Source: an uncultured Schlesneria sp. (lineage in GTDB: Bacteria; Planctomycetota; Planctomycetia; Planctomycetales; Planctomycetaceae). From it: a stretch of DNA of 64,000 nt. The DNA is taken from NCBI GenBank assembly GCA_903904835.1, contig CAIVEI010000045.1:1-64000 (forward strand), given 5' to 3'. Positions 1-64,000 of this stretch are shown here, one piece after another. Each line of letters opens with the position of its first letter. The first letter of the stretch is position 1. The notes below the pieces were generated by a model. The model was given only the letters and a program-made list of their open reading frames with translations. It searched no databases and was not told where the DNA came from. A program made the position numbers and the translations under genes.

Positions 1-2636
1 ACTTCATCAGCAGTTGAGCCAATCGCATTGTTTCCTCTTTGCCGGGAACGATCTTGAGCAGTTGCTGCTGAAACTTCACTGCCGCTTCCAGATCTCCGCC
101 CGCTTCGCATAGCTTGACCAATTGACTGAGTAGCGGAATGTCATGCGTTTCTTCCGTCAGTAGCTTTTCCAGTTCCTGGCGAGCACTGCCGTCGTCTCCG
201 ACCGATTGATAAGCCTGCGCCAGGCAGATCGTCATTTCCCGATTCTGGTTTGGATCACGCCGTTGTCGTTCAAGTCGTTCGATCATTCGATCAAACTGGT
301 TGGTCTGAAGATAAAGATCCGTCAGCTTGGGGATTATCGACAGCCGATCATCCAGATTCGCCGCTTTCTCGAAGGCTCGCCAATAGAGTTCAATCGCCTC
401 GCTGGTGCGGAACTGGTCGCCGAGCGCCGATGCCAGCAAAAGCAGGCCTTTGGAGTCGGTTGGATTGACTCGAACAGATCGACGTAGTGCATTCAAACCT
501 TCTTCATTTTCACCCAGTTGAAAACAGAGCTGACTGAAGAACTCGCTCATTTCAGAATTGCCAGGAGCGGCAGCGACCAGATCGCGCCCGGCTTGAAGTG
601 CTTTGTCCCGTCGGCCAAGCTTCTGTTCGAGCGCCGCCACCTGCTTCAAATATTCCGTCCGGTAACGCCGGTCGATTTGTGCCAGTTTCCGATTGATGTC
701 GCTGGCGGCAAGCAGGTTGTTCTGGGCTTCATGAATCCTGGCGGAGGCGGTGAGAATGGGGATCGATTGTGGAGAATGCATGATGGCTTTCGCGATGGCA
801 CGTGACGCCTCATTCAACTGGCGAGCAGCCTCGTAAGCCCTGGCCAGTTGGAACCAATGATCTGCGTCCTTGCTTGACGGGCTTTGAGGGTCATCAATTT
901 TTCTCGCCAGGTCCGTGATGTGTTCATTCAACTTATTCAGCGATTGCAATTCTCGCAGTTCACGAACCAGGCACGCTTCTCGCTCTTCTTCATTCGCCGC
1001 CAATTTTCGGACGAACGCCAACTGTTCGAGGGCTTTATCGTGCTTTTCCGCCTTAGCCAGTAAGTCGACTCGCTTAACCTGTAACAAAAAATCCTTGGGA
1101 TCAAGCAGACAGGCTTCGGCATTGGTTTCCACCGCTTCAGCCAAGTATCCAAAATTGGCCAGAACTTCCGCCAACCTGGCCAAGTTCGGGGCGGTCTTGA
1201 GCGTTCCATCAGCGATCGCTTGCCAGGTCGACAGGGCTTCGTCCTTGCGATTCAAGGAATGAAAATACTCACCCAGATATTCGCGATACTGAGGTTGATC
1301 CGGGGCGAGTGAAACCGCTTTCTGGTAAAGCTCAAGAGCTTCCTCGGTCATCTCTGACTGCCGAAACAATTCACCCACCTGAGACGCGATCAGCGGATCT
1401 TTCGGCCTAGCCTCGGACAGTCGACGCCAGACTGCCGCTGCCGCCGTTTTCCGAGCTTCTTCATCAAGGGATTTGTCCTTCAGGATCAGACGGCCCCATT
1501 CTCGCAACGTGTCGGAATTGTTCGGTTCGTATTTGTCCAATTGTTCGTACTGTGCGATCGCTTGGGACGTTTTATGCTCGAAGACCAACATGCTGATTAA
1601 TGCGTGCCGAAGTTCTTTGTTCTTCGGGGCAACCTTCAGTCCTTTCTCCAGCCATTGCCGAGCATCAGCACTCCGGCCAAATCCCGACAACAGCCGGGAC
1701 AAGCGAGAGATCGCTTCGAGATCGCTTTCGTTTCGTTTGGTCCACGTTTCGTAGTACGCAATCAAGCCGGCTTGATCGTCGGTCCGCAGGTAGACTGCTT
1801 CGATTTTCCGGCGGACTTCGCGGTACAACCAGTTTTCAGGAAGCAGTTGCAACAGCAGCTTTTCGTAATCCTTGATCGCTTCGTCCGACTTGCCAAGTCG
1901 CACTTTGATTTCCGCAACTTCCATCTGGAACAGCGACTGTCGGTATTTGTCCTTGGTCGTTTTTGCCAGGATTTCGAAGCGAGGTAATGCCGCCGTAAAC
2001 TCGTTTTCTTCCAGCAATGTCATCGCGATTTGTTCTTGCACTCGCGCATCATTGGGAAACTGTTTTTCGAGTCGGCTCCAGACATCAAGCGCCTTATCGC
2101 TCTTTTGTGCTCGCTGATAGATGCGGCCAAGTGCCTGGTAAATGTCCAGCAGGTCAGCCTGGGCCGGCTTACGTGAAATGGATCGCTCCAAGGCCTCGGC
2201 CGCTTTGTCCGGCTGACCAACAAGGACCAGCGACTGCCCGAGATAATAGGAGGCAAGATAATTGCCACTTGCGAGATTCTCGGCCCGTTCGAACGCTGTC
2301 GCAGCCAGGGCATCCTGTCCCCGGAGTGATTCAAACAGTCCGATCATCATCCATGCAGCACCCGCCTCGGCCCCTTTCGCTTGAACGGTTTTGTCCCGAT
2401 ATCCTTTGATCAGGCCGTCGAGCGATCCACGTTCGACGTGAAAGCCATAAACCTTATCGAGCGCCGTACCTCGCCGTGGATTTTTCTCAAGGACGACAAC
2501 AAAGCGATCGATGACAGATTTCTCTTTTGCCTCATCGGGATCGACTTCTTGAGCATTTGTCGAACAGATTCCGACGATTCCCAAAGCCAGGCAAAAGGCC
2601 AGAATGAGAAATTCCCGGCAACGGAGTGACTGCATC
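1..2636 (-). CDS. Exported tetratricopeptide-repeat protein (3' end beyond window)
   Basis: An open frame runs leftwards from an ATG at 2636 and leaves the window without a stop, giving about 878 visible residues. It opens with a signal peptide (MQSLRCREF, then a hydrophobic run ending near CSTNAQ). The rest is helical repeat sequence with the TPR pattern of paired helices about 34 residues apart, for example stretches reading SDKALDVWSRLEKQFPND and EEALELYQKAVSLAPDQPQY. No catalytic domain is visible in the part present. TPR proteins of this size are usually protein-interaction scaffolds; export suggests a periplasmic or surface role. Many apparent frames on the plus strand here are shadows of this gene. 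Specific function unknown. Confidence 0.85.
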
Positions 2637-3108
2637 AGACGAGTCTCCCGATTGAGTCAATGTGAATCCCGATCGCAGCGTAGGCCTTCACCATATGATT
2701 GACGTTCTACAAAGGTGCCTCGCCAAAACCAAGTCGTTATTAACAAAGCGCCGCCCGATTCCGTCTTTTTTGAAAAGACCGCAAGAAGCGGCGGTTTTTG
2801 CCGAGCGGTACGTGGTGGAATTAAATCCGTGGTCGCACGTCAGCATGCAATGTCAGTGAAAATCGCATCGTGAGGTGTTGTAAGGTTTTCTGGTGTAGTC
2901 GGTTGCGTCGAATGTGCTGAGTCGGCTGGCTTCGGTCGCCAATCAAATTTCGCATTGCTCCCGATTGAATCGTCACGTAAAAAGCGACCGCCTGCGGGTC
3001 GGTGTGCGGGATTGCGTGGAAACTCGTCAACAGAAGTTGTTTTGCTGGCAAGAAAAGACTGATTTTTCTCATGCCTTTAGAACTATGAGAATCCGAAAGT
3101 AAAACGTT
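2637..3108. other. Intergenic region between divergent genes
   Basis: This 472-base stretch separates the minus-strand TPR gene from the plus-strand autotransporter gene and must hold both promoters. I saw no convincing open frame, RNA gene or strong hairpin. A short CCGC/GCGG hairpin followed by five T lies near 2780 but is weak. Confidence 0.4.
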
Positions 3109-6100
3109 ATGAACCCACTGTTTGACAGTCGCTATTGTTGTGGTTGTTATCAAGCGGTTCGGTCTATTCGTTCCAAGCGAACGACGATAACGTTTCTTCG
3201 TTCTTCGATTGCGGGCGTCGTGCTCGGTTTCTTATCAGTGGCATCGGCTAGCGGACAGACGATTAACGTTGGAAGCTCAACCGACCTGTTCAATGCCATT
3301 CAGACAATCGACAATAATCCTGGTACCAATTACACGTTGAATGTGATCAACAGTTTTACAATGAGCCAGTCGGTTTTGGATTTCAAAAACACGTCGACCA
3401 TAACACTGTCGGGGAACTCGAATACGATTGATGGAGCAAATCTCTTTCAGCCGCTGGTCATTGATGGCGGTACGGTGACATTGCAAAATCTGAATCTTGT
3501 GAATACGGGGCAGCCGGTCACCGTCAACAACGGCGGGACGTTGATTGATACGACCGGCAGTCTTCAAGGACCCGTCATCAACAACTACGTGGTGGGATTC
3601 AATTTTCTGACCGGTGCGACTTACGGCGGTAACATGTCCGGAAGCGGGGGTGTTACGGTCAACGGTGCGGGGCCGGTGACGTTTTCCGGCACGAACAGCT
3701 ATTCCGGCGGAACATTTGTGGCGCAGGGCAGTACGCTGATTGGTACGACAAACAGCCTGCAGGGAACATTCATCGACCTGGGTGCGATTCAATTCAATCA
3801 GGCCACGAGCGGAACATATGCCGGGTTGATTGAAGGGAACGGTAGTCTTCGGATTAGCGGGGGTGCCGCGATTACCTTGACGGGCATGAATACATACCAG
3901 GGGGGCACGGTCGTTGACTCTGGCAGCAAATTGATTGGTGCGACCAGCAGTCTGCAAGGGGCGATTAACGATAACGGAGCTGTCCAATTCAACCAGGTAA
4001 CGAGCGGCAGTTATGGTGGTGTATTGTCAGGTACAGGCTCAGTTGAGATCAGTGGCAGTGGGGCAGTGACCTTCACGGGCCAGAATACCTACACGGGTGG
4101 CACGATTGTAGATCAGGGCAGCACGCTAATCGGCAACTCTGCCAGTCTTCAAGGACTGATCGCCAATAGCGGTGCCATTCAATTCAATCAAGTCGCAGCA
4201 GGTGCGTTTACGGGAAAAATCTCTGGCTCTGGCAGTGTCGAAATCAGCGGTGTGACACCGGTCTCGTTCACGGGACTTAACACTTATACGGGTGGAACGT
4301 TGGTCGACAGCGGCAGCACATTGATTCTGACCGCAACCAGCCTGCAAGGCAGGGTCACTGATAATGGAACCGTTCAGTTTTCTCAAAGTGGTGCCAGCGA
4401 GTTCTACGGCAATATTTCGGGTTCTGGCAAGGTGGAGGTTCTCAGCAACGCGACGGTGACGCTCGGAAGCATGTCGGGCGCAAATACCTATAACGGAGGG
4501 ACCACGGTCGACGCTGGGGGGACTTTGATCGGCAACACTTATAGTCTTCAAGGATCAATTACTGACAATGGAATCGTGAGATTTGACAGCAGCCTGGACC
4601 GTCTGTATGCAATCGCGATAACGTACCCCCAACAACCCGTTGTGCCAGTTGATCCGACGATCTACTCGGGCCCTGTCGGCAACTCGTGGGGGACTTCCAG
4701 TGTCTACAGCGGAGACATTTCTGGAACGGGAAAAGTCGAAATCAGTGGTGGAGATACTGTGTCATTCACTGGTTTTAACAGCTATTCCGGTGGGACGACG
4801 GTTGACAGTGGATCCAGCCTGACCGGTTCGACATTCAGCCTGCAGGGGAACATCGTCAACAATGGCTTCCTGCAGTTCAATAACGGCAACCTTCTGACGG
4901 TTACCCAACCGATCAGTTTCACACCAGGGACCCTGGTTTCTGTACCTGATCTATTGACTGCTAATCCTCAACTTACGATGTCGCAGGCCGCGTATAGCGG
5001 CAATATCTCGGGCACAGGTGGTGTCGATATCGGTGGCACGGTCCCGATTATTTTTTTAGGAACGAATACCTACACGGGCGGAACGATGGTTGAAAGTCGC
5101 GCCGCATTAATCGGTACCACGAACAGTGTGCAGGGAAATTTCCTCAATAACGGAGTCGTTGAGTTCGATCAGGGAATCGCGGGAACCTATTCGGGCAACA
5201 TGACCGGTAGCGGTAGTGTTTCGATCGCTGGTACCGGGCCTGTGACGTTCTCGGGCGTGAATTCTTATGCCGGTGGAACGACGATCAACGGTGGCAGTAC
5301 CTTAATCGGAACGACGCGAAGCCTGCAAGGAACGATTTTTGACAGCGGGACTGTCCAGTTCAATCAGACCACAAGTGGTACCTATGCCGGGGTCATCTCG
5401 GGAACAGGTGGGGTCGAGATCGGTGGTGTCGGTGCAGTGACATTCTCTGGAGCCAACACTTACACCGGCGGAACAAAGATCGACAACGACAGTACCTTCA
5501 TCATTGCAGGGTCCATTACCAGTAATGTTGACGTCAATAACGGCGGTACACTGATGGGTACCGGCTTGATCCAGGGAAACACGTCGGTAAATGCAGGCGG
5601 GACAATTGCACCTGGAACGGTGGCAACTCCGCTGAACATCAAGGGCAACTTTGTCCAAGGGGCGGGAAGCACGTACGCGGTCGAAGTGAAGTCGACTGGC
5701 AGCGATAAAATCGCTGTGGATGGGACGGCTCAAATCAATAATGCCACGAAACTGAATCTGAATCTCGATCCCGGCACACTGACCGTCGGTAAGCATTACG
5801 AAATCCTCAGTGCAACAAGTGGCCTGTCCGGGCAGTATGCTCTTGTCCAACCAACCACAACGACCCAAAACATTGTCTTCACCGAACAGTACAATCCGAA
5901 CAATCTTCAGGTGATTGTCAATTCGAACCTGGCTCAGTACGTACAGTCCTCAAATCTTGTGGCGGTTGCATCGGTCCTCGACAGGACCAGTGGTACAGCC
6001 ACCGGTGACTATGCAAATGCACTAACTCAACTGACAACGCTGGGACCCGGTCAGTTGTCAGGTGCGTTAAATCAACTTTCAGGTGATATCTATCCAAGTC

Positions 6101-7164
6101 TGGGCACGGTCGAGCTACAAACGACGACGGTTCAGATGCAATTGTTAAGTAACCGTCTCGCCGGATTGGCTTGGACAAGGGGATCATTGCCAAGCGTTGC
6201 ACAAAGGACAAATGGTATTCGGCTTGTTTCAAGCCAGTCGAGTAACTCGCCTCCTGCTGACGGATCGACGACTGGGGCCGGTAGTCCTACGGTTCAATCA
6301 CCCCTCTTTTCCAGTGACGGAAGTGTTTCGCAATCGTGGACGACATGGGCCCAGGGTTACGGTCTTGGCGGCAGTTTTGCCAATGATGGAAACGCTGGTG
6401 GCCTCAATTATCGGCTGGGGGGAACTCTGTTTGGTGTGGAACGATGGTTAGGCGAGAATACGATGATCGGCGTGCTCGGTGGATATGCAGCGACATCGGT
6501 CGGCAACCGCCAGGACAGTTCCAGCGCACAGATCAGTGCTTATCAAGTCGGTTTGTACGAACTTCACCGCCGCGACAATCTGTATCTCTCGAACGTCGAT
6601 GCCTTCGGAAATAACTCATACAACGTTTCACGCCCACTGACAATCGGTAACATTCAACAAACAGCCAGTGCCAGCAGCAGCGGAAACCAATGGTCTCATT
6701 ACACAGAAGGTGGGATGAACTTTGATTTCGATGAACTTCGGCTGCAACCGTTTGCTGGCCTGCAGTACTTGTACCTGGATCAGAAAGGTTACAACGAGTC
6801 CGGCGCTGGCGCCCTTGATCTGATAACGAGCAGCCAAATCATTAACAGTGTGCGAACCGGCTTCGGTGGCCGTTTGTATCACGAAACCACCTGGGGCGGG
6901 ATTCTTGTCGTTCCTTCGCTCGCGGCCCGTTACCAGCACGAATGGGGAAACGGAACCAATCTGGTCACGTCGTCGTTTTCAGGGGCACCGACCGTTCAGT
7001 TTGTGACGGCGGGTAACCACACGGGGCGTGATTTCGGAATGTTCACCCTCGGCGCGACGGCATACATCACCAATTCTTTCAGCCTTTATGGAATGGTTGA
7101 TGCACAGGTCGCAACAGGCTACTCCGCATTGATCGGATCGGGTGGACTTCAGTATACGTGGTGA
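3109..7164 (+). CDS. Autotransporter (type Va secretion) with repeated passenger
   Basis: The 1351-residue protein has an extended N-terminal signal region (basic stretch, hydrophobic core to about residue 49, cleavage likely after SASG). A long beta-helix passenger follows, made of 'autotransporter-associated beta strand' repeats. Residues from about 1075 to the end form an autotransporter beta-barrel domain: it begins near SWTTWAQGYG, has alternating amphipathic strands, and ends in an aromatic residue (QYTW), as expected for outer-membrane barrels recognised by BamA. The passenger is probably displayed on or released from the cell surface; its ligand or activity is unknown. The start is the first ATG after an in-frame stop at 3100-3102; the ribosome site is weak. 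Confidence 0.9.
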   Translation: MNPLFDSRYCCGCYQAVRSIRSKRTTITFLRSSIAGVVLGFLSVASASGQTINVGSSTDLFNAIQTIDNNPGTNYTLNVINSFTMSQSVLDFKNTSTITLSGNSNTIDGANLFQPLVIDGGTVTLQNLNLVNTGQPVTVNNGGTLIDTTGSLQGPVINNYVVGFNFLTGATYGGNMSGSGGVTVNGAGPVTFSGTNSYSGGTFVAQGSTLIGTTNSLQGTFIDLGAIQFNQATSGTYAGLIEGNGSLRISGGAAITLTGMNTYQGGTVVDSGSKLIGATSSLQGAINDNGAVQFNQVTSGSYGGVLSGTGSVEISGSGAVTFTGQNTYTGGTIVDQGSTLIGNSASLQGLIANSGAIQFNQVAAGAFTGKISGSGSVEISGVTPVSFTGLNTYTGGTLVDSGSTLILTATSLQGRVTDNGTVQFSQSGASEFYGNISGSGKVEVLSNATVTLGSMSGANTYNGGTTVDAGGTLIGNTYSLQGSITDNGIVRFDSSLDRLYAIAITYPQQPVVPVDPTIYSGPVGNSWGTSSVYSGDISGTGKVEISGGDTVSFTGFNSYSGGTTVDSGSSLTGSTFSLQGNIVNNGFLQFNNGNLLTVTQPISFTPGTLVSVPDLLTANPQLTMSQAAYSGNISGTGGVDIGGTVPIIFLGTNTYTGGTMVESRAALIGTTNSVQGNFLNNGVVEFDQGIAGTYSGNMTGSGSVSIAGTGPVTFSGVNSYAGGTTINGGSTLIGTTRSLQGTIFDSGTVQFNQTTSGTYAGVISGTGGVEIGGVGAVTFSGANTYTGGTKIDNDSTFIIAGSITSNVDVNNGGTLMGTGLIQGNTSVNAGGTIAPGTVATPLNIKGNFVQGAGSTYAVEVKSTGSDKIAVDGTAQINNATKLNLNLDPGTLTVGKHYEILSATSGLSGQYALVQPTTTTQNIVFTEQYNPNNLQVIVNSNLAQYVQSSNLVAVASVLDRTSGTATGDYANALTQLTTLGPGQLSGALNQLSGDIYPSLGTVELQTTTVQMQLLSNRLAGLAWTRGSLPSVAQRTNGIRLVSSQSSNSPPADGSTTGAGSPTVQSPLFSSDGSVSQSWTTWAQGYGLGGSFANDGNAGGLNYRLGGTLFGVERWLGENTMIGVLGGYAATSVGNRQDSSSAQISAYQVGLYELHRRDNLYLSNVDAFGNNSYNVSRPLTIGNIQQTASASSSGNQWSHYTEGGMNFDFDELRLQPFAGLQYLYLDQKGYNESGAGALDLITSSQIINSVRTGFGGRLYHETTWGGILVVPSLAARYQHEWGNGTNLVTSSFSGAPTVQFVTAGNHTGRDFGMFTLGATAYITNSFSLYGMVDAQVATGYSALIGSGGLQYTW
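3649..5560 (+). repeat. Passenger repeats of the autotransporter (about nine units)
   Basis: Nine diverged units of roughly 55-85 codons recur. Each is built as a GSG-VEISG strand, then VTFTG-NTYTGGT, then a VDSGSTLIG strand, then SLQG-I-DNG-VQFNQ. The TYxGG and SLQG cores are nearly invariant and unit length varies through insertions, such as the longer units near 4600 and 4900. This is beta-solenoid architecture inside a coding sequence, not a CRISPR or mobile repeat. Confidence 0.85.
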
Positions 7165-7559
7165 TTTTCAGCCGACTTTGGTGTTCGACGCGGTTTGCCG
7201 TGGGGTCTAGACGCAGTACCGAGACTCCGACGAAGCTGGATGTGGAATCGGCGTTTGGTTCCGTCACTATTTTTGACGTTAAGATATGGCGATTTTCGTG
7301 TGAATATCGCGTTAATCTCTTGGGTTTACTTTTCATGTTTCAAAGGGATCGTAACCCGATAAATTAAAGACCTTTCTGACGTTGTTCACGACGGTCAAAC
7401 CGCATCGATTTCAGTTGTTTTGCGGACATCGTCGCAGTGAGCCTCCAAACGTTGATCGCTTTTCTGAAGCCGCTGGCCGTGATAACATCCGTCCATGATC
7501 TCACCATCCAGCGTCGTACGCAGGATTTTTATTGAAACGGTTACGGAAGGACGATATCG
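7165..7559. other. Intergenic region
   Basis: There are 395 bases between the autotransporter stop and the GTG of the channel gene. No coding frame with family resemblance, RNA gene or strong terminator was seen. It should contain the promoter of the channel gene. Confidence 0.4.
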
Positions 7560-9032
7560 GTGCGCAGGGCGAAATCATTAGCGTTTCCTGTGGCATTGTT
7601 CGTTTGCACGTTCCTTGCGGCTTGTTATAGCGGTCAGATCGCTGAATTTGTCGATCGGGATGGCACTGCTGGGCAATTTATCAGTCTCGGATTGCAGACG
7701 GCAGCGTGGATCACGGCTGCCATTGCTGTCATTCAACTTGTCCAGGTGTTCGTCTGGGAGCAACTGGTTGCTGAATATCTTGGCGCACCTGTTCCTCGAC
7801 TGATTCGGGACATGGTTGCCGGCATCATCATGATGATTGCCATCGCGGGGGTATTGACCGGAGTTTTCCGAAAAGACATTAGCGGGATACTTGCCACATC
7901 CGGTCTGCTCGGAATTGTGCTTGGGTTTTCGTTGCAGACGATTATCCTCGACGTGTTCACTGGGTTGGCAATCCATTTCGACAGGCCGTTCTCGACCGGC
8001 GACTGGATCCGCTTGTACGGCGAAATGGAGGGGATGGATGCCAAAGTTTTAGAAATTAACTGGCGTACGACTCGTCTACTGACCGAAACGAACGAACTGG
8101 TCATCGTACCGAACAGCATTCTCGGCAAGATGATTTTTACGAACTACAACCAGCCTGATCCTCCCACGCGTATACAGGTTGCCGTTCGCCTTGATTCTGC
8201 TGTTCCTGTCGAGCGATGCCGTCATGTGCTGCTCGCTGCGGCGAAGGGTTCTGAAGGAATACTGGAAGAACCTGCCCCGGTCGTTCTGTTGGAAGAAATC
8301 AGCGAAGTGGGCGCGAAATATATCGTACGCTTCTGGATCAAGCCGTGGAATCCCCTCTCGCCAACCACTGCATCAGGTCTGGTTCTGGCGAATGTTTTAC
8401 AGAACCTGCAGTTCGCGGGAATTTCTCAAGGTATTCCGAAGTTGATTAATTTCGATTCCCGGACTGCGCCAAGTTGCACAGACTTTGGTCACCAGTTCGA
8501 TCGAATCAACGTCTTGCGTAAGATCTCGCTCTTTAGGTCGCTAAATGACGACGAATTTGAGTCGCTGGCGAAATCGTCATCGACTCAGACATTTGTGCAA
8601 GGAGAGACACTGATTCGTCAGGGTGACGCAGGCGATTCGATGTATGTGCTTCTTGAAGGACTATTAGAAGTCTTTCGAACCGGGGAAGGAAATAAAGAGA
8701 CGCGCGTGGCCCAGATTCAGACGGGCCGTTTTTTTGGGGAAATGTCGTTGTTAACGGGCGAGCCACGTTCCGCCACGATTCGGGCGGCCCTGAACTCGAT
8801 CGTCCTGACAATCCAAAAGTCAGCCATGGTCAGCCTGCTGGAAAATCGTCCGGGACTGGTTGATCATCTCAGTCGATCACTCGCCGAACGAAGACTGGCC
8901 GATAAGGCTCGGGAATTGAGTTCGACAAATTCACTGCAAGAGCAATCGGATTCCCTGACGGATCAATTCAAAAAGAAAATTCTCGGATTCTTCCGCGTCG
9001 TTTTCGACGGCGGAAGCAAGTTGCAGGCGTAA
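7560..9032 (+). CDS. Cyclic-nucleotide-gated MscS-family mechanosensitive channel
   Basis: The 490-residue inner-membrane protein has hydrophobic helices near residues 8-25, 48-68, 85-105 and 108-138. The last is a glycine-rich pore helix (SGILATSGLLGIVLGFSLQ), followed by the MscS beta domain (about 140-280). A complete cyclic-nucleotide-binding domain spans about 320-445, with the phosphate-binding cassette GRFFGEMSLLTG...RSATIRA, including the Glu and Arg that hold the cyclic phosphate. This is the architecture of the bacterial cyclic-nucleotide-gated (bCNG) branch of MscS, in which ligand binding modulates ion flow. The GTG start is set by a stop 27 bases upstream and a GGAAGG site 9 bases before it. 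It converges on the cyclase-phosphodiesterase operon to the right, which probably controls its ligand. Confidence 0.92.
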   Translation: MRRAKSLAFPVALFVCTFLAACYSGQIAEFVDRDGTAGQFISLGLQTAAWITAAIAVIQLVQVFVWEQLVAEYLGAPVPRLIRDMVAGIIMMIAIAGVLTGVFRKDISGILATSGLLGIVLGFSLQTIILDVFTGLAIHFDRPFSTGDWIRLYGEMEGMDAKVLEINWRTTRLLTETNELVIVPNSILGKMIFTNYNQPDPPTRIQVAVRLDSAVPVERCRHVLLAAAKGSEGILEEPAPVVLLEEISEVGAKYIVRFWIKPWNPLSPTTASGLVLANVLQNLQFAGISQGIPKLINFDSRTAPSCTDFGHQFDRINVLRKISLFRSLNDDEFESLAKSSSTQTFVQGETLIRQGDAGDSMYVLLEGLLEVFRTGEGNKETRVAQIQTGRFFGEMSLLTGEPRSATIRAALNSIVLTIQKSAMVSLLENRPGLVDHLSRSLAERRLADKARELSSTNSLQEQSDSLTDQFKKKILGFFRVVFDGGSKLQA

Positions 9033-9268
9033 TCAGGTTAGTCTGCCCGTAACACCAACGCCGTGAGATTTTGCGGCGGGAAAACAGGGGTAATTTGAAT
9101 AGGTGTCGTGGCGACTCTGGAGCTTCAAGCTCTCCACTGACACAAGGTCGATGGAGAGGCTTTTCTGTTACAGCGTTCCGCGATGACTGCTGTTTTCTTC
9201 AAGAATAATCCTTCACCGCGTTGCCGTAACACCTGCCGCGCGATCCCCGCCTGTCAGTTGCGACAAAG

Positions 9269-9298
9269 GACTCGCAACGTTGTGACCCGTTGCGAGTC
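9269..9298. terminator. Hairpin between convergent genes
   Basis: A perfect 11-base stem (GACTCGCAACG / CGTTGCGAGTC) with an 8-base loop lies between the 3' ends of the channel gene and the cyclase gene. There is no long T run, so it may act as an inefficient or factor-assisted two-way terminator. A second small palindrome (GAGCTT-C-AAGCTC) lies near 9120. Confidence 0.5.
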
Positions 9299-9319
9299 AC
9301 AACGAGAATTCACGGTCGT

Positions 9320-11179
9320 TTATTTGCTGGCAAGTGAAAATGCACCATCCCAGTCCTGCGGTGGCGCGTTGCCGAGTTCATTCATGTGATTGAGCAGGAA
9401 CGCTTTCGGACCGTCGCCGTCGGGAAGTTGTTTGAGCAGCGACATGGCATTCGACCAATCGCCACGGATGACGGCCTCAACGGCGGATTCGTGGTTGGCA
9501 ATCATTTCTGCCGTGATCTCTGGCATCTCTTCCAGCGAAGGCAGAAGTCCGTAAACAGTGATCGGTGTATCCATCCCTTTCGGTCGGACGCGAGCAAGGC
9601 GACGGAGCCGACCTTCGGAGGGATTCAAATACTTTTTTGCATACTCGGCGGTTGTTTCGTCCACGCAGATGGGAACCGCAAATTGCTTGGTCAAGCCCTC
9701 AAGGCGAGATCCCTGGTTCACGACTGGCCCAAACACGCCGACTTTCGATTGCTGATTCGTGCCGATCTGGCCAGCCAATGCGCGACCATGGGCGATCCCC
9801 ATTCCCACCGAAAAGCCGTATAGCAGGCTATCGTTTTGAATGACTCCCTGTTGAAAGGCTTTATAAATTGCCAGGGCCGCGCGGCAGGCAGGGACTGGTC
9901 CCTCTTTCAGTTCAATCGGCCATCCCCAGAAACCAAGTGCGGCGTCACCCTGAAAGTCTGCAATTGCTCCGTCACGCTCGACGATGCCGCCCGCCATGAC
10001 TCCGAGAGCTGCACTGACACTTCGCAGCAACGTTAACAGGTCGCTTTGAAGCGCTTCGGCCTTCTTGGAGAATCCGCGCACATCGCAGAATAGAACAGAG
10101 ATCTCGCGTTCGCTGGGACTGAGGGTTTCTTTTGAATTGCCCGCAGTCAATCCTTCAATAACCTTCGGCGAGAAGAAGCTGCTCAGTTGGGTCTTCTGCT
10201 CTTGAAGCATTCGGACGTGACGGATCGACCCGATAAACTGCGCAACCAGTTGCGTGAATCGAAGGTCTCCTAACAGATCAGCTTCCGTGACCATCAATCC
10301 GCCATTTGTCGCCCCCTGGCCGGAAACGTACAGACACCAGCCCTTGCTCGATTCGGCCTTAATCGGCGCACAAAAGGCCCAGCCCAATCCTTCGCTCATT
10401 GTAAACTGAGATTCGTCTGAACTTTCGAAGACGTGAATGACGCTCGATTGCGTTTGCAGACATTTGAGAACCATGCGCCGACTGGGAACAAACCGCCCTT
10501 CAAAGCGTTCACGAGTCTCGACCCGCATGGAAAGCGGCTTGGGAAACGATTGGATCTGGGAAACATTCGGTGGTAATTGTGTTTCGTCGAAATGCGCCAC
10601 GGCGACGGCCAATGAGCTTGGAATCGCCTCGATCAGCAGGCGGGACAACATCGCCCCCAAGTCGTCGTCCGAGTGCGACTCGGCAATCCTGTCGGGCAAT
10701 TGTTCGAGCAGTTCCATTTGCCGTTCGCCGTTGCCAAAGGCGACTTTTCTCAATTCTGCCGAAGAATAGGCCCGTTCCGAGCCTTCGCGGTTTTCTTCTT
10801 CACAGAACTCATAATTCTCGAAGTGTCGTTGCGTTTCGATTTCTGGTTCCGGACTTGTGGACGTCCGCGCGATTAGCGAACTGACGTGAAAAATCGTTGA
10901 GCCAATCTGGAACCATTCGTCGACCCCGAGAACGGCTTCACGAACCGGCTTTCCCCCGAACACGATCGGGTTCCTGGCTTGTTCGAGGCACTGCACACGC
11001 AGCTTACCATTGCCCCAGGCGACGTCGGCATGTTCGCGAGAGATCATCTGGTCCCAGGGGATTTCCCAGCCCAATTTGGCGGCGCGACCGATCCGGACCG
11101 TTTCCTGGTCTTCGAGAATCTTCAACAATCTCTGGGACGCATCCTGACCAGAAATTGTGATGTTTACTGCGGAGGCCAT
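9320..11179 (-). CDS. FHA-GAF-type class III nucleotidyl cyclase
   Basis: The 619-residue cytosolic protein has an N-terminal FHA domain (about 1-105, with RIGRAAKLGWEIPWDQMISREH), a middle GAF-like sensor region (about 140-320), and a class III cyclase domain (about 350-535). The two metal-binding Asp are present (FCDVRGF and FQGD), as are the Asn and Arg of the catalytic pair (VVNQGSRLEG). The residues that normally select adenine are changed: Lys to Asp before FQGD and Asp to Pro in VFGPVVN, so the product base is uncertain. FHA suggests control by phospho-threonine. I chose ATG 11179, which has AAGGA 10 bases upstream; a TTG at 11188 is too close to that site. It is second in an operon with the phosphodiesterase, 37 bases apart. 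Confidence 0.88.
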   Translation of the reverse strand: MASAVNITISGQDASQRLLKILEDQETVRIGRAAKLGWEIPWDQMISREHADVAWGNGKLRVQCLEQARNPIVFGGKPVREAVLGVDEWFQIGSTIFHVSSLIARTSTSPEPEIETQRHFENYEFCEEENREGSERAYSSAELRKVAFGNGERQMELLEQLPDRIAESHSDDDLGAMLSRLLIEAIPSSLAVAVAHFDETQLPPNVSQIQSFPKPLSMRVETRERFEGRFVPSRRMVLKCLQTQSSVIHVFESSDESQFTMSEGLGWAFCAPIKAESSKGWCLYVSGQGATNGGLMVTEADLLGDLRFTQLVAQFIGSIRHVRMLQEQKTQLSSFFSPKVIEGLTAGNSKETLSPSEREISVLFCDVRGFSKKAEALQSDLLTLLRSVSAALGVMAGGIVERDGAIADFQGDAALGFWGWPIELKEGPVPACRAALAIYKAFQQGVIQNDSLLYGFSVGMGIAHGRALAGQIGTNQQSKVGVFGPVVNQGSRLEGLTKQFAVPICVDETTAEYAKKYLNPSEGRLRRLARVRPKGMDTPITVYGLLPSLEEMPEITAEMIANHESAVEAVIRGDWSNAMSLLKQLPDGDGPKAFLLNHMNELGNAPPQDWDGAFSLASK

Positions 11180-11216
11180 ACTGATCAAATCCTTTAACCA
11201 TTAACCTTATCGGGAA

Positions 11217-11975
11217 CTAAAACGAATATGTCTGATTCGGCTGGCTGATCGTCAGCTTACCAAGATTCAGTTGTTTCAACTCGCTGACCACGTCGGCGTA
11301 AAAGGCTGGTTTGATGTGCACCGCTACGACAGGAATCGACCGACCAGCCTTCGTATATTCTTCGAGAAACAGCGATGGTGTCAGGTGTTTGGCTTTTTCT
11401 GCCAGCCAACCCATCGAATTCGGAAAAGCAGCTTCCAGAAAGACTGCTTTGACGCGCGGGTTATTGCGTACATAATCCCAGATGGCATCAGTTTGAGCCG
11501 TATCGCTGACAAACGCGACAGCCGTTGAACCGTCATCAACAATAAACCCGAAGGTAGGGATGACATGATTCAGGGCGATTGGCGTTACTGTCACGCCGTC
11601 GAATTGAATTGGCTTGCCGTCTTCCAGAATGACAAATCGGATAAACGGAGATTCCTCACGCGATAAACGAAGCACGTCAGGCCAGACAACGTCATTGAAA
11701 AAATGTGCCATGAGGTTGTCGACCACGTGCTGCGACGCATAAATCGTTGGACAATCTGGACCAGGCTGATAGACATTGTCGATAAAAATCGGCAATGACG
11801 CGACATGATCCAAGTGTGCATGTGAGATCAAGATCGATCGAACGGATTTTTGCCGGTCCAGGCTGGCAAAGCCGATACTTCCAGCATCAATCACGAGTGA
11901 GCCGTTCACAACATATGACGCAGCAAACTGATGAGCGGCACCTTCGACCGACGATGATAAAACGGTAACGTCCAC
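11217..11975 (-). CDS. Class II 3',5'-cyclic-nucleotide phosphodiesterase (metallo-beta-lactamase fold)
   Basis: The 252-residue protein carries the class II PDE signature HxHLDH at residues 52-57 (SHAHLDHVAS), the metal ligands of the metallo-beta-lactamase fold. It also has the family-typical FNDVVWPDVLRL stretch, a later HVIPTFGF segment, and the FVSDTA and FLEAAFPN motifs seen in yeast PDE1 and Vibrio CpdP relatives. It should hydrolyse cAMP or cGMP to the 5' nucleotide. The start is GTG with AAGGG five bases upstream; no signal peptide is evident, so it is likely cytosolic. It is the first gene of an operon whose second gene is the cyclase, so synthesis and removal of the messenger are co-transcribed. 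Confidence 0.86.
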   Translation of the reverse strand: MDVTVLSSSVEGAAHQFAASYVVNGSLVIDAGSIGFASLDRQKSVRSILISHAHLDHVASLPIFIDNVYQPGPDCPTIYASQHVVDNLMAHFFNDVVWPDVLRLSREESPFIRFVILEDGKPIQFDGVTVTPIALNHVIPTFGFIVDDGSTAVAFVSDTAQTDAIWDYVRNNPRVKAVFLEAAFPNSMGWLAEKAKHLTPSLFLEEYTKAGRSIPVVAVHIKPAFYADVVSELKQLNLGKLTISQPNQTYSF

Positions 11976-12151
11976 AGTGTCCCTTAAGGAGGGGGTTTGA
12001 GCAGCACCGATGACACCCCATGCACCAAAGACTGAATATATCGGCCAAGTTCTTTAGGGACAAGCATTTGAACAGGTACGAAAGTTACACTGTTCCTGCG
12101 CGTCATCGCTCGAATTCTACCCTCGATTTGAGCTCAACGTGGGAATTTCCG

Positions 12152-12190
12152 ACCCTCGGCAACCGCTTTTTTTTAAAAGGCGCCGAGGGT
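12152..12190. terminator. Inverted repeat between radical SAM and PDE genes
   Basis: A perfect 9-base stem (ACCCTCGGC / GCCGAGGGT) encloses a 21-base A/T-rich loop with eight consecutive T. It sits downstream of the radical SAM stop and upstream of the phosphodiesterase start on the same strand, so termination of the former is the likely role. Confidence 0.45.
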
Positions 12191-12240
12191 TATGGTGGCG
12201 AGACGACGGAAAAATGCACGGGCGTGAGCGTCTCATCCAT

Positions 12241-13323
12241 TCAATCAAATAATCGAAGTTGCCCCGATTTGGGAATCGGCCTGCGGAAGTGGGATGTATC
12301 GAGCGGCGGATGTCCGTGTATCAGATTGTACTTTTTCGCGAAAACGTCAAAAGTCTGTCGGATCTGGTCAGCCATCTCGCCCCGTCCGGTTAGGCGGGTC
12401 CCAAAATCGCTTTCATACAATTGTCCTCCACGTGTCTCACGCAATCGTGATTCGATCTTTTCTTTCTGTTGCGGAAGATGTCGAGCGAGCCATTTCAGAA
12501 ACACTGGCTTGACGGTCAGCGGCAGGCGAAGCAACACATACGCTGCGGAAGTCGCACCAGCATCGCGAGCCGCTCGCAGGATGGCAGGAATTTCTGAATC
12601 GTTCAGGCTGGGAATGATCGGGGCGACCATCACGTGAGTTGGAATCCCCGCGTCAGACAGCTCACTGATCGCACGCAGGCGCGCGGCCGGGCTGCTCGTC
12701 CGTGGTTCCATCACCCGGGTCAAAGCCTGATCTAATGAAGTAATACTGAGTGCAATACTGACGAGGTTCCGTTCGGCCATCGGCTTCAGCAGATCAAGAT
12801 CGCGAAGCACCAATGCGTTCTTGGTAATGACAGCAATCGGTTGCCGAGCTTCCAGGGCGACTTCAAGACATTTTCGAGTCAACTGGAAATGCCGCTCCGC
12901 CGGTTGATAGCAATCCGTCACGCCCGACATCATGACTAATTCCGGCTCATATCGTTCGCGGGCCAGCCAGTCACGAAACAGTTCCGGTGCACGCTCTTTG
13001 ACAAAGATCTTCGACTCGAAATCCAGGCCGGCACTCAGGTCAAGATATTCGTGCGTTGGTCGCGCATAGCAGTAGCTACAGCCATGCGCACAACCCCGAT
13101 ACGGATTAACGCTATAACGAAAAAAGACATCAGGACTGTCATTTTCGGTAACCACCGACTTTGACACATCCGAAAAGTATTCCGTCCGAATCCGCAAAAT
13201 ATCGGCGGCGTCCTCGCCCTCCAGGTGCGAAAGATCTTCGACGTATTCGATTCTCGCGAAGCGGTTACCCGGATTGGTTTGTGCCCCGCGTCCGACCGAC
13301 GGTGGCCGAATCGGTTCGTCCAT
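12241..13323 (-). CDS. PA0069-family radical SAM protein
   Basis: The 360-residue protein has the radical SAM cluster motif CxxxCxxC at residues 78-85 (CAHGCSYCYARPTHEY), which binds the [4Fe-4S] cluster and S-adenosylmethionine. It resembles the spore photoproduct lyase-like PA0069 family throughout, with VNPYRGCAHGC, MMSGVTDCYQP and ITKNALVLRDLDLL. The reaction of this family is not established. It is full length for the family, starts at ATG 13323, and stands alone upstream of the PDE-cyclase operon with a 265-base gap. A hairpin lies just past its stop. Confidence 0.88.
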   Translation of the reverse strand: MDEPIRPPSVGRGAQTNPGNRFARIEYVEDLSHLEGEDAADILRIRTEYFSDVSKSVVTENDSPDVFFRYSVNPYRGCAHGCSYCYARPTHEYLDLSAGLDFESKIFVKERAPELFRDWLARERYEPELVMMSGVTDCYQPAERHFQLTRKCLEVALEARQPIAVITKNALVLRDLDLLKPMAERNLVSIALSITSLDQALTRVMEPRTSSPAARLRAISELSDAGIPTHVMVAPIIPSLNDSEIPAILRAARDAGATSAAYVLLRLPLTVKPVFLKWLARHLPQQKEKIESRLRETRGGQLYESDFGTRLTGRGEMADQIRQTFDVFAKKYNLIHGHPPLDTSHFRRPIPKSGQLRLFD

Positions 13324-13494
13324 TCAGATTCTCCTGTTTTCAGAATCCGTAACAGTAACGTTTTGTTCCTTCCCGCGCCGCGAAAATTCTCTGCGGTAAG
13401 ACGAGGTTATCGTTGAATGATCTCCACCTTCGCGTACAAGTTTATCTCGTTTTGTTAACCGACGAACCTTAATTCTTGCGAATCCTGACGGTGG

Positions 13495-13524
13495 TTGACG
13501 CGCATTTTGCAACATGTTTATAGT
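13495..13524 (+). promoter_or_regulatory. Candidate sigma-70 promoter for the FG-GAP gene
   Basis: TTGACG at 13495 is followed after 17-18 bases by TTATAG/TATAGT (13518-13524), close to the sigma-70 consensus. It points at the TTG-initiated gene at 13750, leaving a leader of about 220 bases in which I recognise nothing else. Confidence 0.45.
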
Positions 13525-13749
13525 CCGATGCCCTTTTTACTGGGTCGAATCCCATTTCGGGAAATCACCTCGTGTTTGCAATATCCGGTAAATGAAGTCG
13601 TCCGCAATCGGGTTAATTCCGTTGAGTTCCTCAACTCAATCGAATCGCCGGATTGTCATTCAGGGTGACATGCGATGGTGAAAAGTTCCTAGCTCCGGGA
13701 TTTTTGGCAGTCGCTTGTCCTGTAATCGCGGGACGTTCATCGATCCCAA

Positions 13750-14919
13750 TTGAAATCGCGTCGACGTCGTTCGCGACAGACGATTGAGCGGCTTCAGTCG
13801 AGGATGCTATTAACGGTACCGACGGTGACTTCTGTCAACCTGGTGACAACGGTCCCCACCAATGAAACAACCGTCAGTTGGACGGCGACGTTCAGTCAGG
13901 CGGTCACGGGAGTCGATCCGACTGACTTCCAACTGGCCGAAGCAACCGGCGTTGGAGCGACCCTGACGCAAGTGACCGGAAGCGGTGCTGTCTACACTGT
14001 GACCGTGAGCGGCATCACCGGGAATGGCACTCTCGGCCTGAATCTGATTAACGACGGAACGATCAACAGTTCGGGAACGGCATTAAGCGGCGGGACGTTC
14101 AACGGTCAGGTCGAAACATTGGATCATGTCTCGCCTTACGTGGTCTCGATCAATCGTAAATCGCCAGCCAGTTCCACGAGGAATGCCAGCACAGTCCGTT
14201 TCACAGCAACGTTCAGCCAACCGGTGACAGGGGTCGATCCGACCGACTTTTCGTTGGCGAGAACAGGTACGATCGGTGCGACACTCACCCAGGTGACGCC
14301 AGTCAGCGCATCGGTTTACACGGTGAGTGTCAGCAGGATCACGGGTGCCGGGACGCTGGGCCTGAATCTGATCGACACGGGCAGGATCCACGATCTGGCG
14401 GGAAATACGCTGGTCACTCCGAACGCGCCGGCCAACTTCACGAACCAGGCCACTTTCGCAACAGGAACACCACCCACCTCGGTAGTGACAGGCGATGTCA
14501 ACGGGGACGGCATCTCCGACCTCGTCGTCACGAACTACAACAGCAATACGGTGAGTGTGATGCTGGGGAACGGGAATGGGACGTTCCAGCCCCAAACCAC
14601 CTTCGCCACGGGGATAGGCGCAGTTTCCGTGACAGTGGGGGATGTCAACGGCGACGGTAAGCCCGACCTCGTGGTCGCGAACGAAGATAGTAATACGGTC
14701 AGCGTGTTGTTGGGGAACGGCAACGACACCTTTGCAGCTCAGCACAATAAGCCAGGGCAAAGGCCTGTTAACCAACCACCGCAGGGGTCGTGGGGTTTCG
14801 TTCTTTTTAAACCTAGCGGTCCGTCAGCCAATTCTGACACTTTGACGCCCGGTCGAGATCTGCCCGCATCTGAATCCATCGTTTCTAAAGTTGATTTGTC
14901 GTTACTGACAAGCAAATAA
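13750..14919 (+). CDS. Truncated FG-GAP/VCBS repeat surface protein
   Basis: The 389-residue product starts with a basic segment and IERLQSRMLL, a variant of the planctomycete LEPR-XLL sorting motif. Two Ig-like repeats follow (TFSQAVTGVDPTDFQL... and TFSQPVTGVDPTDFSL...), then two FG-GAP repeats with calcium-binding loops (GDVNGDGISDLVV and GDVNGDGKPDLVV). Homology stops after residue 331 (DTFAAQ). The last 58 residues are read from a dispersed palindromic repeat and unrelated DNA. The paralog at the right end of the window has seven FG-GAP units and continues for hundreds of residues, so this copy is a 5' remnant. The start is TTG 13750, the only early start after a stop at 13723. Expression as a shortened surface protein is possible. 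Confidence 0.7.
   Translation: MKSRRRRSRQTIERLQSRMLLTVPTVTSVNLVTTVPTNETTVSWTATFSQAVTGVDPTDFQLAEATGVGATLTQVTGSGAVYTVTVSGITGNGTLGLNLINDGTINSSGTALSGGTFNGQVETLDHVSPYVVSINRKSPASSTRNASTVRFTATFSQPVTGVDPTDFSLARTGTIGATLTQVTPVSASVYTVSVSRITGAGTLGLNLIDTGRIHDLAGNTLVTPNAPANFTNQATFATGTPPTSVVTGDVNGDGISDLVVTNYNSNTVSVMLGNGNGTFQPQTTFATGIGAVSVTVGDVNGDGKPDLVVANEDSNTVSVLLGNGNDTFAAQHNKPGQRPVNQPPQGSWGFVLFKPSGPSANSDTLTPGRDLPASESIVSKVDLSLLTSK
14752..14802 (-). repeat. Palindromic dispersed repeat, copy A (reverse orientation)
   Basis: Read on the minus strand it begins AACGAAACCCCAC, passes through a diverged GC-rich hairpin with CCCCTGCGG at its centre, and ends GGCCTTTGCCCTGG. The same order of blocks recurs at 41076, 41195 and 42479. 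It begins within 10 bases of where the FG-GAP homology ends. Confidence 0.7.
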
Positions 14920-15829
14920 AAGCAAATTAATTTGTTTCTTAACGTTTGGAAGCCGGGGCTTGACAGATATGAATTTGTCGCAACAATAAATGTCAATGTC
15001 GTCAAAATGACGTGTGTGTAGCTGAGGGTGATGGCTGTGGTGGAACCGAATGGAAGAAGAAAAAATGATGGAGGAGCGACGTGAAATATTAACGAAGAAT
15101 CCACGGACTGACGCCAGCCGCTTCGTTTGCGGTTAAGACAGGATTGCCATCAATGCCAACGACATTGATCCGCGGATACCAACTCGACGAATGAATCTGG
15201 AGTACCTAGAGGATCCGAATTCCATAGACACGATAAATTCCGGTGGCATCGCTTTCGCTCAGACGCCGACTAATCGCTTTTATGTCCTCGGGATAAAGTC
15301 GCACACTTGTTTTGCGGCTAGATTGGTTGCCCGCACGTGCGATGTTCACGGCGTTGAGTTGGAAATTACCACCGCACCATGGATGACTTTAGACCGGCAG
15401 GAAATTGTTCAACGGTGGTCAACTTGGCCAATTTCAGCACGTGTGAAACCCTATAAAAAAAGTAAGTTGGCCAACTTCCTTTGTGATGTTCGGCGGGAAG
15501 GCAGAATCGAATTCGGTGGGACTCGAAGGCTCGACCGCAACTTGCGAATCTGCAAAGCGAATGAACTTGGCCAAGTTGGACAAGTTCAACACCGCGCAAA
15601 CACTACAAAACAGGGAAGTTGGCCAACTCGGTCGAACTTGGCCAACTTTTTTGATCGATTGCGATGTCCTGGCCGGTTTCAAGGTCGTTCGATTATACAA
15701 GGCTCACGACAAATCGGATCAGGCTTTCTTTCGCGCGCGCGCGAGAAGGAATGTACGGGCCGACAACTCGCTCATACCATACCTTTCAATCTTCGAAAGC
15801 TTTGAAGCCTTTTGTAAAAAATGGAAGCC
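14920..15829. other. Degenerate region without intact gene
   Basis: About 900 bases with no open frame that resembles a family. Short frames exist on both strands but their translations look random. The left part is A/T-rich near 14930. The middle carries five TTGGCCAA palindromes, annotated separately. A run of alternating CG lies near 15737. I read this as decayed accessory DNA. Confidence 0.5.
15424..15646. repeat. Cluster of five TTGGCCAA palindromes
   Basis: TTGGCCAA occurs at 15424, 15467, 15567, 15619 and 15639. In four of the five it is widened to a 12-14 base palindrome or near-palindrome such as AAGTTGGCCAACTT or AACTTGGCCAAGTT. Spacings (43, 100, 52, 20) are irregular, unlike iterons. 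The copies may be operator-like sites or the trace of a decayed gene with a repeated coding motif. Confidence 0.6.
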
Positions 15830-16571
15830 ATGAGCACAGCGAAGACTTGTCCTCTCGAACTTGTCGTGTGGCATCCCGACTTCGCGTTAGGGCGTGAGTT
15901 CGTGGCGTTTTTGTTAGATCGACTGACGCGGGATGCGAATGAACCGTTGTCGTGAGGGCTGGGGATTCCCGTCTATCTGAGGACGGGAATTGCTTCGGAT
16001 TTGCTGCACGAACCCGTGCCGTTCGATCAGGCTGAGCATACGAGAGTCGTGCTATTGGTTGACGACGAGATGACACTGGCTCGCGATGATGGCTGGAAAC
16101 AATATGCAGAATCGCTGGTAAATGGGGCTGGGGCGGCCGAACATCGTCTGATTCCCGTCAATTTGTCGCCGACTGCGTTCTCGCTGCATTGCGACGTCCA
16201 AAAGTGAATCTTCGTGCCAATCAATCGTCAGGTGCCGGTCTGGCGGCAAAAGCAGCGGATGCTGATTCGTGTTGTGCATAACCTTTGCCGGCTACTCTGC
16301 GGTTCAGGCCAGGTGAACTACAAATCGCAAGACTCATCGATTCAATAGCATGTCAATGTTACTTAAGCCTGCCAAAAAAGATGGTGTAGAACTGGCTCAA
16401 CAATTCAAGACGTTTCTTCAGAACCAACTGTAACTCGACACCTTCTTTGATGGAAACGGAATCATCTACGGTGATGACCTCGCCGACGTACTCGAGCAAG
16501 GTGCCAAAAAGTCCGCACGGCTGATTTTTCACACCGATGCCTGCAGCATCCGAGACGAAATCCTGGCCTGA
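15830..16571 (+). pseudogene. Broken TIR-domain protein gene (probable defence effector)
   Basis: From ATG 15830 one frame reads as an N-terminal domain (LELVVWHPDFALGREFVAFLLDR...GLGIPVYLRTG...VVLLVDDEMTLARDDGW). It is interrupted by TGA at 15953 and 16205 and closes with TAG at 16346. A second frame from about 16350 continues as a TIR domain: AKKDGVELAQQFKTFLQNQL, a TAA at 16431, then LDTFFDGNGIIYGDDLADVL and SARLIFHTDA, ending at TGA 16569. In intact relatives as I remember them, a region of the first type is followed by a TIR domain with the FLSHAKxDG...LDTFFDxNDI...QTDAYSSREW pattern. TIR domains of this kind often cleave NAD+ in anti-phage systems. Three in-frame stops plus a frame change make this a clear pseudogene. 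Anything beyond 16571 is unrecognisable. Confidence 0.62.
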
Positions 16572-17001
16572 TGGAAGAATATAAAGGTCCTTCTGCGGCT
16601 GAAAATCGTCGCCTGTTCGAGACGCCGCATCTTGCCGAAATAATCTATCTCGTGCTGAAAGGCCTGCGAACAATTCGTTAAATGAGATTTAGAAACGCAT
16701 CTGATTCCGATGAAGGGAATCAAAAAATGGTTCTTCGATGTTGGCAAACCCACGCGCGCCGATGTTGTGCGGGCGTGTTTCCGCTGGACGGATCATGGCG
16801 TGCTGGCTAGAACACATTGCGTGTGAGATGCTTGCCAGTTCAATCGACCAGTCGCAATCGACCGGGCGATGATTTGCGAAAATCCGACACGAAGAAACTT
16901 TGGCCACATAAAGGTTGTTAATACATTTAGCGACGATTGTTCCCTTATTTCACCAGACACCTGGGACGTAAGGGGTGTTCGAATTCTTTCAGGAGGTTCT
17001 G
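16572..17001. other. Intergenic region upstream of sppA
   Basis: No supported gene. A 36-codon open stretch at 16571-16681 (MEEYKGPSAAENRR...) could be the scrambled tail of the TIR pseudogene. The promoter of the sppA-gsp operon should lie in the last 200 bases, but I could not single out clear boxes. Confidence 0.35.
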
Positions 17002-18831
17002 ATGTACCGGTATTTCGCGTTTCTTTTCCTGTTCGGAACGACCTCCACTCTGTTTGCTCAGGCACAGACCGATGCCAGCGCGACAGCGAAAAAAGAACAG
17101 ACGCCTGCCGCAGAGAAGCCGGCCGAAAAGAAGCTGACGGTGGCTCATATCGAAATTACGGGAAGTTATTCCGAAGGGGCTGGTGGAAGCGGGCTGTTCA
17201 GCGAAGTCGTTGAAACGTTGGGGGACGTGCTGCAACGACTGAAGAAGGCCGCCAGTGATGAAAACCTCGAAGCCGTCGTGCTGCACATTAACGGACCTCA
17301 TATCGGCTGGGCCAAGCTGAACGAGTTGCGGACAGGAATCGCGAAGATTCGTCAGAAAGGCCGCAAGGTCTATGCGTGGCTGGAAGGAGCTGACACAAAG
17401 GACTATCTGCTGGCTTCGGCCTGTGACCAGATCATTATCCCCGAATCGGGCATCGTTATGATGCCGGGGCTGCGAGCGGAGATTTCGTTCTACAAAAATC
17501 TGTTCGACATGCTTTCGATTCAGCCCGAGATGCTGAGGGTTGGCGAATTCAAATCGGCTGCGGAACCATACAGCCGATCGGAAATGAGTCCCGCTTTCCG
17601 TGAAGAAATGGAAGCGATCATCGACGATTACTTCCGTCAGATCGTCGAAATGGTCTCGACCTCGCGCAAACTGACGGCCGAACAAGTGACATCGATCATT
17701 GATACCGGCCTGTTTTCAGCGGAAGACGCCAAGAAGGTCGGACTGATCGATCATGTTGGTTATGAAGATCACATTACAACGCTGATCAAAGGGGACCAGA
17801 AAGACGTTGAGATCAAGTACACCAAGGGTTACGGCAAAAAGAAGTTTGATACCGATTTCAGCGGCTTTTCCGGCATGGCCAAAATGATGAACATGCTGAT
17901 GGGGGTGGAACCATCGTCACGAAAATCGTCAAACGCCAAGATTGCCATCATCAGTGCCGTCGGTCCGATCATGTCGGGTTCCAGCCAGAGCGACTTCTTC
18001 GGTGACGAATCGATGGGATCGGCAACGATGATCAAGGCGATCCGGCAAGCTCGCGACGACGCGACGGTCAAAGCGGTTGTGCTGCGTGTCGACAGCCCTG
18101 GCGGAAGTGCGCTGGCGAGCGACTTGATGTGGCACGAACTGGAAACGCTTGATGGCAAAAAGCCGCTGATCGTCAGCATGGGAGACACCGCCGCAAGTGG
18201 TGGTTATTACATCGCGATGGGTGCGGATCGAATCTTTGCTGAACCAGGGACACTGACCGGTTCGATCGGTGTCGTCGGTGGCAAAATTGCCTTGGAAAAG
18301 TTCTATGCTAAAGTCGGGATCACTTCGAGTGTCGTTCAGAAGGGTAAGAATGCCGGGGTCCTCAGTACCACGAAACCGTGGACGGATACCGAGCGCGACG
18401 CCATGCAGAAAATGATGAACGATATCTATGCCCAGTTCACCAAAAAGGCGGCTGCCGGTCGGAAGATGGAGTATGAAAAGCTGGAGAAAATGGCTCGCGG
18501 CCGCGTTTACACGGGAGTCCAGGCGTTATCACTCGGTTTAATCGACGAACTGGGGACGCTGGACGACGCGATTGCTCACGCGAAAAAGGCGGCGGGAATT
18601 GATCCAGAAACCAAACTCGAACGTTTGAACCTGCCAAAACCAACCAGCCCGTTTGAAGCCTTGTTCGGTCCAATCGATCCTGCCGCGAGTATCGGTGCTG
18701 GCATGGCAAAATCGTGGCTGAATCAGCTTCCCCCCGAGATTTCATCTCAATTAAAGAATCTGGAAGTGTATGATGTGCTGGCCCGTGAGAAGTTTCTCAC
18801 CGTGATGCCGTATCAATTGATGATTAAGTAA
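17002..18831 (+). CDS. sppA: Signal peptide peptidase SppA (peptidase S49, double domain)
   Basis: The 609-residue protein has an N-terminal signal sequence (MYRYFAFLFLFGTTSTLFAQ) and two S49 halves, as in the long 67-kDa SppA type. The catalytic Lys lies in the first half (GEFKSAAEPYSRSEMS, about residue 184) and the nucleophile Ser in the second (GDTAASGGYYIAMGAD, about residue 397), with the DSPGGSA and GSIGVVGG motifs around it. The family degrades cleaved signal peptides in the membrane. The start is ATG 17002, with AGGAGG five bases upstream. It lies 17 bases before the pseudopilin genes and is probably the first gene of that operon. Confidence 0.93.
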   Translation: MYRYFAFLFLFGTTSTLFAQAQTDASATAKKEQTPAAEKPAEKKLTVAHIEITGSYSEGAGGSGLFSEVVETLGDVLQRLKKAASDENLEAVVLHINGPHIGWAKLNELRTGIAKIRQKGRKVYAWLEGADTKDYLLASACDQIIIPESGIVMMPGLRAEISFYKNLFDMLSIQPEMLRVGEFKSAAEPYSRSEMSPAFREEMEAIIDDYFRQIVEMVSTSRKLTAEQVTSIIDTGLFSAEDAKKVGLIDHVGYEDHITTLIKGDQKDVEIKYTKGYGKKKFDTDFSGFSGMAKMMNMLMGVEPSSRKSSNAKIAIISAVGPIMSGSSQSDFFGDESMGSATMIKAIRQARDDATVKAVVLRVDSPGGSALASDLMWHELETLDGKKPLIVSMGDTAASGGYYIAMGADRIFAEPGTLTGSIGVVGGKIALEKFYAKVGITSSVVQKGKNAGVLSTTKPWTDTERDAMQKMMNDIYAQFTKKAAAGRKMEYEKLEKMARGRVYTGVQALSLGLIDELGTLDDAIAHAKKAAGIDPETKLERLNLPKPTSPFEALFGPIDPAASIGAGMAKSWLNQLPPEISSQLKNLEVYDVLAREKFLTVMPYQLMIK

Positions 18832-18848
18832 ATGATCCCAGGGATAAT

Positions 18849-19571
18849 GTGATTTTAAAACGGAAAGCTGCGAAAATGGGTGTCACTGGCGGTTGCTTTG
18901 AGCCACCAGTGTCGTCTCATTTCGCGGCTGGAAAGCAAGATCAGTGGCGAGTGACGACGCACGCCGGTGGCATCCGGAGCGGGTTCACACTCCTGGAGGT
19001 CATGCTGGTTTTAGGGGTTCTTGCGGTTTTTGCAGGAATGACGGTTCCGTCCGTCATGCGAATGTTTGGCCAGCAAAAACTGACAGGGTCGGCAGAACGA
19101 GTTCGTTCCGCGATTGCGAGCACTCGGATCAGGGCGATCGAGTCGGGGATCATCTACCAGTTCTGCTGCGAAACGAACGGTAGTCGTTATGTCGTTGTCC
19201 CGTTCGAACCCGACCATGCCAATTCACAGCAGGGTGGTGGAGCGACGCTGCTGAGTCGAGCGGCAGGGCGCTTGCCAGCCGGAATCGTTTTCAGTTCGGT
19301 CAATTTCCGAGGGGCCGGTGCAACCTCCGGTACGCCGGCCGCAGCGGGTAGCTCACATAAACTGATGCCAGGGGCACTGGACGGGCTTCCCAATGCGGGA
19401 GATCTTGCAGGTGCCAACTGGTCGACGCCGGTGCTGTTCCATCCAGACGGGGCTGCGAACGCTGATCTCGAAATCACTATTAGTGATCCGAAAATGCAGC
19501 ATATTAAACTTCGAATTCGTGCGTTTACGGGTGCGGTCAGTATGGAAAGACTTGTTGCGGGGAAGCGGTAA
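18849..19571 (+). CDS. gspH: Type II secretion minor pseudopilin GspH/FimT-like
   Basis: The 240-residue prepilin has cleavage motif RSG/FTLLEVM at residues 44-50, with Gly at -1 and Glu at +5, followed by a hydrophobic helix (LVLGVLAVFAGMTVPSVM). The globular part ends in LRIRAFTGAVSMERL, matching GspH. Such pseudopilins cap the periplasmic pseudopilus after cleavage by prepilin peptidase. GTG 18849 follows AGGGA by five bases; an in-frame ATG at 18876 is possible. The leader is unusually long (45 residues). The stop overlaps the next ATG by one base. Confidence 0.8.
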   Translation: MILKRKAAKMGVTGGCFEPPVSSHFAAGKQDQWRVTTHAGGIRSGFTLLEVMLVLGVLAVFAGMTVPSVMRMFGQQKLTGSAERVRSAIASTRIRAIESGIIYQFCCETNGSRYVVVPFEPDHANSQQGGGATLLSRAAGRLPAGIVFSSVNFRGAGATSGTPAAAGSSHKLMPGALDGLPNAGDLAGANWSTPVLFHPDGAANADLEITISDPKMQHIKLRIRAFTGAVSMERLVAGKR

Positions 19572-20011
19572 TGAATCGTCACTGTGACAGATCAGGATTG
19601 ACGCTACTCGAAATTGTCCTTTCCTTGGCACTTTTCAGTATTGCAGCTGCGGCACTATCGCAATTGGCCTGGAACGGAAGCCGAGCGACGGTGCAGGCTC
19701 GATTAAAGACACAAGCCACGATTCGGTGTGAGGCCAAACTGAATGAAATTCTGGCGGGTGTCGAACAAATGACTTCCAAGTCAGGCGTTCCCTTTCCCGA
19801 CGACAGTCATTGGTCTTGGAGTGAGGTGGTCACGCCAAGCAGTCATGCTGAACTGGTTCAACTGGATGTGACAGTCAGTCATCGAAGCAAAAGCCGCCTG
19901 GCCAGTATTGATGTGACATTACGTCGATGGGCACGTGAGCAGACGATCTTCGTGCAAGGGGCAACCCAAACGAAAGAGGAAATCGAAAAAATGGAGGCGC
20001 GAACTCAATGA
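19571..20011 (+). CDS. gspI: Minor pseudopilin GspI-like
   Basis: The 146-residue protein has a short leader and the site RSG/LTLLEIVLSLALFSIAAAAL (Gly9/Leu10, Glu +5). The conserved RCEAKLNEILAG helix fits GspI, which pairs with GspJ and GspK at the tip of the pseudopilus. It overlaps gspH by one base and gspJ by four, so translation is coupled. The body is short and diverged; assignment rests on the motif and gene order. Confidence 0.75.
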   Translation: MNRHCDRSGLTLLEIVLSLALFSIAAAALSQLAWNGSRATVQARLKTQATIRCEAKLNEILAGVEQMTSKSGVPFPDDSHWSWSEVVTPSSHAELVQLDVTVSHRSKSRLASIDVTLRRWAREQTIFVQGATQTKEEIEKMEARTQ

Positions 20012-21225
20012 AACGCCAACATGCGGGCTTCATTCGAGATGAGATACGGGCAACAGCTCAGTCTCGTTTCTTCTTATCGATGATTTCTGAAACAAATTCT
20101 GGCCAAATGGAATCGGATCGTCGCTTACGATTCAAGACTCGGTCACGGAATTCGCGATCGGCATTTACATTACTGGAAACGATGCTGGCTCTGTCACTTT
20201 CTGCGATGTTGCTTGCCGGTATTTATGCTGCTATTGACCAATCCTGGAAGGTGTCGGCCAGCGGACGCGAAGAAATGGAACGAGCACAACTGGCTCGCGC
20301 TTTGATTCACAAGATTGAAGTCGATATCCGAGCAATCACGTTCGTTCCTCCGCCACCCGTGGACCCCACGGCAACCGATAGTTCTTCCAGTTCCACTACG
20401 AGTAGTTCTGGTTCGGGAGGTTCGGGGGGGGCATCTGGTGGTTCCGGCGGCGGCGGAGGCTCTTCGGGAGGCTCTGGAGGAGGTGGCGGAGGAGGTGGCG
20501 GAGGTGGCGGAGGTTCGTCAGGAGGTGGTTCAGGTGGAGGTTCGTCGGGGGGCTCCCGCAGTTCGTCGGGCGGCTCGTCCAGTTCGTCAGGTTCGAAAGG
20601 CTCCTCCGGGTCATCGAGTTCGTCAAGTTCATCGAGTACATTTGGTCTGGCAGCTTCGCAGGGGTCCAGTACATCGAGTACGGCATCAACGACAACAGAC
20701 ACGGAAACGACAGGTCCGAATTCGAAAAGTCTTGGTGTTCGAGGAACGAATCAGAAATTGGAAATCAGTATCGCTCGACCAAGACGCGATCTGCTTCCGG
20801 GCACGCAATCAAGTGGGGGCGCGTCTCAAACGAGTGACCTGCGGCAAGTTTCTTACACGTTTCTCCCGGCGGGGTCTGGTTCATTGAGTGGGCTGGTGCG
20901 AACCGAGGGTGACCGGATGGCGGTTGAGGTTGCCGAGGCGAATGGTGGGGCATCGACTCAGATGTCGCAGTCTCAGGTTCTTGCCCCCGAAGTGACGGCC
21001 TTTCAGATTCGTTATTTTGATGGCCGCACGTGGGCCGAAACGTGGGATACAGAAACCATGACGACGGCCCGAATCCCGCGCGCCATTGAAGTCTCGTTCG
21101 CGTTTCCTCCCCCGAAACGTCCGCGATCAATTTTCAGTACCGGGGTCAGTAGCTCGATGAATAAATTTCGGACGGTCATCCTGATTCCCGTTTCGGACCC
21201 CTATCCGCAGGATTTCGTACAATGA
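20008..21225 (+). CDS. gspJ: Minor pseudopilin GspJ-like with Gly/Ser tract
   Basis: The 405-residue protein has a 52-residue leader and the site RSA/FTLLETM, with Ala instead of Gly at -1, then a hydrophobic helix. The GspJ-like body resumes with LEISIARPRRDLLPG, VSYTFLPAGSG, LAPEVTAFQIRYFDGRTWAETWD and IPRAIEVSF. Between them, residues 125-230 are almost only Gly, Ser and Thr, a flexible insert absent from normal GspJ. The gene overlaps gspI and gspK by four bases each. The minus-strand frame with poly-Pro is a shadow of the tract. Confidence is good for pseudopilin and fair for J. Confidence 0.78.
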   Translation: MKRQHAGFIRDEIRATAQSRFFLSMISETNSGQMESDRRLRFKTRSRNSRSAFTLLETMLALSLSAMLLAGIYAAIDQSWKVSASGREEMERAQLARALIHKIEVDIRAITFVPPPPVDPTATDSSSSSTTSSSGSGGSGGASGGSGGGGGSSGGSGGGGGGGGGGGGGSSGGGSGGGSSGGSRSSSGGSSSSSGSKGSSGSSSSSSSSSTFGLAASQGSSTSSTASTTTDTETTGPNSKSLGVRGTNQKLEISIARPRRDLLPGTQSSGGASQTSDLRQVSYTFLPAGSGSLSGLVRTEGDRMAVEVAEANGGASTQMSQSQVLAPEVTAFQIRYFDGRTWAETWDTETMTTARIPRAIEVSFAFPPPKRPRSIFSTGVSSSMNKFRTVILIPVSDPYPQDFVQ

Positions 21226-22958
21226 AAAGACAAGCGGAATCCCAATTGTTTTTACGGGGGCTTTGCGTCAGTGGTCGCAGTTCGAAGTCGAAGCCGTCTG
21301 CCCGCTGGGGCAGTGTGCTGCTGCTGGTTGTCGTCGTGATAGCGATGCTGACATTGGCGGCATTCAACTTTGCTCAATCGATGACGACGGAAATGGAAGC
21401 GGCGTCGATGTACACGCTGGATGTACAGTCGCGTATCACTGCCGATTCGGGTGTGGAATTCGTGGCGGCGCTGCTCGGCAACCGGCAAACAACGGTGGCA
21501 GAAAATCTGATCCATAACCCTTCGCTATTTATGGGGCGAGTTGTCTCGGCATCACCTCATTTACGCGCCAACAGCCGATTTACGATCATCGCGCCCGTTG
21601 AACACGACTCGAAAAACGGTGCGATTCGTTATGGGCTGATGGACGAGTCGGCCAAGCTGAATCTCAACTATCTTCCCAACATGGGGCTCAGCAACGATGA
21701 CCTCGATACTCTGTTGCTGAATATTCCAAATATGACCACCGATATCGCCGATTCTATTCTCGATTGGATGGATGCAGACGATACAAAGAACCCATACGGT
21801 GCAGAATCAGAGGATTATCAGCAGATGAATCCACCGTATAAAGCGAAAAACGGTCCCTTCGAAACGATCGACGAATTACTGCTCGTCAAAGGGGTCACTC
21901 CGACGCTTCTTTACGGTGAGGATGCCAACCGAAACGGGTTACTCGATCCGAACGAAAACGACGGTGACAAAAGTCCGCCCCTGGATAATGCGGATGGTGT
22001 ACTGGATCACGGTTTTGTCGCTTATTTCTCGGTCCACGGCCGCGAAACCAATCGTAAAAAAGACGGCAAACTCAAAATTAACGTGAATGACGGTTTCTTG
22101 ACCGACCTTTACGACGCCTTGGCAGAAGCGTTCGACGAAGATACGGCCAAGTTCATTGTTGGTTATCGTATCAACGGTCCATCAACCCCGACGGCAACCT
22201 CAAAAACGAATCCGGTTGCGGCCTCGACGAAACTCACTGCAAACTCATCGTCGACAACAACTTCAACAGCTCCTCAATCAATTCAGGATCAGGAGGCCGC
22301 AGCGAGTCTGACAGACTTTCTCGCATTCGTGACGAAATCGGGCGGTTCCGTCACACGAGGAGGAATCGATCTTTCAAAGGGCGGCTCGCCCAAAGGAAAT
22401 ATCGAATCGCTTTGGGAATTGATCGGCACAAAGACCTCAGTCAAAGTTAATGGCACGACAACAACTCTTACTAGTCCCTGGTCAAGCGACGCCGGTTCAA
22501 TCTCGACGGTCTTGCCAGAACTGCTTGATAAGCTGACGACGACCAAAGAGGAATACCTCGAAGGGCGAATCAACATTAATCAGGCGCGTCGGGAGATTCT
22601 GTTGGGGCTTCCGACAATGACAGAGGAAATTGTCAATGCCATCGTCGCGGCACAGCGGCTTGATTCGAATGGTCAGCCTTCTCTCGATACGATCCGACAG
22701 CACACAACCGCCGCCTGGCTGTATGCCGAAGGAATCGTCGACATTCCGGGCATGATGAACCTGGACCCTTACATCACGTCACATGGCGATGTTTACCGGG
22801 TTCAGGTTCTTGGATTTTTCGATGGAGGTGGACCAGTCTCACGGATTGAAGCCATGATCGACAGCACACAACTTCCGCCTCGCGTCATCGCTCAACGAGA
22901 CCTCAACGAACTTGGACGCGGCTATTCGAGGTCACATCTTCTGCAGATCGCGAAGTGA
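21222..22958 (+). CDS. gspK: Type II secretion minor pseudopilin GspK
   Basis: The 578-residue protein has a basic leader and the hydrophobic stretch GSVLLLVVVVIAMLTLAAF without the usual Glu +5, as in GspK. It has the GspK hallmarks: LMDESAKLNLNYLP, the helical domain with ILDWMDADD, NGPFETIDELLLVKGV and a C-terminal INVNDGF/RININQARREILLGLP helix-hairpin region. GspK starts the pseudopilus tip with GspI and GspJ. It is longer than typical (about 320 residues) because of Asp-rich and Thr/Ser-rich inserts (about 330-360). It is last in the operon; the core T2SS genes are not in this window. Confidence 0.85.
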   Translation: MKRQAESQLFLRGLCVSGRSSKSKPSARWGSVLLLVVVVIAMLTLAAFNFAQSMTTEMEAASMYTLDVQSRITADSGVEFVAALLGNRQTTVAENLIHNPSLFMGRVVSASPHLRANSRFTIIAPVEHDSKNGAIRYGLMDESAKLNLNYLPNMGLSNDDLDTLLLNIPNMTTDIADSILDWMDADDTKNPYGAESEDYQQMNPPYKAKNGPFETIDELLLVKGVTPTLLYGEDANRNGLLDPNENDGDKSPPLDNADGVLDHGFVAYFSVHGRETNRKKDGKLKINVNDGFLTDLYDALAEAFDEDTAKFIVGYRINGPSTPTATSKTNPVAASTKLTANSSSTTTSTAPQSIQDQEAAASLTDFLAFVTKSGGSVTRGGIDLSKGGSPKGNIESLWELIGTKTSVKVNGTTTTLTSPWSSDAGSISTVLPELLDKLTTTKEEYLEGRININQARREILLGLPTMTEEIVNAIVAAQRLDSNGQPSLDTIRQHTTAAWLYAEGIVDIPGMMNLDPYITSHGDVYRVQVLGFFDGGGPVSRIEAMIDSTQLPPRVIAQRDLNELGRGYSRSHLLQIAK

Positions 22959-23051
22959 TTTGGTAGCAAATCAAACGTCGAAATTTCGATTGTGTGCCAC
23001 TGCATTGTAGTCTTCGGAGAAACAGTGTCTTCTCCTTTTGTCGCTCAAAGA

Positions 23052-23081
23052 GCACTGCTTGACCGAAGACGGTCACGCAGT
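23052..23081. repeat. Hairpin repeat with CCGAAGACGG core
   Basis: The near-palindrome CACTGCTTGACC-GAAGAC-GGTCACGCAGTT lies downstream of gspK. A diverged relative (GTGCCACTGCATTG...CAGTG) lies just before it near 22993. It belongs to the same family as the perfect copy at 55536. It may help end gsp transcription. Confidence 0.5.
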
Positions 23082-23240
23082 TGCAGTTCAAATCTTCGGA
23101 ACACAAAACTCGGTTGGTAATGATCAATCCGCGATCGCACTGGGAAACAATCCATCGCCTATGAGTCGTGCCGACGGTATGATACGTTCAAGTGAATCAC
23201 GTCAGTATTGAGACGTCGAATAAATGTTGAAAGGTCAATC

Positions 23241-24380
23241 ATGCCTCGAATGTTACCAGTCTTGTCTTTGTTCCTGTTGTCAGGAGTGATGCTTTGCCTG
23301 GGGCCTGCACTGGCCGCTGAGACGATTGGTCCCAAAGCAGATCAATGGGCCAGATCGCGACTTCGAGGTGCAAATTTCCTCAAGACGACTCAGGCCACGG
23401 ATGGAAGCTGGACATCACCACAGTCGCCAGGTATCTCGGGCCTGGTCACCTTTTCATTACTCCAAAGTGGCATTCCGGCCAGCGATCCCGTTGTGGAAAA
23501 GGGACTTAAACATCTCGAAACATTCATTCAGCCTGACGGCGGGATTTATGCTCCTAAAAGCTATCACAGTAACTACGAAACGGCGATCTGCCTGCTGGCG
23601 TTCAACGCAGCCAACGTCGGCGGCAAATACGACGACTTACTCAAGAAAGCCGATAAATACCTCCGTAAGCTGCAATGGGACGAGAGTGAAAAGACGGACA
23701 AATCCGACCCGAAATTTGGTGGGGCAGGCTATGGCCGAACCAATGATCGGCCCGATCTCTCGAACACGACGTTCTTCCTGGATGCACTGCAAGCGACCGG
23801 TGCAAAAGCCGACGACCCTGCCGTTCAAAATGCACTGGTCTTTCTCTCGCGATGTCAGAACCTGGAGTCAGAACACAATACGACCGCATTTTCATCGATG
23901 GTGAACGATGGCGGCTTTTATTACACACCCGCTGCCGGAGGGAATTCTCAAGCGGGCAACACGGAAAACGGTGGATTGCGTTCCTATGCCAGCATGACTT
24001 ATGCCGGTTTGAAGAGCATGGTTTTCGCCGGCCTGACGCCGGAGGACAAGCGAGTCAAAGCCGCACTGGAATGGATCACCAGGCATTACTCTGTCAAGGA
24101 AAATCCAGGGCTTGGTCAGCAGGGGCTGTATTACTACTTCCAGATTTTTGCCAAATCCTTTGCCACAATGAATCTTGATTATGCGATTGACGACGAGGGT
24201 AAACCGCACGACTGGCGCAAGGAACTTGCCGAACACCTGTTTGAGCTGCAACAGGACAACGGTGGCTGGCTGAACAAGAACGATCGCTGGTACGAAGGGG
24301 ACCCAAACCTGGCGACCGCCTATGTGCTGATGGCGATGAAATACTGTGAACCAAAGCCCATTGCGACCAAATCGCCCTGA
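23241..24380 (+). CDS. Exported prenyltransferase/squalene-oxidase-repeat protein
   Basis: The 379-residue protein has a signal peptide (MPRMLPVLSLFLLSGVMLCLGPALA/AET) followed by alpha/alpha-toroid repeats of the squalene-cyclase type: FLKTTQATDGSWTSP, LETFIQPDGGIY, GGAGYGRTNDRPDLSNTTFFLDAL, LFELQQDNGGWLN. The QxxDGxW motif recurs. The DxDD motif of squalene-hopene cyclases is not seen, so terpene cyclisation is not supported; the fold is shared with protein-binding relatives. Such exported forms are common in planctomycetes with unknown role. ATG 23241 has AAAGG six bases upstream, whereas an upstream in-frame start would spoil the signal peptide. Confidence 0.8.
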   Translation: MPRMLPVLSLFLLSGVMLCLGPALAAETIGPKADQWARSRLRGANFLKTTQATDGSWTSPQSPGISGLVTFSLLQSGIPASDPVVEKGLKHLETFIQPDGGIYAPKSYHSNYETAICLLAFNAANVGGKYDDLLKKADKYLRKLQWDESEKTDKSDPKFGGAGYGRTNDRPDLSNTTFFLDALQATGAKADDPAVQNALVFLSRCQNLESEHNTTAFSSMVNDGGFYYTPAAGGNSQAGNTENGGLRSYASMTYAGLKSMVFAGLTPEDKRVKAALEWITRHYSVKENPGLGQQGLYYYFQIFAKSFATMNLDYAIDDEGKPHDWRKELAEHLFELQQDNGGWLNKNDRWYEGDPNLATAYVLMAMKYCEPKPIATKSP

Positions 24381-24509
24381 ACGGCAACACCAGGATTTTT
24401 CTTCGTGAAAACAAGGATTCGCCAAAAAACGCGATTGCTTGATGGTCTTCCGGCAAGGACTGTTGACCTAAACAAAACGGGTGTTCGCCAGTGAAGATTG
24501 GCAGAGAGT

Positions 24510-24551
24510 CACCACGAAGGGGACGAAGACCGCGCTCTGTCCTTCGTGGTG
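24510..24551. terminator. Long hairpin between convergent genes
   Basis: An 11-base perfect stem (CACCACGAAGG / CCTTCGTGGTG) with a 20-base loop lies between the 3' ends of the prenyltransferase-repeat gene and the membrane-protein gene. The position suits a two-way terminator, but there is no T run. Confidence 0.45.
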
Positions 24552-24574
24552 GTCTGATGCCTTTCCGTCGCCCT

Positions 24575-25141
24575 TCAGCCATCAACAGCCAGGCCGTTTT
24601 CCAGCCGGATGCGTCGAACATCGGCGAGAACCTTATCGATCAGATCGCCGTTTCGTTCGAGTGCACGAAATTCAAGCCAGTTGACAAACAAATTGGCGAC
24701 GATTGTTGTGATTGCCACGATTGAATGGATGGCTCCTGGAGAATATCCAAACCATCCCTTAGCCTGCATCGGCGACGCGGGATCGGCAGCGGCGCCAAAT
24801 CCTCCTGTGATCACCAGCAGCGTGAAGCACAGGACCATGAATGGAATTGTGCGATACTTGATGGTTTGACTTTTCTTATGAATGCTAGCATCGAGGCGGT
24901 AAGCACTGGAGGTCTCTTCAATCCACCGACCTGTTCCCATGAAATAGGTCAGCACGATCGCATGGACCAGAGTCGCAAAGACCAGCGCCGCCAAGGCAGC
25001 CAGAAAGTGGTATTGCACCCCCGCTTGAACAGCAACAGTGCGTACTTTCGGGTCATCAATGGATAAACCCAAAACCATGGCCAGCAGCAACGACGCCGTA
25101 CTCAGAAACGCCAATGGCAGAAAAATGCGAACCATATTCAT
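24575..25141 (-). CDS. Four-helix integral membrane protein of unknown function
   Basis: The protein of about 188 residues has four predicted membrane helices (near IFLPLAFLSTASLLLAMVLGL, FLAALAALVFATLVHAIVLTYFMG, IPFMVLCFTLLVITGGFGAAAD and AIHSIVAITTIVANLFVNW), with a charged loop between helices 2 and 3 (GTGRWIEETSSAYRLD). I do not recognise a characterised family. The start is uncertain: MNMVRIF at 25141 puts the first helix near the N terminus, but frames from 25195 are open. It runs the same way as mcsB-mcsA but lies 3' of them with a 142-base gap, so it is probably a separate transcript. Confidence 0.65.
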   Translation of the reverse strand: MNMVRIFLPLAFLSTASLLLAMVLGLSIDDPKVRTVAVQAGVQYHFLAALAALVFATLVHAIVLTYFMGTGRWIEETSSAYRLDASIHKKSQTIKYRTIPFMVLCFTLLVITGGFGAAADPASPMQAKGWFGYSPGAIHSIVAITTIVANLFVNWLEFRALERNGDLIDKVLADVRRIRLENGLAVDG

Positions 25142-25283
25142 TCTCAAATAGCAGAAGATCCGGCAAATCATCGCCCGAATCGGACTGACCAACATGCCAG
25201 GTTAGTCGTCCGATTGGTTTAATAGGTCGTATCGGTCTTATAAGTCCCATTCTTTCAAACCATCCGGCGTTCGCCGAAACGAT

Positions 25284-26339
25284 TTAATTCCGCTCGTTTA
25301 ATCGCTGACGGATGTAATCAGCCCGCGCCACATTGCGCTCGACCGTCTCCAGCTTTTCGTGACGGATTTTTTGAAGGTGGGCTGGCTGCGTATGGATGAA
25401 CAGTTCGTTGATCGTTGGAATTTCCAGATCATCGATCAAGCCAAGATTTATCCCAAGTCGGACGCTGGAAAGCAGGTCCATTGTCTCTTCCGAACTAATC
25501 GTGCGAGCCGTTTTCAGGATTCCATACGCGCGTGAGACTTGGTCGTGCAAACCGCGACGGTTTTCGCTGACGAGGGCCTGACGGACGCGACGTTCGTACG
25601 ACACGATATTTGGTACAACATCCTGGATCGTTCGAATCAGGTGCTCTTCGCTTTTACCGAGAGTGACCTGATTCGAGATCTGGTAGAAGTCTCCCATGGC
25701 CTGACTTCCTTCGCCATATAACCCTCGCACGGCGAGGTTAATCTTCTGCAGTGCCTGAAAGACCTTCTGGATCTCTTTTGTGTGAACGAGTGCGGGAAGG
25801 TGCATCAGCACGCTGACGCGAATCCCCGTGCCACAATTCGTGGGGCAAGCGGTTAAGTAGCCCAGTTGGTCGTTAAATGCGTAAGTCCGGTCGGCCTCAA
25901 TCGCGTCATCAATCGCGTCAATTTCCAGCCAGCAATCGTCGAGTGCGAAACCACTGCGTAACACCTGAATCCGCAGATGATCTTCTTCATTGATCATCAC
26001 GCTGACGTTTTCCTCGTCACTGATACCCACACCGCGTTGGCCATGTGTTTCGGAGTGCTCGCGGCTGATCAATTGTCGTTCGACAAGCATTTGTCGGTCG
26101 ATCGTATCCAGTGAACTGACCGAGATATAGTTTAGTTTTCGTCCACCTGGATTCTTGGCGATCTGACGTCTTAGCAGTTCCTCGATCTCCGCTCGAGCAC
26201 GGTCGTCGGCACGGCTGGGAAACGAAAAATCTGCCAGATTCCGTGCCAGCCGAATCCGACTCGACATGACAATATCCGAATCAGGTCCTGTTGCTTTCAA
26301 CCACTCGCCGCTCGTGCGTGTTAAGGACTCGAGGTCCAC
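25284..26339 (-). CDS. mcsB: Protein-arginine kinase McsB
   Basis: The 351-residue protein belongs to the guanido-kinase fold family: SSRIRLARNLADFSFP near the N terminus and YLTACPTNCGTGIRVSVLMHLPAL around the catalytic Cys165. The rest follows McsB, including MGDFYQISNQVTLG and the SSVRLGINLGLIDDLEI segment. McsB phosphorylates arginines, marking proteins for ClpC-ClpP degradation in Bacillus. The GTG start has GAAGGAA upstream. mcsA lies directly upstream in the same direction, as in Firmicutes; ctsR and clpC, which complete the Firmicute operon, are not next to it here. Confidence 0.93.
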   Translation of the reverse strand: MDLESLTRTSGEWLKATGPDSDIVMSSRIRLARNLADFSFPSRADDRARAEIEELLRRQIAKNPGGRKLNYISVSSLDTIDRQMLVERQLISREHSETHGQRGVGISDEENVSVMINEEDHLRIQVLRSGFALDDCWLEIDAIDDAIEADRTYAFNDQLGYLTACPTNCGTGIRVSVLMHLPALVHTKEIQKVFQALQKINLAVRGLYGEGSQAMGDFYQISNQVTLGKSEEHLIRTIQDVVPNIVSYERRVRQALVSENRRGLHDQVSRAYGILKTARTISSEETMDLLSSVRLGINLGLIDDLEIPTINELFIHTQPAHLQKIRHEKLETVERNVARADYIRQRLNERN

Positions 26340-26437
26340 GTCTATTCCTTCAATGGTGTAGTTGCTGAAAAGCGCCGATCAAAACAAAATGCGGATCTTA
26401 TGTCACTGGATTACAGTTTACCGTGACAAATCCGTTT

Positions 26438-26959
26438 TTAATCGGGTTCGTTCGAGGCATGCCCCGCTTCGGCTTTTGATTTGGCCTCTTCAATGCGACG
26501 GATCGAATCGCGGATGCGCGCTGCGTCTTCGTAACGCTCTTCTTCCACAGATGAGCGCAGCTCATTGCGAAGTTTGATCAACTGGAATTGCAATTGGCTC
26601 GCTTGCGGGGATCTTTTGGGGACCTTTCCGACATGAGTCGTTTCGCCGTGGATATTTTCAAGCAACGGCAATAGTTCGTCTTCGAACACAACGTAGTCGT
26701 GGGGACAACCCAACCGGCCTTGAGCCCGAAACTCTTTAAACGCGATTCCACAATTCGGACAAAGCTTCTGATCAAGCTCTTCCAGAATTGACGCTTCACT
26801 TTCAGAATCCGGGTCCATCGCTGCATCTCCTTTGGAGGCTTGCGAATGACTGAGGTATTCTTTCGCACATCCCTCGCAGAGGTGGAGCGCCTGCACTTCT
26901 TTCTGGCGCAACTCGGTGATGTGTAATACAGCTGGCTTTGAGCAACGTCCGCATTTCAT
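26438..26959 (-). CDS. mcsA: McsA-like activator of the arginine kinase (zinc-binding, UvrB/C motif)
   Basis: About 173 residues with CxxC pairs CGRC, CEGC and CPNC and a fourth site reading GCPHDY, where the second Cys is replaced by Asp. The McsA stretch [33 protein letters not shown] and HVGKVPKR follows. A C-terminal UvrB/UvrC helix pair ([32 protein letters not shown]) closes it. McsA binds zinc and activates McsB. I prefer ATG 26959 because family members begin with the first CxxC; a TTG at 26983 is open but has no ribosome site. It is 98 bases upstream of mcsB. Confidence 0.88.
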
Positions 26960-27075
26960 GACTGACACGTGGGGCTTGGGCAAGAGGGAGTCGTACCACT
27001 GGGATTCTATGAGCGATCGGCGGGAAAGGAAAGCACAGATCGTCAGGCTCGGTCATCGGTAACGCTCTGTAGCGG

Positions 27076-27966
27076 TCAGATTCGGAACCGCTTCCGTTGC
27101 AACGTCACCTCGTTCCCGGATGAATTGTAATTGACCTCGTCCATGAACGCCCGCATCAGCATGACTCCGCGTCCAAACGGACGTGCAAGATTTTCTGGAT
27201 CGGTCGGGTCAGGAAGCGTCGCGGGATCGAATCCTTTACCATCATCGCGAATAACGAATGTTGCTTCGTCTGCATTGAGCCGCAGTTGTACGTGAATCCG
27301 CCTGTCGATCCAAGGGGCAATTTGCCGACGTTCTTCCGCCAAGGCATAAAACGCCTGATGATCCTGTTCTTTCAGTTCTGAACTGACTTCGAGATTGCCG
27401 TGATACATCGCGTTCAGCAGCGCTTCTTCCAGGGCGGTCCCTGTCCTTAATCGATCTGTTCGATCCAGGCTCCAGACATCTGCCAGAACCGTTTGAAAGT
27501 GTCGCGACATCGCCATCAACAAATTGACGTCGTTTTCAAGAATAAAGTCTTCGCGACGCTCACCGATTCGATTCATCAGTTCCGAATGCTTACGACTTTC
27601 GTGCATTGCTGCCAGCACACGACGAACGGTATCAACCAGCATCGTCGCCAGCGATCGCTTGGGCACATAACTAGAAGCCCCGGATTGAAGAGCTTCCACC
27701 GCAATTTCTTCGTTCCCCCGCGAAGTCATCAGGATGACCGGGACGTGCGAATGGCTCTTGCGAAGCGTCGAGATCAGTTCCAGACCGGTCATGCCTGGCA
27801 TTTGCAGGTCCGTCACGATGATGTCGGGTGCCGAAGCCTTGATCGCGGCCAATGCGGCGTTTCCGTCCACGGCTTCAATGACATTCCAGCCGGACTCCTG
27901 CATCAACAGGCCATTAGCCAACTTCCTGTCGACGCTCGAATCGTCGACCACAAGAATGGTCGTCAT
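27076..27966 (-). CDS. Receiver-HATPase fusion regulator (RsbW-like output)
   Basis: The 296-residue protein starts with a full CheY-like receiver (ILVVDDSSVDRKLANGLL, phospho-Asp in DIIVTDLQMPGM, Thr/Ser and Lys switch residues in LMTSRG and YVPKRS). A linker and a GHKL ATPase domain follow, with N box EEALLNAMYHGN, G1 box IRDDGKGFD and G2 box GRGVMLMRAFMDEV. No dimerisation His is present, so it is not a normal histidine kinase; the ATPase resembles anti-sigma serine kinases of the RsbW/SpoIIAB group. The start is ATG 27966 with GGAAG upstream; a longer open frame to 28185 has no domain content. Confidence 0.82.
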   Translation of the reverse strand: MTTILVVDDSSVDRKLANGLLMQESGWNVIEAVDGNAALAAIKASAPDIIVTDLQMPGMTGLELISTLRKSHSHVPVILMTSRGNEEIAVEALQSGASSYVPKRSLATMLVDTVRRVLAAMHESRKHSELMNRIGERREDFILENDVNLLMAMSRHFQTVLADVWSLDRTDRLRTGTALEEALLNAMYHGNLEVSSELKEQDHQAFYALAEERRQIAPWIDRRIHVQLRLNADEATFVIRDDGKGFDPATLPDPTDPENLARPFGRGVMLMRAFMDEVNYNSSGNEVTLQRKRFRI

Positions 27967-28179
27967 TAGAGGCTTCCGCAAAACGAGTGAAGATCTGAAA
28001 TCATCAAACGAAACCATCCTTCGGTCGACCAGAACGTATTCTACGCGAGCGGCTCGTGTCGACGCCGCGAAAAGGATACGGTCCAATTCGATCGGCGTGA
28101 AGTCTACGAGACATTTGGTTATCCTGACCGATACTTGTTTAAACAACATTGCAGCCCAATCTAACTCCCAAAACTCGGA

Positions 28180-28974
28180 ATGCAACGAATGGTTACTCTA
28201 AAACAACGACTAAAAACCAATGAAATTGTACGGATTTGCGGCGTTGGGCGGATGCCGCACCATAATTTAATCCACATTCTGGGGATGAGCGGCGGGTTTC
28301 ATGGAATCTGGTTTGACATGGAGCACGTCGGGTTTTCGTCCCAGGAACTTGAAATCTTGACGATGGCGGCTCGCGAACACGGCCTCGATACATTCTGCCG
28401 CGTAGCCCCGACAGATTACGCCACCGTGACTCGATGCCTTGAAGCGGGATCAAGTGGAATTATGGCGGCTCAGATCTTCAGTGCCGAACAGGCCGAGGAA
28501 TTTGTGCGTTGGTCCAAGTTCTCGCCTCGTGGTTGGCGTGGGTTGAATACCGGTGGATGGGATGCAAGATTTTCCATGATTCCTGCGGCTGAGTACACAC
28601 GCAAGGCAAATGAAGAGACGTTTGTCGCGATCCAGATTGAAACGCTGGCTGCAATCGAACAGTGTCAGGCCATCGCGGCGATTGATGGCGTCGATGCCCT
28701 TTTCGTTGGTCCTTCGGATCTCAGTCAAAGCCTGGGTGTGACCGGTGAATTCTTTCATGACAAGTGTCTTGCTGCGATCGACAAAGTGTCACAGGCCTGC
28801 CGCGATGCGGGAAAGCCATGGGCTGCGGTGACCTTTAACGCGAAGCATGCTGAAATGCTGGTCAGCAAGGGTTGTCAAATGCTCTCACCTACAAACGATA
28901 TTCGATTGGCTGTCGCCGGAGTTAATGCGGTCAAAAATGACTTCGCAGAGCTCTTTTCCAGAACGTCGACATAA
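28180..28974 (+). CDS. HpcH/HpaI-family class II aldolase
   Basis: The 264-residue protein has the PEP-mutase-like barrel of HpcH/HpaI aldolases: GIWFDMEHVGF (metal-site Glu), the CRVAPTDYATVTRCLEAGSSGIMAAQI strand with catalytic Arg, GWRGLNTGG, VAIQIETLAAIEQC (second metal Glu) and VDALFVGPSDLSQSLG. The family splits 4-hydroxy-2-oxo acids into pyruvate or related oxo acids and an aldehyde. The exact substrate is not visible. The start could be ATG 28180 or 28189. It is a single gene, divergent from the receiver-HATPase gene. Confidence 0.85.
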   Translation: MQRMVTLKQRLKTNEIVRICGVGRMPHHNLIHILGMSGGFHGIWFDMEHVGFSSQELEILTMAAREHGLDTFCRVAPTDYATVTRCLEAGSSGIMAAQIFSAEQAEEFVRWSKFSPRGWRGLNTGGWDARFSMIPAAEYTRKANEETFVAIQIETLAAIEQCQAIAAIDGVDALFVGPSDLSQSLGVTGEFFHDKCLAAIDKVSQACRDAGKPWAAVTFNAKHAEMLVSKGCQMLSPTNDIRLAVAGVNAVKNDFAELFSRTST

Positions 28975-29106
28975 CAAAATTGCCAGCCTGAATAACCGCA
29001 CATTGCTTGACCAGGGGAATTCCACAGCCATAACATGAACCGCGTTGTTGTCGAGGTAGCGCGCGACTGGTCGGTTATTACGAAATTCTGTCGAGGGGGC
29101 AATTTG

Positions 29107-30036
29107 ATGAGTACGAAAAATGTTCGATGTTGCTTGGCAATGGTGTCATTGCTGAGTCTGGCGTTATTCGTTTCGGAAGTTAAGGCGTCTGGTCCGACAG
29201 TCGCACAACAAACCGCCATTCAGGCACAATCGGCAATCACCGACGCGTCGCTCGGTTGGCACCACGGTGGCTGGGGTGGAGGCTGGCACCATGGCGGTTG
29301 GGGGTGGGGCGGCGGTTGGGGATGGGGCGGTGGATGGGGCGGAGGATGGGGATATCGCAGTTTGGGTTGGGGTGGCGGATGGGGGTATGGTGGATTCGGA
29401 TATCCCGCCTATGGTTACGCCGGTTACGGTTTTGTCCGCCCGGTCATCTACACTTATCCGGCTTATACGTACGTAAGATATCGCGCACCTCGCTATTGTT
29501 GCGGATACAGTTACACCGTGCCGACAAGCTGCTGCGCAAACAATACGATTAGCACCCCGACGACTTACTCTTACACAGTAGCGGGTACTACGTATCCGGC
29601 AGAACCTGTGGCTTACACGTCGTCGTATTCAGCCTCGAACGTTGCCGCGAATCCATCGCCCGCTTCGCCGATTTACACCTCGGGAACAACTTATTCGAAG
29701 CTCGTCAACTCAAATCGATCGAGCTACGGGTCTGAGGTCTACACTCCTTCGTTGGCATATCGCACGGCATCGACTGCGACTTCACAACCTGCTAGTAGAA
29801 ACCTGGCTTCCTCAGTTTCGGCACCTTATCCTCCTGCTCCTGTGGAATACGCCAAACCGATCGCATCGCCGCAGCCGATTGCAAAACGTTCGACGTCAAT
29901 TCTTCACGCGGAATATCGCGCCGCCTCGAATCGGAATCAGGTTGTCCCCACGGCAGTAACAGCATCAACGAGTGCAAAAGCGAAAGAAAAGTACAGGGCG
30001 ACTGAAGCAAACTTTGCTTTGAAAACGCGAGAATAA
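29107..30036 (+). CDS. Exported Gly/Trp/Tyr-rich low-complexity protein
   Basis: The 309-residue protein has a signal peptide (MSTKNVRCCLAMVSLLSLALFVSEVKA/SG). A Gly/Trp/His tract of about 50 residues (repeats of GGWGWGG and HHGGW) follows, then a Tyr/Pro/Ser-rich middle with two CC pairs (YCCGYSY, SCCANN) and a Ser/Ala/Thr-rich tail. No known domain. The composition suggests a structural or adhesive cell-envelope protein. ATG 29107 lies 7 bases after GAGGGGG. A conserved hairpin follows the stop. Confidence 0.75.
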   Translation: MSTKNVRCCLAMVSLLSLALFVSEVKASGPTVAQQTAIQAQSAITDASLGWHHGGWGGGWHHGGWGWGGGWGWGGGWGGGWGYRSLGWGGGWGYGGFGYPAYGYAGYGFVRPVIYTYPAYTYVRYRAPRYCCGYSYTVPTSCCANNTISTPTTYSYTVAGTTYPAEPVAYTSSYSASNVAANPSPASPIYTSGTTYSKLVNSNRSSYGSEVYTPSLAYRTASTATSQPASRNLASSVSAPYPPAPVEYAKPIASPQPIAKRSTSILHAEYRAASNRNQVVPTAVTASTSAKAKEKYRATEANFALKTRE

Positions 30037-30051
30037 AGTTTTGAAAGTAGT

Positions 30052-30081
30052 CTCGTTCCCAAGCTCCGGCTTGGGAACGAG
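30052..30081. repeat. Perfect hairpin CTCGTTCCCAAGC
   Basis: A perfect 13-base stem (CTCGTTCCCAAGC / GCTTGGGAACGAG) with a four-base loop lies between the convergent Gly-rich protein and MATE genes. I recall this palindrome as dispersed in many bacterial genomes, including planctomycetes. It may double as a terminator, but no T run follows. Confidence 0.6.
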
Positions 30082-30093
30082 TGACTGCACGGC

Positions 30094-31500
30094 TTACACC
30101 TTGGTCCGGGTCCACTTGCCGGCGAGATATCGCCAGCAAATCAAGCTTGACCTCAGAATGTTATCCGCGCCCATTCCCATCCAGGCTCCGAGCAAACCGA
30201 GTTGCAGGTATACGCCACAGAAGTAGCCGACCGAGACGCGGACAATCACATTCCCTAACAACGAGCAGTAGAGCGGAAAACGCGTATCACCTGCGCCTCG
30301 CAGTGCATTGACGTACACAATCAGGATGGCGTTGGGGATCTGAAAGCCCGACATCAGGCGGAATGCAGGGACTCCAGCCGCTGCGACGGCGGGATCAGAG
30401 TGCATCATCGCGTAAATTTGTGGTGCAAAGGCAAAGAATAAGACCGTCATCAAAACTGCATACCAGACACATTGGCGCAGCGCCTCGTGGCCCGCAGCTT
30501 TGGCTCGTTGATATTGTCGAGCACCCAGCGATTGACCGACTAACGTTGCTGCCGCGATTCCGAACGCCTCAACGGGTAAGTACGACAGAGCTTCGATTCG
30601 AACCCCAACGACATGCGCTGCGAATGTGGCCCCGTCAAAACCGTTCGGTGAAAGTCGAGCGATCACCATCAAAAATGAAAAATGGCCGATGAATGTACAC
30701 AGGCCACCGAGAGCGGCCGGTCCGCCAATCCGCAGAACTCGCCAGATTGTCTCGCGATGAAAACCAAAGTCCGCTCTCGTAACGTGCAATCGCGAAGTTC
30801 TGGAAAAAAGCAGGCGAGTCATCAGCACGGCGCCACACAGATGTGCGATCGTCGTCCCGATGACGATTCCTTTGACACCCAGTTCAGGAACAATCGTTAA
30901 AGAGTGATTCTGGATCGATAAACCAAATGTGCACGCCGTCGAGACGATGATATTCACGAGGTTCGTCACAAGTAAAACTCGCAGCGGCGACAGCATGTCT
31001 CCCGAGCCCCGGAAAGCCGCCGACGCGATCAAGGTCCAGCCTGCAAAGAACTGACCACACGCATCGATTCGAAGAAACTCGACCGCGATCCGTAATTGCT
31101 CACCTTCCATATTCAGCAGGCGAGGGAAACCGGCGGCCAGCAGTTGAAGCAGCGAAAAAACGAACAAGCCGATCATGGGCAACATCGAAAGGGATCTGCC
31201 GGCGATCCGGCGCGCCTCTTCGAATCGGCCTGCACCCCACTCCCGCGCCACAACGGCCGAAGTCCCCGTCCCGACCAAACTGAAGAGCATGGATGCCAGC
31301 CACGAGACATAGGCCGAAAGTCCAATCGCAGCGGTTTCTGACTTTCCGAGACGGCCAGAAAGGTAAACGTCAAAAAAACCGACGCAGAACGTCAGCATTT
31401 GCTCGCAGAGAACCGGAAGCGCCAGAAAAAAAAGCTGGCGTCGTAACCCGTCCGTCTCAGAGGAATTTGCGGCAGCGGGTTGGTCGGCGAGCATGCTCAT
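30094..31500 (-). CDS. MATE-family multidrug/metabolite efflux transporter
   Basis: The 468-residue protein has about twelve membrane helices in two homologous halves. Typical MATE stretches are FFLALPVLCEQMLTFCVGFFDVYLSGRLG, VVAREWGAGRFEEA, SAAFRGSGDMLSPLR, and in the second half GFDGATFAAHVVGVRIEALSYLPVEAFGIAAATLVGQSLGA and ALRGAGDTRFPLY. These transporters export cationic compounds with Na+ or H+ exchange; the substrate is unknown. The start is ATG 31500 (MSMLADQ); an upstream TTG in frame has no ribosome site. Confidence 0.92.
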   Translation of the reverse strand: MSMLADQPAAANSSETDGLRRQLFFLALPVLCEQMLTFCVGFFDVYLSGRLGKSETAAIGLSAYVSWLASMLFSLVGTGTSAVVAREWGAGRFEEARRIAGRSLSMLPMIGLFVFSLLQLLAAGFPRLLNMEGEQLRIAVEFLRIDACGQFFAGWTLIASAAFRGSGDMLSPLRVLLVTNLVNIIVSTACTFGLSIQNHSLTIVPELGVKGIVIGTTIAHLCGAVLMTRLLFSRTSRLHVTRADFGFHRETIWRVLRIGGPAALGGLCTFIGHFSFLMVIARLSPNGFDGATFAAHVVGVRIEALSYLPVEAFGIAAATLVGQSLGARQYQRAKAAGHEALRQCVWYAVLMTVLFFAFAPQIYAMMHSDPAVAAAGVPAFRLMSGFQIPNAILIVYVNALRGAGDTRFPLYCSLLGNVIVRVSVGYFCGVYLQLGLLGAWMGMGADNILRSSLICWRYLAGKWTRTKV

Positions 31501-31754
31501 TCGTTTAAGAGAATTTCGACACAATGGTCAATCGATGCGGGATGGTAAACGCGATCCGTGACCGTGTCAAAACGCTTGTCTGTCTGTATTGTGTATACTC
31601 GGATCGCCGGTGGTTGGTGTCATGACATCGGAACAGACCGTCTGGTTCGCGTCATGAGCCCCGTGATTTCCTTGCGCCGCTTGGGAAAACGGCTTCGTGA
31701 CCGAGACGGTTCCCTGGCGAAATATTACGTGAAAATAAATTTTAAGGTTTGAAT

Positions 31755-33401
31755 ATGGCCGTTTCTCCTCTGGCTGGATTACCCGCTCCGTCATCGATGC
31801 TGATCGATACCGATAAACTGATTGCGAATTATTTCGATCTAAAACCAGATCCGGGCAACAAATCACAGCAGGTCAGTTTCGGGACGAGTGGGCATCGCGG
31901 GACTTCGACCGACGGGACATTTACCGAATCACACATCATTGCGATTACGCAGGCGCTGATCGAATACCGCGAGGCAAACAAGATCGATGGCCCTCTTTAT
32001 CTTGGAAAAGATACGCACGCGCTTTCAGCGCCTGCCGAGCGAACGGCCTTGGAAGTCCTGGCGGCTCATGGAGTCGAGACGGTCATTCAGAACGGAAATG
32101 GGTTTACCCCCACGCCAACGATTTCTCGCGCCATCCTCTGCCATAACCGAGGTCGAACGGACCATCTTGCCGACGGGATCGTCATCACACCGTCGCATAA
32201 TCCGCCCGAGGATGGCGGGTTCAAATATAACCCGCCAAACGGAGGCCCGGCTGACACCGATATCACGGGATGGGTTCAAAATCGCGCCAACGAATTGCTG
32301 AAAAGTGGTCTGGCGAACACAAAACGGCTGAGCTACGAATCGGCTCTCAAAGCGACTTCGACTCATTCGCAGGACTTTGCCAGAGACTACATCAACGACC
32401 TGAAACATGTCATCGATCTCGATGTCATCCGGCACGCCGGACTGAAGATCGGCGTCGATCCGCTGGGTGGAGCAGGCGTCGGATACTGGCAGCCGATTGC
32501 AGAAACCTATGGACTGAACATCACGGTTGTTAATCAGCAGGTCGATCCGAAATTCGCTTTCATGTCGGTTGACCATGACGGCAAGATCCGGATGGATTGC
32601 TCCAGCCCTTATGCAATGGCGAGTCTGGTTCAACTGAAAGATCAGTTTGACATCGCATTCGGGAACGATCCTGACACAGACCGACATGGAATTGTGACCA
32701 GGTCGTCTGGGCTGATGAATCCCAATCATTATCTAGCGGTCGCGATTCGGTATCTGTTTCAAAACCGACTGAAATGGCCAGCTACAGCCGGTGTTGGAAA
32801 GACTTGCGTCAGCAGTCAGATGATCGACTGTGTCGCTGCATCAATCGGCAGGACTCTCTACGAGGTGCCGGTTGGCTTCAAATGGTTTGTCGATGGTCTA
32901 TTTCATGGAACACTCGGTTTCGGCGGTGAAGAAAGTGCCGGCGCCAGCTTTCTCAGAATGGACGGAACGGCATGGTCGACCGACAAGGATGGCATTATCC
33001 TGGCTCTGCTTGCTGCCGAGATCACTGCCAAAACCGGACGCGATCCCGGTCTCCATTATCGCGATCTGGTGGCTCAGTTTGGTGAGCGGCGATACACGCG
33101 AATCGATCAGCGGATTACGGCCGAAGAAAAGGACCGTTTCAAACGATTGAACCCCGCCGCGATCACTTCAACGACGCTGGCAGGCGAGTCAATCACAGCC
33201 AGGTTGAGCGAAGCACCGGGAAACCATAAGCCGATTGGCGGCGTGAAAGTCGTGACCGATCAGGGCTGGTTTGCTGCCAGGCCGTCAGGGACCGAGGCCA
33301 TTTATAAGCTTTACGCCGAAAGCTTTCGCGATGACGAACACCTGCAGCAGATTGTGACGGAAGCTCGAGAAATTGTGGGCCACGCATTGAGCGGCAGCTA
33401 A
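31755..33401 (+). CDS. pgm: Phosphoglucomutase (alpha-D-glucose-phosphate specific)
   Basis: The 548-residue protein matches bacterial Pgm in length and motifs: [13 protein letters not shown], the phospho-serine loop [18 protein letters not shown], the metal loop [10 protein letters not shown], the sugar loop [12 protein letters not shown] and the phosphate-binding RPSGTE near the end. It interconverts glucose 1-phosphate and glucose 6-phosphate, linking storage polysaccharide and cell-envelope sugar synthesis with glycolysis. ATG 31755 lies 7 bases after TAAGG. pyrC follows 45 bases downstream on the same strand and may be co-transcribed. Confidence 0.95.
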
Positions 33402-33446
33402 GCGTTTTAGTGACCGAAACGAAAAAACAAGAAGCGAGGCCCGATT

Positions 33447-34787
33447 GTGCGATTGTTGATCTCAGGTGCAACATGCGTTCTTCCTACGGGTCAAGCCCGT
33501 GTCGATCTGCTGATCGAAAACGGCAAGATTCTCGGGATCGATCCCCCGAAAGGCGCTTCGGTCGACGAAACGATTCGTGCGGATGATCTGGTTGTTATAC
33601 CAGGCGTTGTTGATGATCAGGTTCATTTTCGAGACCCCGGCCTGACACATAAAGAGGATCTGCACACGGCAACACGCGCCTGCGCCAAGGGGGGCGTCAC
33701 GTCGTTTCTTGAAATGCCGAACACCAAGCCGACCACGACGACGTGCGACCGCCTGGCCGAGAAACTGACGCTCGCCAGCGAAAAATGCCTGGTCAATTAC
33801 GGTTTCTACATCGGTGCCACGCCGGCGAATCTCGACGAGCTGAAAACCGCGAAGCGGACTCCGGGGATCAAGATTTTCATCGGATCGAGCACTGGAGACC
33901 TGCTCGTCGACGACCAGCAGGCCTTGGAACGAATCTTCGCAGAGACAACATTGCCGATCTGTGCCCACTGCGAAGATGAGGCCACCGTCAGAGCCAACAG
34001 CTTGCGACTCAGTGGCGGCTCAAAGTATGAAGACCATTCCCAGATTCGTGACGAAGCTGCTGCGGTCATCGCGACGAAACGAGCCTTGGATCTGGCGATT
34101 CGGCACCGGCACCGCTTTCACGTTCTGCACGTTTCGACTGCGGCGGAGACAGAATTGCTTAGAGACCCACAAGGTCTGATTACGGCTGAAGCCTGTCCGC
34201 ATCATCTCTTCTTCAACGTTGATGACTATGAACGATTGGGATCGCTAGTTCAGATGAATCCGTCGATCAAGACGTCGGCAGATAATGATGGGCTTTGGCG
34301 AGCGTTAAAAGACGGACGAATCCAGGTGATCGCCACCGATCATGCTCCGCATACAATCGAAGAAAAACAGCAGCCCTATCCAAAATCTCCCTCAGGTCTA
34401 CCGGCCGTTGAAAACTCGCTCGCACTGATGCTCGACTGCGTTAACGCCGGCATCTGTTCTTTGGAAAGTGTTGTTCATTGGATGTGCGATGCGCCAGCTC
34501 GAGTGTGGGATATGGTGGGGAAGGGAAGGATCGCAGAACGTTACGACGCAGACCTGGTTCTGGTGGATCTTGGCAAGAAGCAGACCGTTCGTAATGAAAA
34601 CCAGCAAACAAAATGCGGCTGGAGTCCCTGGGACGGGGTCACGCTGCAAGGCTGGCCTGTGCGAACCCTCGTCGGAGGAAAAACGGTCTTCCTGGACGGA
34701 ATTTTCGACGAATCCCTTCGAGGCACGGAAATCACCTTCGATCATGCAAAAGGTGGATACTGGGCAATACCCAACACGGATGCGTAG
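33447..34787 (+). CDS. pyrC: Dihydroorotase
   Basis: The 446-residue amidohydrolase catalyses ring closure of carbamoyl aspartate to dihydroorotate in pyrimidine synthesis. The metal motif reads [17 protein letters not shown]: Gln stands where most class I enzymes have the first His of HxH, a variant I recall from the Bacteroidetes dihydroorotase branch. Other key parts are intact: EMPNTKPTT, the carbamylated Lys region [24 protein letters not shown] and IATDHAPHT. The GTG start has GCGAGG upstream. It lies 3' of pgm. Confidence 0.93.
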
Positions 34788-35201
34788 CGGCGACATCCAT
34801 GCTGCGACCTCCTCCACGAAAGCGCAGTTGCGACCGCATCAATCGGGCCATCTAAGCTACAACCAAGAAGACGTTGGGATGATTTAAAACCATTATGGAA
34901 AACAAACTGACGTCTGGAAGCCGCCGCGGTGATCAGTACACGATGCCGTTTGTAATTTCTTCCAAAACTGGTGTTGACATAAAAGCCCGTTTTTACATAC
35001 GCAGGGCCGAGGTGTTTTCCCTGGAAGGGATCAAACAGCCTGTTTTATTGAGATTTGCAGAAATTCCGTGACTGGCACCACGGTTTGGCATTCCGGTTGC
35101 ATTAGTGGAAATCTCACAAGGCGGATCAATGTTGACTGCCTGACAAACAGGTTGACGCGAATCGGAAATCAGATTCGCGCACGAAAAACGGGATGCCAAT
35201 C
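34788..35201. other. Leader region of csrA
   Basis: A 414-base gap without a gene. TTGACA at 34974 is followed after 17 bases by ATACGC, a fair -35 with a poor -10. Several GGA triplets (near 35107, 35122, 35165, 35188) and the hairpin at 35156 lie before csrA. The long leader fits post-transcriptional control. Confidence 0.4.
35156..35179 (+). promoter_or_regulatory. GGA-loop hairpin in the csrA leader, possible CsrA site
   Basis: A perfect 8-base stem (CGCGAATC / GATTCGCG) presents the loop GGAAATCA, 22 bases upstream of the csrA start. CsrA binds GGA in hairpin loops, and in several bacteria it represses its own mRNA this way. A further GGA overlaps the ribosome-site region (CGGGATG). Role inferred. 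Confidence 0.45.
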
Positions 35202-35507
35202 ATGCTTGTTCTCTCACGGAAGATTTCGGAATCGATTCAGATCGGCAATGACATTGTGATCGTGGTGACCCAGATCGCGGGGGGAAAGGTAAAGCTCGGA
35301 ATTCAAGCTGCCGCTCACATTCGCGTCCTGCGCGGCGAGTTGACAAGAACCTCGCCGCTGTCGTCTGTGACGGCTCCAAGCCCTCTTGCAGATGTCTCAG
35401 CCGTGGATGAATACGCTCTTCCTGCAGACGACGTTCCAGCACTTGACTTCAGTACGGATTACGCAGCACAAATCGAAGATCAAATGCAGCGTGTCATGGC
35501 AGTGTGA
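35202..35507 (+). CDS. csrA: Carbon storage regulator CsrA with C-terminal extension
   Basis: The 101-residue protein starts with MLVLSRKISESIQIGNDIVI and continues VTQIAGGKVKLGIQAAAHIRVLRGEL, covering the five-strand CsrA fold with RNA-contacting Arg6 and the Arg of VLRGEL. CsrA is a dimeric mRNA-binding regulator of translation and stability. Usual length is about 60-75 residues; here about 50 extra acidic, Pro/Ala/Ser-rich residues follow the core, of unknown role. I start at ATG 35202 because the family begins MLxLSR; an ATG nine bases earlier is also open. No flagellar genes, its frequent neighbours, are present. Confidence 0.9.
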   Translation: MLVLSRKISESIQIGNDIVIVVTQIAGGKVKLGIQAAAHIRVLRGELTRTSPLSSVTAPSPLADVSAVDEYALPADDVPALDFSTDYAAQIEDQMQRVMAV

Positions 35508-35546
35508 AGTCTCGCTGCTGATGATCGAATACGCGTAACGACAATT

Positions 35547-36524
35547 TCAGCTTATGGCTTCAAATTCATCATAACTCATCGATTCACGCAGTTTGATTAA
35601 TGAGCTCAGTGCGATTTGACGAACTCGCTCTTTACTTAAACCCATTCGTCCCGCGATGTCGGCCAGACTTTGGCCGCTTGGTTGCCCATCCAGCGCAAAT
35701 CGTGCAGTGACAATTTCACGTTCTCGCTCGGAGAGTGAGGACAGCAATCTCCGAACAGCTTCCATTCGCATCTCCTGAGCCGCTTCAGTCGTCAATGTCG
35801 CCGACTCTCTGTCGGGAAGGTTTTCCAGTGAGGGAGAATCTTCCCCGGCCGAAACGTCCAGAATAGTTCGTGCTCGCTTCAAGTAACGCAGCATTTGATT
35901 CCGTATCGCCCAGGTTGCATACGTGCTGAAGCGATTTCCCAAGCTGATATCAAATAGTTCTACTGCTCGAATCAGTGGAGTCATCCCCTCGCTGATCAGA
36001 TCAGACATCTCTTCAAGTGATCCTGTCAGCTTTTTCGCGAGAGCGATAATCAACCGCACGTTACCCTGAACAATGTGATTACGTGCTCGAAGTGCTTCTT
36101 CAATATCCGATTCAATCCTGGCAACCAGTTTGCGGTCGGGATGACTGAGGTCGAGCAGTCGGCGATTTCTTTCCGCCCGAAATTTGACGAAATTCATCCA
36201 AGTGAACCAGTAGACCTCTTCGTCATGCTTCAAGAGCGGGGCCTGAACGAGCCCGGAAACGAATGCTACGCCAGGCTCGGTTCTGGCGTAAACCGTCGGC
36301 TGATCCAGCGATGCTGGCCGAAGTTTTCGCATCACTTGGACGACATCAGCGCGTTCAAAGTCAGAATGTGGAACGAATTCAATATTGCGTTCCATCAAAT
36401 GTCGGGTTCGGTCAATTAACTCTTTTGGATAACGAGACTTACGCGATGGTGTCGAAGAACTTGGTGAATCGAACTCCTCCCGAAAACCCTTGCAGGCCTT
36501 TTGGACACTACGCAAACCAGCCAT
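35547..36524 (-). CDS. Sigma-70-family RNA polymerase sigma factor
   Basis: The 325-residue protein has sigma region 2 (GNVRLIIALAKKLTG...DLISEGMTPLIRAVELFDISLGNRFSTYATWAIRNQMLRYLKRAR) and region 4 (LSSLSEREREIVTARFAL...SLADIAGRMGLSKERVRQIALSSLIKLRE). Upstream is a region 1.2-like helix (LKHDEEVYWFTWMNFVKFRAERN). Region 3 is missing or very short, so it is not the housekeeping RpoD; it is closer to alternative group 2/3 factors. The promoter class is unknown. The start is ATG 36524 with AGGAGG upstream. It converges with csrA. Confidence 0.87.
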   Translation of the reverse strand: MAGLRSVQKACKGFREEFDSPSSSTPSRKSRYPKELIDRTRHLMERNIEFVPHSDFERADVVQVMRKLRPASLDQPTVYARTEPGVAFVSGLVQAPLLKHDEEVYWFTWMNFVKFRAERNRRLLDLSHPDRKLVARIESDIEEALRARNHIVQGNVRLIIALAKKLTGSLEEMSDLISEGMTPLIRAVELFDISLGNRFSTYATWAIRNQMLRYLKRARTILDVSAGEDSPSLENLPDRESATLTTEAAQEMRMEAVRRLLSSLSEREREIVTARFALDGQPSGQSLADIAGRMGLSKERVRQIALSSLIKLRESMSYDEFEAIS

Positions 36525-36728
36525 GGGACAGCAACCTCCTGCACGTTTCGACGAGCGTGGAATCAATCTCCCAGATTTGGGAATTCTCGCTCGTCTTCAC
36601 GAAAGCGTTTCAATCAGATTTCAACTTAGGCACTAACGACAGGCTGTTCCGGCAGCACTGCCACTCTGGTCTAACCGTAGATTGAATCAGAAATTAACGC
36701 CGTCGCTGATTTCGTTTTAAGAAATTTT

Positions 36729-37793
36729 TCAGCAAATCCGAGGTAACGGCGACCCGGAAGGTTCGTCGAGCACTACCTCCCGTCCGATCCCTCGTACCAC
36801 CAAAACAGGGTTGTCTCGTCGGGGTTTTACCCGACCAATCACATTGGCCTGATTGGTAACCGAATGCTTGCGCAAGATTTCTAGCGTGGATTCAACCAAT
36901 TCAGATGGGGTGGCGAGAACAAACGTTCCCTCGTTTGCGAAATTGAGCGGATCAAGCCCGAGAAGCTCACAGATCCCTCGGACGCAGTCGGTGACTGGTA
37001 TTGCGGATTCGTTGATAATACAAGTCAACCCTGATGCGTCTGCCCACTCGTGTAACACCGCCGCCACTCCCCCGCGAGTCGCATCCCGAACGGCGCGAGG
37101 AGTGAACCGGGCCAGATAAAGTGAAATGAGAGGCTGGCTGATCGCGGCACAATCACTGATCGGTAAGGGGTCAAAGTCGAACTTTTCCCGGGCACACAAG
37201 ATCGCCGCTCCATGACTGCCAATCGGGCCGCTGACGATCAATACGTCATCCGGCTGAAGCGAACGAGCTCCAGGTGGAGAAGGTTCTATGACCTCGCCTA
37301 CGCCAGAAGTCGTGATAAACAGTTTGTCTGCTGCCCCGCGAGGAACGACTTTTGTGTCGCCCGTCACGATCGTCACATTGGCAATCGCAGATGCGGACTG
37401 AATACTATCAAGGACCCGGTCCAGTACCGACCAGGGGAGCCCTTCTTCAATAATCAGCGACAGACTGAGCCAACGAGGGATCGCCCCTGACACGGACAAG
37501 TCATTTGTCGTGCCAAAAACTGCAAGTTTGCCAATATCGCCTCCGGGAAAAAATAAAGGGGTCACCGTGTACCCGTCTGTCGAAAAAGCGAGTTGGCGAC
37601 TCTCTGGCGTTAAAAACGCCGCATCCCCCAACGAGTTCAACTCGTCGTTGGAAAATCGAGTTAGCATCCGCTCGCGAATCAATCGTCGCGAAAGTCGCCC
37701 CCCTTCGCCGTAAGCCAGAGTAATCCGCTCGCCATCATCTTCGCTGAGAATCGGACAACCTGGTCCGTCATTCTGTCGACTGAGATCACTCAT
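36729..37793 (-). CDS. hypE: Hydrogenase maturation protein HypE
   Basis: The 354-residue protein has the PurM/AIR-synthase-like fold of HypE: LAYGEGGRLSRRLI at the start, STDGYTVTPLFFPGGDIGKLAVFGTTNDL, TGDTKVVPRG, RDATRGGVAAVLHEWA and NEGTFV. It ends in PRIC, the C-terminal Cys that HypF carbamoylates and HypE dehydrates to thiocyanate, the CN source for the [NiFe] hydrogenase iron. The first ATG overlaps the hypD stop by four bases, so translation is coupled. No hypA, B, C, F or hydrogenase subunits lie nearby. Confidence 0.94.
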   Translation of the reverse strand: MSDLSRQNDGPGCPILSEDDGERITLAYGEGGRLSRRLIRERMLTRFSNDELNSLGDAAFLTPESRQLAFSTDGYTVTPLFFPGGDIGKLAVFGTTNDLSVSGAIPRWLSLSLIIEEGLPWSVLDRVLDSIQSASAIANVTIVTGDTKVVPRGAADKLFITTSGVGEVIEPSPPGARSLQPDDVLIVSGPIGSHGAAILCAREKFDFDPLPISDCAAISQPLISLYLARFTPRAVRDATRGGVAAVLHEWADASGLTCIINESAIPVTDCVRGICELLGLDPLNFANEGTFVLATPSELVESTLEILRKHSVTNQANVIGRVKPRRDNPVLVVRGIGREVVLDEPSGSPLPRIC

Positions 37794-38890
37794 GTTCGTA
37801 CCTCAATCGGTCTCGCATAACGGTAGTACGCGCTACAGGCACCTTCGGAGGAGACCATCGGAGCACCAACTGGGTTATCCGGAGTACAGGGATTTCCGAA
37901 TAATGGACATTCAATCGGCTTGATCCGTCCGGTCATGACATCACCACTCTGGCAGTCACCGTCGCTCGAAAAAAGGGATGCGGCCAGTCCAAACCGAGAT
38001 CGAGCGTCGAAGTCTCGCAGCGCAGGTCGTATCACCAGTCCACCATCAACGATCTCACGAAACCCACGCCAGGGAACTGTCGCAACGCAGTAAACTTCGT
38101 CGATCAACCGCTGTGCATGCACATTACCTTTGGGCCGCACGGATCGACTGTATTCATTACAAAGTTGAGGCTCTCCCGACTCAAGCAGTCGCACGCATCC
38201 GGTCAGGCCGGCGAGTAAATCCATTGGCTCAAATCCCGTCACGACAACAGGGACTCGGAACTGATCGACGAACGCCGAATAATGAGCAAACCCCGTCACT
38301 GTGCAGACGTGTCCAGCAGCAAGCATTCCCTCAATGCGATTCCCCGGCAATTGCATCACGGCCCGCATCGCTGGCTCGACACGCACATGATTTGCCAGCA
38401 GGCTGAAATTCGTCAATCCAAGTTGGCGTGCCTGCAAGACTGCCAAAGCCGTTGCCGGAGCAGTCGATTCAAATCCGACAGCAAAGAAAACGACATGCTT
38501 TGCAGGTTCCTTCACGGCCAATTGTACGGCATCAGCCGGCGAATAAACGATGCGGATATCAGAACCCCTGGCCCGAGCCTGAAGCAGACTCCCCCTGCGA
38601 CCGGGGACTCGCAGCATATCGCCGAAACTTGTCATCACGACATCGGGACGTTTTGCCAGTTCCACGGCGTCATCAATCGCTTCGGCGGGGGTCACACAGA
38701 CGGGACATCCCGGTCCATGCACCAGTTCCAGAACATCCTCTAGCGCCTGCTCTAAGCCGTGTCGAAGCAGTCCGTGGGTCTGGCCGCCACAGACATCCAT
38801 GATCACCCACCGACGAGTGATCAGTTTCCGCAGTTCTGCAAGCTGAGTTTTCAGCCGCGTCGGATCTCGATAGTCGTCAACAAACTTCAT
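37790..38890 (-). CDS. hypD: Hydrogenase maturation protein HypD
   Basis: The 366-residue protein carries the HypD motifs VCGGQTHGLLRHGL, LVHGPGCPVCVTP, FFAVGFESTAPATA, AAGHVCTVTGFAHY and the C-terminal Cys cluster (ECPLFGNPCTPDNPVGAPMVSSEGACSAYYRY) that holds the [4Fe-4S] cluster. With HypC it assembles the Fe(CN)2CO unit, receiving cyanide from HypE. It is first of a two-gene unit with hypE and divergent from upp across 139 bases. Confidence 0.94.
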   Translation of the reverse strand: MKFVDDYRDPTRLKTQLAELRKLITRRWVIMDVCGGQTHGLLRHGLEQALEDVLELVHGPGCPVCVTPAEAIDDAVELAKRPDVVMTSFGDMLRVPGRRGSLLQARARGSDIRIVYSPADAVQLAVKEPAKHVVFFAVGFESTAPATALAVLQARQLGLTNFSLLANHVRVEPAMRAVMQLPGNRIEGMLAAGHVCTVTGFAHYSAFVDQFRVPVVVTGFEPMDLLAGLTGCVRLLESGEPQLCNEYSRSVRPKGNVHAQRLIDEVYCVATVPWRGFREIVDGGLVIRPALRDFDARSRFGLAASLFSSDGDCQSGDVMTGRIKPIECPLFGNPCTPDNPVGAPMVSSEGACSAYYRYARPIEVRT

Positions 38891-39029
38891 CTTGAACCTG
38901 ACATCGTTTCTTTCATCTCAATCATGCTTTCAGTAGTTCGGAATTCCGCACGCGTAAAGAGCGTTCGCTGTTCGAAATCGATCGTGGTTCGTAGGCTATT
39001 CCGAGTCTCGCATCTCCAGGGGTCCATGT

Positions 39030-39668
39030 ATGCTTCGCGTTTTTGAAAGTGATCATCCGCTCGTCCGATATCATCTTACGCAACTGCGTGACAAAAACAC
39101 GTCGCCGGTTGAGTTTCGTGCCTTGATCCGAAGACTCGCTTACCTGCTTTCCTACGAAGCAACGCGCGATCTTGCTGCTCGTGATCGCTCGATTCAGACG
39201 CCACTGACATCAATGGTCGGGTCGGAACTTGCCGAAAAGATTGCACTTGTTCCGATTCTGCGAGCGGGGTTAGGAATGGTAGATCCAATCCTCGATCTGA
39301 TCCCGGAAGCCGAAGTCTGGCATTTAGGTCTGTACCGCGACGAAGAGACAGCTCAACCGGTTCGATATTACAACAAGCTGCCTCAAACAAACCCCGTCGA
39401 TGTCGCGATGGTTCTCGACCCGATGCTCGCCACCGGAGGCAGCGCCACCGCCGCAATTGAATCGTTAGCAGAATGGGGCGTGAGATCAATCAAGCTCATT
39501 TCGGTCATTGCGTCCCAAGCCGGGGTTGACGCCGTAGTGACACGATTCCCCGAAACGCAGATATTCGTCGGTGCGATTGATCCCGAATTGAATGCGATCA
39601 AATATATCGTTCCCGGGTTGGGAGACGCAGGTGATCGGACGTTTAATACGCTCAGATACCTCGAATGA
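39030..39668 (+). CDS. upp: Uracil phosphoribosyltransferase
   Basis: The 212-residue enzyme makes UMP from uracil and PRPP. Motifs: HPLVRYHLTQLRDKNTSP near the N terminus, LVPILRAGLGMVDPILDLIPEAEVWHLGLYRDEET, the PRPP loop MVLDPMLATGGSA and the uracil-binding end KYIVPGLGDAGDRTFNT. ATG 39030 follows CCAGGGG by 7 bases. A nucleoside transporter gene starts 69 bases downstream, so the two form a pyrimidine salvage unit. Confidence 0.95.
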   Translation: MLRVFESDHPLVRYHLTQLRDKNTSPVEFRALIRRLAYLLSYEATRDLAARDRSIQTPLTSMVGSELAEKIALVPILRAGLGMVDPILDLIPEAEVWHLGLYRDEETAQPVRYYNKLPQTNPVDVAMVLDPMLATGGSATAAIESLAEWGVRSIKLISVIASQAGVDAVVTRFPETQIFVGAIDPELNAIKYIVPGLGDAGDRTFNTLRYLE

Positions 39669-39737
39669 GACCTCGCCGACAGTGGATGCCGTCTTTGAAA
39701 ATGGATGCCTTGTTTCCCTCTTGAGCCTGATCTTTCC

Positions 39738-40937
39738 ATGGAACGCTTCATCAGCCTGTTTGGTTATATGGTCATGCTGCTGCTGGCATGGTTTATGAGT
39801 TCCCATAAGCGAATCATTCCCTGGCGCGTGCTGATCGCCGGGACGATCATGCAATTCGTGTTTGCCATCTTGATTCTGAAGACGACTCTGGGGCTGATGT
39901 TTTTTGCCTGGATGGGTGACGTCTTTACGTCACTGCTCGACTTTTCCGACACGGGGGCACGATTCGTCTTCGGAGACAGCTTCAAGGACTTCTTTTTCGC
40001 CTTCAAGGTGCTGCCGACGATCATCTTTGTTTCGTCGCTGATGTCGGTCTTGTATTACATCGGACTGATGCCCTGGATCGTCAACGGCCTTGCATTGCTC
40101 ATGCAGCGAACATTGGGGACGTCGGGGGCCGAAACCCTGTCTGCGAGTGCAAACGTCTTTCTGGGACAGACGGAAGCGCCGCTGCTGATCAAACCGTATA
40201 TCGCGAAAATGACTCTTTCAGAACTCAATGCGGTCATGATCGGTGGGTTCGCAACGATTTCCGGAGGTGTCCTGGCGCTTTTCGTCGGGATGAAAATTCC
40301 TGCCGGGCATTTGATCACGGCCTCCGTCATTTCCGCTCCGGCCAGTCTGATGATTGCGAAGCTGATGCTGCCCGAGACGGAAACGCCAGCGACTTTTGGA
40401 AATGCCAAGCTCGAAGTCCCTCCGGCGGGAGTCAATTTGATCGATGCCGCAGCCAACGGTGCCGCCGACGGGATGAAGCTGGCACTCAATGTCGCGGCCA
40501 TGCTGATGGCGTTCATCGCGCTCATTGCGATGGTGGACAAGGGGCTGGGGATGTTAGGCGCGACAATCGGTCATGCGTGGTCTCTCAAAGATGGATTCGG
40601 ATACGGATTTGCTCCGATCGCCTGGCTGATGGGGATCGAATGGAAAGACTGTCTGAAAGGTGGCGAATTGCTCGGGCTGAAAATGGCCTTGAACGAAGTG
40701 ATCGCTTACGGTGAACTCGCCAAATGTAAGGACGAACTCACCGAGCGGTCATTTGTCATTCTCACGTACGCACTGTGTGGTTTCTCAAACTTCAGCTCGA
40801 TCGCCATTCAGATCGGTGGACTTGGCGGGATGGCCGAAGAACGAAAGAGTGACATCGCCCGCCTTGGACTTCGTGCCATGCTCGGTGGGATGCTCTCGTG
40901 CTGCCTCACCGCATGCGTCGCAGGTGTGATCCTTTAA
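39738..40937 (+). CDS. Concentrative nucleoside transporter (NupC/CNT family)
   Basis: The 399-residue inner-membrane protein has the CNT order: three N-terminal helices, FVFGDSFKDFFFAFKVLPTIIFVSSLMSVLYYIGLM, the substrate loop SASANVFLGQTEAPLLIKPYIAKM, the FATISGGVLALFVGM helix, then AANGAADGMKLALNVAAMLMAFIALIAM and the C-terminal YALCGFSNFSSIAIQIGGLGGM. It imports nucleosides with Na+ or H+. I start at ATG 39738 (MERFISLFGYMVM), which places the first helix at the N terminus. It follows upp and fits a role in nucleoside and base salvage. Confidence 0.92.
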   Translation: MERFISLFGYMVMLLLAWFMSSHKRIIPWRVLIAGTIMQFVFAILILKTTLGLMFFAWMGDVFTSLLDFSDTGARFVFGDSFKDFFFAFKVLPTIIFVSSLMSVLYYIGLMPWIVNGLALLMQRTLGTSGAETLSASANVFLGQTEAPLLIKPYIAKMTLSELNAVMIGGFATISGGVLALFVGMKIPAGHLITASVISAPASLMIAKLMLPETETPATFGNAKLEVPPAGVNLIDAAANGAADGMKLALNVAAMLMAFIALIAMVDKGLGMLGATIGHAWSLKDGFGYGFAPIAWLMGIEWKDCLKGGELLGLKMALNEVIAYGELAKCKDELTERSFVILTYALCGFSNFSSIAIQIGGLGGMAEERKSDIARLGLRAMLGGMLSCCLTACVAGVIL

Positions 40938-41075
40938 AAAACTCTCGTTCAATTTTTGCCGATTATGCGGTCGATATAGGCCAATAGAGTCGACGGCCAA
41001 AACTTCCCCAATCGGCAAAGTCTGCCGCATTGCGGTTGCGTTCGGCAATTCGACTCACAAAAAACAAAAATAACG

Positions 41076-41125
41076 AACGAAACCCCACCCCCCCCTGTGG
41101 GGGGGTTACCGGGCCTTTGCCCTAG
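41076..41125 (+). repeat. Palindromic dispersed repeat, copy B
   Basis: AACGAAACCCCAC, then an all-C/G hairpin (CCCCCCC-TGT-GGGGGGG), then TTACCGGGCCTTTGCCCTAG. It faces copy D head-on 70 bases away. The second half contains its own short palindrome GGGC-CTTT-GCCC. Confidence 0.75.
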
Positions 41126-41194
41126 AGCCTAAAACCCAGTTAATAAACGACTAATGATCCTCGCCCAAAATCGAGCTCATTAACAACTGATAAT

Positions 41195-41244
41195 CCTGGT
41201 GCAAAAGCCGTTTAACCACCCCTGCAGGGGAGGTGGGTTGCGTT
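41195..41244 (-). repeat. Palindromic dispersed repeat, copy D (reverse, diverged)
   Basis: On the minus strand it reads AACGCAACCCACCTCCCC-TGCA-GGGGTGGTTAAACGGC then TTTTGCACCAG, aligning block for block with copies B and C. It lies immediately upstream of the pseudo-HPt/receiver gene and may supply part of its leader. Confidence 0.65.
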
Positions 41245-41252
41245 GCTTTGGG

Positions 41253-42461
41253 GTGACAAATTTGCAATTAGAACCCGCAAGAATCGAATCATTACTGGAT
41301 CACGCCTGGCGCTTAATCAGCCAGTTGCGCCAATGGTTCGCTGCATGGTCACTCGGATCAACCGACCACGATGGTCTAGTGGAATTGATTCGCAACCTGC
41401 AATTGTTGTGGGTCAAAGCCGATGACCTGGAATTGAAAGGACTATCTCGAAATAGTCTTGCGATCGAACAGTTTCTGGAACGGTTCTGCGCGGGAAAGTT
41501 GGAGCTCACGTCTGAAAACTTGAACGACGTGACGGTGGCAGTGGGAAGCCTGCAGGACTTGCTGCTTGGTCTTGAGGCGATGCGCGAAGAACCGCTCATC
41601 ACGGATCTAGTGTCCTTACAGAAATTAGAGCGTGACACCCTGAAAGGGTTTTGGTCCGACGCAACAAATAGGACAATCGAGGTTGCTGTCTCGGCGAACG
41701 ATGTCGTCCAGGGGGCGGTCACCGCACCTGGCTGTCCGAATCGGCTGGAAGCTGTCCCCATCCAATCGCATCCGCGTTTGACCTCTGAAACATTGCTTAA
41801 CGAGTTGAAGCCCTTAGCGGGGATTTTGTCAGTTGCAAGCGTTGATTTGAGTTCCTCGGCAGGACCTTGGCGAGCGGCGATGCGACATGTTCTATCGGTT
41901 CGAGAATTCCAGGTCGCACCTGATCTCAACTGTATTTCGGACAAGTCGATCATCGACAGTCGGTCGGATGCCGGCGTTCAAACGGGCTTGGAATCAATCG
42001 ACGTCCCGGAACCCGAACAAAAGGCGATTGAATTACACCGCGTTTTGATCGTGGAAGATTCGCTGTTCTACCGAAACTTAATTGGCATAGCCTTGCGATC
42101 GGTCGGATATGATTCGGATTCAATAAAATCCGACGTAAACGCCTTCGAAACCATTCAGAACGCGCGGTCGTCGGACTATTGTGCGATTCTGGTCGGCGAG
42201 CCGGTCACCACCGAGGTCGCAGACGCAATCATGAGTTTTCGGACGGTGAACGGGGTACCCGTGATTCGTCTGATGACATCAGGCAACGACGAGTCATTTC
42301 CGTTCATCGTAGATGCGTCAGTTTCCAAGTCTAATCCACGCCAATTGATCGTTACGCTCAATCATTTGTTGAATCCAACTTCCGAATCGGTTCCCTCGCA
42401 CCAGGAAACTGATTTTGAGTTGTCAACTTGCGTTCGCGACGTTGAGTTGCGAGTCGGATAA
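41253..42461 (+). CDS. HPt-like plus receiver-like protein lacking phospho-acceptor residues
   Basis: A 402-residue protein. Residues about 20-110 resemble an HPt helical bundle (DDLELKGLSRNSLAIEQFLERF, like the AHTLKGSS region of CheA P1), but the phosphorylatable His is absent. The C-terminal part is a receiver fold: HRVLIVEDSLFYRNLIGIALRSVGYDSD has the acidic pair, VIRLMTSGND and ASVSKSNPRQLI carry the switch Thr and Lys, but the strand that should hold the phospho-Asp reads CAILVGEP. It may be a phosphorylation-independent adaptor or a decaying chemotaxis-type regulator. GTG 41253 is used; an earlier GTG would translate repeat copy D. It is flanked by dispersed repeats on both sides. Confidence 0.6.
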   Translation: MTNLQLEPARIESLLDHAWRLISQLRQWFAAWSLGSTDHDGLVELIRNLQLLWVKADDLELKGLSRNSLAIEQFLERFCAGKLELTSENLNDVTVAVGSLQDLLLGLEAMREEPLITDLVSLQKLERDTLKGFWSDATNRTIEVAVSANDVVQGAVTAPGCPNRLEAVPIQSHPRLTSETLLNELKPLAGILSVASVDLSSSAGPWRAAMRHVLSVREFQVAPDLNCISDKSIIDSRSDAGVQTGLESIDVPEPEQKAIELHRVLIVEDSLFYRNLIGIALRSVGYDSDSIKSDVNAFETIQNARSSDYCAILVGEPVTTEVADAIMSFRTVNGVPVIRLMTSGNDESFPFIVDASVSKSNPRQLIVTLNHLLNPTSESVPSHQETDFELSTCVRDVELRVG

Positions 42462-42478
42462 GAACCCGCGATAAATCC

Positions 42479-42530
42479 AAACGAAACGCCACTCCCCCCT
42501 GCGGGAGTGGTTAACGGGCCTTTGCCCTAG
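42479..42530 (+). repeat. Palindromic dispersed repeat, copy C
   Basis: AACGAAACGCCACTCCC-CCCTGC-GGGAGTGG then TTAACGGGCCTTTGCCCTAG: a clean hairpin with GCCACTCCC facing GGGAGTGG, followed by the constant 3' block. It starts 18 bases after the stop of the pseudo-HPt/receiver gene. Confidence 0.75.
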
Positions 42531-42573
42531 CTCTCATGAACCGACAAATTCAGCTACCCGCAACAATAGGTGC

Positions 42574-42603
42574 CACGGTCTTACCGTCATCGGTAAGGCC
42601 GTG
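42574..42603. repeat. 13-base stem hairpin CACGGTCTTACCG
   Basis: CACGGTCTTACCG-TCAT-CGGTAAGGCCGTG, one G-T pair. A partial CCGAAGACGG-type element follows near 42640. Together they fill much of the 473-base gap before the dehydrogenase gene, which otherwise holds no supported gene. Confidence 0.6.
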
Positions 42604-42934
42604 CTCTTCCTCTGCGTTTTCGAATCATAAAGCCACGCTTCACCGAAGACGGTAAAACCGAGGCACCCTGAGATTCGACTGCTGATCTGAAGATGAGGCG
42701 CAACATTGCTACACGCCAGTTTGGCCGCTTCATCAGACGATTCTGATCCCCGGCGAACAACCCAAGCCCAAAATGAAAAACGGACTTACCCCCTGCTCTT
42801 CCGGGTTCGACTGCTGGAATGAGTCGCTTCGGGTAGCTACACTTCCGAGCCGAATGATGCTCTCTCCCGGGTGTCATCGTAGACGTTGTTAATCATTATT
42901 AATTACCAAAAATCCTTGACGAGTCGAATTCGCC

Positions 42935-44056
42935 ATGAAAGCCATCGCCGTACTGCCTGGAAAGCCCAACAGCGTCCATCTTCGAGAGATTCCCGCTCCG
43001 AAACTGCTCGATCAGCCGCAGCCGCATGTCTGCAAGATTCCTGAAGGACGAGCGGTACTGGTTAAAACGCTGCAAGTCGGCGTCGATGCAACCGACCGCG
43101 AAATCAACGAAGCGCTCTACGGAAACGCTCCTCCCGGCGGCGAACACCTCGTAATCGGTCACGAGAGCTTCGGTCAAGTCCTCGAGGTTGGCAATAAGGT
43201 GACGGAACTGAAGCCCGGCGATTATGTCTCGTGCACCGTCCGTCGCCCTGGCGGATCGATGTTCGATAAGATCGGACGAAATGACATTACCAGCGAAGAG
43301 GTCTACTACGAACGTGGCATCAATCTCTGTCACGGTTATATGACCGAGTCGTTCGTCGATGATGCAGAATATATGGTCAAGGTTCCCGTGAATCTGAAAC
43401 ATCTTGGCGTTCTCGCAGAACCCGCCAGCGTTTGTGCGAAGGCTATCGACCAGGCCTATCTGGCTCAACAACGCCTGCAGGTCTGGAACCCCAAACGAGC
43501 TTTCGTCATGGGGGCCGGCCAGATCGGTTTGCTCGCCACAATGATGTTGAAACTGCGAGGGATGGAAGTCTACACGCTGGCGACGCGTCCCGGCCCACAT
43601 CGCAAGCAGGAAATTGCTGAAGCCTACGGCGCGACGTATGTCAGTACCAAACAGACATCGATGCACGATCTAGTGAAAAAGATAGGCAAGCCAGATCTGA
43701 TTTTCGAAGCAACCGGCAACGCCGAAGTCTGCTTCCGATCGATGGAAGTTCTTGCTCATAACGGAGCACTCATCTGGACGAGCATTACCGGTGGCAAGCA
43801 CGACGTGACGGTCGATGGTGCCAAGATCAACCTCGAATGGGTCCTCGGCAATAAGTTGCTGGTCTCCAGCGTGAACGGTAATCGCCGTCACTTCGAAATG
43901 GGGATTGCGGATCTGGCTGTGGGCGAATTGACCTACCCGGGCGTGACAGAACGAATCCTGACCAACCCCGTCGCCGGGTTGGATAATTACAAAGAGATGA
44001 TGCGGCTGCTGGTAGAAGAAAAGGAGGCCATCAAGGTCTTCGTGAACGTAGCGTAA
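42935..44056 (+). CDS. Glucose 1-dehydrogenase-like zinc-dependent oxidoreductase
   Basis: The 373-residue medium-chain dehydrogenase resembles archaeal-type glucose dehydrogenases along its length: [61 protein letters not shown], and the NAD(P) Rossmann motif [17 protein letters not shown]. The catalytic zinc ligands appear to be Asp51 (Cys in most relatives), His76 and a Glu, an Asp variant I recall from Haloferax glucose dehydrogenase. It probably oxidises glucose to gluconolactone with NAD(P)+. ATG 42935; single gene. Confidence 0.82.
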
Positions 44057-44259
44057 TTACTCATAAACTCAAAAAACCTTCCAATCCCATCAAGAGTTCC
44101 CATTAGGTTGATTGCGGGCAGTCAGGAAGGGCGAGCCTTCAACTTTCGTCAAAGAATTGCCTTTATTGGGTTGCATGAAATGTCGTAATGTGTCGATGAG
44201 TCGCTTCAAATCCCCCTGCGGTTTTAATGTCATGAAACGCGCGAGTTCTTCCCGGGCTG

Positions 44260-47200
44260 TTACTGTTGAGTGTTCATCAGGTTGTGTCCTTCCTGGTCTC
44301 CATGCGCGATAAGTATGTCCAGGAAACGGTTGGTTAGCTTTTCTGAAAGGCTGTTGGTTCGAAGTCGTTGTCTCAGGTTTGCGAAATCGACGCAGTCCAT
44401 TTCCTGGTCTTGATTGAAGCAGGAGAAAACGACTTCGGTCGGCGATTTGGTCGTTGGGTCGACGTGTTGCTGGACGCATTGGCCGCAGACTTCTTTCATC
44501 ATGCACTGCATCATCGAGTTGATCGAGGCGATGCCGACATGATTCGGCTTGAGATAAGGTTTGAGGACCGTATGCCGGGCTTCAGAGACGGCGGTCATCA
44601 TGCGGTCAGATCCGATCGCAATAATGCGATCGACTTCGTTCAATGGGATCAACGGAGTGCCTGAAAGCTCGCCTCTGGCATAGGCCAGCATCGACTGAAC
44701 AATGTTTCCGACGAATGACAAGTCCGTTTTCCGACGCGGGATGATCGGTTCTCCCTTGTCGACCGACCAGACGACTTGATCGGTCGCCTCTTCAAGAGCC
44801 TCCTGAAAGAAGAGACCTTCGTGATCCTTGTAGCCGGCAAAATAAATGACTCGCGAGCCGCGTGCGCGTAACGCTTTGCCGATCGAGAACAACACGGCGT
44901 TACCCAGTCCACCACCAGCCAGCAGCACGGTTTCTCCGGCCGGAGTTTCGCTCGGTGCACCCGTCGGGCCCATCACGACGACTGGTTCACCCGGTTTCAG
45001 CACGGCACATAGCCGCGAACTGACCCCCATTTCCAGCACGATCATACTGAGCAGGTCGCGTTCGAGATCGACCCAGGCACCCGTAAGGGCGATTCCTTCC
45101 AGCGTCATCCTGATCCCGTCAACCAACGGTGCTCGCGATTCATAGTTTTGCAACCGATAAAACTGGCCAGGCTGAAACCGGCGAGCGGCATAAGGAGCCT
45201 TGACGATGACTTCGATAATCTTCGAATTCAATCGCTTCACTTCGACGACCCGAGGGACGAGGGCTTCGTCGAGGCGTTGCGTCAGGTTGCTGAATTTGTC
45301 GAGCGAGGTTGTTTCGTGTTCGGCGCGAGCGATCTCTTTGGCAAACAGGCGCGTGACCTGACGGATGCCATGCTTGGCAGAAGCCATTGCTTTTACAACG
45401 TTGCCCGCGAAGTCAGGATGATTATCGCCGTAGAACGAGACGAAACGCCCCTGGTTTTCGTAGGACATCAAGAACGCCTCTCGCGACGCTTCATGAATTG
45501 GTTCCAGCTTCCATCCGTCGGCATCCGGGGTCAGCTTGTGCTTTTGGAAGAACCGCCCTTCGGCATCAAGCTGGAAACTGCCCGGCGCTTCACGCTCGCA
45601 GACGGTATTCGGGGTGGTCCCTGCGGCATAACAAACTGCTTTGGCGGGTAGCACGACTTCCTGACCGTCGGCCAGCTTGAATCGAATGGCTGATACAGCG
45701 TTGAATGAATCGGGAATCGCTTCCACAGGGACTACGTTTTCGACGAACCGAATCCCTTCTTCCAAAGCCTTCACGACTTCTTCGTGATTTAGCCGATACG
45801 CAGGTGAATCGACCATCCGTTTACGATAGGCAACCGAAACACCACCCCACTTGTCACACAAACCGGCAAGGTTGGGCAAGCGTCCTTCGCGTGAAGCGGA
45901 ATCTCTCTCGGCTCGCACTGCACGGCCATGCTCCAAAAACGTCTGCAGGATTTCACTTTCTTCCGGATCGCACATGCTCCAGACGCTTTGTTCGCCGAAT
46001 TCTGCCGTCAGTTTCTCAAACTGTTCCAAGGTCTTTTCTACCTGGACCGGATAGTAAGCCAGCATTTCGGTCGCCGTGTCGATTGCGGTCAAGCCGCCGC
46101 CGATGACGATTCCGGGGAGTCGGACTTGCAGATTGGCCAGCGTCGATTTTTTGAAAGCACCCGTTAATTGCAGTGCCATCAGAAAATCACTGGCAGTCCT
46201 GATTCCACGGAGAATGTGGTTCTTCATGGGGACAATCGTCGGCTTGCCAGCTCCTGTTGCCAGTGCCACGTGGCGGAATCCAAGCTCCCACGCGTCCTCA
46301 ATCGTCAGCGTTCCGCCAAACCGAACACCACCAAAAAACCGGACATTTCGACGTCGCAACAATGTCAGGTACATCACGGCGAGAAAGGTCTTGTCCCACC
46401 GAACTGTGATGCCATATTCAGAGACGCCACCAAATCCCGCCAGAACTCGCTCGTCCAACTCTTGTTTCAGAATGCCAAAATCGCGGATCGGGGTCGCAAC
46501 GGGTTTGCCTTTTCCTGTCAGCGAGTCAGAAATCGGTTCCAGCTTCAGGCCATCAATACCAACGACGCCAAACCCCTCGTTGGCCAGATAGTGAGCCAGC
46601 GTGTAACCCGCAGGCCCCAAGCCAACGACCATGACGTCGACACCGTTGTAGGGAAGTGCATATGGACGTTGTCGGTTCAGTGGATTGAATCGGGTCAACA
46701 GGCTGTAGATTTCGAACCCCAACGGTAGGTTCAACACATCGCTGACGACACCCGTTTCCGCCTGCGGAATGTTCACGGGGTCTTGCTTTTGAAAGATACA
46801 GCCCTTCATGCAGTCGTTACAGATCCGGTGTCCGGTTCCAGGGCACATCGGATTGTCGAGCATGATCATGGCCAACGCGGCGATTGCAGCCCCGCGCTTG
46901 CGTAATTGATGCATCTCCGAGATGCGTTCTTGGAGCGGACATCCCGCAAGCGCAATTCCTAATGGATTGCGCTGCAACCCGTTCGACTTGTCTCGAAGAC
47001 CGTGCGAACACGAGTCCTTTTCACGTGGATGGCAGATGACGCAATAGTCGATCTCGCGCAAGTACTCTTTGCGATTCATGCGAGCATCAGTCAGTTTAAA
47101 ACCATCGCGCAGACGGCGATGCTCGTGCGGCCCGACAATCAATTCCTGAAGATCCTCTTGCGGACGTTCGATCTGGACGAGGTGTTCATAATCCAGCGTT

Positions 47201-47877
47201 TCGGGTCGGGTAAACGAAACCCACCCATCGACAAGACGACGCCGCTGTGGTGTGGCGTTGACTTGAACGCACCAATCCCCCAATACAGCGAGGGCTTGCT
47301 GAACTTTGTCGCTGAGCGATCCTTCCGTGCGATGGGCACAGATCCTTTCCGCCGCCGCGATCTTCGAGTCATCAGCTTTACCAATCAAGGCATTCTGGCA
47401 ATGCAGCAGTGTCAAGACCGCGTCGGCAAACCGGATCTCAGGATCTTGATGTGGAGGGACTGCCGCAACGAGTTGTTGCACTTCATCTTCGAGCAGTTGG
47501 AATGCCGCGTTGTCAATGCAAGACTTGCCAAAGTGTTTGAAGACGCGAGTTCGCAGAAAATCCTGCTTGAATTGAAAGATTTTCTCGTAGCTGAGTGTCT
47601 CGTCTGTCAGGCGTTCGACGTCACCACGAATCTCGAATAGACGTCCAATGAAATCACCAAGCAGACCTGCCACATCGATCAGAACTTCGGACGCTTCCGG
47701 CTTGGTCAACGATGGGTCATCAAGTCTTTTGAATCGTGTTGCGAGATCGGGGCTAATATTCGCTGCGTACTTCCAGAATTCGTTATGTAAGTCACGCAGT
47801 CGCTGCGGTTCGTAAAGGTCGGCAAACGAGTAACCAGCAATTCCCAGCGGAAAATCGTCCTTGTTCGCGACAGTCAC
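44260..47877 (-). CDS. Single-chain NfnB/GltD-like and NfnA/PyrK-like flavoprotein oxidoreductase
   Basis: The 1205-residue protein has three parts. Residues 1-270 are helical and unrecognised. Residues about 275-860 form a GltD/NfnB-like module: Cys motifs (YCVICHPREKDSC, AGCPLQERI, MCPGTGHRICNDCMKGC) for Fe-S clusters, FAD motif VVGLGPAGYTLAHYLA near 414 and NAD(P) motif IVIGGGLTAID near 587. Residues about 870-1180 form a PyrK/NfnA-like FAD/NAD reductase (RFQPGQFYRLQNYE, LLAGGGLGNAVLF) ending with a [2Fe-2S] Cys set (CMMKEVCGQC ... CFNQDQEMDC). In NfnAB and SudAB these are two subunits that couple NADPH, NADH and ferredoxin by electron bifurcation; fusion here suggests related chemistry. 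GTG start overlaps the TAXI gene stop by four bases. Confidence 0.85.
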   Translation of the reverse strand: MTVANKDDFPLGIAGYSFADLYEPQRLRDLHNEFWKYAANISPDLATRFKRLDDPSLTKPEASEVLIDVAGLLGDFIGRLFEIRGDVERLTDETLSYEKIFQFKQDFLRTRVFKHFGKSCIDNAAFQLLEDEVQQLVAAVPPHQDPEIRFADAVLTLLHCQNALIGKADDSKIAAAERICAHRTEGSLSDKVQQALAVLGDWCVQVNATPQRRRLVDGWVSFTRPETLDYEHLVQIERPQEDLQELIVGPHEHRRLRDGFKLTDARMNRKEYLREIDYCVICHPREKDSCSHGLRDKSNGLQRNPLGIALAGCPLQERISEMHQLRKRGAAIAALAMIMLDNPMCPGTGHRICNDCMKGCIFQKQDPVNIPQAETGVVSDVLNLPLGFEIYSLLTRFNPLNRQRPYALPYNGVDVMVVGLGPAGYTLAHYLANEGFGVVGIDGLKLEPISDSLTGKGKPVATPIRDFGILKQELDERVLAGFGGVSEYGITVRWDKTFLAVMYLTLLRRRNVRFFGGVRFGGTLTIEDAWELGFRHVALATGAGKPTIVPMKNHILRGIRTASDFLMALQLTGAFKKSTLANLQVRLPGIVIGGGLTAIDTATEMLAYYPVQVEKTLEQFEKLTAEFGEQSVWSMCDPEESEILQTFLEHGRAVRAERDSASREGRLPNLAGLCDKWGGVSVAYRKRMVDSPAYRLNHEEVVKALEEGIRFVENVVPVEAIPDSFNAVSAIRFKLADGQEVVLPAKAVCYAAGTTPNTVCEREAPGSFQLDAEGRFFQKHKLTPDADGWKLEPIHEASREAFLMSYENQGRFVSFYGDNHPDFAGNVVKAMASAKHGIRQVTRLFAKEIARAEHETTSLDKFSNLTQRLDEALVPRVVEVKRLNSKIIEVIVKAPYAARRFQPGQFYRLQNYESRAPLVDGIRMTLEGIALTGAWVDLERDLLSMIVLEMGVSSRLCAVLKPGEPVVVMGPTGAPSETPAGETVLLAGGGLGNAVLFSIGKALRARGSRVIYFAGYKDHEGLFFQEALEEATDQVVWSVDKGEPIIPRRKTDLSFVGNIVQSMLAYARGELSGTPLIPLNEVDRIIAIGSDRMMTAVSEARHTVLKPYLKPNHVGIASINSMMQCMMKEVCGQCVQQHVDPTTKSPTEVVFSCFNQDQEMDCVDFANLRQRLRTNSLSEKLTNRFLDILIAHGDQEGHNLMNTQQ

Positions 47878-49220
47878 TTGGCAGCTCCTGAAATAACAGC
47901 ATCGTTTGGTTTAAGAATCAAATTGACGTGAGTACGAACGAGATGCAGATGCAGTCTCAAGTTGTAATATTCTTCCATATAACTGAGAGGAACACCGACT
48001 CGCGCGATCCGCTGTTCCAGGCGTTGAAGATGTTCTAAAGACTGAGTCGCTTCTTCGCGAGACATTCCTTTGATTGTCCGTTGATCGATGTGCCGCAGTT
48101 CCGCGTACCACTTATAAATCTTGCGGCGTGTCTGCCACCGTACAAGGGGAGGAGCGACTCGCAACAAGGGCATTAACAGCATGACCAAGGGAATGATCAT
48201 GATTTTCAGCCGATCAACGAGTGACGCCAGCCAGAACGGCAAGTACCTTTGCAGCACCGGAGGTCCGGAACGAAAAAATCGTGCAGCATCCTCGCTCAGC
48301 GGAAGGTCCGTCATCTGTGGGGAGGGAAATTCTCCCACGTTCGACAGAAGATCTCCCTTGGAATGAACCTTGCCGGCGACTTTCAGCAACAATGACACCA
48401 ACGCCGGGTGGATTGAGTTGTGGGCGACCAACGTCGCGGCGGGGGCAATTAAGTCGATCTCTTTAGACGGGATGTTTTGCTGGAGATCAAGCAGCCCCTC
48501 ATGGATTGTTACTGACGTCAGAAACCGGAATTGACGTTCATAGGCCTCGGTATGTGCCAATTCAATCAGATGGACATCCGGATTAGTAATCAGTCGGCGA
48601 ATATATTTTGCGTCGACGCCAGCAACAAAAAACGCCGCATCGATTTCGTGCTTTTCAAGAGCGTCTGCGGCATCGTTGCTACCCACGTTTAGTAGCTCGT
48701 CTGATTCTTCGTCGAACCCGTTGGCTTTCAGTAGCTGAAGCGCGATGCCGCGCGTTCCACTTCCATTCGAACCAATTCCAATTCGTCGTCCCTTGAGCTG
48801 CGTCAATCGGTCAACGACTTCTGATCCCTGAAAGAAGATCCATAACGGTTCTCGATAAAGACTGGCCAGCGCAAATAACGATTTACTTTGATCCGGATCA
48901 GCAATCCCTGTCTGAACAAATGCCACACTCACGTCCGAGCGTTCATCCATGAGAAGTCTCAGGTTTTCGACAGTCCCCTCGGTTGATCGAATATCTAAGG
49001 TGATTCCTTCAGGCTTTAACAGTTCCGCATATTGTTCAGCGAAACGGTAATAAGCTCCTTCCTTCGCGCCGGTTGCGATGACAAGTCGACGCGGGGGAGG
49101 AGCTTCCACAAAGAGATAGTATGTGGTAACCAGCCCGCCGAGACAGACAAATAATACTGTGAGCCAGGTCAGCAAAGATGACCGGCTTTTTTCGACATTC
49201 CCTGTCACGACGCGGCGCAT
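47874..49220 (-). CDS. Membrane-anchored TAXI-family solute-binding protein
   Basis: The 448-residue protein has an N-terminal membrane helix (LLTWLTVLFVCLGGLVTTYYLF). A TRAP-associated TAXI binding domain follows (RRLVIATGAKEGAYYRFAEQYAELL, GTVENLRLLMDERSDVSVAFVQTGIAD, LKGRRIGIGSNGSGTRG). A second helix near 340-370 (IMIIPLVMLLMPLLRVAPPL) and a charged cytoplasmic tail with coiled-coil character close it. No TRAP permease is encoded nearby, so it may act as a sensor or feed another system. It lies three bases after the RraA-like gene and overlaps the oxidoreductase gene by four. Confidence 0.85.
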   Translation of the reverse strand: MRRVVTGNVEKSRSSLLTWLTVLFVCLGGLVTTYYLFVEAPPPRRLVIATGAKEGAYYRFAEQYAELLKPEGITLDIRSTEGTVENLRLLMDERSDVSVAFVQTGIADPDQSKSLFALASLYREPLWIFFQGSEVVDRLTQLKGRRIGIGSNGSGTRGIALQLLKANGFDEESDELLNVGSNDAADALEKHEIDAAFFVAGVDAKYIRRLITNPDVHLIELAHTEAYERQFRFLTSVTIHEGLLDLQQNIPSKEIDLIAPAATLVAHNSIHPALVSLLLKVAGKVHSKGDLLSNVGEFPSPQMTDLPLSEDAARFFRSGPPVLQRYLPFWLASLVDRLKIMIIPLVMLLMPLLRVAPPLVRWQTRRKIYKWYAELRHIDQRTIKGMSREEATQSLEHLQRLEQRIARVGVPLSYMEEYYNLRLHLHLVRTHVNLILKPNDAVISGAAK

Positions 49221-49223
49221 GTT

Positions 49224-49955
49224 TCAATCACCCCGTAATCGTTTACCAAGAGCGTTGATCGCGTCACCACATTCTTTTCGAGCGGCATTGAATCCAGTCG
49301 TTGTGACGCTTTCCCTTTTAAGATAGTCAAGGACAATCGCTTCCGCGCGGGCAATCTCGCGGCAGACCTCGGGAACTTCTGTGGCGATTTCTGTGGGGAT
49401 TGTCGTGACCCCATTCAGGTCGCCGTGCAGAAGGTCACCCGGATAGATGATCATTCCGCCGACAGTGACCGGGCCATTGATCGTCAGAATATGGCAATAT
49501 CCATGTGCCGCACAGGCTCCATTAGTGAATGTTGGAAAACCGAGAGCTTCGACTTGCGCGAGGTCGCGGCCGGTGCCGGATGTGATCAGACCTTGTGCTC
49601 CAAACCGCTTATATGTGGAACACATGACTTCACCGAACGTTGCTGATGCACTCGGTTCGTCGAGATCTTGGAACACAATCACTGGCGGACCTGGAATATC
49701 TTCAAAAGCCTCCAACTGCGCGCCGATGCTTCCATAGGCGTCGCCACCGCGTGGTGGCGCCATACTTCGAAACGTGGAGGTCAAGGCGTATCCCACCATT
49801 GGAGGAAACGCGGGAAAACAAGCCTTAATCGCCAAGTTCATGTAACCTGTGTTACGAGGTCGCAGGTTCCACAATTCGACCGCATTGCAGATCGTCGGCG
49901 AATCAAATTGCCGCAAGGCAACCAGTTGTTCTTTCGTCAATCCAGTAACAGCCAT
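49224..49955 (-). CDS. RraA-family protein (aldolase/decarboxylase-like)
   Basis: The 243-residue protein matches the RraA/4-hydroxy-4-methyl-2-oxoglutarate aldolase family: [24 protein letters not shown], the [37 protein letters not shown] core with the G(T/S)xRD substrate-phosphate site, and [15 protein letters not shown]. Members cleave oxo-acid substrates or oxaloacetate; some only bind RNase E, but RNase inhibition is unlikely for this longer type. ATG 49955 has AAAGGG close upstream. It is first of a three-gene operon with the TAXI protein and the large oxidoreductase. Confidence 0.85.
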
Positions 49956-50103
49956 CAAAGCCCTTTCCATTTCAGGATGGTTAATCGGTAAACGAGGAAA
50001 TCAATTGCATTTCAGCCGTTAGAACGATTCAGTTCATCATTCTAAATACTTCTTCCATACATCACGTCACATCTCGCACGCCAGCCCAACCATTTGATCG
50101 TAG

Positions 50104-50124
50104 CTGAAAGCTTCGAGCTTTCAG
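50104..50124. terminator. Hairpin CTGAAAGCT-TCG-AGCTTTCAG
   Basis: A perfect 9-base stem with a three-base loop, 20 bases past the DUF1501 stop (minus strand). It could end that transcript, although only short T runs are near. I recall similar CTGAAAGCTTCGAGCTTTCAG elements as dispersed in planctomycetes. Confidence 0.5.
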
Positions 50125-50143
50125 AGGTTGGCAACGGGCGATT

Positions 50144-51592
50144 TCAGGACAGGATCTCATGAACCACTTTCCCACGCACATCGGTCAGTCGGAACTCCCG
50201 GCCGGCATGGAACGCTGTCAGTCGTTCATGATCCATGCCCAAAAGATGTAGAATCGTTGCCTGGAGATCATGCACATGAACCGGTTTATCAATCACGTTG
50301 AATCCCAGTTCATCGGTGGCACCCCATGTCAAACCTCGTTTGACTCCGCCTCCCGCCAGCCACATCGTAAAGGCTTGGGGATGATGATCGCGGCCGAGGC
50401 TGCGACCCAGGGCCGTGTTAGATTCCACCATCGGTGTCCGACCGAATTCACCACCCCAGACGACGAGCGTTTCATCCAGAAGCCCGTGCCGCGCCAGATC
50501 CAGCACGAGTGCCGTCGAGGCCTGGTCGGTATTTTTACAATTGTTGCGCAAGTTCCCGGCAACATCCGAATGAGCGTCCCATCCTTCGTGATAAATATTG
50601 ATGAATCGAACTCCCCGTTGAACCATTCGGCGAGCCAGCAGGCAGGCACGTGCGAACGAGGGCTTATCAGGATCGCAACCATAAAGGTCGAGTGTCTCCC
50701 TGGTCTCGCTCTTCAGGTTCATCAGTTCGGGGGCTGAAGTCTGTAATCGAAATGCCATTTCATAGGCTGAAATTCTGGTAGCGATTTCCGGGTCGCCGAC
50801 GGTACTTAATCGCTGTTGATTCAGATTACTGATGAGATTCAGCGATTCCCGCTGCAATTGATAATCAATCCCGGCCGGGCTCGATACATCAAGAATCGGG
50901 TCTCCCTGGTTTCGTAAGCGAACGCCCGAGTAATTTGTTGACAGGAAGCCACTTGACCAGTTTGCCGCTCCTCCACTGATTCCACCGCCAGTCGACATCA
51001 CAACGAATGCTGGCAGATCGTCTGCAACCGCACCCAATCCATACGTGACCCAGGAACCAATACTCGGGCGACCCGGTTGTGAAAAACCCGTATTCAGAAA
51101 AATTTGAGCCGGTGCGTGATTGAACTGATCGGTGTGAACAGCTTTAAGTAGTGTGATTTGATCAACGATCTTGGGGAGATGGACCAGCACGTCCGAAAGC
51201 TCGGTTCCTGATTCCCCTTGCCTGGCAAATTTGAATTGCGGACCAAGGCAGTGAGCGTCGGGCCGGATAAATGCATATCGCTGCCCGCCGACAATTTCAG
51301 GGGGAACAGGCCGTCCTTCGTATTCCTTCAATTTCGGCTTGTAATCAAATAGATCGAGCTGACTGGGTGCACCTGCCATAAAAAGATGAATGACAGCTTT
51401 CGCCTTGGGAGCGTAGTGAGGTGCTCGTGGTGCCATTGGATTCGCAAGCGGGGCAACCTTCGAAGTATCGGCCCGGACGGACCCGGTCCCCTGTGCCAAC
51501 AACGACGCCAATGCCATTCTCCCCAGTCCGACGCGGCAATCGTGGAAAAAATGGCGTCGCGTGATTTCAATATTATGATCGACAAACGTCAT
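50144..51592 (-). CDS. DUF1501-family exported protein
   Basis: The 482-residue protein begins with a Tat-like signal (ITRRHFFHDCRVGLGRMALASLLAQG). The DUF1501 body, a sulfatase/alkaline-phosphatase-like fold, follows: KAVIHLFMAGAPSQLDLFDYKP, FNHAPAQIFLNTGFSQPGRPSIGSWVTYGLG, FINIYHEGWDAHSDV and VVWGGEFGRTP...GRDHHPQAFTMWLAGGGV, with the metal-type DH and GRDHH residues. These are abundant in planctomycetes and usually paired with a DUF1549/DUF1553 gene, which is not adjacent here. The activity is unproven. ATG 51592 follows AGGAGA by 7 bases. Confidence 0.92.
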   Translation of the reverse strand: MTFVDHNIEITRRHFFHDCRVGLGRMALASLLAQGTGSVRADTSKVAPLANPMAPRAPHYAPKAKAVIHLFMAGAPSQLDLFDYKPKLKEYEGRPVPPEIVGGQRYAFIRPDAHCLGPQFKFARQGESGTELSDVLVHLPKIVDQITLLKAVHTDQFNHAPAQIFLNTGFSQPGRPSIGSWVTYGLGAVADDLPAFVVMSTGGGISGGAANWSSGFLSTNYSGVRLRNQGDPILDVSSPAGIDYQLQRESLNLISNLNQQRLSTVGDPEIATRISAYEMAFRLQTSAPELMNLKSETRETLDLYGCDPDKPSFARACLLARRMVQRGVRFINIYHEGWDAHSDVAGNLRNNCKNTDQASTALVLDLARHGLLDETLVVWGGEFGRTPMVESNTALGRSLGRDHHPQAFTMWLAGGGVKRGLTWGATDELGFNVIDKPVHVHDLQATILHLLGMDHERLTAFHAGREFRLTDVRGKVVHEILS

Positions 51593-51805
51593 TGCAGCAT
51601 CTCCTGGGCATCAGTGCGCCAAGGCTTCACGTTGTGGAGGTTTCAAGGTCCCGGTTTTACCGTATTCTCGCTTCATTTGCATGCCGAACGCGTCGGTTCA
51701 TTCCAGCAATTAAGGCGACTCACTGGAAATGCAACTGTCCTCCGTCGAAGATAACGGCTTGGAACACAAACCGACTGCCGATCCATATCATCGGGAACGA
51801 CTCGA

Positions 51806-52489
51806 ATGACATCTCCCACGACACTTGTCGTTGAACAATTAACGAAAAGTTATCAAACAACCGACGGCCCACTCTCCATTTTGCGTGGTGTCGATCTCGC
51901 CATGGATCGCGGTGATGCCCTCGCTATCACAGGACCGTCCGGTTCAGGCAAAAGCACCTTGCTTTACATTCTTGGCGCGCTCGACTCGCCAACATCCGGT
52001 CGAGTGATTCTGAGCGGCCAACAACTGGATGGCCTTCATGAAGTCGAACTGGCTCGTTTTCGAAACACACAAGTCGGTTTTATTTTTCAAGATCATCATT
52101 TACTGCCCCAATGTTCGGTTCTCGAAAATGTCCTGATTCCAACATTAGCAGGCCAAGGTGCCGATTCTGCTGCGGAATCGAGGGCGCGCGAGTTGTTGCG
52201 GCGAGTCGGATTATCCGATCGATTGACTCATCGTCCCGCCCAACTCTCGGGAGGTGAACGGCAAAGAGTTGCTGTTTGCCGGTCTTTGATTAATGCTCCT
52301 GTACTGCTGCTGGCAGATGAACCTACGGGCAACCTTGACCGAGCTACTGCCGAAAGCGTCGGTTCACTGTTACTGGAACTAAACCGCGAACAAAACACGC
52401 TGCTGATCTGCGTGACGCACAGCCCGGAACTGGCGGGGCGTTTTCCACGACATTGTGCGTTGAAAGACGGACTGCTCGAAGAACAATAG
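51806..52489 (+). CDS. ABC transporter ATPase (LolD/MacB type)
   Basis: The 227-residue ATPase has Walker A (GPSGSGKST), Q-loop (FIFQDHHLLPQCSVLENVLIP), signature LSGGERQRVA, Walker B (VLLLADEPTGNLD) and H-loop (CVTHSPE). The LLP after the Q-loop and the overall form match ATPases of lipoprotein-release and MacB-type exporters. No permease gene lies next to it, so its partner must be elsewhere. It is divergent from the DUF1501 gene across 213 bases with no other gene. Confidence 0.9.
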   Translation: MTSPTTLVVEQLTKSYQTTDGPLSILRGVDLAMDRGDALAITGPSGSGKSTLLYILGALDSPTSGRVILSGQQLDGLHEVELARFRNTQVGFIFQDHHLLPQCSVLENVLIPTLAGQGADSAAESRARELLRRVGLSDRLTHRPAQLSGGERQRVAVCRSLINAPVLLLADEPTGNLDRATAESVGSLLLELNREQNTLLICVTHSPELAGRFPRHCALKDGLLEEQ

Positions 52490-52604
52490 CTTTGCACAAG
52501 AGTTCGTTCCGACGGATGATCGGTTTCCGATAAATCGAGTCGCTTGCTCAAAACGAGCAGCAAGACTCGTGTCTTAGAACACCAGGAATTGCCAGGGGAT
52601 TTCG

Positions 52605-54041
52605 ATGTTGATTCGTTTCATGCCAGGCATCGCGTTTCTGCTTCTGTTGGCTCAAACGGCATTCGCTCAAAAGGAGGCGCTGTCGAACAGCATTCGGCAG
52701 CGTGAACAGTCCACTTGGGAGATTGCCCTGAAGATCTGGAATCTGGCGGAACCGGGCTATCAGGAAGTCGAATCGTCGAAGCTGCTTGCCGACCAACTGG
52801 AACAGGCGGGCTTTCAAGTGGAACGGGGTGTCGCCGACATTCCGACGGCGTTCACAGCGTCGTTTGGAACTGGAAAACCGGTCATCGCCATTCTAGGCGA
52901 ATATGACGCGTTGCCAGGGCTTTCGCAGCAAGCTGTTCCTGAACAAGTGCCGCGAGAACGAGCGACATATGGTCATGCCTGCGGCCATCATTTGTTCGGC
53001 GCTGCGTCTGCATCGGCGGCCATCGCCGTCGCGGAACAGATCCGATCCGGAAATCTGAGCGGAATGGTTCGCTTCTATGGATGTCCGGCTGAGGAAGGTG
53101 GCAGCGGCAAGACGTTTATGGTACGGGCGGGTTTGTTCAACGATGTTGACGCCGCGTTCCACTGGCATCCATCAGGACGTAATACGGCCGGTGATTCGTC
53201 GTGTTTGTCGCGTGCCGCCGTAAAGTTCCGGTTTCATGGGCGTAGCGCACACGCGGCGGGCGCACCGGAACAAGGCCGTTCGGCGCTCGACGCCGTCGAG
53301 CTGGCGTGCCATGCGTCGGAATTGCTGCGAGAGCACACACCCGATTTCACTCGTATTCATCATGTCATCACCAGTGGCGGGTCGGCTCCAAACGTTGTTC
53401 CTGACTTCGCTGAAGTCTTTTTTTACATCCGCCACCCCAAAGCCGAAATCGTTCGGGAATTGTATCCGCGGTTGGTGAAGTGTGCTCAGGCAGGGGCACT
53501 TGCGACCGAGACGAAACTGGAAGAAATTTATCTTGGCGGGACCATGGAACTGCTGCCAAACGACCGGTTGGCTGAAGTAGCTCTCATTAACCTGCGGCAA
53601 TTGAACGACTTGAAATATGACCTGCAACAGACGGAATTTGCTCAACGGATTAAACAAACGCTGGTGAAGCCCCAACCGCTGGAATCGATCAATCAGGTGA
53701 CCGATACCAGCGGCGAAGTCGGAAAAGGTTCGACCGACGTGGGCGACGTGTCATGGGTTGTCCCGACGGCTGGTTTTACGACGGCCTGCTTCGTCCCTGG
53801 AACAACGTCTCATTCCTGGCAGGCCGTGGCGGCGAGTGGTACCTCGATTGGCAAACAGGGAATGCAGCTTGCGGCTCGTACCCTTGCGGCAAGCGTCTGG
53901 GATCTGATGAAACAGCCTGAAGTCATCGCCGAAGCGAAGGTGGAATACCTACAGCGACTTGCCGGGCGAAAATATGAACCTCTGCTGTTGCCCGGCCAAA
54001 AACCACCGCTCGACTATCGAAACTCTCCTGGAGTCCAATAG
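52605..54041 (+). CDS. Exported M20-family amidohydrolase (AbgB-like)
   Basis: The 478-residue protein has a signal peptide (MLIRFMPGIAFLLLLAQTAFA/QKE). The metallo-aminoacylase fold of M20 peptidases follows: GEYDALPGLSQ, the metal site YGHACGHHLFGAAS, GCPAEEGGSGKTFMV, a dimerisation domain with FHGRSAHAAGAPEQGRSALDAVEL, and SHSWQ near the end. It is closest in pattern to p-aminobenzoyl-glutamate hydrolase subunit B. It probably cleaves N-acyl or N-aroyl amino acids in the periplasm. ATG 52605 is preceded by AGGGG. Confidence 0.9.
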   Translation: MLIRFMPGIAFLLLLAQTAFAQKEALSNSIRQREQSTWEIALKIWNLAEPGYQEVESSKLLADQLEQAGFQVERGVADIPTAFTASFGTGKPVIAILGEYDALPGLSQQAVPEQVPRERATYGHACGHHLFGAASASAAIAVAEQIRSGNLSGMVRFYGCPAEEGGSGKTFMVRAGLFNDVDAAFHWHPSGRNTAGDSSCLSRAAVKFRFHGRSAHAAGAPEQGRSALDAVELACHASELLREHTPDFTRIHHVITSGGSAPNVVPDFAEVFFYIRHPKAEIVRELYPRLVKCAQAGALATETKLEEIYLGGTMELLPNDRLAEVALINLRQLNDLKYDLQQTEFAQRIKQTLVKPQPLESINQVTDTSGEVGKGSTDVGDVSWVVPTAGFTTACFVPGTTSHSWQAVAASGTSIGKQGMQLAARTLAASVWDLMKQPEVIAEAKVEYLQRLAGRKYEPLLLPGQKPPLDYRNSPGVQ

Positions 54042-54304
54042 TTTTCCGTCGCTGATTTGAATGTTTCCGGCCAGACTGTTGAGTTCAGCCCATTCAACTA
54101 ACACGACGCAACAGGTGGGAAATCGTTGTGTGGCTGGTTATAATCGCCTCCAAGTTGTGGAAGTGTCTGATTGCTGGCGTTGCAAACAACTGTTACTCAA
54201 ATTGAGCCTGAAACAGACTTCCAACTGTTGGTTAATTTCAACAAACTCCCGTTTATCAATCTACCACCTGATCTGACTCGTTCCATTTTCCATTGAAACC
54301 TCAC

Positions 54305-55498
54305 ATGACAAATTCAACACCGATTCCCGGCCCAGTTGCACCACCTCGACGAATTCTGATGGGGCCTGGTCCGAGTGACATTCATCCTCGCGTTCTGCTG
54401 GCGATGGCGGCTCAGACCGTAGGTCACCTTGACCCGTACTTCCTGAAGATCATGGACGAAACGCAGACAATGTTGCGGCAAGTCTTTCGAACCCAGAACA
54501 AACTGACACTGGCAGTCAGCGGTACGGGCAGCGCAGGGATGGAAACCGTCGTCGCCAATCTGATCGAACCGGGCGATAAAATGATCGTCTGCGTTAACGG
54601 CGTGTTCGGCGGGCGCATGGCCGATGTAGCAGGTCGCTGCGGCGCAGAAGTGATTAAGCTGGAACGACCCTTCGGCGAAATATTTTCGTTGGAAGAAATC
54701 GAAGCCGCCGTCAAACTGCATCGCCCCAAAGTGCTGGGGATCGTGAATGCCGAGACCTCGACGGGAGCATCTCAACCGGTCGCTGATATCGCTCGGATCT
54801 GTCACGAGCATGATGCGCTGATCGCCGTCGATTGTGTGACGTCTCTCGGCGGTCAGCCTGTCGAAGTCGATGCCTGGCAGCTTGACGCTGTTTACAGTGG
54901 AACTCAAAAGTGCCTGAGCTGCCCACCGGGACTCGCTCCGGTGACCTTCAGTGATCGCGCGGTCGCGGCAATCGATACGCGCAAGACGAAAGTCCAGAGC
55001 TGGTATCTCGATATGCAGATGGTGAAAGATTATTGGGGCAGTAACCGTGCCTATCATCATACCGCACCGATCAACATGAACTACGGTCTCCATGAGGCTT
55101 TGCGGATCGTCCTGGAAGAAGGTCTGGCAGCTCGATTTGCCCGGCACCAGCGAAACCATCTGGCCTTGAAAGCAGGACTGAAAGCGATGGGATTGGAATA
55201 TTCCGTCAAGGAAGGACAACAGTTACCGATGTTGAACGCAGTCTGGATTCCTAACGGAGCTGATGATGCTGCCGTTCGCAAACAGCTTCTCAATGAATTC
55301 GGGATCGAGATTGGTGGCGGTCTCGGTCCGATGAAAGGGAAGACCTGGCGGATCGGACTGATGGGATCGGGTTCCAGTGCCGCCAATGTTCTGGTGTTTC
55401 TCGCCTCGCTGGAAAAATGTCTGTTGGATCAAGGTTTAAAAACTCCAGCAGGTGCCGGCGTGGGTGCCGCCAACGCTGCCTATCGCGCTACACCGTGA
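54305..55498 (+). CDS. Class V aminotransferase (alanine-glyoxylate / serine-pyruvate type)
   Basis: The 397-residue PLP enzyme has RRILMGPGPSDIHPRVLLAMA at the start, the cofactor loop VSGTGSAGMETVVANL, NAETSTGA, AVDCVTSLGGQPVEVDAW and the Schiff-base Lys in YSGTQKCLSCPPGLAP. It follows alanine-glyoxylate aminotransferases closely, ending with the LRIGLMGSGSS-type substrate site. It converts glyoxylate plus alanine (or serine) to glycine plus pyruvate. ATG 54305 is preferred over a TTG 12 bases upstream. It stands alone 263 bases after the M20 gene. Confidence 0.92.
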   Translation: MTNSTPIPGPVAPPRRILMGPGPSDIHPRVLLAMAAQTVGHLDPYFLKIMDETQTMLRQVFRTQNKLTLAVSGTGSAGMETVVANLIEPGDKMIVCVNGVFGGRMADVAGRCGAEVIKLERPFGEIFSLEEIEAAVKLHRPKVLGIVNAETSTGASQPVADIARICHEHDALIAVDCVTSLGGQPVEVDAWQLDAVYSGTQKCLSCPPGLAPVTFSDRAVAAIDTRKTKVQSWYLDMQMVKDYWGSNRAYHHTAPINMNYGLHEALRIVLEEGLAARFARHQRNHLALKAGLKAMGLEYSVKEGQQLPMLNAVWIPNGADDAAVRKQLLNEFGIEIGGGLGPMKGKTWRIGLMGSGSSAANVLVFLASLEKCLLDQGLKTPAGAGVGAANAAYRATP

Positions 55499-55535
55499 TG
55501 GCCCGTTCTTCGGGATTCGTTCATGCGCAATGCGC

Positions 55536-55565
55536 CACTGCTTGACCGAGGACGGTCAAGCAGTG
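55536..55565. repeat. Perfect hairpin CACTGCTTGACC (CCGAGGACGG family)
   Basis: A 12-base perfect stem (CACTGCTTGACC / GGTCAAGCAGTG) with loop GAGGAC lies between convergent genes. It is the cleanest member of the family also seen at 23052 and, diverged, near 42640. Possible two-way terminator. Confidence 0.6.
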
Positions 55566-55590
55566 CCACGGTCGATCGTGAAACGTTTCC

Positions 55591-56619
55591 TCACTTCGCA
55601 GAACTGTCCCGAGTTGCCAATTCTTCACGAATCTTTTTTGCGATATCTGCCACGATAAGGGGTGTGTAAATGATCCCCGAATAATGGTCTGCGGGAAGTA
55701 TCATCTCGTGATCGGGGTCGAGTCCCGCAGCCTTGCGTAGAGCGGTAGCGTGTTCAGGCGGGATAACCTGGTCCTGGCTGGCGGTGTACAGCCATGTGTT
55801 CTTGCGGTCATAACGATGAGCCAGTCGCAACGGTTCGATCGGTGCAAACAATTGCTTTAACCGGTCTCCCGTGATCCCGGCAGCGGCGAGGGTTTCTCGT
55901 AGCTTGCCTGCTTCACGTTTACCGTTGGCCACAACCTCATAAAGGTTTCCGCCAGCGACCATGATATGTACAGTGGTGAATCCGCGATCGATTCCCGCAG
56001 TCGTCGCGGTGACAAAGCCCCCGAGGCTTGTTCCCTGAATACTAATCGACCGGGTGTCGACGTGCGGCAGTGCTGCCACAGCATCGCGAGCACGTCTTGC
56101 ATCGGTGATCCCCTGCTTCATGACAGCAAACACCAGTTCCTGCGGCGGCTTTTCCTCAGTATGTTCAGGACGACGCAAACCGTATGTTGGAAGATGGATC
56201 ATGAACGCGTGAAGACCCTGTGCATGCAGGGCTTTGGCGATCAGACGTCCAACCGTCATGCCTGAACCCGATTCATGCACAACGATAATGGCGGGTGCAT
56301 CGATGACCTCGTTCGCTTCATTCTTGGCGGAGTACCATTCGAGCGCGACAAGGTCATTAACAGCGATTCCACTGGGCCGAGGTGAGGGAAATCGCACGAT
56401 TGCAGGATCTAGGGGATGCACATTCGGTTGCACGGTCACTTCAAACGAACTCGTTTTCCAGATGAGGTCATTCAAACACTGCTTCGCATCCTCTGACGGT
56501 TCATCACCGGGAGCTAATCGGTCCGTTGCCTGATATGTCTGCAAAGCAGGTTTTTCCTGCGACCAGACAGATGCCGAGACAACCAGCATCATTGTGCAGC
56601 AGACAGTTCGAACGAACAT
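55591..56619 (-). CDS. Exported alpha/beta hydrolase
   Basis: The 342-residue protein has a signal peptide (MFVRTVCCTMMLVVSASVWS/Q) and an alpha/beta-hydrolase core: APAIIVVHESGSGM, HAFMIHLPTYGLR, the nucleophile elbow GTSLGG, an Asp in TASQDQVIPPEHA and a His in PADHYSG. The substrate is unknown; it could be a carbohydrate or lipid esterase acting in the periplasm. It lies 11 bases after the TlpA-like gene and is probably co-transcribed with it. Confidence 0.82.
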   Translation of the reverse strand: MFVRTVCCTMMLVVSASVWSQEKPALQTYQATDRLAPGDEPSEDAKQCLNDLIWKTSSFEVTVQPNVHPLDPAIVRFPSPRPSGIAVNDLVALEWYSAKNEANEVIDAPAIIVVHESGSGMTVGRLIAKALHAQGLHAFMIHLPTYGLRRPEHTEEKPPQELVFAVMKQGITDARRARDAVAALPHVDTRSISIQGTSLGGFVTATTAGIDRGFTTVHIMVAGGNLYEVVANGKREAGKLRETLAAAGITGDRLKQLFAPIEPLRLAHRYDRKNTWLYTASQDQVIPPEHATALRKAAGLDPDHEMILPADHYSGIIYTPLIVADIAKKIREELATRDSSAK

Positions 56620-56630
56620 TGGATCTCTTT

Positions 56631-57311
56631 CTATTTTGCAGAGTCGCGTTGAACCAGGTCGCCGACAAAAGGGATCACCTGTTTTTCGTAGGAAACACCT
56701 TCCGACTCACCGGAGGAACCGTCGAATCTCTTTAGCAGTGCTCCGTCGCGTCCGTAAATGTAGACGGCGGGGATGGAATCGAGCTTGATGGCATCAAACA
56801 AATCTTCGGCCGCCGTCGTGCACATCCGGTGCAGCACCGAATTCTCGATTTGCGATGCGAGGAATTTGACGACTCGTTCGCGGTAATAGGTCGGCGGCTT
56901 GTTTTTGATCCCCGCGTAATCGACATCGAAAGAAATCGCGACGACGTCGTTTGGAAACCGTTGATGTAAGCCGATCAGAAATGGAAATTCTTTCATACAC
57001 GGCTCGCACGCCGTGGACCAGACGTCAACGACGACGATTTTTCCTTTTTGCTGTTCGATCAATGATTGAAGCCCGGCCCAATCCGACTCGATCAGCTCGA
57101 CAGGCCTGATTTGTTTGTCGTTTTCGTTTTCCGCCGGATCGGGCTTTGACGAAGTTGCAGACACAACTGCGTCCGGTGCCGGCGTCGATGCGGCATCCGA
57201 TGTCTCCAAGTCCGGTCGCATCGGCCGTACCGGTCGAGGTGGCGGTCCACCACACCCGGCAGAGAACTCGGCCACAATTAATAAACCCCAAACAAGACGA
57301 GATCGGAACAT
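56631..57311 (-). CDS. TlpA-like thioredoxin-fold lipoprotein
   Basis: The 226-residue protein has a lipoprotein-like signal (FRSRLVWGLLIVAEFSAGC, Cys about residue 20) and a Pro/Ser/Ala-rich linker. The thioredoxin domain has VVVDVWSTACEPCMKEFPFLIGL (CxxC redox site) and the cis-Pro region IPAVYIYGRDG. Such proteins reduce or transfer disulfides in the periplasm. The start is uncertain: 57311 fits the signal; in-frame starts at 57326 and 57365 exist. Downstream, 11 bases away, is the alpha/beta hydrolase. Confidence 0.82.
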   Translation of the reverse strand: MFRSRLVWGLLIVAEFSAGCGGPPPRPVRPMRPDLETSDAASTPAPDAVVSATSSKPDPAENENDKQIRPVELIESDWAGLQSLIEQQKGKIVVVDVWSTACEPCMKEFPFLIGLHQRFPNDVVAISFDVDYAGIKNKPPTYYRERVVKFLASQIENSVLHRMCTTAAEDLFDAIKLDSIPAVYIYGRDGALLKRFDGSSGESEGVSYEKQVIPFVGDLVQRDSAK

Positions 57312-57455
57312 ATCGGATCGGTCCATCGGTAATACACACCAATCAAAGTTGCTAACGGCGAACACAGTCTTGCCGCAAGGAGCGGCAAAGGCAACGGCTG
57401 TCGTTGGGTTAGGATTTAAACAATATGGATCTTGGGGAAGCTGGCGTCGGGCAGG

Positions 57456-58355
57456 TCAACGATTAATCTCACCAATCTCGGATTCGATTTTCTCCACGAT
57501 CGGGTCGAACTGTGCGATCTCGACGGCGTTGTTTCCTTGTTCGTGCTTTCGAAATCCTGTCAGATAGGTAATGTTCTGCGGTCGCCAGCGGTGAAAGAAC
57601 TGCATGTTCTTTTCCACGACTTTACGCCGGATGGCTTCTTCTTTTTCATCACTGGGGGAGCGCCGAGGCCAATTTTGCTGTGTCTGCACGGCCGCAACCA
57701 ACGTCGCATAACCTCGTTCACTGTAATGAAGCCCGTTCTCAGTGAGATTGCTGCCGAAAGCGGGTAACTCAAACAAATCGATAAGCGGTGAATTCATGCG
57801 AACCGCCAATTCGCGAATGGCCGCCGCGTATTTCGCGAGAGCCGCATTTTGTCGACTGGCATCCGGCAGCGGAGCGAGTGGTCGTCCCCACTTGTGCGGC
57901 GTCATAAAAGCGAGCCGCGCGCCTGTCGTTTTTACGTCATCGCACAGCTTTTCATATTGAGTCACGAACCTGGGAATGCCTGCTTCACCAGCAAATGATT
58001 CGTTCTGTCCATAATTGAGAATGATCAGTGTCGGCTTCAGCTCCTTGACAAGGTCGATCATCCGCTGATAACCAACCTGAGCGGGGTCAAAGATCCCTCG
58101 GCTTTCCGCCCAGACCGTATCACCGCTCCAGCCAAGATTCCGAAACGTCACATGTCGATTCGGCCACGCCGTCGTTAAGGCGGTCTCAAGGTGTCCAAAC
58201 TGACCTTCACGCTCGATGAACGTCCCCCCCAGCAGGATGACTCGATCGCCTTCGGTCAACTCAAGCTTGGCGGGCGAGTCATCGCCGAGCAATGAAGAGA
58301 CAATCGCAAACACACAAACGAATGAGACGGACCAACTGCCCAATCGACGAGACAT
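57456..58355 (-). CDS. Exported SGNH-hydrolase-like protein with altered nucleophile block
   Basis: The 299-residue protein has a signal peptide (MSRRLGSWSVSFVCVFAIVSSLLG) and the SGNH blocks: block I RVILLGGTFIERE, block II GWSGDTVW, block III NYGQNESF and block V ENGLHYSERGY. Block I should be GDSxT/S with the catalytic Ser; here it is GGT, and the Asp of block V (DxxH) is Asn. It may be a non-hydrolytic or altered member. I recall planctomycete relatives with similar block I changes. The start at 58355 matches the signal; GGAGG lies a little far upstream, and a GTG at 58358 is an alternative. Confidence 0.75.
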   Translation of the reverse strand: MSRRLGSWSVSFVCVFAIVSSLLGDDSPAKLELTEGDRVILLGGTFIEREGQFGHLETALTTAWPNRHVTFRNLGWSGDTVWAESRGIFDPAQVGYQRMIDLVKELKPTLIILNYGQNESFAGEAGIPRFVTQYEKLCDDVKTTGARLAFMTPHKWGRPLAPLPDASRQNAALAKYAAAIRELAVRMNSPLIDLFELPAFGSNLTENGLHYSERGYATLVAAVQTQQNWPRRSPSDEKEEAIRRKVVEKNMQFFHRWRPQNITYLTGFRKHEQGNNAVEIAQFDPIVEKIESEIGEINR

Positions 58356-58515
58356 CACGATGAAAATCCTCCGGTCAACCGTGCAAGGCGGAATTGCCCA
58401 AGGTTTGACACCTCGAACATACGAATTTTGGCATTGTGGGTGCAACTACAGCCACCCAAATTGATATGGGAGGTATCACTTCAAAGCTCTTCCAGGGCCA
58501 CCACCGCTAAAAGCG

Positions 58516-58549
58516 AAAGAGGCGTGCCGTCTGGACGGCACGCCTCTTT
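58516..58549 (-). terminator. Strong 16-base-stem terminator of the PEP-CTERM gene
   Basis: A perfect stem AAAGAGGCGTGCCGTC / GACGGCACGCCTCTTT with a two-base loop and T-rich flanks on both strands. It lies about 70 bases past the PEP-CTERM stop and before the SGNH gene. The most convincing intrinsic terminator in the window. Confidence 0.8.
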
Positions 58550-58618
58550 GATTTTGTAACCAGCGAATTGAGGAAAATCTCAATTTCGCCGATGATCATT
58601 GACTCTGGTCAGAGAATC

Positions 58619-59407
58619 TCAGTTCTTCTTGCGAAACCGTTGTGCAACGCCAATTGCAAGCACACCCAAACCTGAAATCAAGAGTGTGGATGGTTCAGGA
58701 ACTGGAGCGGCAACGGTCAGAACATCTGAGATTCCATAGACTTGGTACGAGTTGGTTCGTGGGGCCAAGCCAACTCCGAAACCGAGAGAAATCCAGTCAT
58801 ATCCGCCGACGTTTGAGTGCAAGCTTCCCACTTCGACGTTGTTGATGTAGGTAATGCCTTTGTCGGTGACATTGTTTGTCGCACCCAAACCCCAGTAAAC
58901 AGTCCCTTGACCGGTAACGAGGGTGTTATACTCGGTCCCGACTCCGCTCGTACCGGTCCAAACTGTTCCCGACGTATAGGAATTACCAGCAAGATCCTGG
59001 GTCGGTTGAGCGAGAAGATCACCGCCCGACCACAATCCCGTACCAGTGTCGGAAGCCGACACTTCGGTTCCATTAGCCATATAAACAGCAGTGCCCGTTT
59101 GGCCAATGTGGACTTTGGCATCGATTGAATCCGTCGAACCCACTGCGGAAAAGTGAACGGTTTGACCGTTGTAGGTTGCGCCGGCAGCTTCGGTATTAAC
59201 GAAGTTATCGTAGGTGGTGATATTCGTGGACACCGCGTTGATGGCATCAGGTGTTACGAAGATGATCCGGAATTGATCACCGGCATGAAGACCTGTGGGA
59301 GCCTGAATCGCAATGGGACCGGCAAATGCCGAACCTTGCCATGCGAAGGCGACCGTTGACAGAATCGCTGCACGAAAGAACCGTTTGAATTGAGAGGCCA
59401 GAATCAT
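58619..59407 (-). CDS. PEP-CTERM sorting-domain exported protein
   Basis: The 262-residue protein has a signal peptide (up to GSAFA/GPIA) and a Gly/Thr/Asn-rich beta-type body with no known catalytic domain. It ends in a PEP-CTERM tail: VPEPSTLLISGLGVLAIGVA then RFRKKN. Exosortase cleaves at this tail and releases or attaches the protein in the envelope, often linked to exopolysaccharide. No exosortase gene is in the window. ATG 59407 has AGAAAG 8 bases upstream; a GTG three codons earlier is possible. Confidence 0.9.
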   Translation of the reverse strand: MILASQFKRFFRAAILSTVAFAWQGSAFAGPIAIQAPTGLHAGDQFRIIFVTPDAINAVSTNITTYDNFVNTEAAGATYNGQTVHFSAVGSTDSIDAKVHIGQTGTAVYMANGTEVSASDTGTGLWSGGDLLAQPTQDLAGNSYTSGTVWTGTSGVGTEYNTLVTGQGTVYWGLGATNNVTDKGITYINNVEVGSLHSNVGGYDWISLGFGVGLAPRTNSYQVYGISDVLTVAAPVPEPSTLLISGLGVLAIGVAQRFRKKN

Positions 59408-59416
59408 CGAAGTCAC

Positions 59417-60237
59417 TTTCTAAAGTAGGTGCTACCGTTTCCAAAAAACCAAGTTTAAATTCTTAGACTAACGTCCAGAAACACGAGTATTAGTGGGTTT
59501 TCCCTTGTCGAAGCACCTCGAGACTTGGCCATTCGACGTTTCAGTGTTGTCACTAAAAGAATCGACTTCGCTGAAGGAAATCTGAATTTAATTACGTTGA
59601 TTCAAGAACGGCTGGCAATCGGCGATGACAATTCGGAATAAAATGCGCATAACCCTGAGATTCCATACAACTGATAATGGATTGATAGCGATGCTAAGTC
59701 GTTCGCAGGCTTAAAAAATTACCGCTGGGTGAGCTCTTCATTCGAATTTTGCTTGCAATCCGAGAAAATGCCCTGAACGAGTGATTGGCCCGAACCAGCG
59801 GGAGACGAACTGAAGAGATTTGTGCTCGTTTTGAGGCGTTACAACTGGCGTCTTAAGCCTGCCAAGACTTTGCGCGTATATCATGCGACGGAGTGCTCAA
59901 GTCGCTCATCTAAGGCAACAGTTCAGGTGGCTTCAAACGGTAAGAGGCTGCGTCCCGCACATTTTCATTAATACCACGGAACTCGACGGTCAGTAGGGTC
60001 GTCCACAGGCTCAGAGTCATACCGGTTTCGAACATCGCCGCTGATCACCAGAAAGGTGGCGGTACTGGGAATTCTCGTCCAGCAGTACGTAAAGCGTGGT
60101 AATGATCCAGGACAAAATGCTGTACACTGGGCTAACCGCATCGGCTTGACCATCGGTGGTACACATGCCGTCTGGGTGAACGTTGACAGCACGGACGTGA
60201 AAAATCCCGGGTTTTCAACGAGCTGCGAGAAATAGAG
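59417..60237. other. Intergenic region with possible gene remnant
   Basis: About 820 bases. The first 550 are A/T-richer with nothing recognised; the PEP-CTERM promoter must lie at the left. From 59973 to 60235 the plus strand has an 87-codon open stretch without a normal start (ending NRIGLTIGGTHAVWVNVDSTDV...), which may be the 3' end of a decayed gene. It stops two bases before the FG-GAP gene's 3' end. Confidence 0.4.
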
Positions 60238-63200
60238 TTAAGTCAACGTCACACCACGCGTCACTGTCGTGCTGTTAGCCAAGCCGTCGTTCAACGTGAG
60301 GCCTATCGCACGTCCCAGTGTGTTGGCTCCGCTCGTTGTATAAAACGTCACCGATTGAAGCACTGTCTGGTAATTGGCCAACGATGAGATCCCCGACAGA
60401 GTCAACGTTCCGGTTGTTGCATTGAAGCTTTGAGTGATCCCCGAACCAACCGTTGCTTCCAGGACATCCAGCCCAGATTGATAGTTACCGCTGATTTGGA
60501 TTGTGGCACTGGCCAGGTTGATGCTGTCAGGATCGTAAATCAAGGCTCCGGGTGCAATGGCCACTGCGCTCGCATTCCGCACGTACGCCAGCGGTGCATT
60601 GGGAACGCCAGACAACGCCGGCGGAAGATTAGTTGTCTGAACAGTCACCGTTCGCGTTGCTGCGACACTGGTTGCAGGGGTAGGCGTGTAGTCGTCGGTC
60701 GCATAGATCGTCAGGGTCCGGGTCGCCGTGCTGGGAGCTGCTCCAGACGTACTGAATGTCACTGATCGAAGGGCGGTTCGATAATTACTGACGGTACTCG
60801 TCCCCGACAGTGTCAACACCCCCGTTGCGGCATTGAAGGATCCAGTGATTCCGAGCTGATTTGTGAAAGCCAGGAGATCAGTACCGTTCGCGTCGTTTTC
60901 ATAACCAGAGGTGATCTGGACAGTAGCCTTGGTCAGGTTGTTGCTGTCGGAGTCGCCGACGAGCAACGTGTTCGAGATAGGCTGAGGGGGATAGGCCGGA
61001 TCGTTCGCCTTGCTGAACAGCGGAGTCGACTCGATCGATGTCAGCGTTGGTGGCTGATTAACGGCCGAGGCGATCGTGTTCCGTGTCACGGTGTTGCTGG
61101 TCGAAAGTCCGTCAGTCACTGAAAAGTTCGCGACGCGGGCGCTCGTCACCGGATTGCCGCTGACATCCCAGTAGAGCACCGATCGCAATAAGGTTTGATA
61201 ATGATCAACCAGATCGGCACCTGTAATCGTGAACGTCGCCGTGTGAGCATTCAGGTCCTGAGTAAACGTATGCTGATCAGCGAAGATGTTGTTAAAGTCG
61301 AGACGATCTTCACCCTGCCAGTTGGTGAATGTGACGGTCGCGCTGGAAAGATTGACCGTGTTCGGATCGGTAATGACCAGGTTCGGAGCGAGGAAAATCG
61401 CCGGGTAGCCCTGGAAGTATGTCCCCGTCCCGTTGACTCCTGACAGGACTGCGGGAATGCTGGAGCCCAGAACATTGACATCCCGGGACACCACGTTACT
61501 CAGTAACAGTCCATCGTTGGCCTGGAAATAAATTGTCCGAGTCACGGCGGTATTAGGTGTCGCGCTCGTGTCTGTGTACGTCACGTTATGCAAGGCCGTG
61601 CGGTAGTCGGAAACCGTATCGGACCCGCTGAGCGTTAATGTCCCGGTGGCAGCATTCCACGAACCTGTAATATTCGGCGTGGCTGTATTTGAGAAGTTGA
61701 GAACGTCTTCACCAGATTGATAGTTAATCCCGACCTGAACAGTGGCCGAGGTCCAGTTTAGACTGTCGGCGTCAAAGACGTAGAGCGATGATGTCACTGG
61801 CGTCGCGAGAGACGCGGTCGCAACCAGCGATGACGGTTCGATGTTGTAGAGATAGGGAGCGATATCGGTTGTGACGCCGACGGTTTGTGCGACATAGAAG
61901 TTAATGCGGAAATCATTTGCCAACGTTCCACCAGATCCACTCAACGACCGGCCGCTCACGTCCTGAATCGCCTGACGCGCAATGAGTTGATACCCCCCTT
62001 GTAATAAAGGGGTCGCGAAGGAAAGCGACGCGAAGTATTGCAGGTTAGTCTGATTCAACGCGAACGAGATTCCTGTAATTTGATTTGAGACGTCAACTCC
62101 GTAACGGAAAAGCAACCAGTTGGATGGATAGGTAACGCTGTTGGTACCACCAGCGACGGTATTCATATTGTCAATAAACGCGACTGACAGCGAATTAGGG
62201 GATGACGCTAGCGTAGCACCCGCAGCAACCGGGTTTCCAGACGGGTCAGACACGCCTGCGACTGATGGCGGATTCACCGTGGGGGTTGAGAAGATCGAAA
62301 CGGGGGACGTGTATGTCGTGCCGACGCTATTCGTTGCGTACGCATAGAACGAATAAACGGCACCAGGCGTCAGGTTGCTGACGTTTGTAGTGAAAATTCC
62401 CGTCGTGCCAGTTGTCGCGACTTTGGTCACCCCCGTGCCGCCAATTTGAGGGTTGGGGTTGACGCTCGTCAGAGAGTAAACAACGCCTCGTTCCGTAATC
62501 GTGTTACCGCCGTCGCTGGTAACGTTCCCACCCAGCGTTGCTGAAGTGCTGGCAAGATTGCTGCTGGTTGGCGACGTGACGGCTGCGCCTGCCGCAATCG
62601 TGTAGATCTGTCCCGTAAAGTTGCCATTTCCGCTCGCCAGCAGAACGCTCGCCGTGTTGCTGCCGTAATTCGAAACGGCGATGTCGAGCCTGCCGTCCCC
62701 GTTCACGTCACCCACCGACACTGAACTTGGGTAGTGCCCGGTGGCGAACGTGGTTTGAGGCAGAAATCCACTTCCGTTCCGCAAGAGCACGCTGACCGAA
62801 TCGCTGAAACGGTTGGCGACGACAAGGTCGGGGATCCCGTCGCCGTTCACATCCCCCACCGTCACAGATTCGGGTTTCGAACCTGTGGCGAGCGTGAGTT
62901 CGGGCTGAAACGTTCCATTTCCGTTGCCCAGCAAAAGGCCTACGTTGTTGCTACCAAAGTTCGCAACGACGATATCAGGCTTGCCGTCCCGGTTGATATC
63001 CGTCAGCGTCACGGACATTGGCTGCGTCCCAGTGGCAAATGTTTGTTGAGCCAGGAATGTCCCGTTTCCGTTCCCCAGCAACACGCTCACGGTGTTACTA
63101 ACTTCATTCGAAACGACGAGATCGGGGATTCCGTCGCCGTTAACGTCGCCGATCGCCACGGCATTTGTAGAGGATCCGGCGGCGTAGGTTGTCTGGGTCT

Positions 63201-64000
63201 TGAATGTTCCATTTCCGTTGCCGAGCAACACGCTCACCGTATTGCTGTGGTAGTTCGTGACAACGAGATCATTCTTCCCGTCACCGTTCAGATCCGCCAC
63301 CGCCACCGATGTTGGCTGAGTTCCCGTGGCGAAGGTTTGTTGAGCCTGGAACGTTCCATTGCCATTTCCCAGCAACACGCTCACGTTATTGTTGTTGGCG
63401 CTGGGAACGATAATGTCGAGCTTGCCATCGCCGTTCACGTCTGCCAGTGTTGCAGATGTCGGATTCGGCCCAATCGGGAAAGTGGCCTGGGCCTGCAACG
63501 TGCCGTTCCCGTTACCAAGCAACACACTGGCGGTGGTGCTGCTCTGGTTCGTGACGACAAGGTCGGGCTTGCCGTCGCCGTTCACATCACCCAGAGTTGC
63601 TGAGAATGGCCCTGCCCCCGTGGAGAATGTGGTCTGGTTTGCGAAGCTGGCTCCCGAGTTCGACGTGACGAGCGTGTTTCCTGCCAGATCTTTGATGAGG
63701 TTATTGTCGACCAGATTCAGACCGAGAGTCCCGGTGCCAGTAATCCCGCTGACGGTCACGGTATAGACCGAGGCACTGACCGGCGAGACCGTTGGCAGTG
63801 ATGCTGCGACGCTTCCCGTTTCAGCCAGCGTGAATGCACTTGAAGTGACGCCCGTCACCGCCTCGCTGAACGTCGCGGTGAAACTGACCATGCTGGCGTT
63901 TGTTGTTGAATTGGACGGATTTGTGCGATTGATCGATTGAACAAATGGTGCGACGTGATCGATGGTCTCAATTTGACCGGTAAACGTTCCACCGCTTAAT
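60238..64000 (-). CDS. Large FG-GAP/VCBS and cadherin-like surface protein (5' end beyond window)
   Basis: The frame is open to the right edge; about 1253 residues are visible. They start with an Ig-like repeat (TFSEAVTGVTSSAFTLAETG) and seven FG-GAP repeats with calcium loops (GDVNGDGKPDLVV and variants) near residues 75-400. A fibronectin-type segment (ATLGGNVTSDGGNTITERGVVY...) and at least three cadherin-like modules of the type NYQSGEDVLNFSN...NAATGTLTLSG...DYRTALHNVTY follow. The protein ends abruptly after RGVTLT, without a sorting tail. It is paralogous to the truncated gene at 13750, matching it from LSGGTF onwards. Likely a secreted or surface adhesion protein. Confidence 0.88.
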   Translation of the reverse strand, partial: LSGGTFTGQIETIDHVAPFVQSINRTNPSNSTTNASMVSFTATFSEAVTGVTSSAFTLAETGSVAASLPTVSPVSASVYTVTVSGITGTGTLGLNLVDNNLIKDLAGNTLVTSNSGASFANQTTFSTGAGPFSATLGDVNGDGKPDLVVTNQSSTTASVLLGNGNGTLQAQATFPIGPNPTSATLADVNGDGKLDIIVPSANNNNVSVLLGNGNGTFQAQQTFATGTQPTSVAVADLNGDGKNDLVVTNYHSNTVSVLLGNGNGTFKTQTTYAAGSSTNAVAIGDVNGDGIPDLVVSNEVSNTVSVLLGNGNGTFLAQQTFATGTQPMSVTLTDINRDGKPDIVVANFGSNNVGLLLGNGNGTFQPELTLATGSKPESVTVGDVNGDGIPDLVVANRFSDSVSVLLRNGSGFLPQTTFATGHYPSSVSVGDVNGDGRLDIAVSNYGSNTASVLLASGNGNFTGQIYTIAAGAAVTSPTSSNLASTSATLGGNVTSDGGNTITERGVVYSLTSVNPNPQIGGTGVTKVATTGTTGIFTTNVSNLTPGAVYSFYAYATNSVGTTYTSPVSIFSTPTVNPPSVAGVSDPSGNPVAAGATLASSPNSLSVAFIDNMNTVAGGTNSVTYPSNWLLFRYGVDVSNQITGISFALNQTNLQYFASLSFATPLLQGGYQLIARQAIQDVSGRSLSGSGGTLANDFRINFYVAQTVGVTTDIAPYLYNIEPSSLVATASLATPVTSSLYVFDADSLNWTSATVQVGINYQSGEDVLNFSNTATPNITGSWNAATGTLTLSGSDTVSDYRTALHNVTYTDTSATPNTAVTRTIYFQANDGLLLSNVVSRDVNVLGSSIPAVLSGVNGTGTYFQGYPAIFLAPNLVITDPNTVNLSSATVTFTNWQGEDRLDFNNIFADQHTFTQDLNAHTATFTITGADLVDHYQTLLRSVLYWDVSGNPVTSARVANFSVTDGLSTSNTVTRNTIASAVNQPPTLTSIESTPLFSKANDPAYPPQPISNTLLVGDSDSNNLTKATVQITSGYENDANGTDLLAFTNQLGITGSFNAATGVLTLSGTSTVSNYRTALRSVTFSTSGAAPSTATRTLTIYATDDYTPTPATSVAATRTVTVQTTNLPPALSGVPNAPLAYVRNASAVAIAPGALIYDPDSINLASATIQISGNYQSGLDVLEATVGSGITQSFNATTGTLTLSGISSLANYQTVLQSVTFYTTSGANTLGRAIGLTLNDGLANSTTVTRGVTLT

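Follow-up and report, generated by a model that had tools for sequence, protein, structure and literature searches.

Channels of the MscS superfamily that carry a C-terminal cyclic nucleotide-binding (CNB) domain, the bCNG channels, were reportedly first described by Caldwell in 2010 and Malcolm in 2012, and to our knowledge few clear physiological inputs are known for CNB-bearing MscS channels. Another system, Pycsar, consists of a PycC cyclase making cCMP or cUMP and a killing effector. In adenylyl cyclases the canonical base-contacting pair of residues is Lys/Asp(Thr), of which the Lys reads adenine. Cya2 of Synechocystis is presented as a class III guanylyl cyclase (PMC4284465), and yeast PDE1, B. 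subtilis YhfI and phage Apyc1 as class II cyclic-nucleotide phosphodiesterases (PDEs; PMC9117128). In a literature search at the level of titles and abstract openings, with PMC4886424 (cyclase-like proteins and their gene neighbourhoods) left aside, we recognised no description of a cyclase-MscS-CNB or cyclase-PDE-channel locus.

Here we describe a locus in the window (the whole 64,000-nucleotide stretch that was analysed), which lies on contig 45 of an uncultured Schlesneria genome of 8.18 Mb in 211 contigs. We lean towards reading it as a chromosomal cyclic-nucleotide locus in which an FHA-containing cyclase would make cGMP, a PDE would end the signal, and a CNB domain would shift the gating of an MscS channel.

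Results

A CNB channel gene faces a PDE-cyclase pair

All three open reading frames claimed in the first-pass annotation, which had been made from the letters alone, are present (Table 1). The channel gene is separated by 287 bp from the cyclase end of the PDE-cyclase pair; its orientation is convergent with the pair and it is not part of their transcript. Within the pair the PDE lies upstream, with 28 bp between its stop codon and the TTG start of the cyclase, and the two genes probably form an operon. Promoter and terminator scans at the locus gave counts no higher than shuffle level.

Table 1. Features of the locus (positions in the window)
Feature	Position	Strand	Basis or remark
MscS-type channel gene with CNB domain	7560..9032	+	ORF present at this position
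CNB domain of the channel	8586..8846	+	PF00027, 84.7 bits; residues 343-429
FHA - middle region - class III nucleotidyl cyclase, 622 aa	9320..11188	-	TTG start; alternative ATG at 11179
Conserved middle region of the cyclase (labelled GAF in the first-pass annotation)	10175..10756	-	No GAF match in Pfam (24 members) or among PDB sequences (E ≤ 10)
FHA domain of the cyclase	10865..11167	-	Family profile; best PDB match 3gqs
Class II cyclic-nucleotide phosphodiesterase, metallo-beta-lactamase fold, 252 aa	11217..11975	-	First gene of a probable two-gene operon

The annotation had further proposed a split arrangement of cyclase, PDE and CNB channel with its own degradation arm, and this is supported by the Pfam matches, by a PF02112 search of the genome, which found no match other than the window PDE, and by the recurrence of the pairwise links in relatives (see below). 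It had also called the arrangement a self-contained cassette. The linkage exceeds chance once the pairwise links are counted, but "self-contained" is too strong because the genome holds at least five PF00211 matches in addition to the window cyclase, and ten to PF00027, the window channel included; with these other cyclases and CNB proteins around, the messenger is probably not private to the locus.

The channel retains an intact CNB cassette

Pfam matches on the channel were MS_channel_2nd (PF00924; 56.5 bits), MS_channel_3rd (PF21082; 23.3 bits) and cNMP_binding (PF00027; 80.7 bits), all above cut-off, and its PDB matches include YnaI/MscS over the pore and, over the CNB domain, PKG, PKA and mll3241 (MlotiK1). 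The CNB cassette, FGEMSLLTGEPRSAT, keeps both the Glu and the Arg, which we take to be the ribose and phosphate contacts respectively, confirming the earlier statement that the CNB domain is intact. With an MscS pore and beta domain followed by a C-terminal CNB domain that has both residues, the protein has the make-up of a bCNG channel. The Arg is intact in 80/80 of the best channel relatives in GTDB, a count that is biased because the CNB cassette was part of the patterns with which these loci were selected for their resemblance to the window channel.

The residue following the Arg was also considered as a guide to cAMP or cGMP, and this position does not decide the choice. It is Ser in the four orthologs, and Ser, Thr, Arg, Asn, Val and others among the best 80 relatives; since it varies in this way, and since one K/D (adenylyl-type) cyclase is paired with Thr, it gives no specificity.

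The cyclase carries an FHA domain and an Asp/Gly base-contact pair

The catalytic domain matches Guanylate_cyc (PF00211) with 29.1 bits (cut-off 21.9); the family is also matched by all 24 aligned relatives, in which D369, D411, D415, N491 and R495 are invariant. We take D369 and D415 to be the two metal Asp, and N491 and R495 the transition-state Asn and Arg, of class III nucleotidyl cyclases; all four are present, placing the protein in that class. In one cyclase beyond the 24 aligned (G091:C422), Thr replaces the transition-state Asn.

The base-specifying residues of the cyclase are unusual and had gone unremarked in the first-pass annotation. At the position of the adenylyl-cyclase Lys we found Asp in 41/41 FHA-cyclases compared, so that the canonical adenylyl pair is absent from the window cyclase and its FHA relatives, and at the second base-contact position (N491-7 in the window) the window cyclase has Gly, the 41 having Gly in 35 cases and Thr in 6. 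Alignment with 2w01, presumably the guanylyl cyclase Cya2, sets Glu/Gly there against Asp/Gly in the window. Because an invariant Asp replaces the Lys and is partnered by Gly, near the Glu/Gly of Cya2, we propose as a guess that the product is most likely cGMP. That the same circuit uses cAMP or another cyclic nucleotide is possible, if the less probable choice: Asp is not Glu, we know of no tested cyclase with an Asp/Gly pair, and the CNB matches in the PDB include mll3241, whose domain prefers cAMP. Set against this are the 41 FHA-cyclases, every one of which has an acidic residue in place of the Lys, and the Gly partner as in 2w01.

At the N-terminus, the FHA model (PF00498) scores 17.6 bits on the window cyclase, below its cut-off of 20.7, and is matched by 22/24 relatives. 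A profile of the region against PDB sequences returned 26 matches at E ≤ 0.01 (best 3gqs, E = 2.3e-8), GarA and OdhI among them, and we take the matched chains to be FHA proteins. In addition, G34, R35, S50, R51 and H53, presumably the G-R and S-R-x-H residues that bind phospho-threonine in FHA domains, are invariant in 24/24. The FHA domain that had been claimed is therefore supported at the level of the family, and a phospho-threonine input would fit these conserved residues.

A GAF domain with a ligand input, which the annotation had assigned to the middle region, was not established by any of three approaches. The Pfam scan of the 24 cyclase members contained no GAF family; a profile of residues 145-338 against PDB sequences gave no GAF at E ≤ 10, its sole match being an unrelated chain (E = 0.58); and hhalign of the middle region against two cyclases, one of which has a sub-threshold GAF_2, gave a probability of 22.7%. 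Full-length hhalign against the same cyclases reached 99.9%, a value that spans the middle region but includes the catalytic domain. The AF2 model of the whole cyclase, built on a 3-row alignment, had a pLDDT of 36.7, too low to be of use. We therefore treat the middle region as unassigned.

The metallo-beta-lactamase protein groups with class II PDEs

The PDE matches PDEase_II (PF02112) with 50.6 bits (cut-off 23.7) and carries the metal motif HxHxDH as HAHLDH at residues 52-57; H52, H54, D56, H57, H137, D158 and H220 are invariant in 19/19. Motif and profile together suggest membership of the class II cyclic-nucleotide PDEs, with 3',5'-cNMP hydrolysis as the predicted activity. Among NCBIfam models, PhnP and RNase Z fell far below their own cut-offs, as did the cyclic-nucleotide PDE model (38.9 of 400 bits). 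It is improbable that the protein is instead an RNase Z- or PhnP-like hydrolase, which would leave the locus with no degradation arm: the class II model is above cut-off with the PhnP and RNase Z models far below, yeast PDE1 is the top match by sequence and in both structure comparisons, with FND..WPD common to the two proteins, and the gene stands beside a cyclase at most of the loci retrieved in the order (22/38; see below).

The exact trio is confined to four close species

According to the annotation, its reading would fall if no relative conserved the neighbourhood, and on this count it is not refuted. A close channel is present in 4/15 genomes of the genus, one of them named Schlesneria, and in all four the cyclase and PDE adjoin it; the channel at locus L156, from an uncultured Schlesneria, is 89% identical to that of the window, and the channel of a fifth genus match (G052) only 30%. 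All four trio genomes also have an autotransporter gene on one side and an SplB-like radical SAM gene on the other. Because they share this larger syntenic block, the trio alone proves little: its conservation reflects shared descent and is not independent evidence, and the trio may simply be inherited. A claim that selection keeps the trio was dropped after this synteny check.

The exact trio was found only in these four close species. The sister genome G093 has the PDE-cyclase pair too, adjoining an ABC exporter with a CNB domain in place of the channel. Among the matches listed, the nearest cyclases outside the trio block (G113, G114 and G092; 60-68% identity) have neither a PDE nor a CNB gene in the retrieved stretches, which in G113 and G092 reach less than 1.5 kb on one side.

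Pairwise links between the gene families recur in planctomycetes

At least 47 strong PDE matches (E < 1e-30) were seen in the order, of which 38 loci were retrieved and 9 left out. An FHA-cyclase lies on the same strand within 250 bp of the PDE at 22/38 retrieved loci. The PDE lies upstream of the cyclase in 7 of these pairs, whereas in the other 15 it lies downstream; a quick tree built on 42 FHA-cyclases (40 scored) revealed at least six changes of PDE arrangement. For 18 of these 42 cyclases the retrieved stretch contains no PDE, and two have one 7.4 kb away. No FHA-cyclase was found near any of 20 PDE loci outside the order; in G123, also outside it, another cyclase lies 824 bp from the PDE on the same strand.

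CNB genes occur within 6 kb of the PDE at 11/38 loci, four of which are the window orthologs, and these 11 amount to about five independent cases. The chance expectation is at most ~0.7 of 38, by our own arithmetic from 14 genomes that were selected for having the link and contain 4-11 matches to PF00027 each. The CNB products comprise an MscS channel (4 loci), an ABC exporter (1), an ABC ATPase (2), a protein with three CNB domains and 4Fe-4S (3) and a short CNB protein (1); the cassette of the short protein is poor. Outside the order a CNB gene lies within 6 kb at 2/20 PDE loci, one of them coding for a pyridine-nucleotide oxidoreductase with a CNB domain, 120 bp from the PDE and divergent. 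Domain counts at the loci were made on all ORFs, neighbour clustering at the PDE loci used a gene list in which antisense ORFs hid some genes, and all trees are quick ones with SH-aLRT support only.

Viewed from the channel, and among the matches listed, the order sample has a class III cyclase within 1 kb of 7/11 MscS-CNB channels of full length, two fragments being set aside, and the class sample has one within that distance at 17/22 channel loci; 12 of these 17 come from one clade and three are Schlesneria loci. The class-sample channels with no cyclase within 1 kb are those of G258 and G123, two in G218, and a contig-edge fragment in G048. Cyclase-adjoined channels fall in several channel clades of a quick tree, and the cyclases beside them vary in architecture, with FHA in the window, REC in G116, CHASE2 in G215 (and in L233, labelled by eye), and a sub-threshold GAF_2 in G174. 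In three further genomes (L205, L213 and G218, locus L236) a PDE gene directly follows the channel at 26 to 93 bp, with no cyclase domain in the retrieved stretch; an FHA-like match lies upstream in L213. Among the best 80 channel loci in GTDB, 5 have a cyclase, 6 have a PDE-family match (three of these weaker) and 70 have neither in the retrieved stretch.

Cyclase, PDE and CNB effector genes thus assort together in planctomycetes, a pattern better supported than the trio itself. These counts bear on a second reading, in which PDE and cyclase are a real signalling pair with its target elsewhere, and the channel, a neighbour by descent, listens to other cyclases. We regard this as unlikely, although it has several observations on its side: the trio in 4/15 genus genomes belongs to one syntenic block, the channel is transcribed convergently, at least five other cyclases are encoded in the genome along with ten matches to PF00027, and for 14/22 PDE-cyclase pairs the retrieved flanks, some of which stop at contig ends, contain no CNB gene. 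Against it, CNB genes near PDE loci are well above expectation, channels of the MscS-CNB family recur beside cyclases, and the pair in G093 adjoins a different CNB effector, the ABC exporter.

Cyclase and CNB sites have degenerated together in one clade

Active sites were compared in 18 cyclase-channel neighbours; the three window orthologs were left out, as were L159, L196 and L197, looser neighbours whose distance to a cyclase ranges from 1.3 to about 6 kb (in L159, cyclase motifs and CNB Arg look intact). Wherever the cyclase is intact the CNB Arg is kept, in 6/6 pairs (window, G116, G052, L233, G174 and G215). In the other 12 (G030, G175, G151 twice, G231, G139, G214, G262, G199, G239, G216 and G157), the cyclase has lost its second metal Asp in 12/12 and its first in 10/12, and the channel has lost the phosphate Arg of the CNB domain in 12/12, with Asp or Glu at the next position in 12/12. 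Three of them (G139, G216 and G157) have an Arg two residues before the lost position, which may be a shifted Arg. In all 12 the cyclase gene is directly upstream of the channel gene on the same strand; HAMP cyclases were found in 4/4 scanned, with dCache matches below cut-off in three. Since the 12 channels form one clade (SH-aLRT 100), the joint loss is possibly, even probably, one event. Joint decay of the two sites would be as expected if cyclase and channel form a functional unit.

Discussion

We consider it likely, judging from sequence, that a make-break-respond circuit is real at this locus. In such a circuit the FHA domain would probably dock on a threonine-phosphorylated partner, coupling Ser/Thr-kinase signalling to messenger synthesis, and the class III cyclase would make a cyclic nucleotide, with cGMP as the likeliest product. 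The PDE, in which fold and motifs are seen, would hold the messenger low and terminate the signal. By binding the CNB domain, which follows the MscS part, the messenger would shift gating, with opening or closing alike conceivable; control of the channel would in this way fall to a phospho-signal, acting either by itself or in addition to membrane tension. In this reading the PDE-cyclase pair is a reusable module, as it lies in relatives near an ABC exporter, an ABC ATPase and an Fe-S protein. Several counts weigh against the circuit: the trio is confined to one syntenic block in four close species, its channel is outside the transcript of the pair, 18/42 FHA-cyclases show no PDE and 14/22 PDE-cyclase pairs no CNB gene in what was retrieved around them, 70/80 of the best channel relatives have neither partner there, and none of the 20 PDE loci from outside the order has an FHA-cyclase nearby.

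Cyclases adjoining CNB membrane proteins also bring to mind an anti-phage unit of the Pycsar kind. The layout is alike, and PADLOC gave 48.3 bits for its PycC model on the cyclase together with PycTIR-type matches on the channel. Yet the PADLOC matches are confined to the shared cyclase and CNB stretches, the effector here is an MscS channel, the unit has its own PDE, a match to the window cyclase occurs in all 120 genomes of the order sample, and the locus is in stable synteny, leaving an anti-phage role highly improbable; the Pycsar identity, with PADLOC matches on shared domains only, was set aside.

Placing the signalling circuit beside the degenerate clade suggests a broader and more doubtful idea, that planctomycetes use a cyclase plus MscS-CNB receptor-to-channel unit in two modes. 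In a messenger mode, represented by the locus described here, a probable guanylyl cyclase under phospho-threonine control would work with a dedicated PDE to drive a cGMP-gated channel of the mechanosensitive type, the pair being re-plugged elsewhere onto ABC transporters and Fe-S proteins. In a contact mode, a HAMP membrane receptor with a dead cyclase domain would gate the channel by protein contact, with no nucleotide involved; the channels concerned have lost the phosphate Arg of the CNB domain and gained an acidic residue beside that position.

With synthesis, breakdown and channel response encoded together and a phospho-binding domain on the cyclase, the locus offers a route, open to testing, by which Ser/Thr kinase signalling could act on membrane permeability in bacteria, with cGMP named as candidate messenger. 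The planctomycete mixes of cyclase, PDE and CNB genes, together with the co-decayed clade, amount to a natural experiment on gating by a diffusible nucleotide versus direct contact.

The trio is a local, inherited arrangement of known parts in a new combination. Its cyclase and Cya2 have the catalytic domain in common, and both carry an acidic residue where adenylyl cyclases have Lys, with Gly as the second base contact; the window cyclase differs in having Asp rather than Glu and an FHA input domain, its activity being a prediction. Its PDE has the metallo-beta-lactamase fold and HxHxDH motif of class II enzymes, PDE1 being nearest in sequence and fold; PDE1 has 369 aa and the window PDE 252 aa, and the window gene probably shares an operon with a cyclase, its specificity likewise a matter of prediction. 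Pycsar pairs have in common with the locus an adjacent cyclase and CNB membrane effector, whereas the window has an MscS effector, a PDE of its own and a syntenic chromosomal setting. At other planctomycete loci (G116, G052, G174, G030, G175, G151 and others) an MscS-CNB channel likewise has a class III cyclase as its immediate neighbour, but with other cyclase architectures and no adjoining PDE, and with both sites degenerate in one clade. Finally, the channel shares with bCNG channels the MscS pore and beta domain and the C-terminal CNB domain with ribose Glu and phosphate Arg; what sets it apart is that a separate FHA-cyclase and a PDE adjoin a channel whose gating by the messenger is predicted.

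Cyclase-Channel Operons with Decayed Sites

Comparison of active-site residues across 12 operons that pair a cyclase with an MscS channel carrying a cyclic-nucleotide-binding domain (CNB; loci L135, L240-L242 and L244-L251, from genomes G030, G175, G151 [twice], G231, G139, G214, G262, G199, G239, G216 and G157) revealed that the second metal-binding Asp is missing from the cyclase in all 12. In the same 12 operons, the Arg at the phosphate position is missing from the channel CNB, and an acidic residue lies beside the lost Arg position in every case. All four members scanned with Pfam encode a HAMP-type cyclase. Judged from their sequences, these operons look like receptor-channel units in which gating would occur without nucleotide.

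Behind the channel in one of these genomes (G139, L244) there are three more weak cyclase matches, and another relative carries four FHA-cyclase genes in tandem (L142). Both the tandem array and the additional G139 matches are, by sequence, local cyclase expansions.

In L204, an MscS-CNB channel occurs as a single ORF together with a putative periplasmic ligand-binding domain, the latter assigned by eye from the sequence of the front part.

Features of the window and of relatives' loci
Feature	Location	Score (bits)	Remark
Autotransporter, PATR repeats and beta-domain	window 3109-7164	167.9	planctomycete host
ATP:guanido phosphotransferase catalytic domain	window 25287-26339	228	
Putative ligand-binding domain-channel ORF	L204, 5886-9260		
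Tandem FHA-cyclase genes	L142 (G064:C139), 6046-14521		
Oxidoreductase-CNB and PDE genes	L274 (G133:C37), 9705-12370		outside the order

Genes Adjoining the Cassette and the Phosphodiesterase

The autotransporter gene adjoins the cassette in four genomes, a conserved neighborhood. At L112, L126 and L127 (G098, G097 and G043, respectively), multihaem-cytochrome-like genes adjoin the class II phosphodiesterase (PDE) gene, which also sits beside a gene whose product matches CNB three times and 4Fe-4S several times; the FHA-cyclase of G098 falls in a different part of the cyclase tree from those of G097 and G043. At L274, a PDE gene of this family is separated by 120 bp from a divergent gene, whose product is a pyridine-nucleotide oxidoreductase bearing a CNB at its C terminus. 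In six genomes (G029, G062, G092, G096, G114 and G119; L101 and five other loci), a family 28 glycosyltransferase gene and the PDE gene lie on the same strand, overlapping or at most 64 bp apart, and its two Pfam domains mark this glycosyltransferase as MurG-like.
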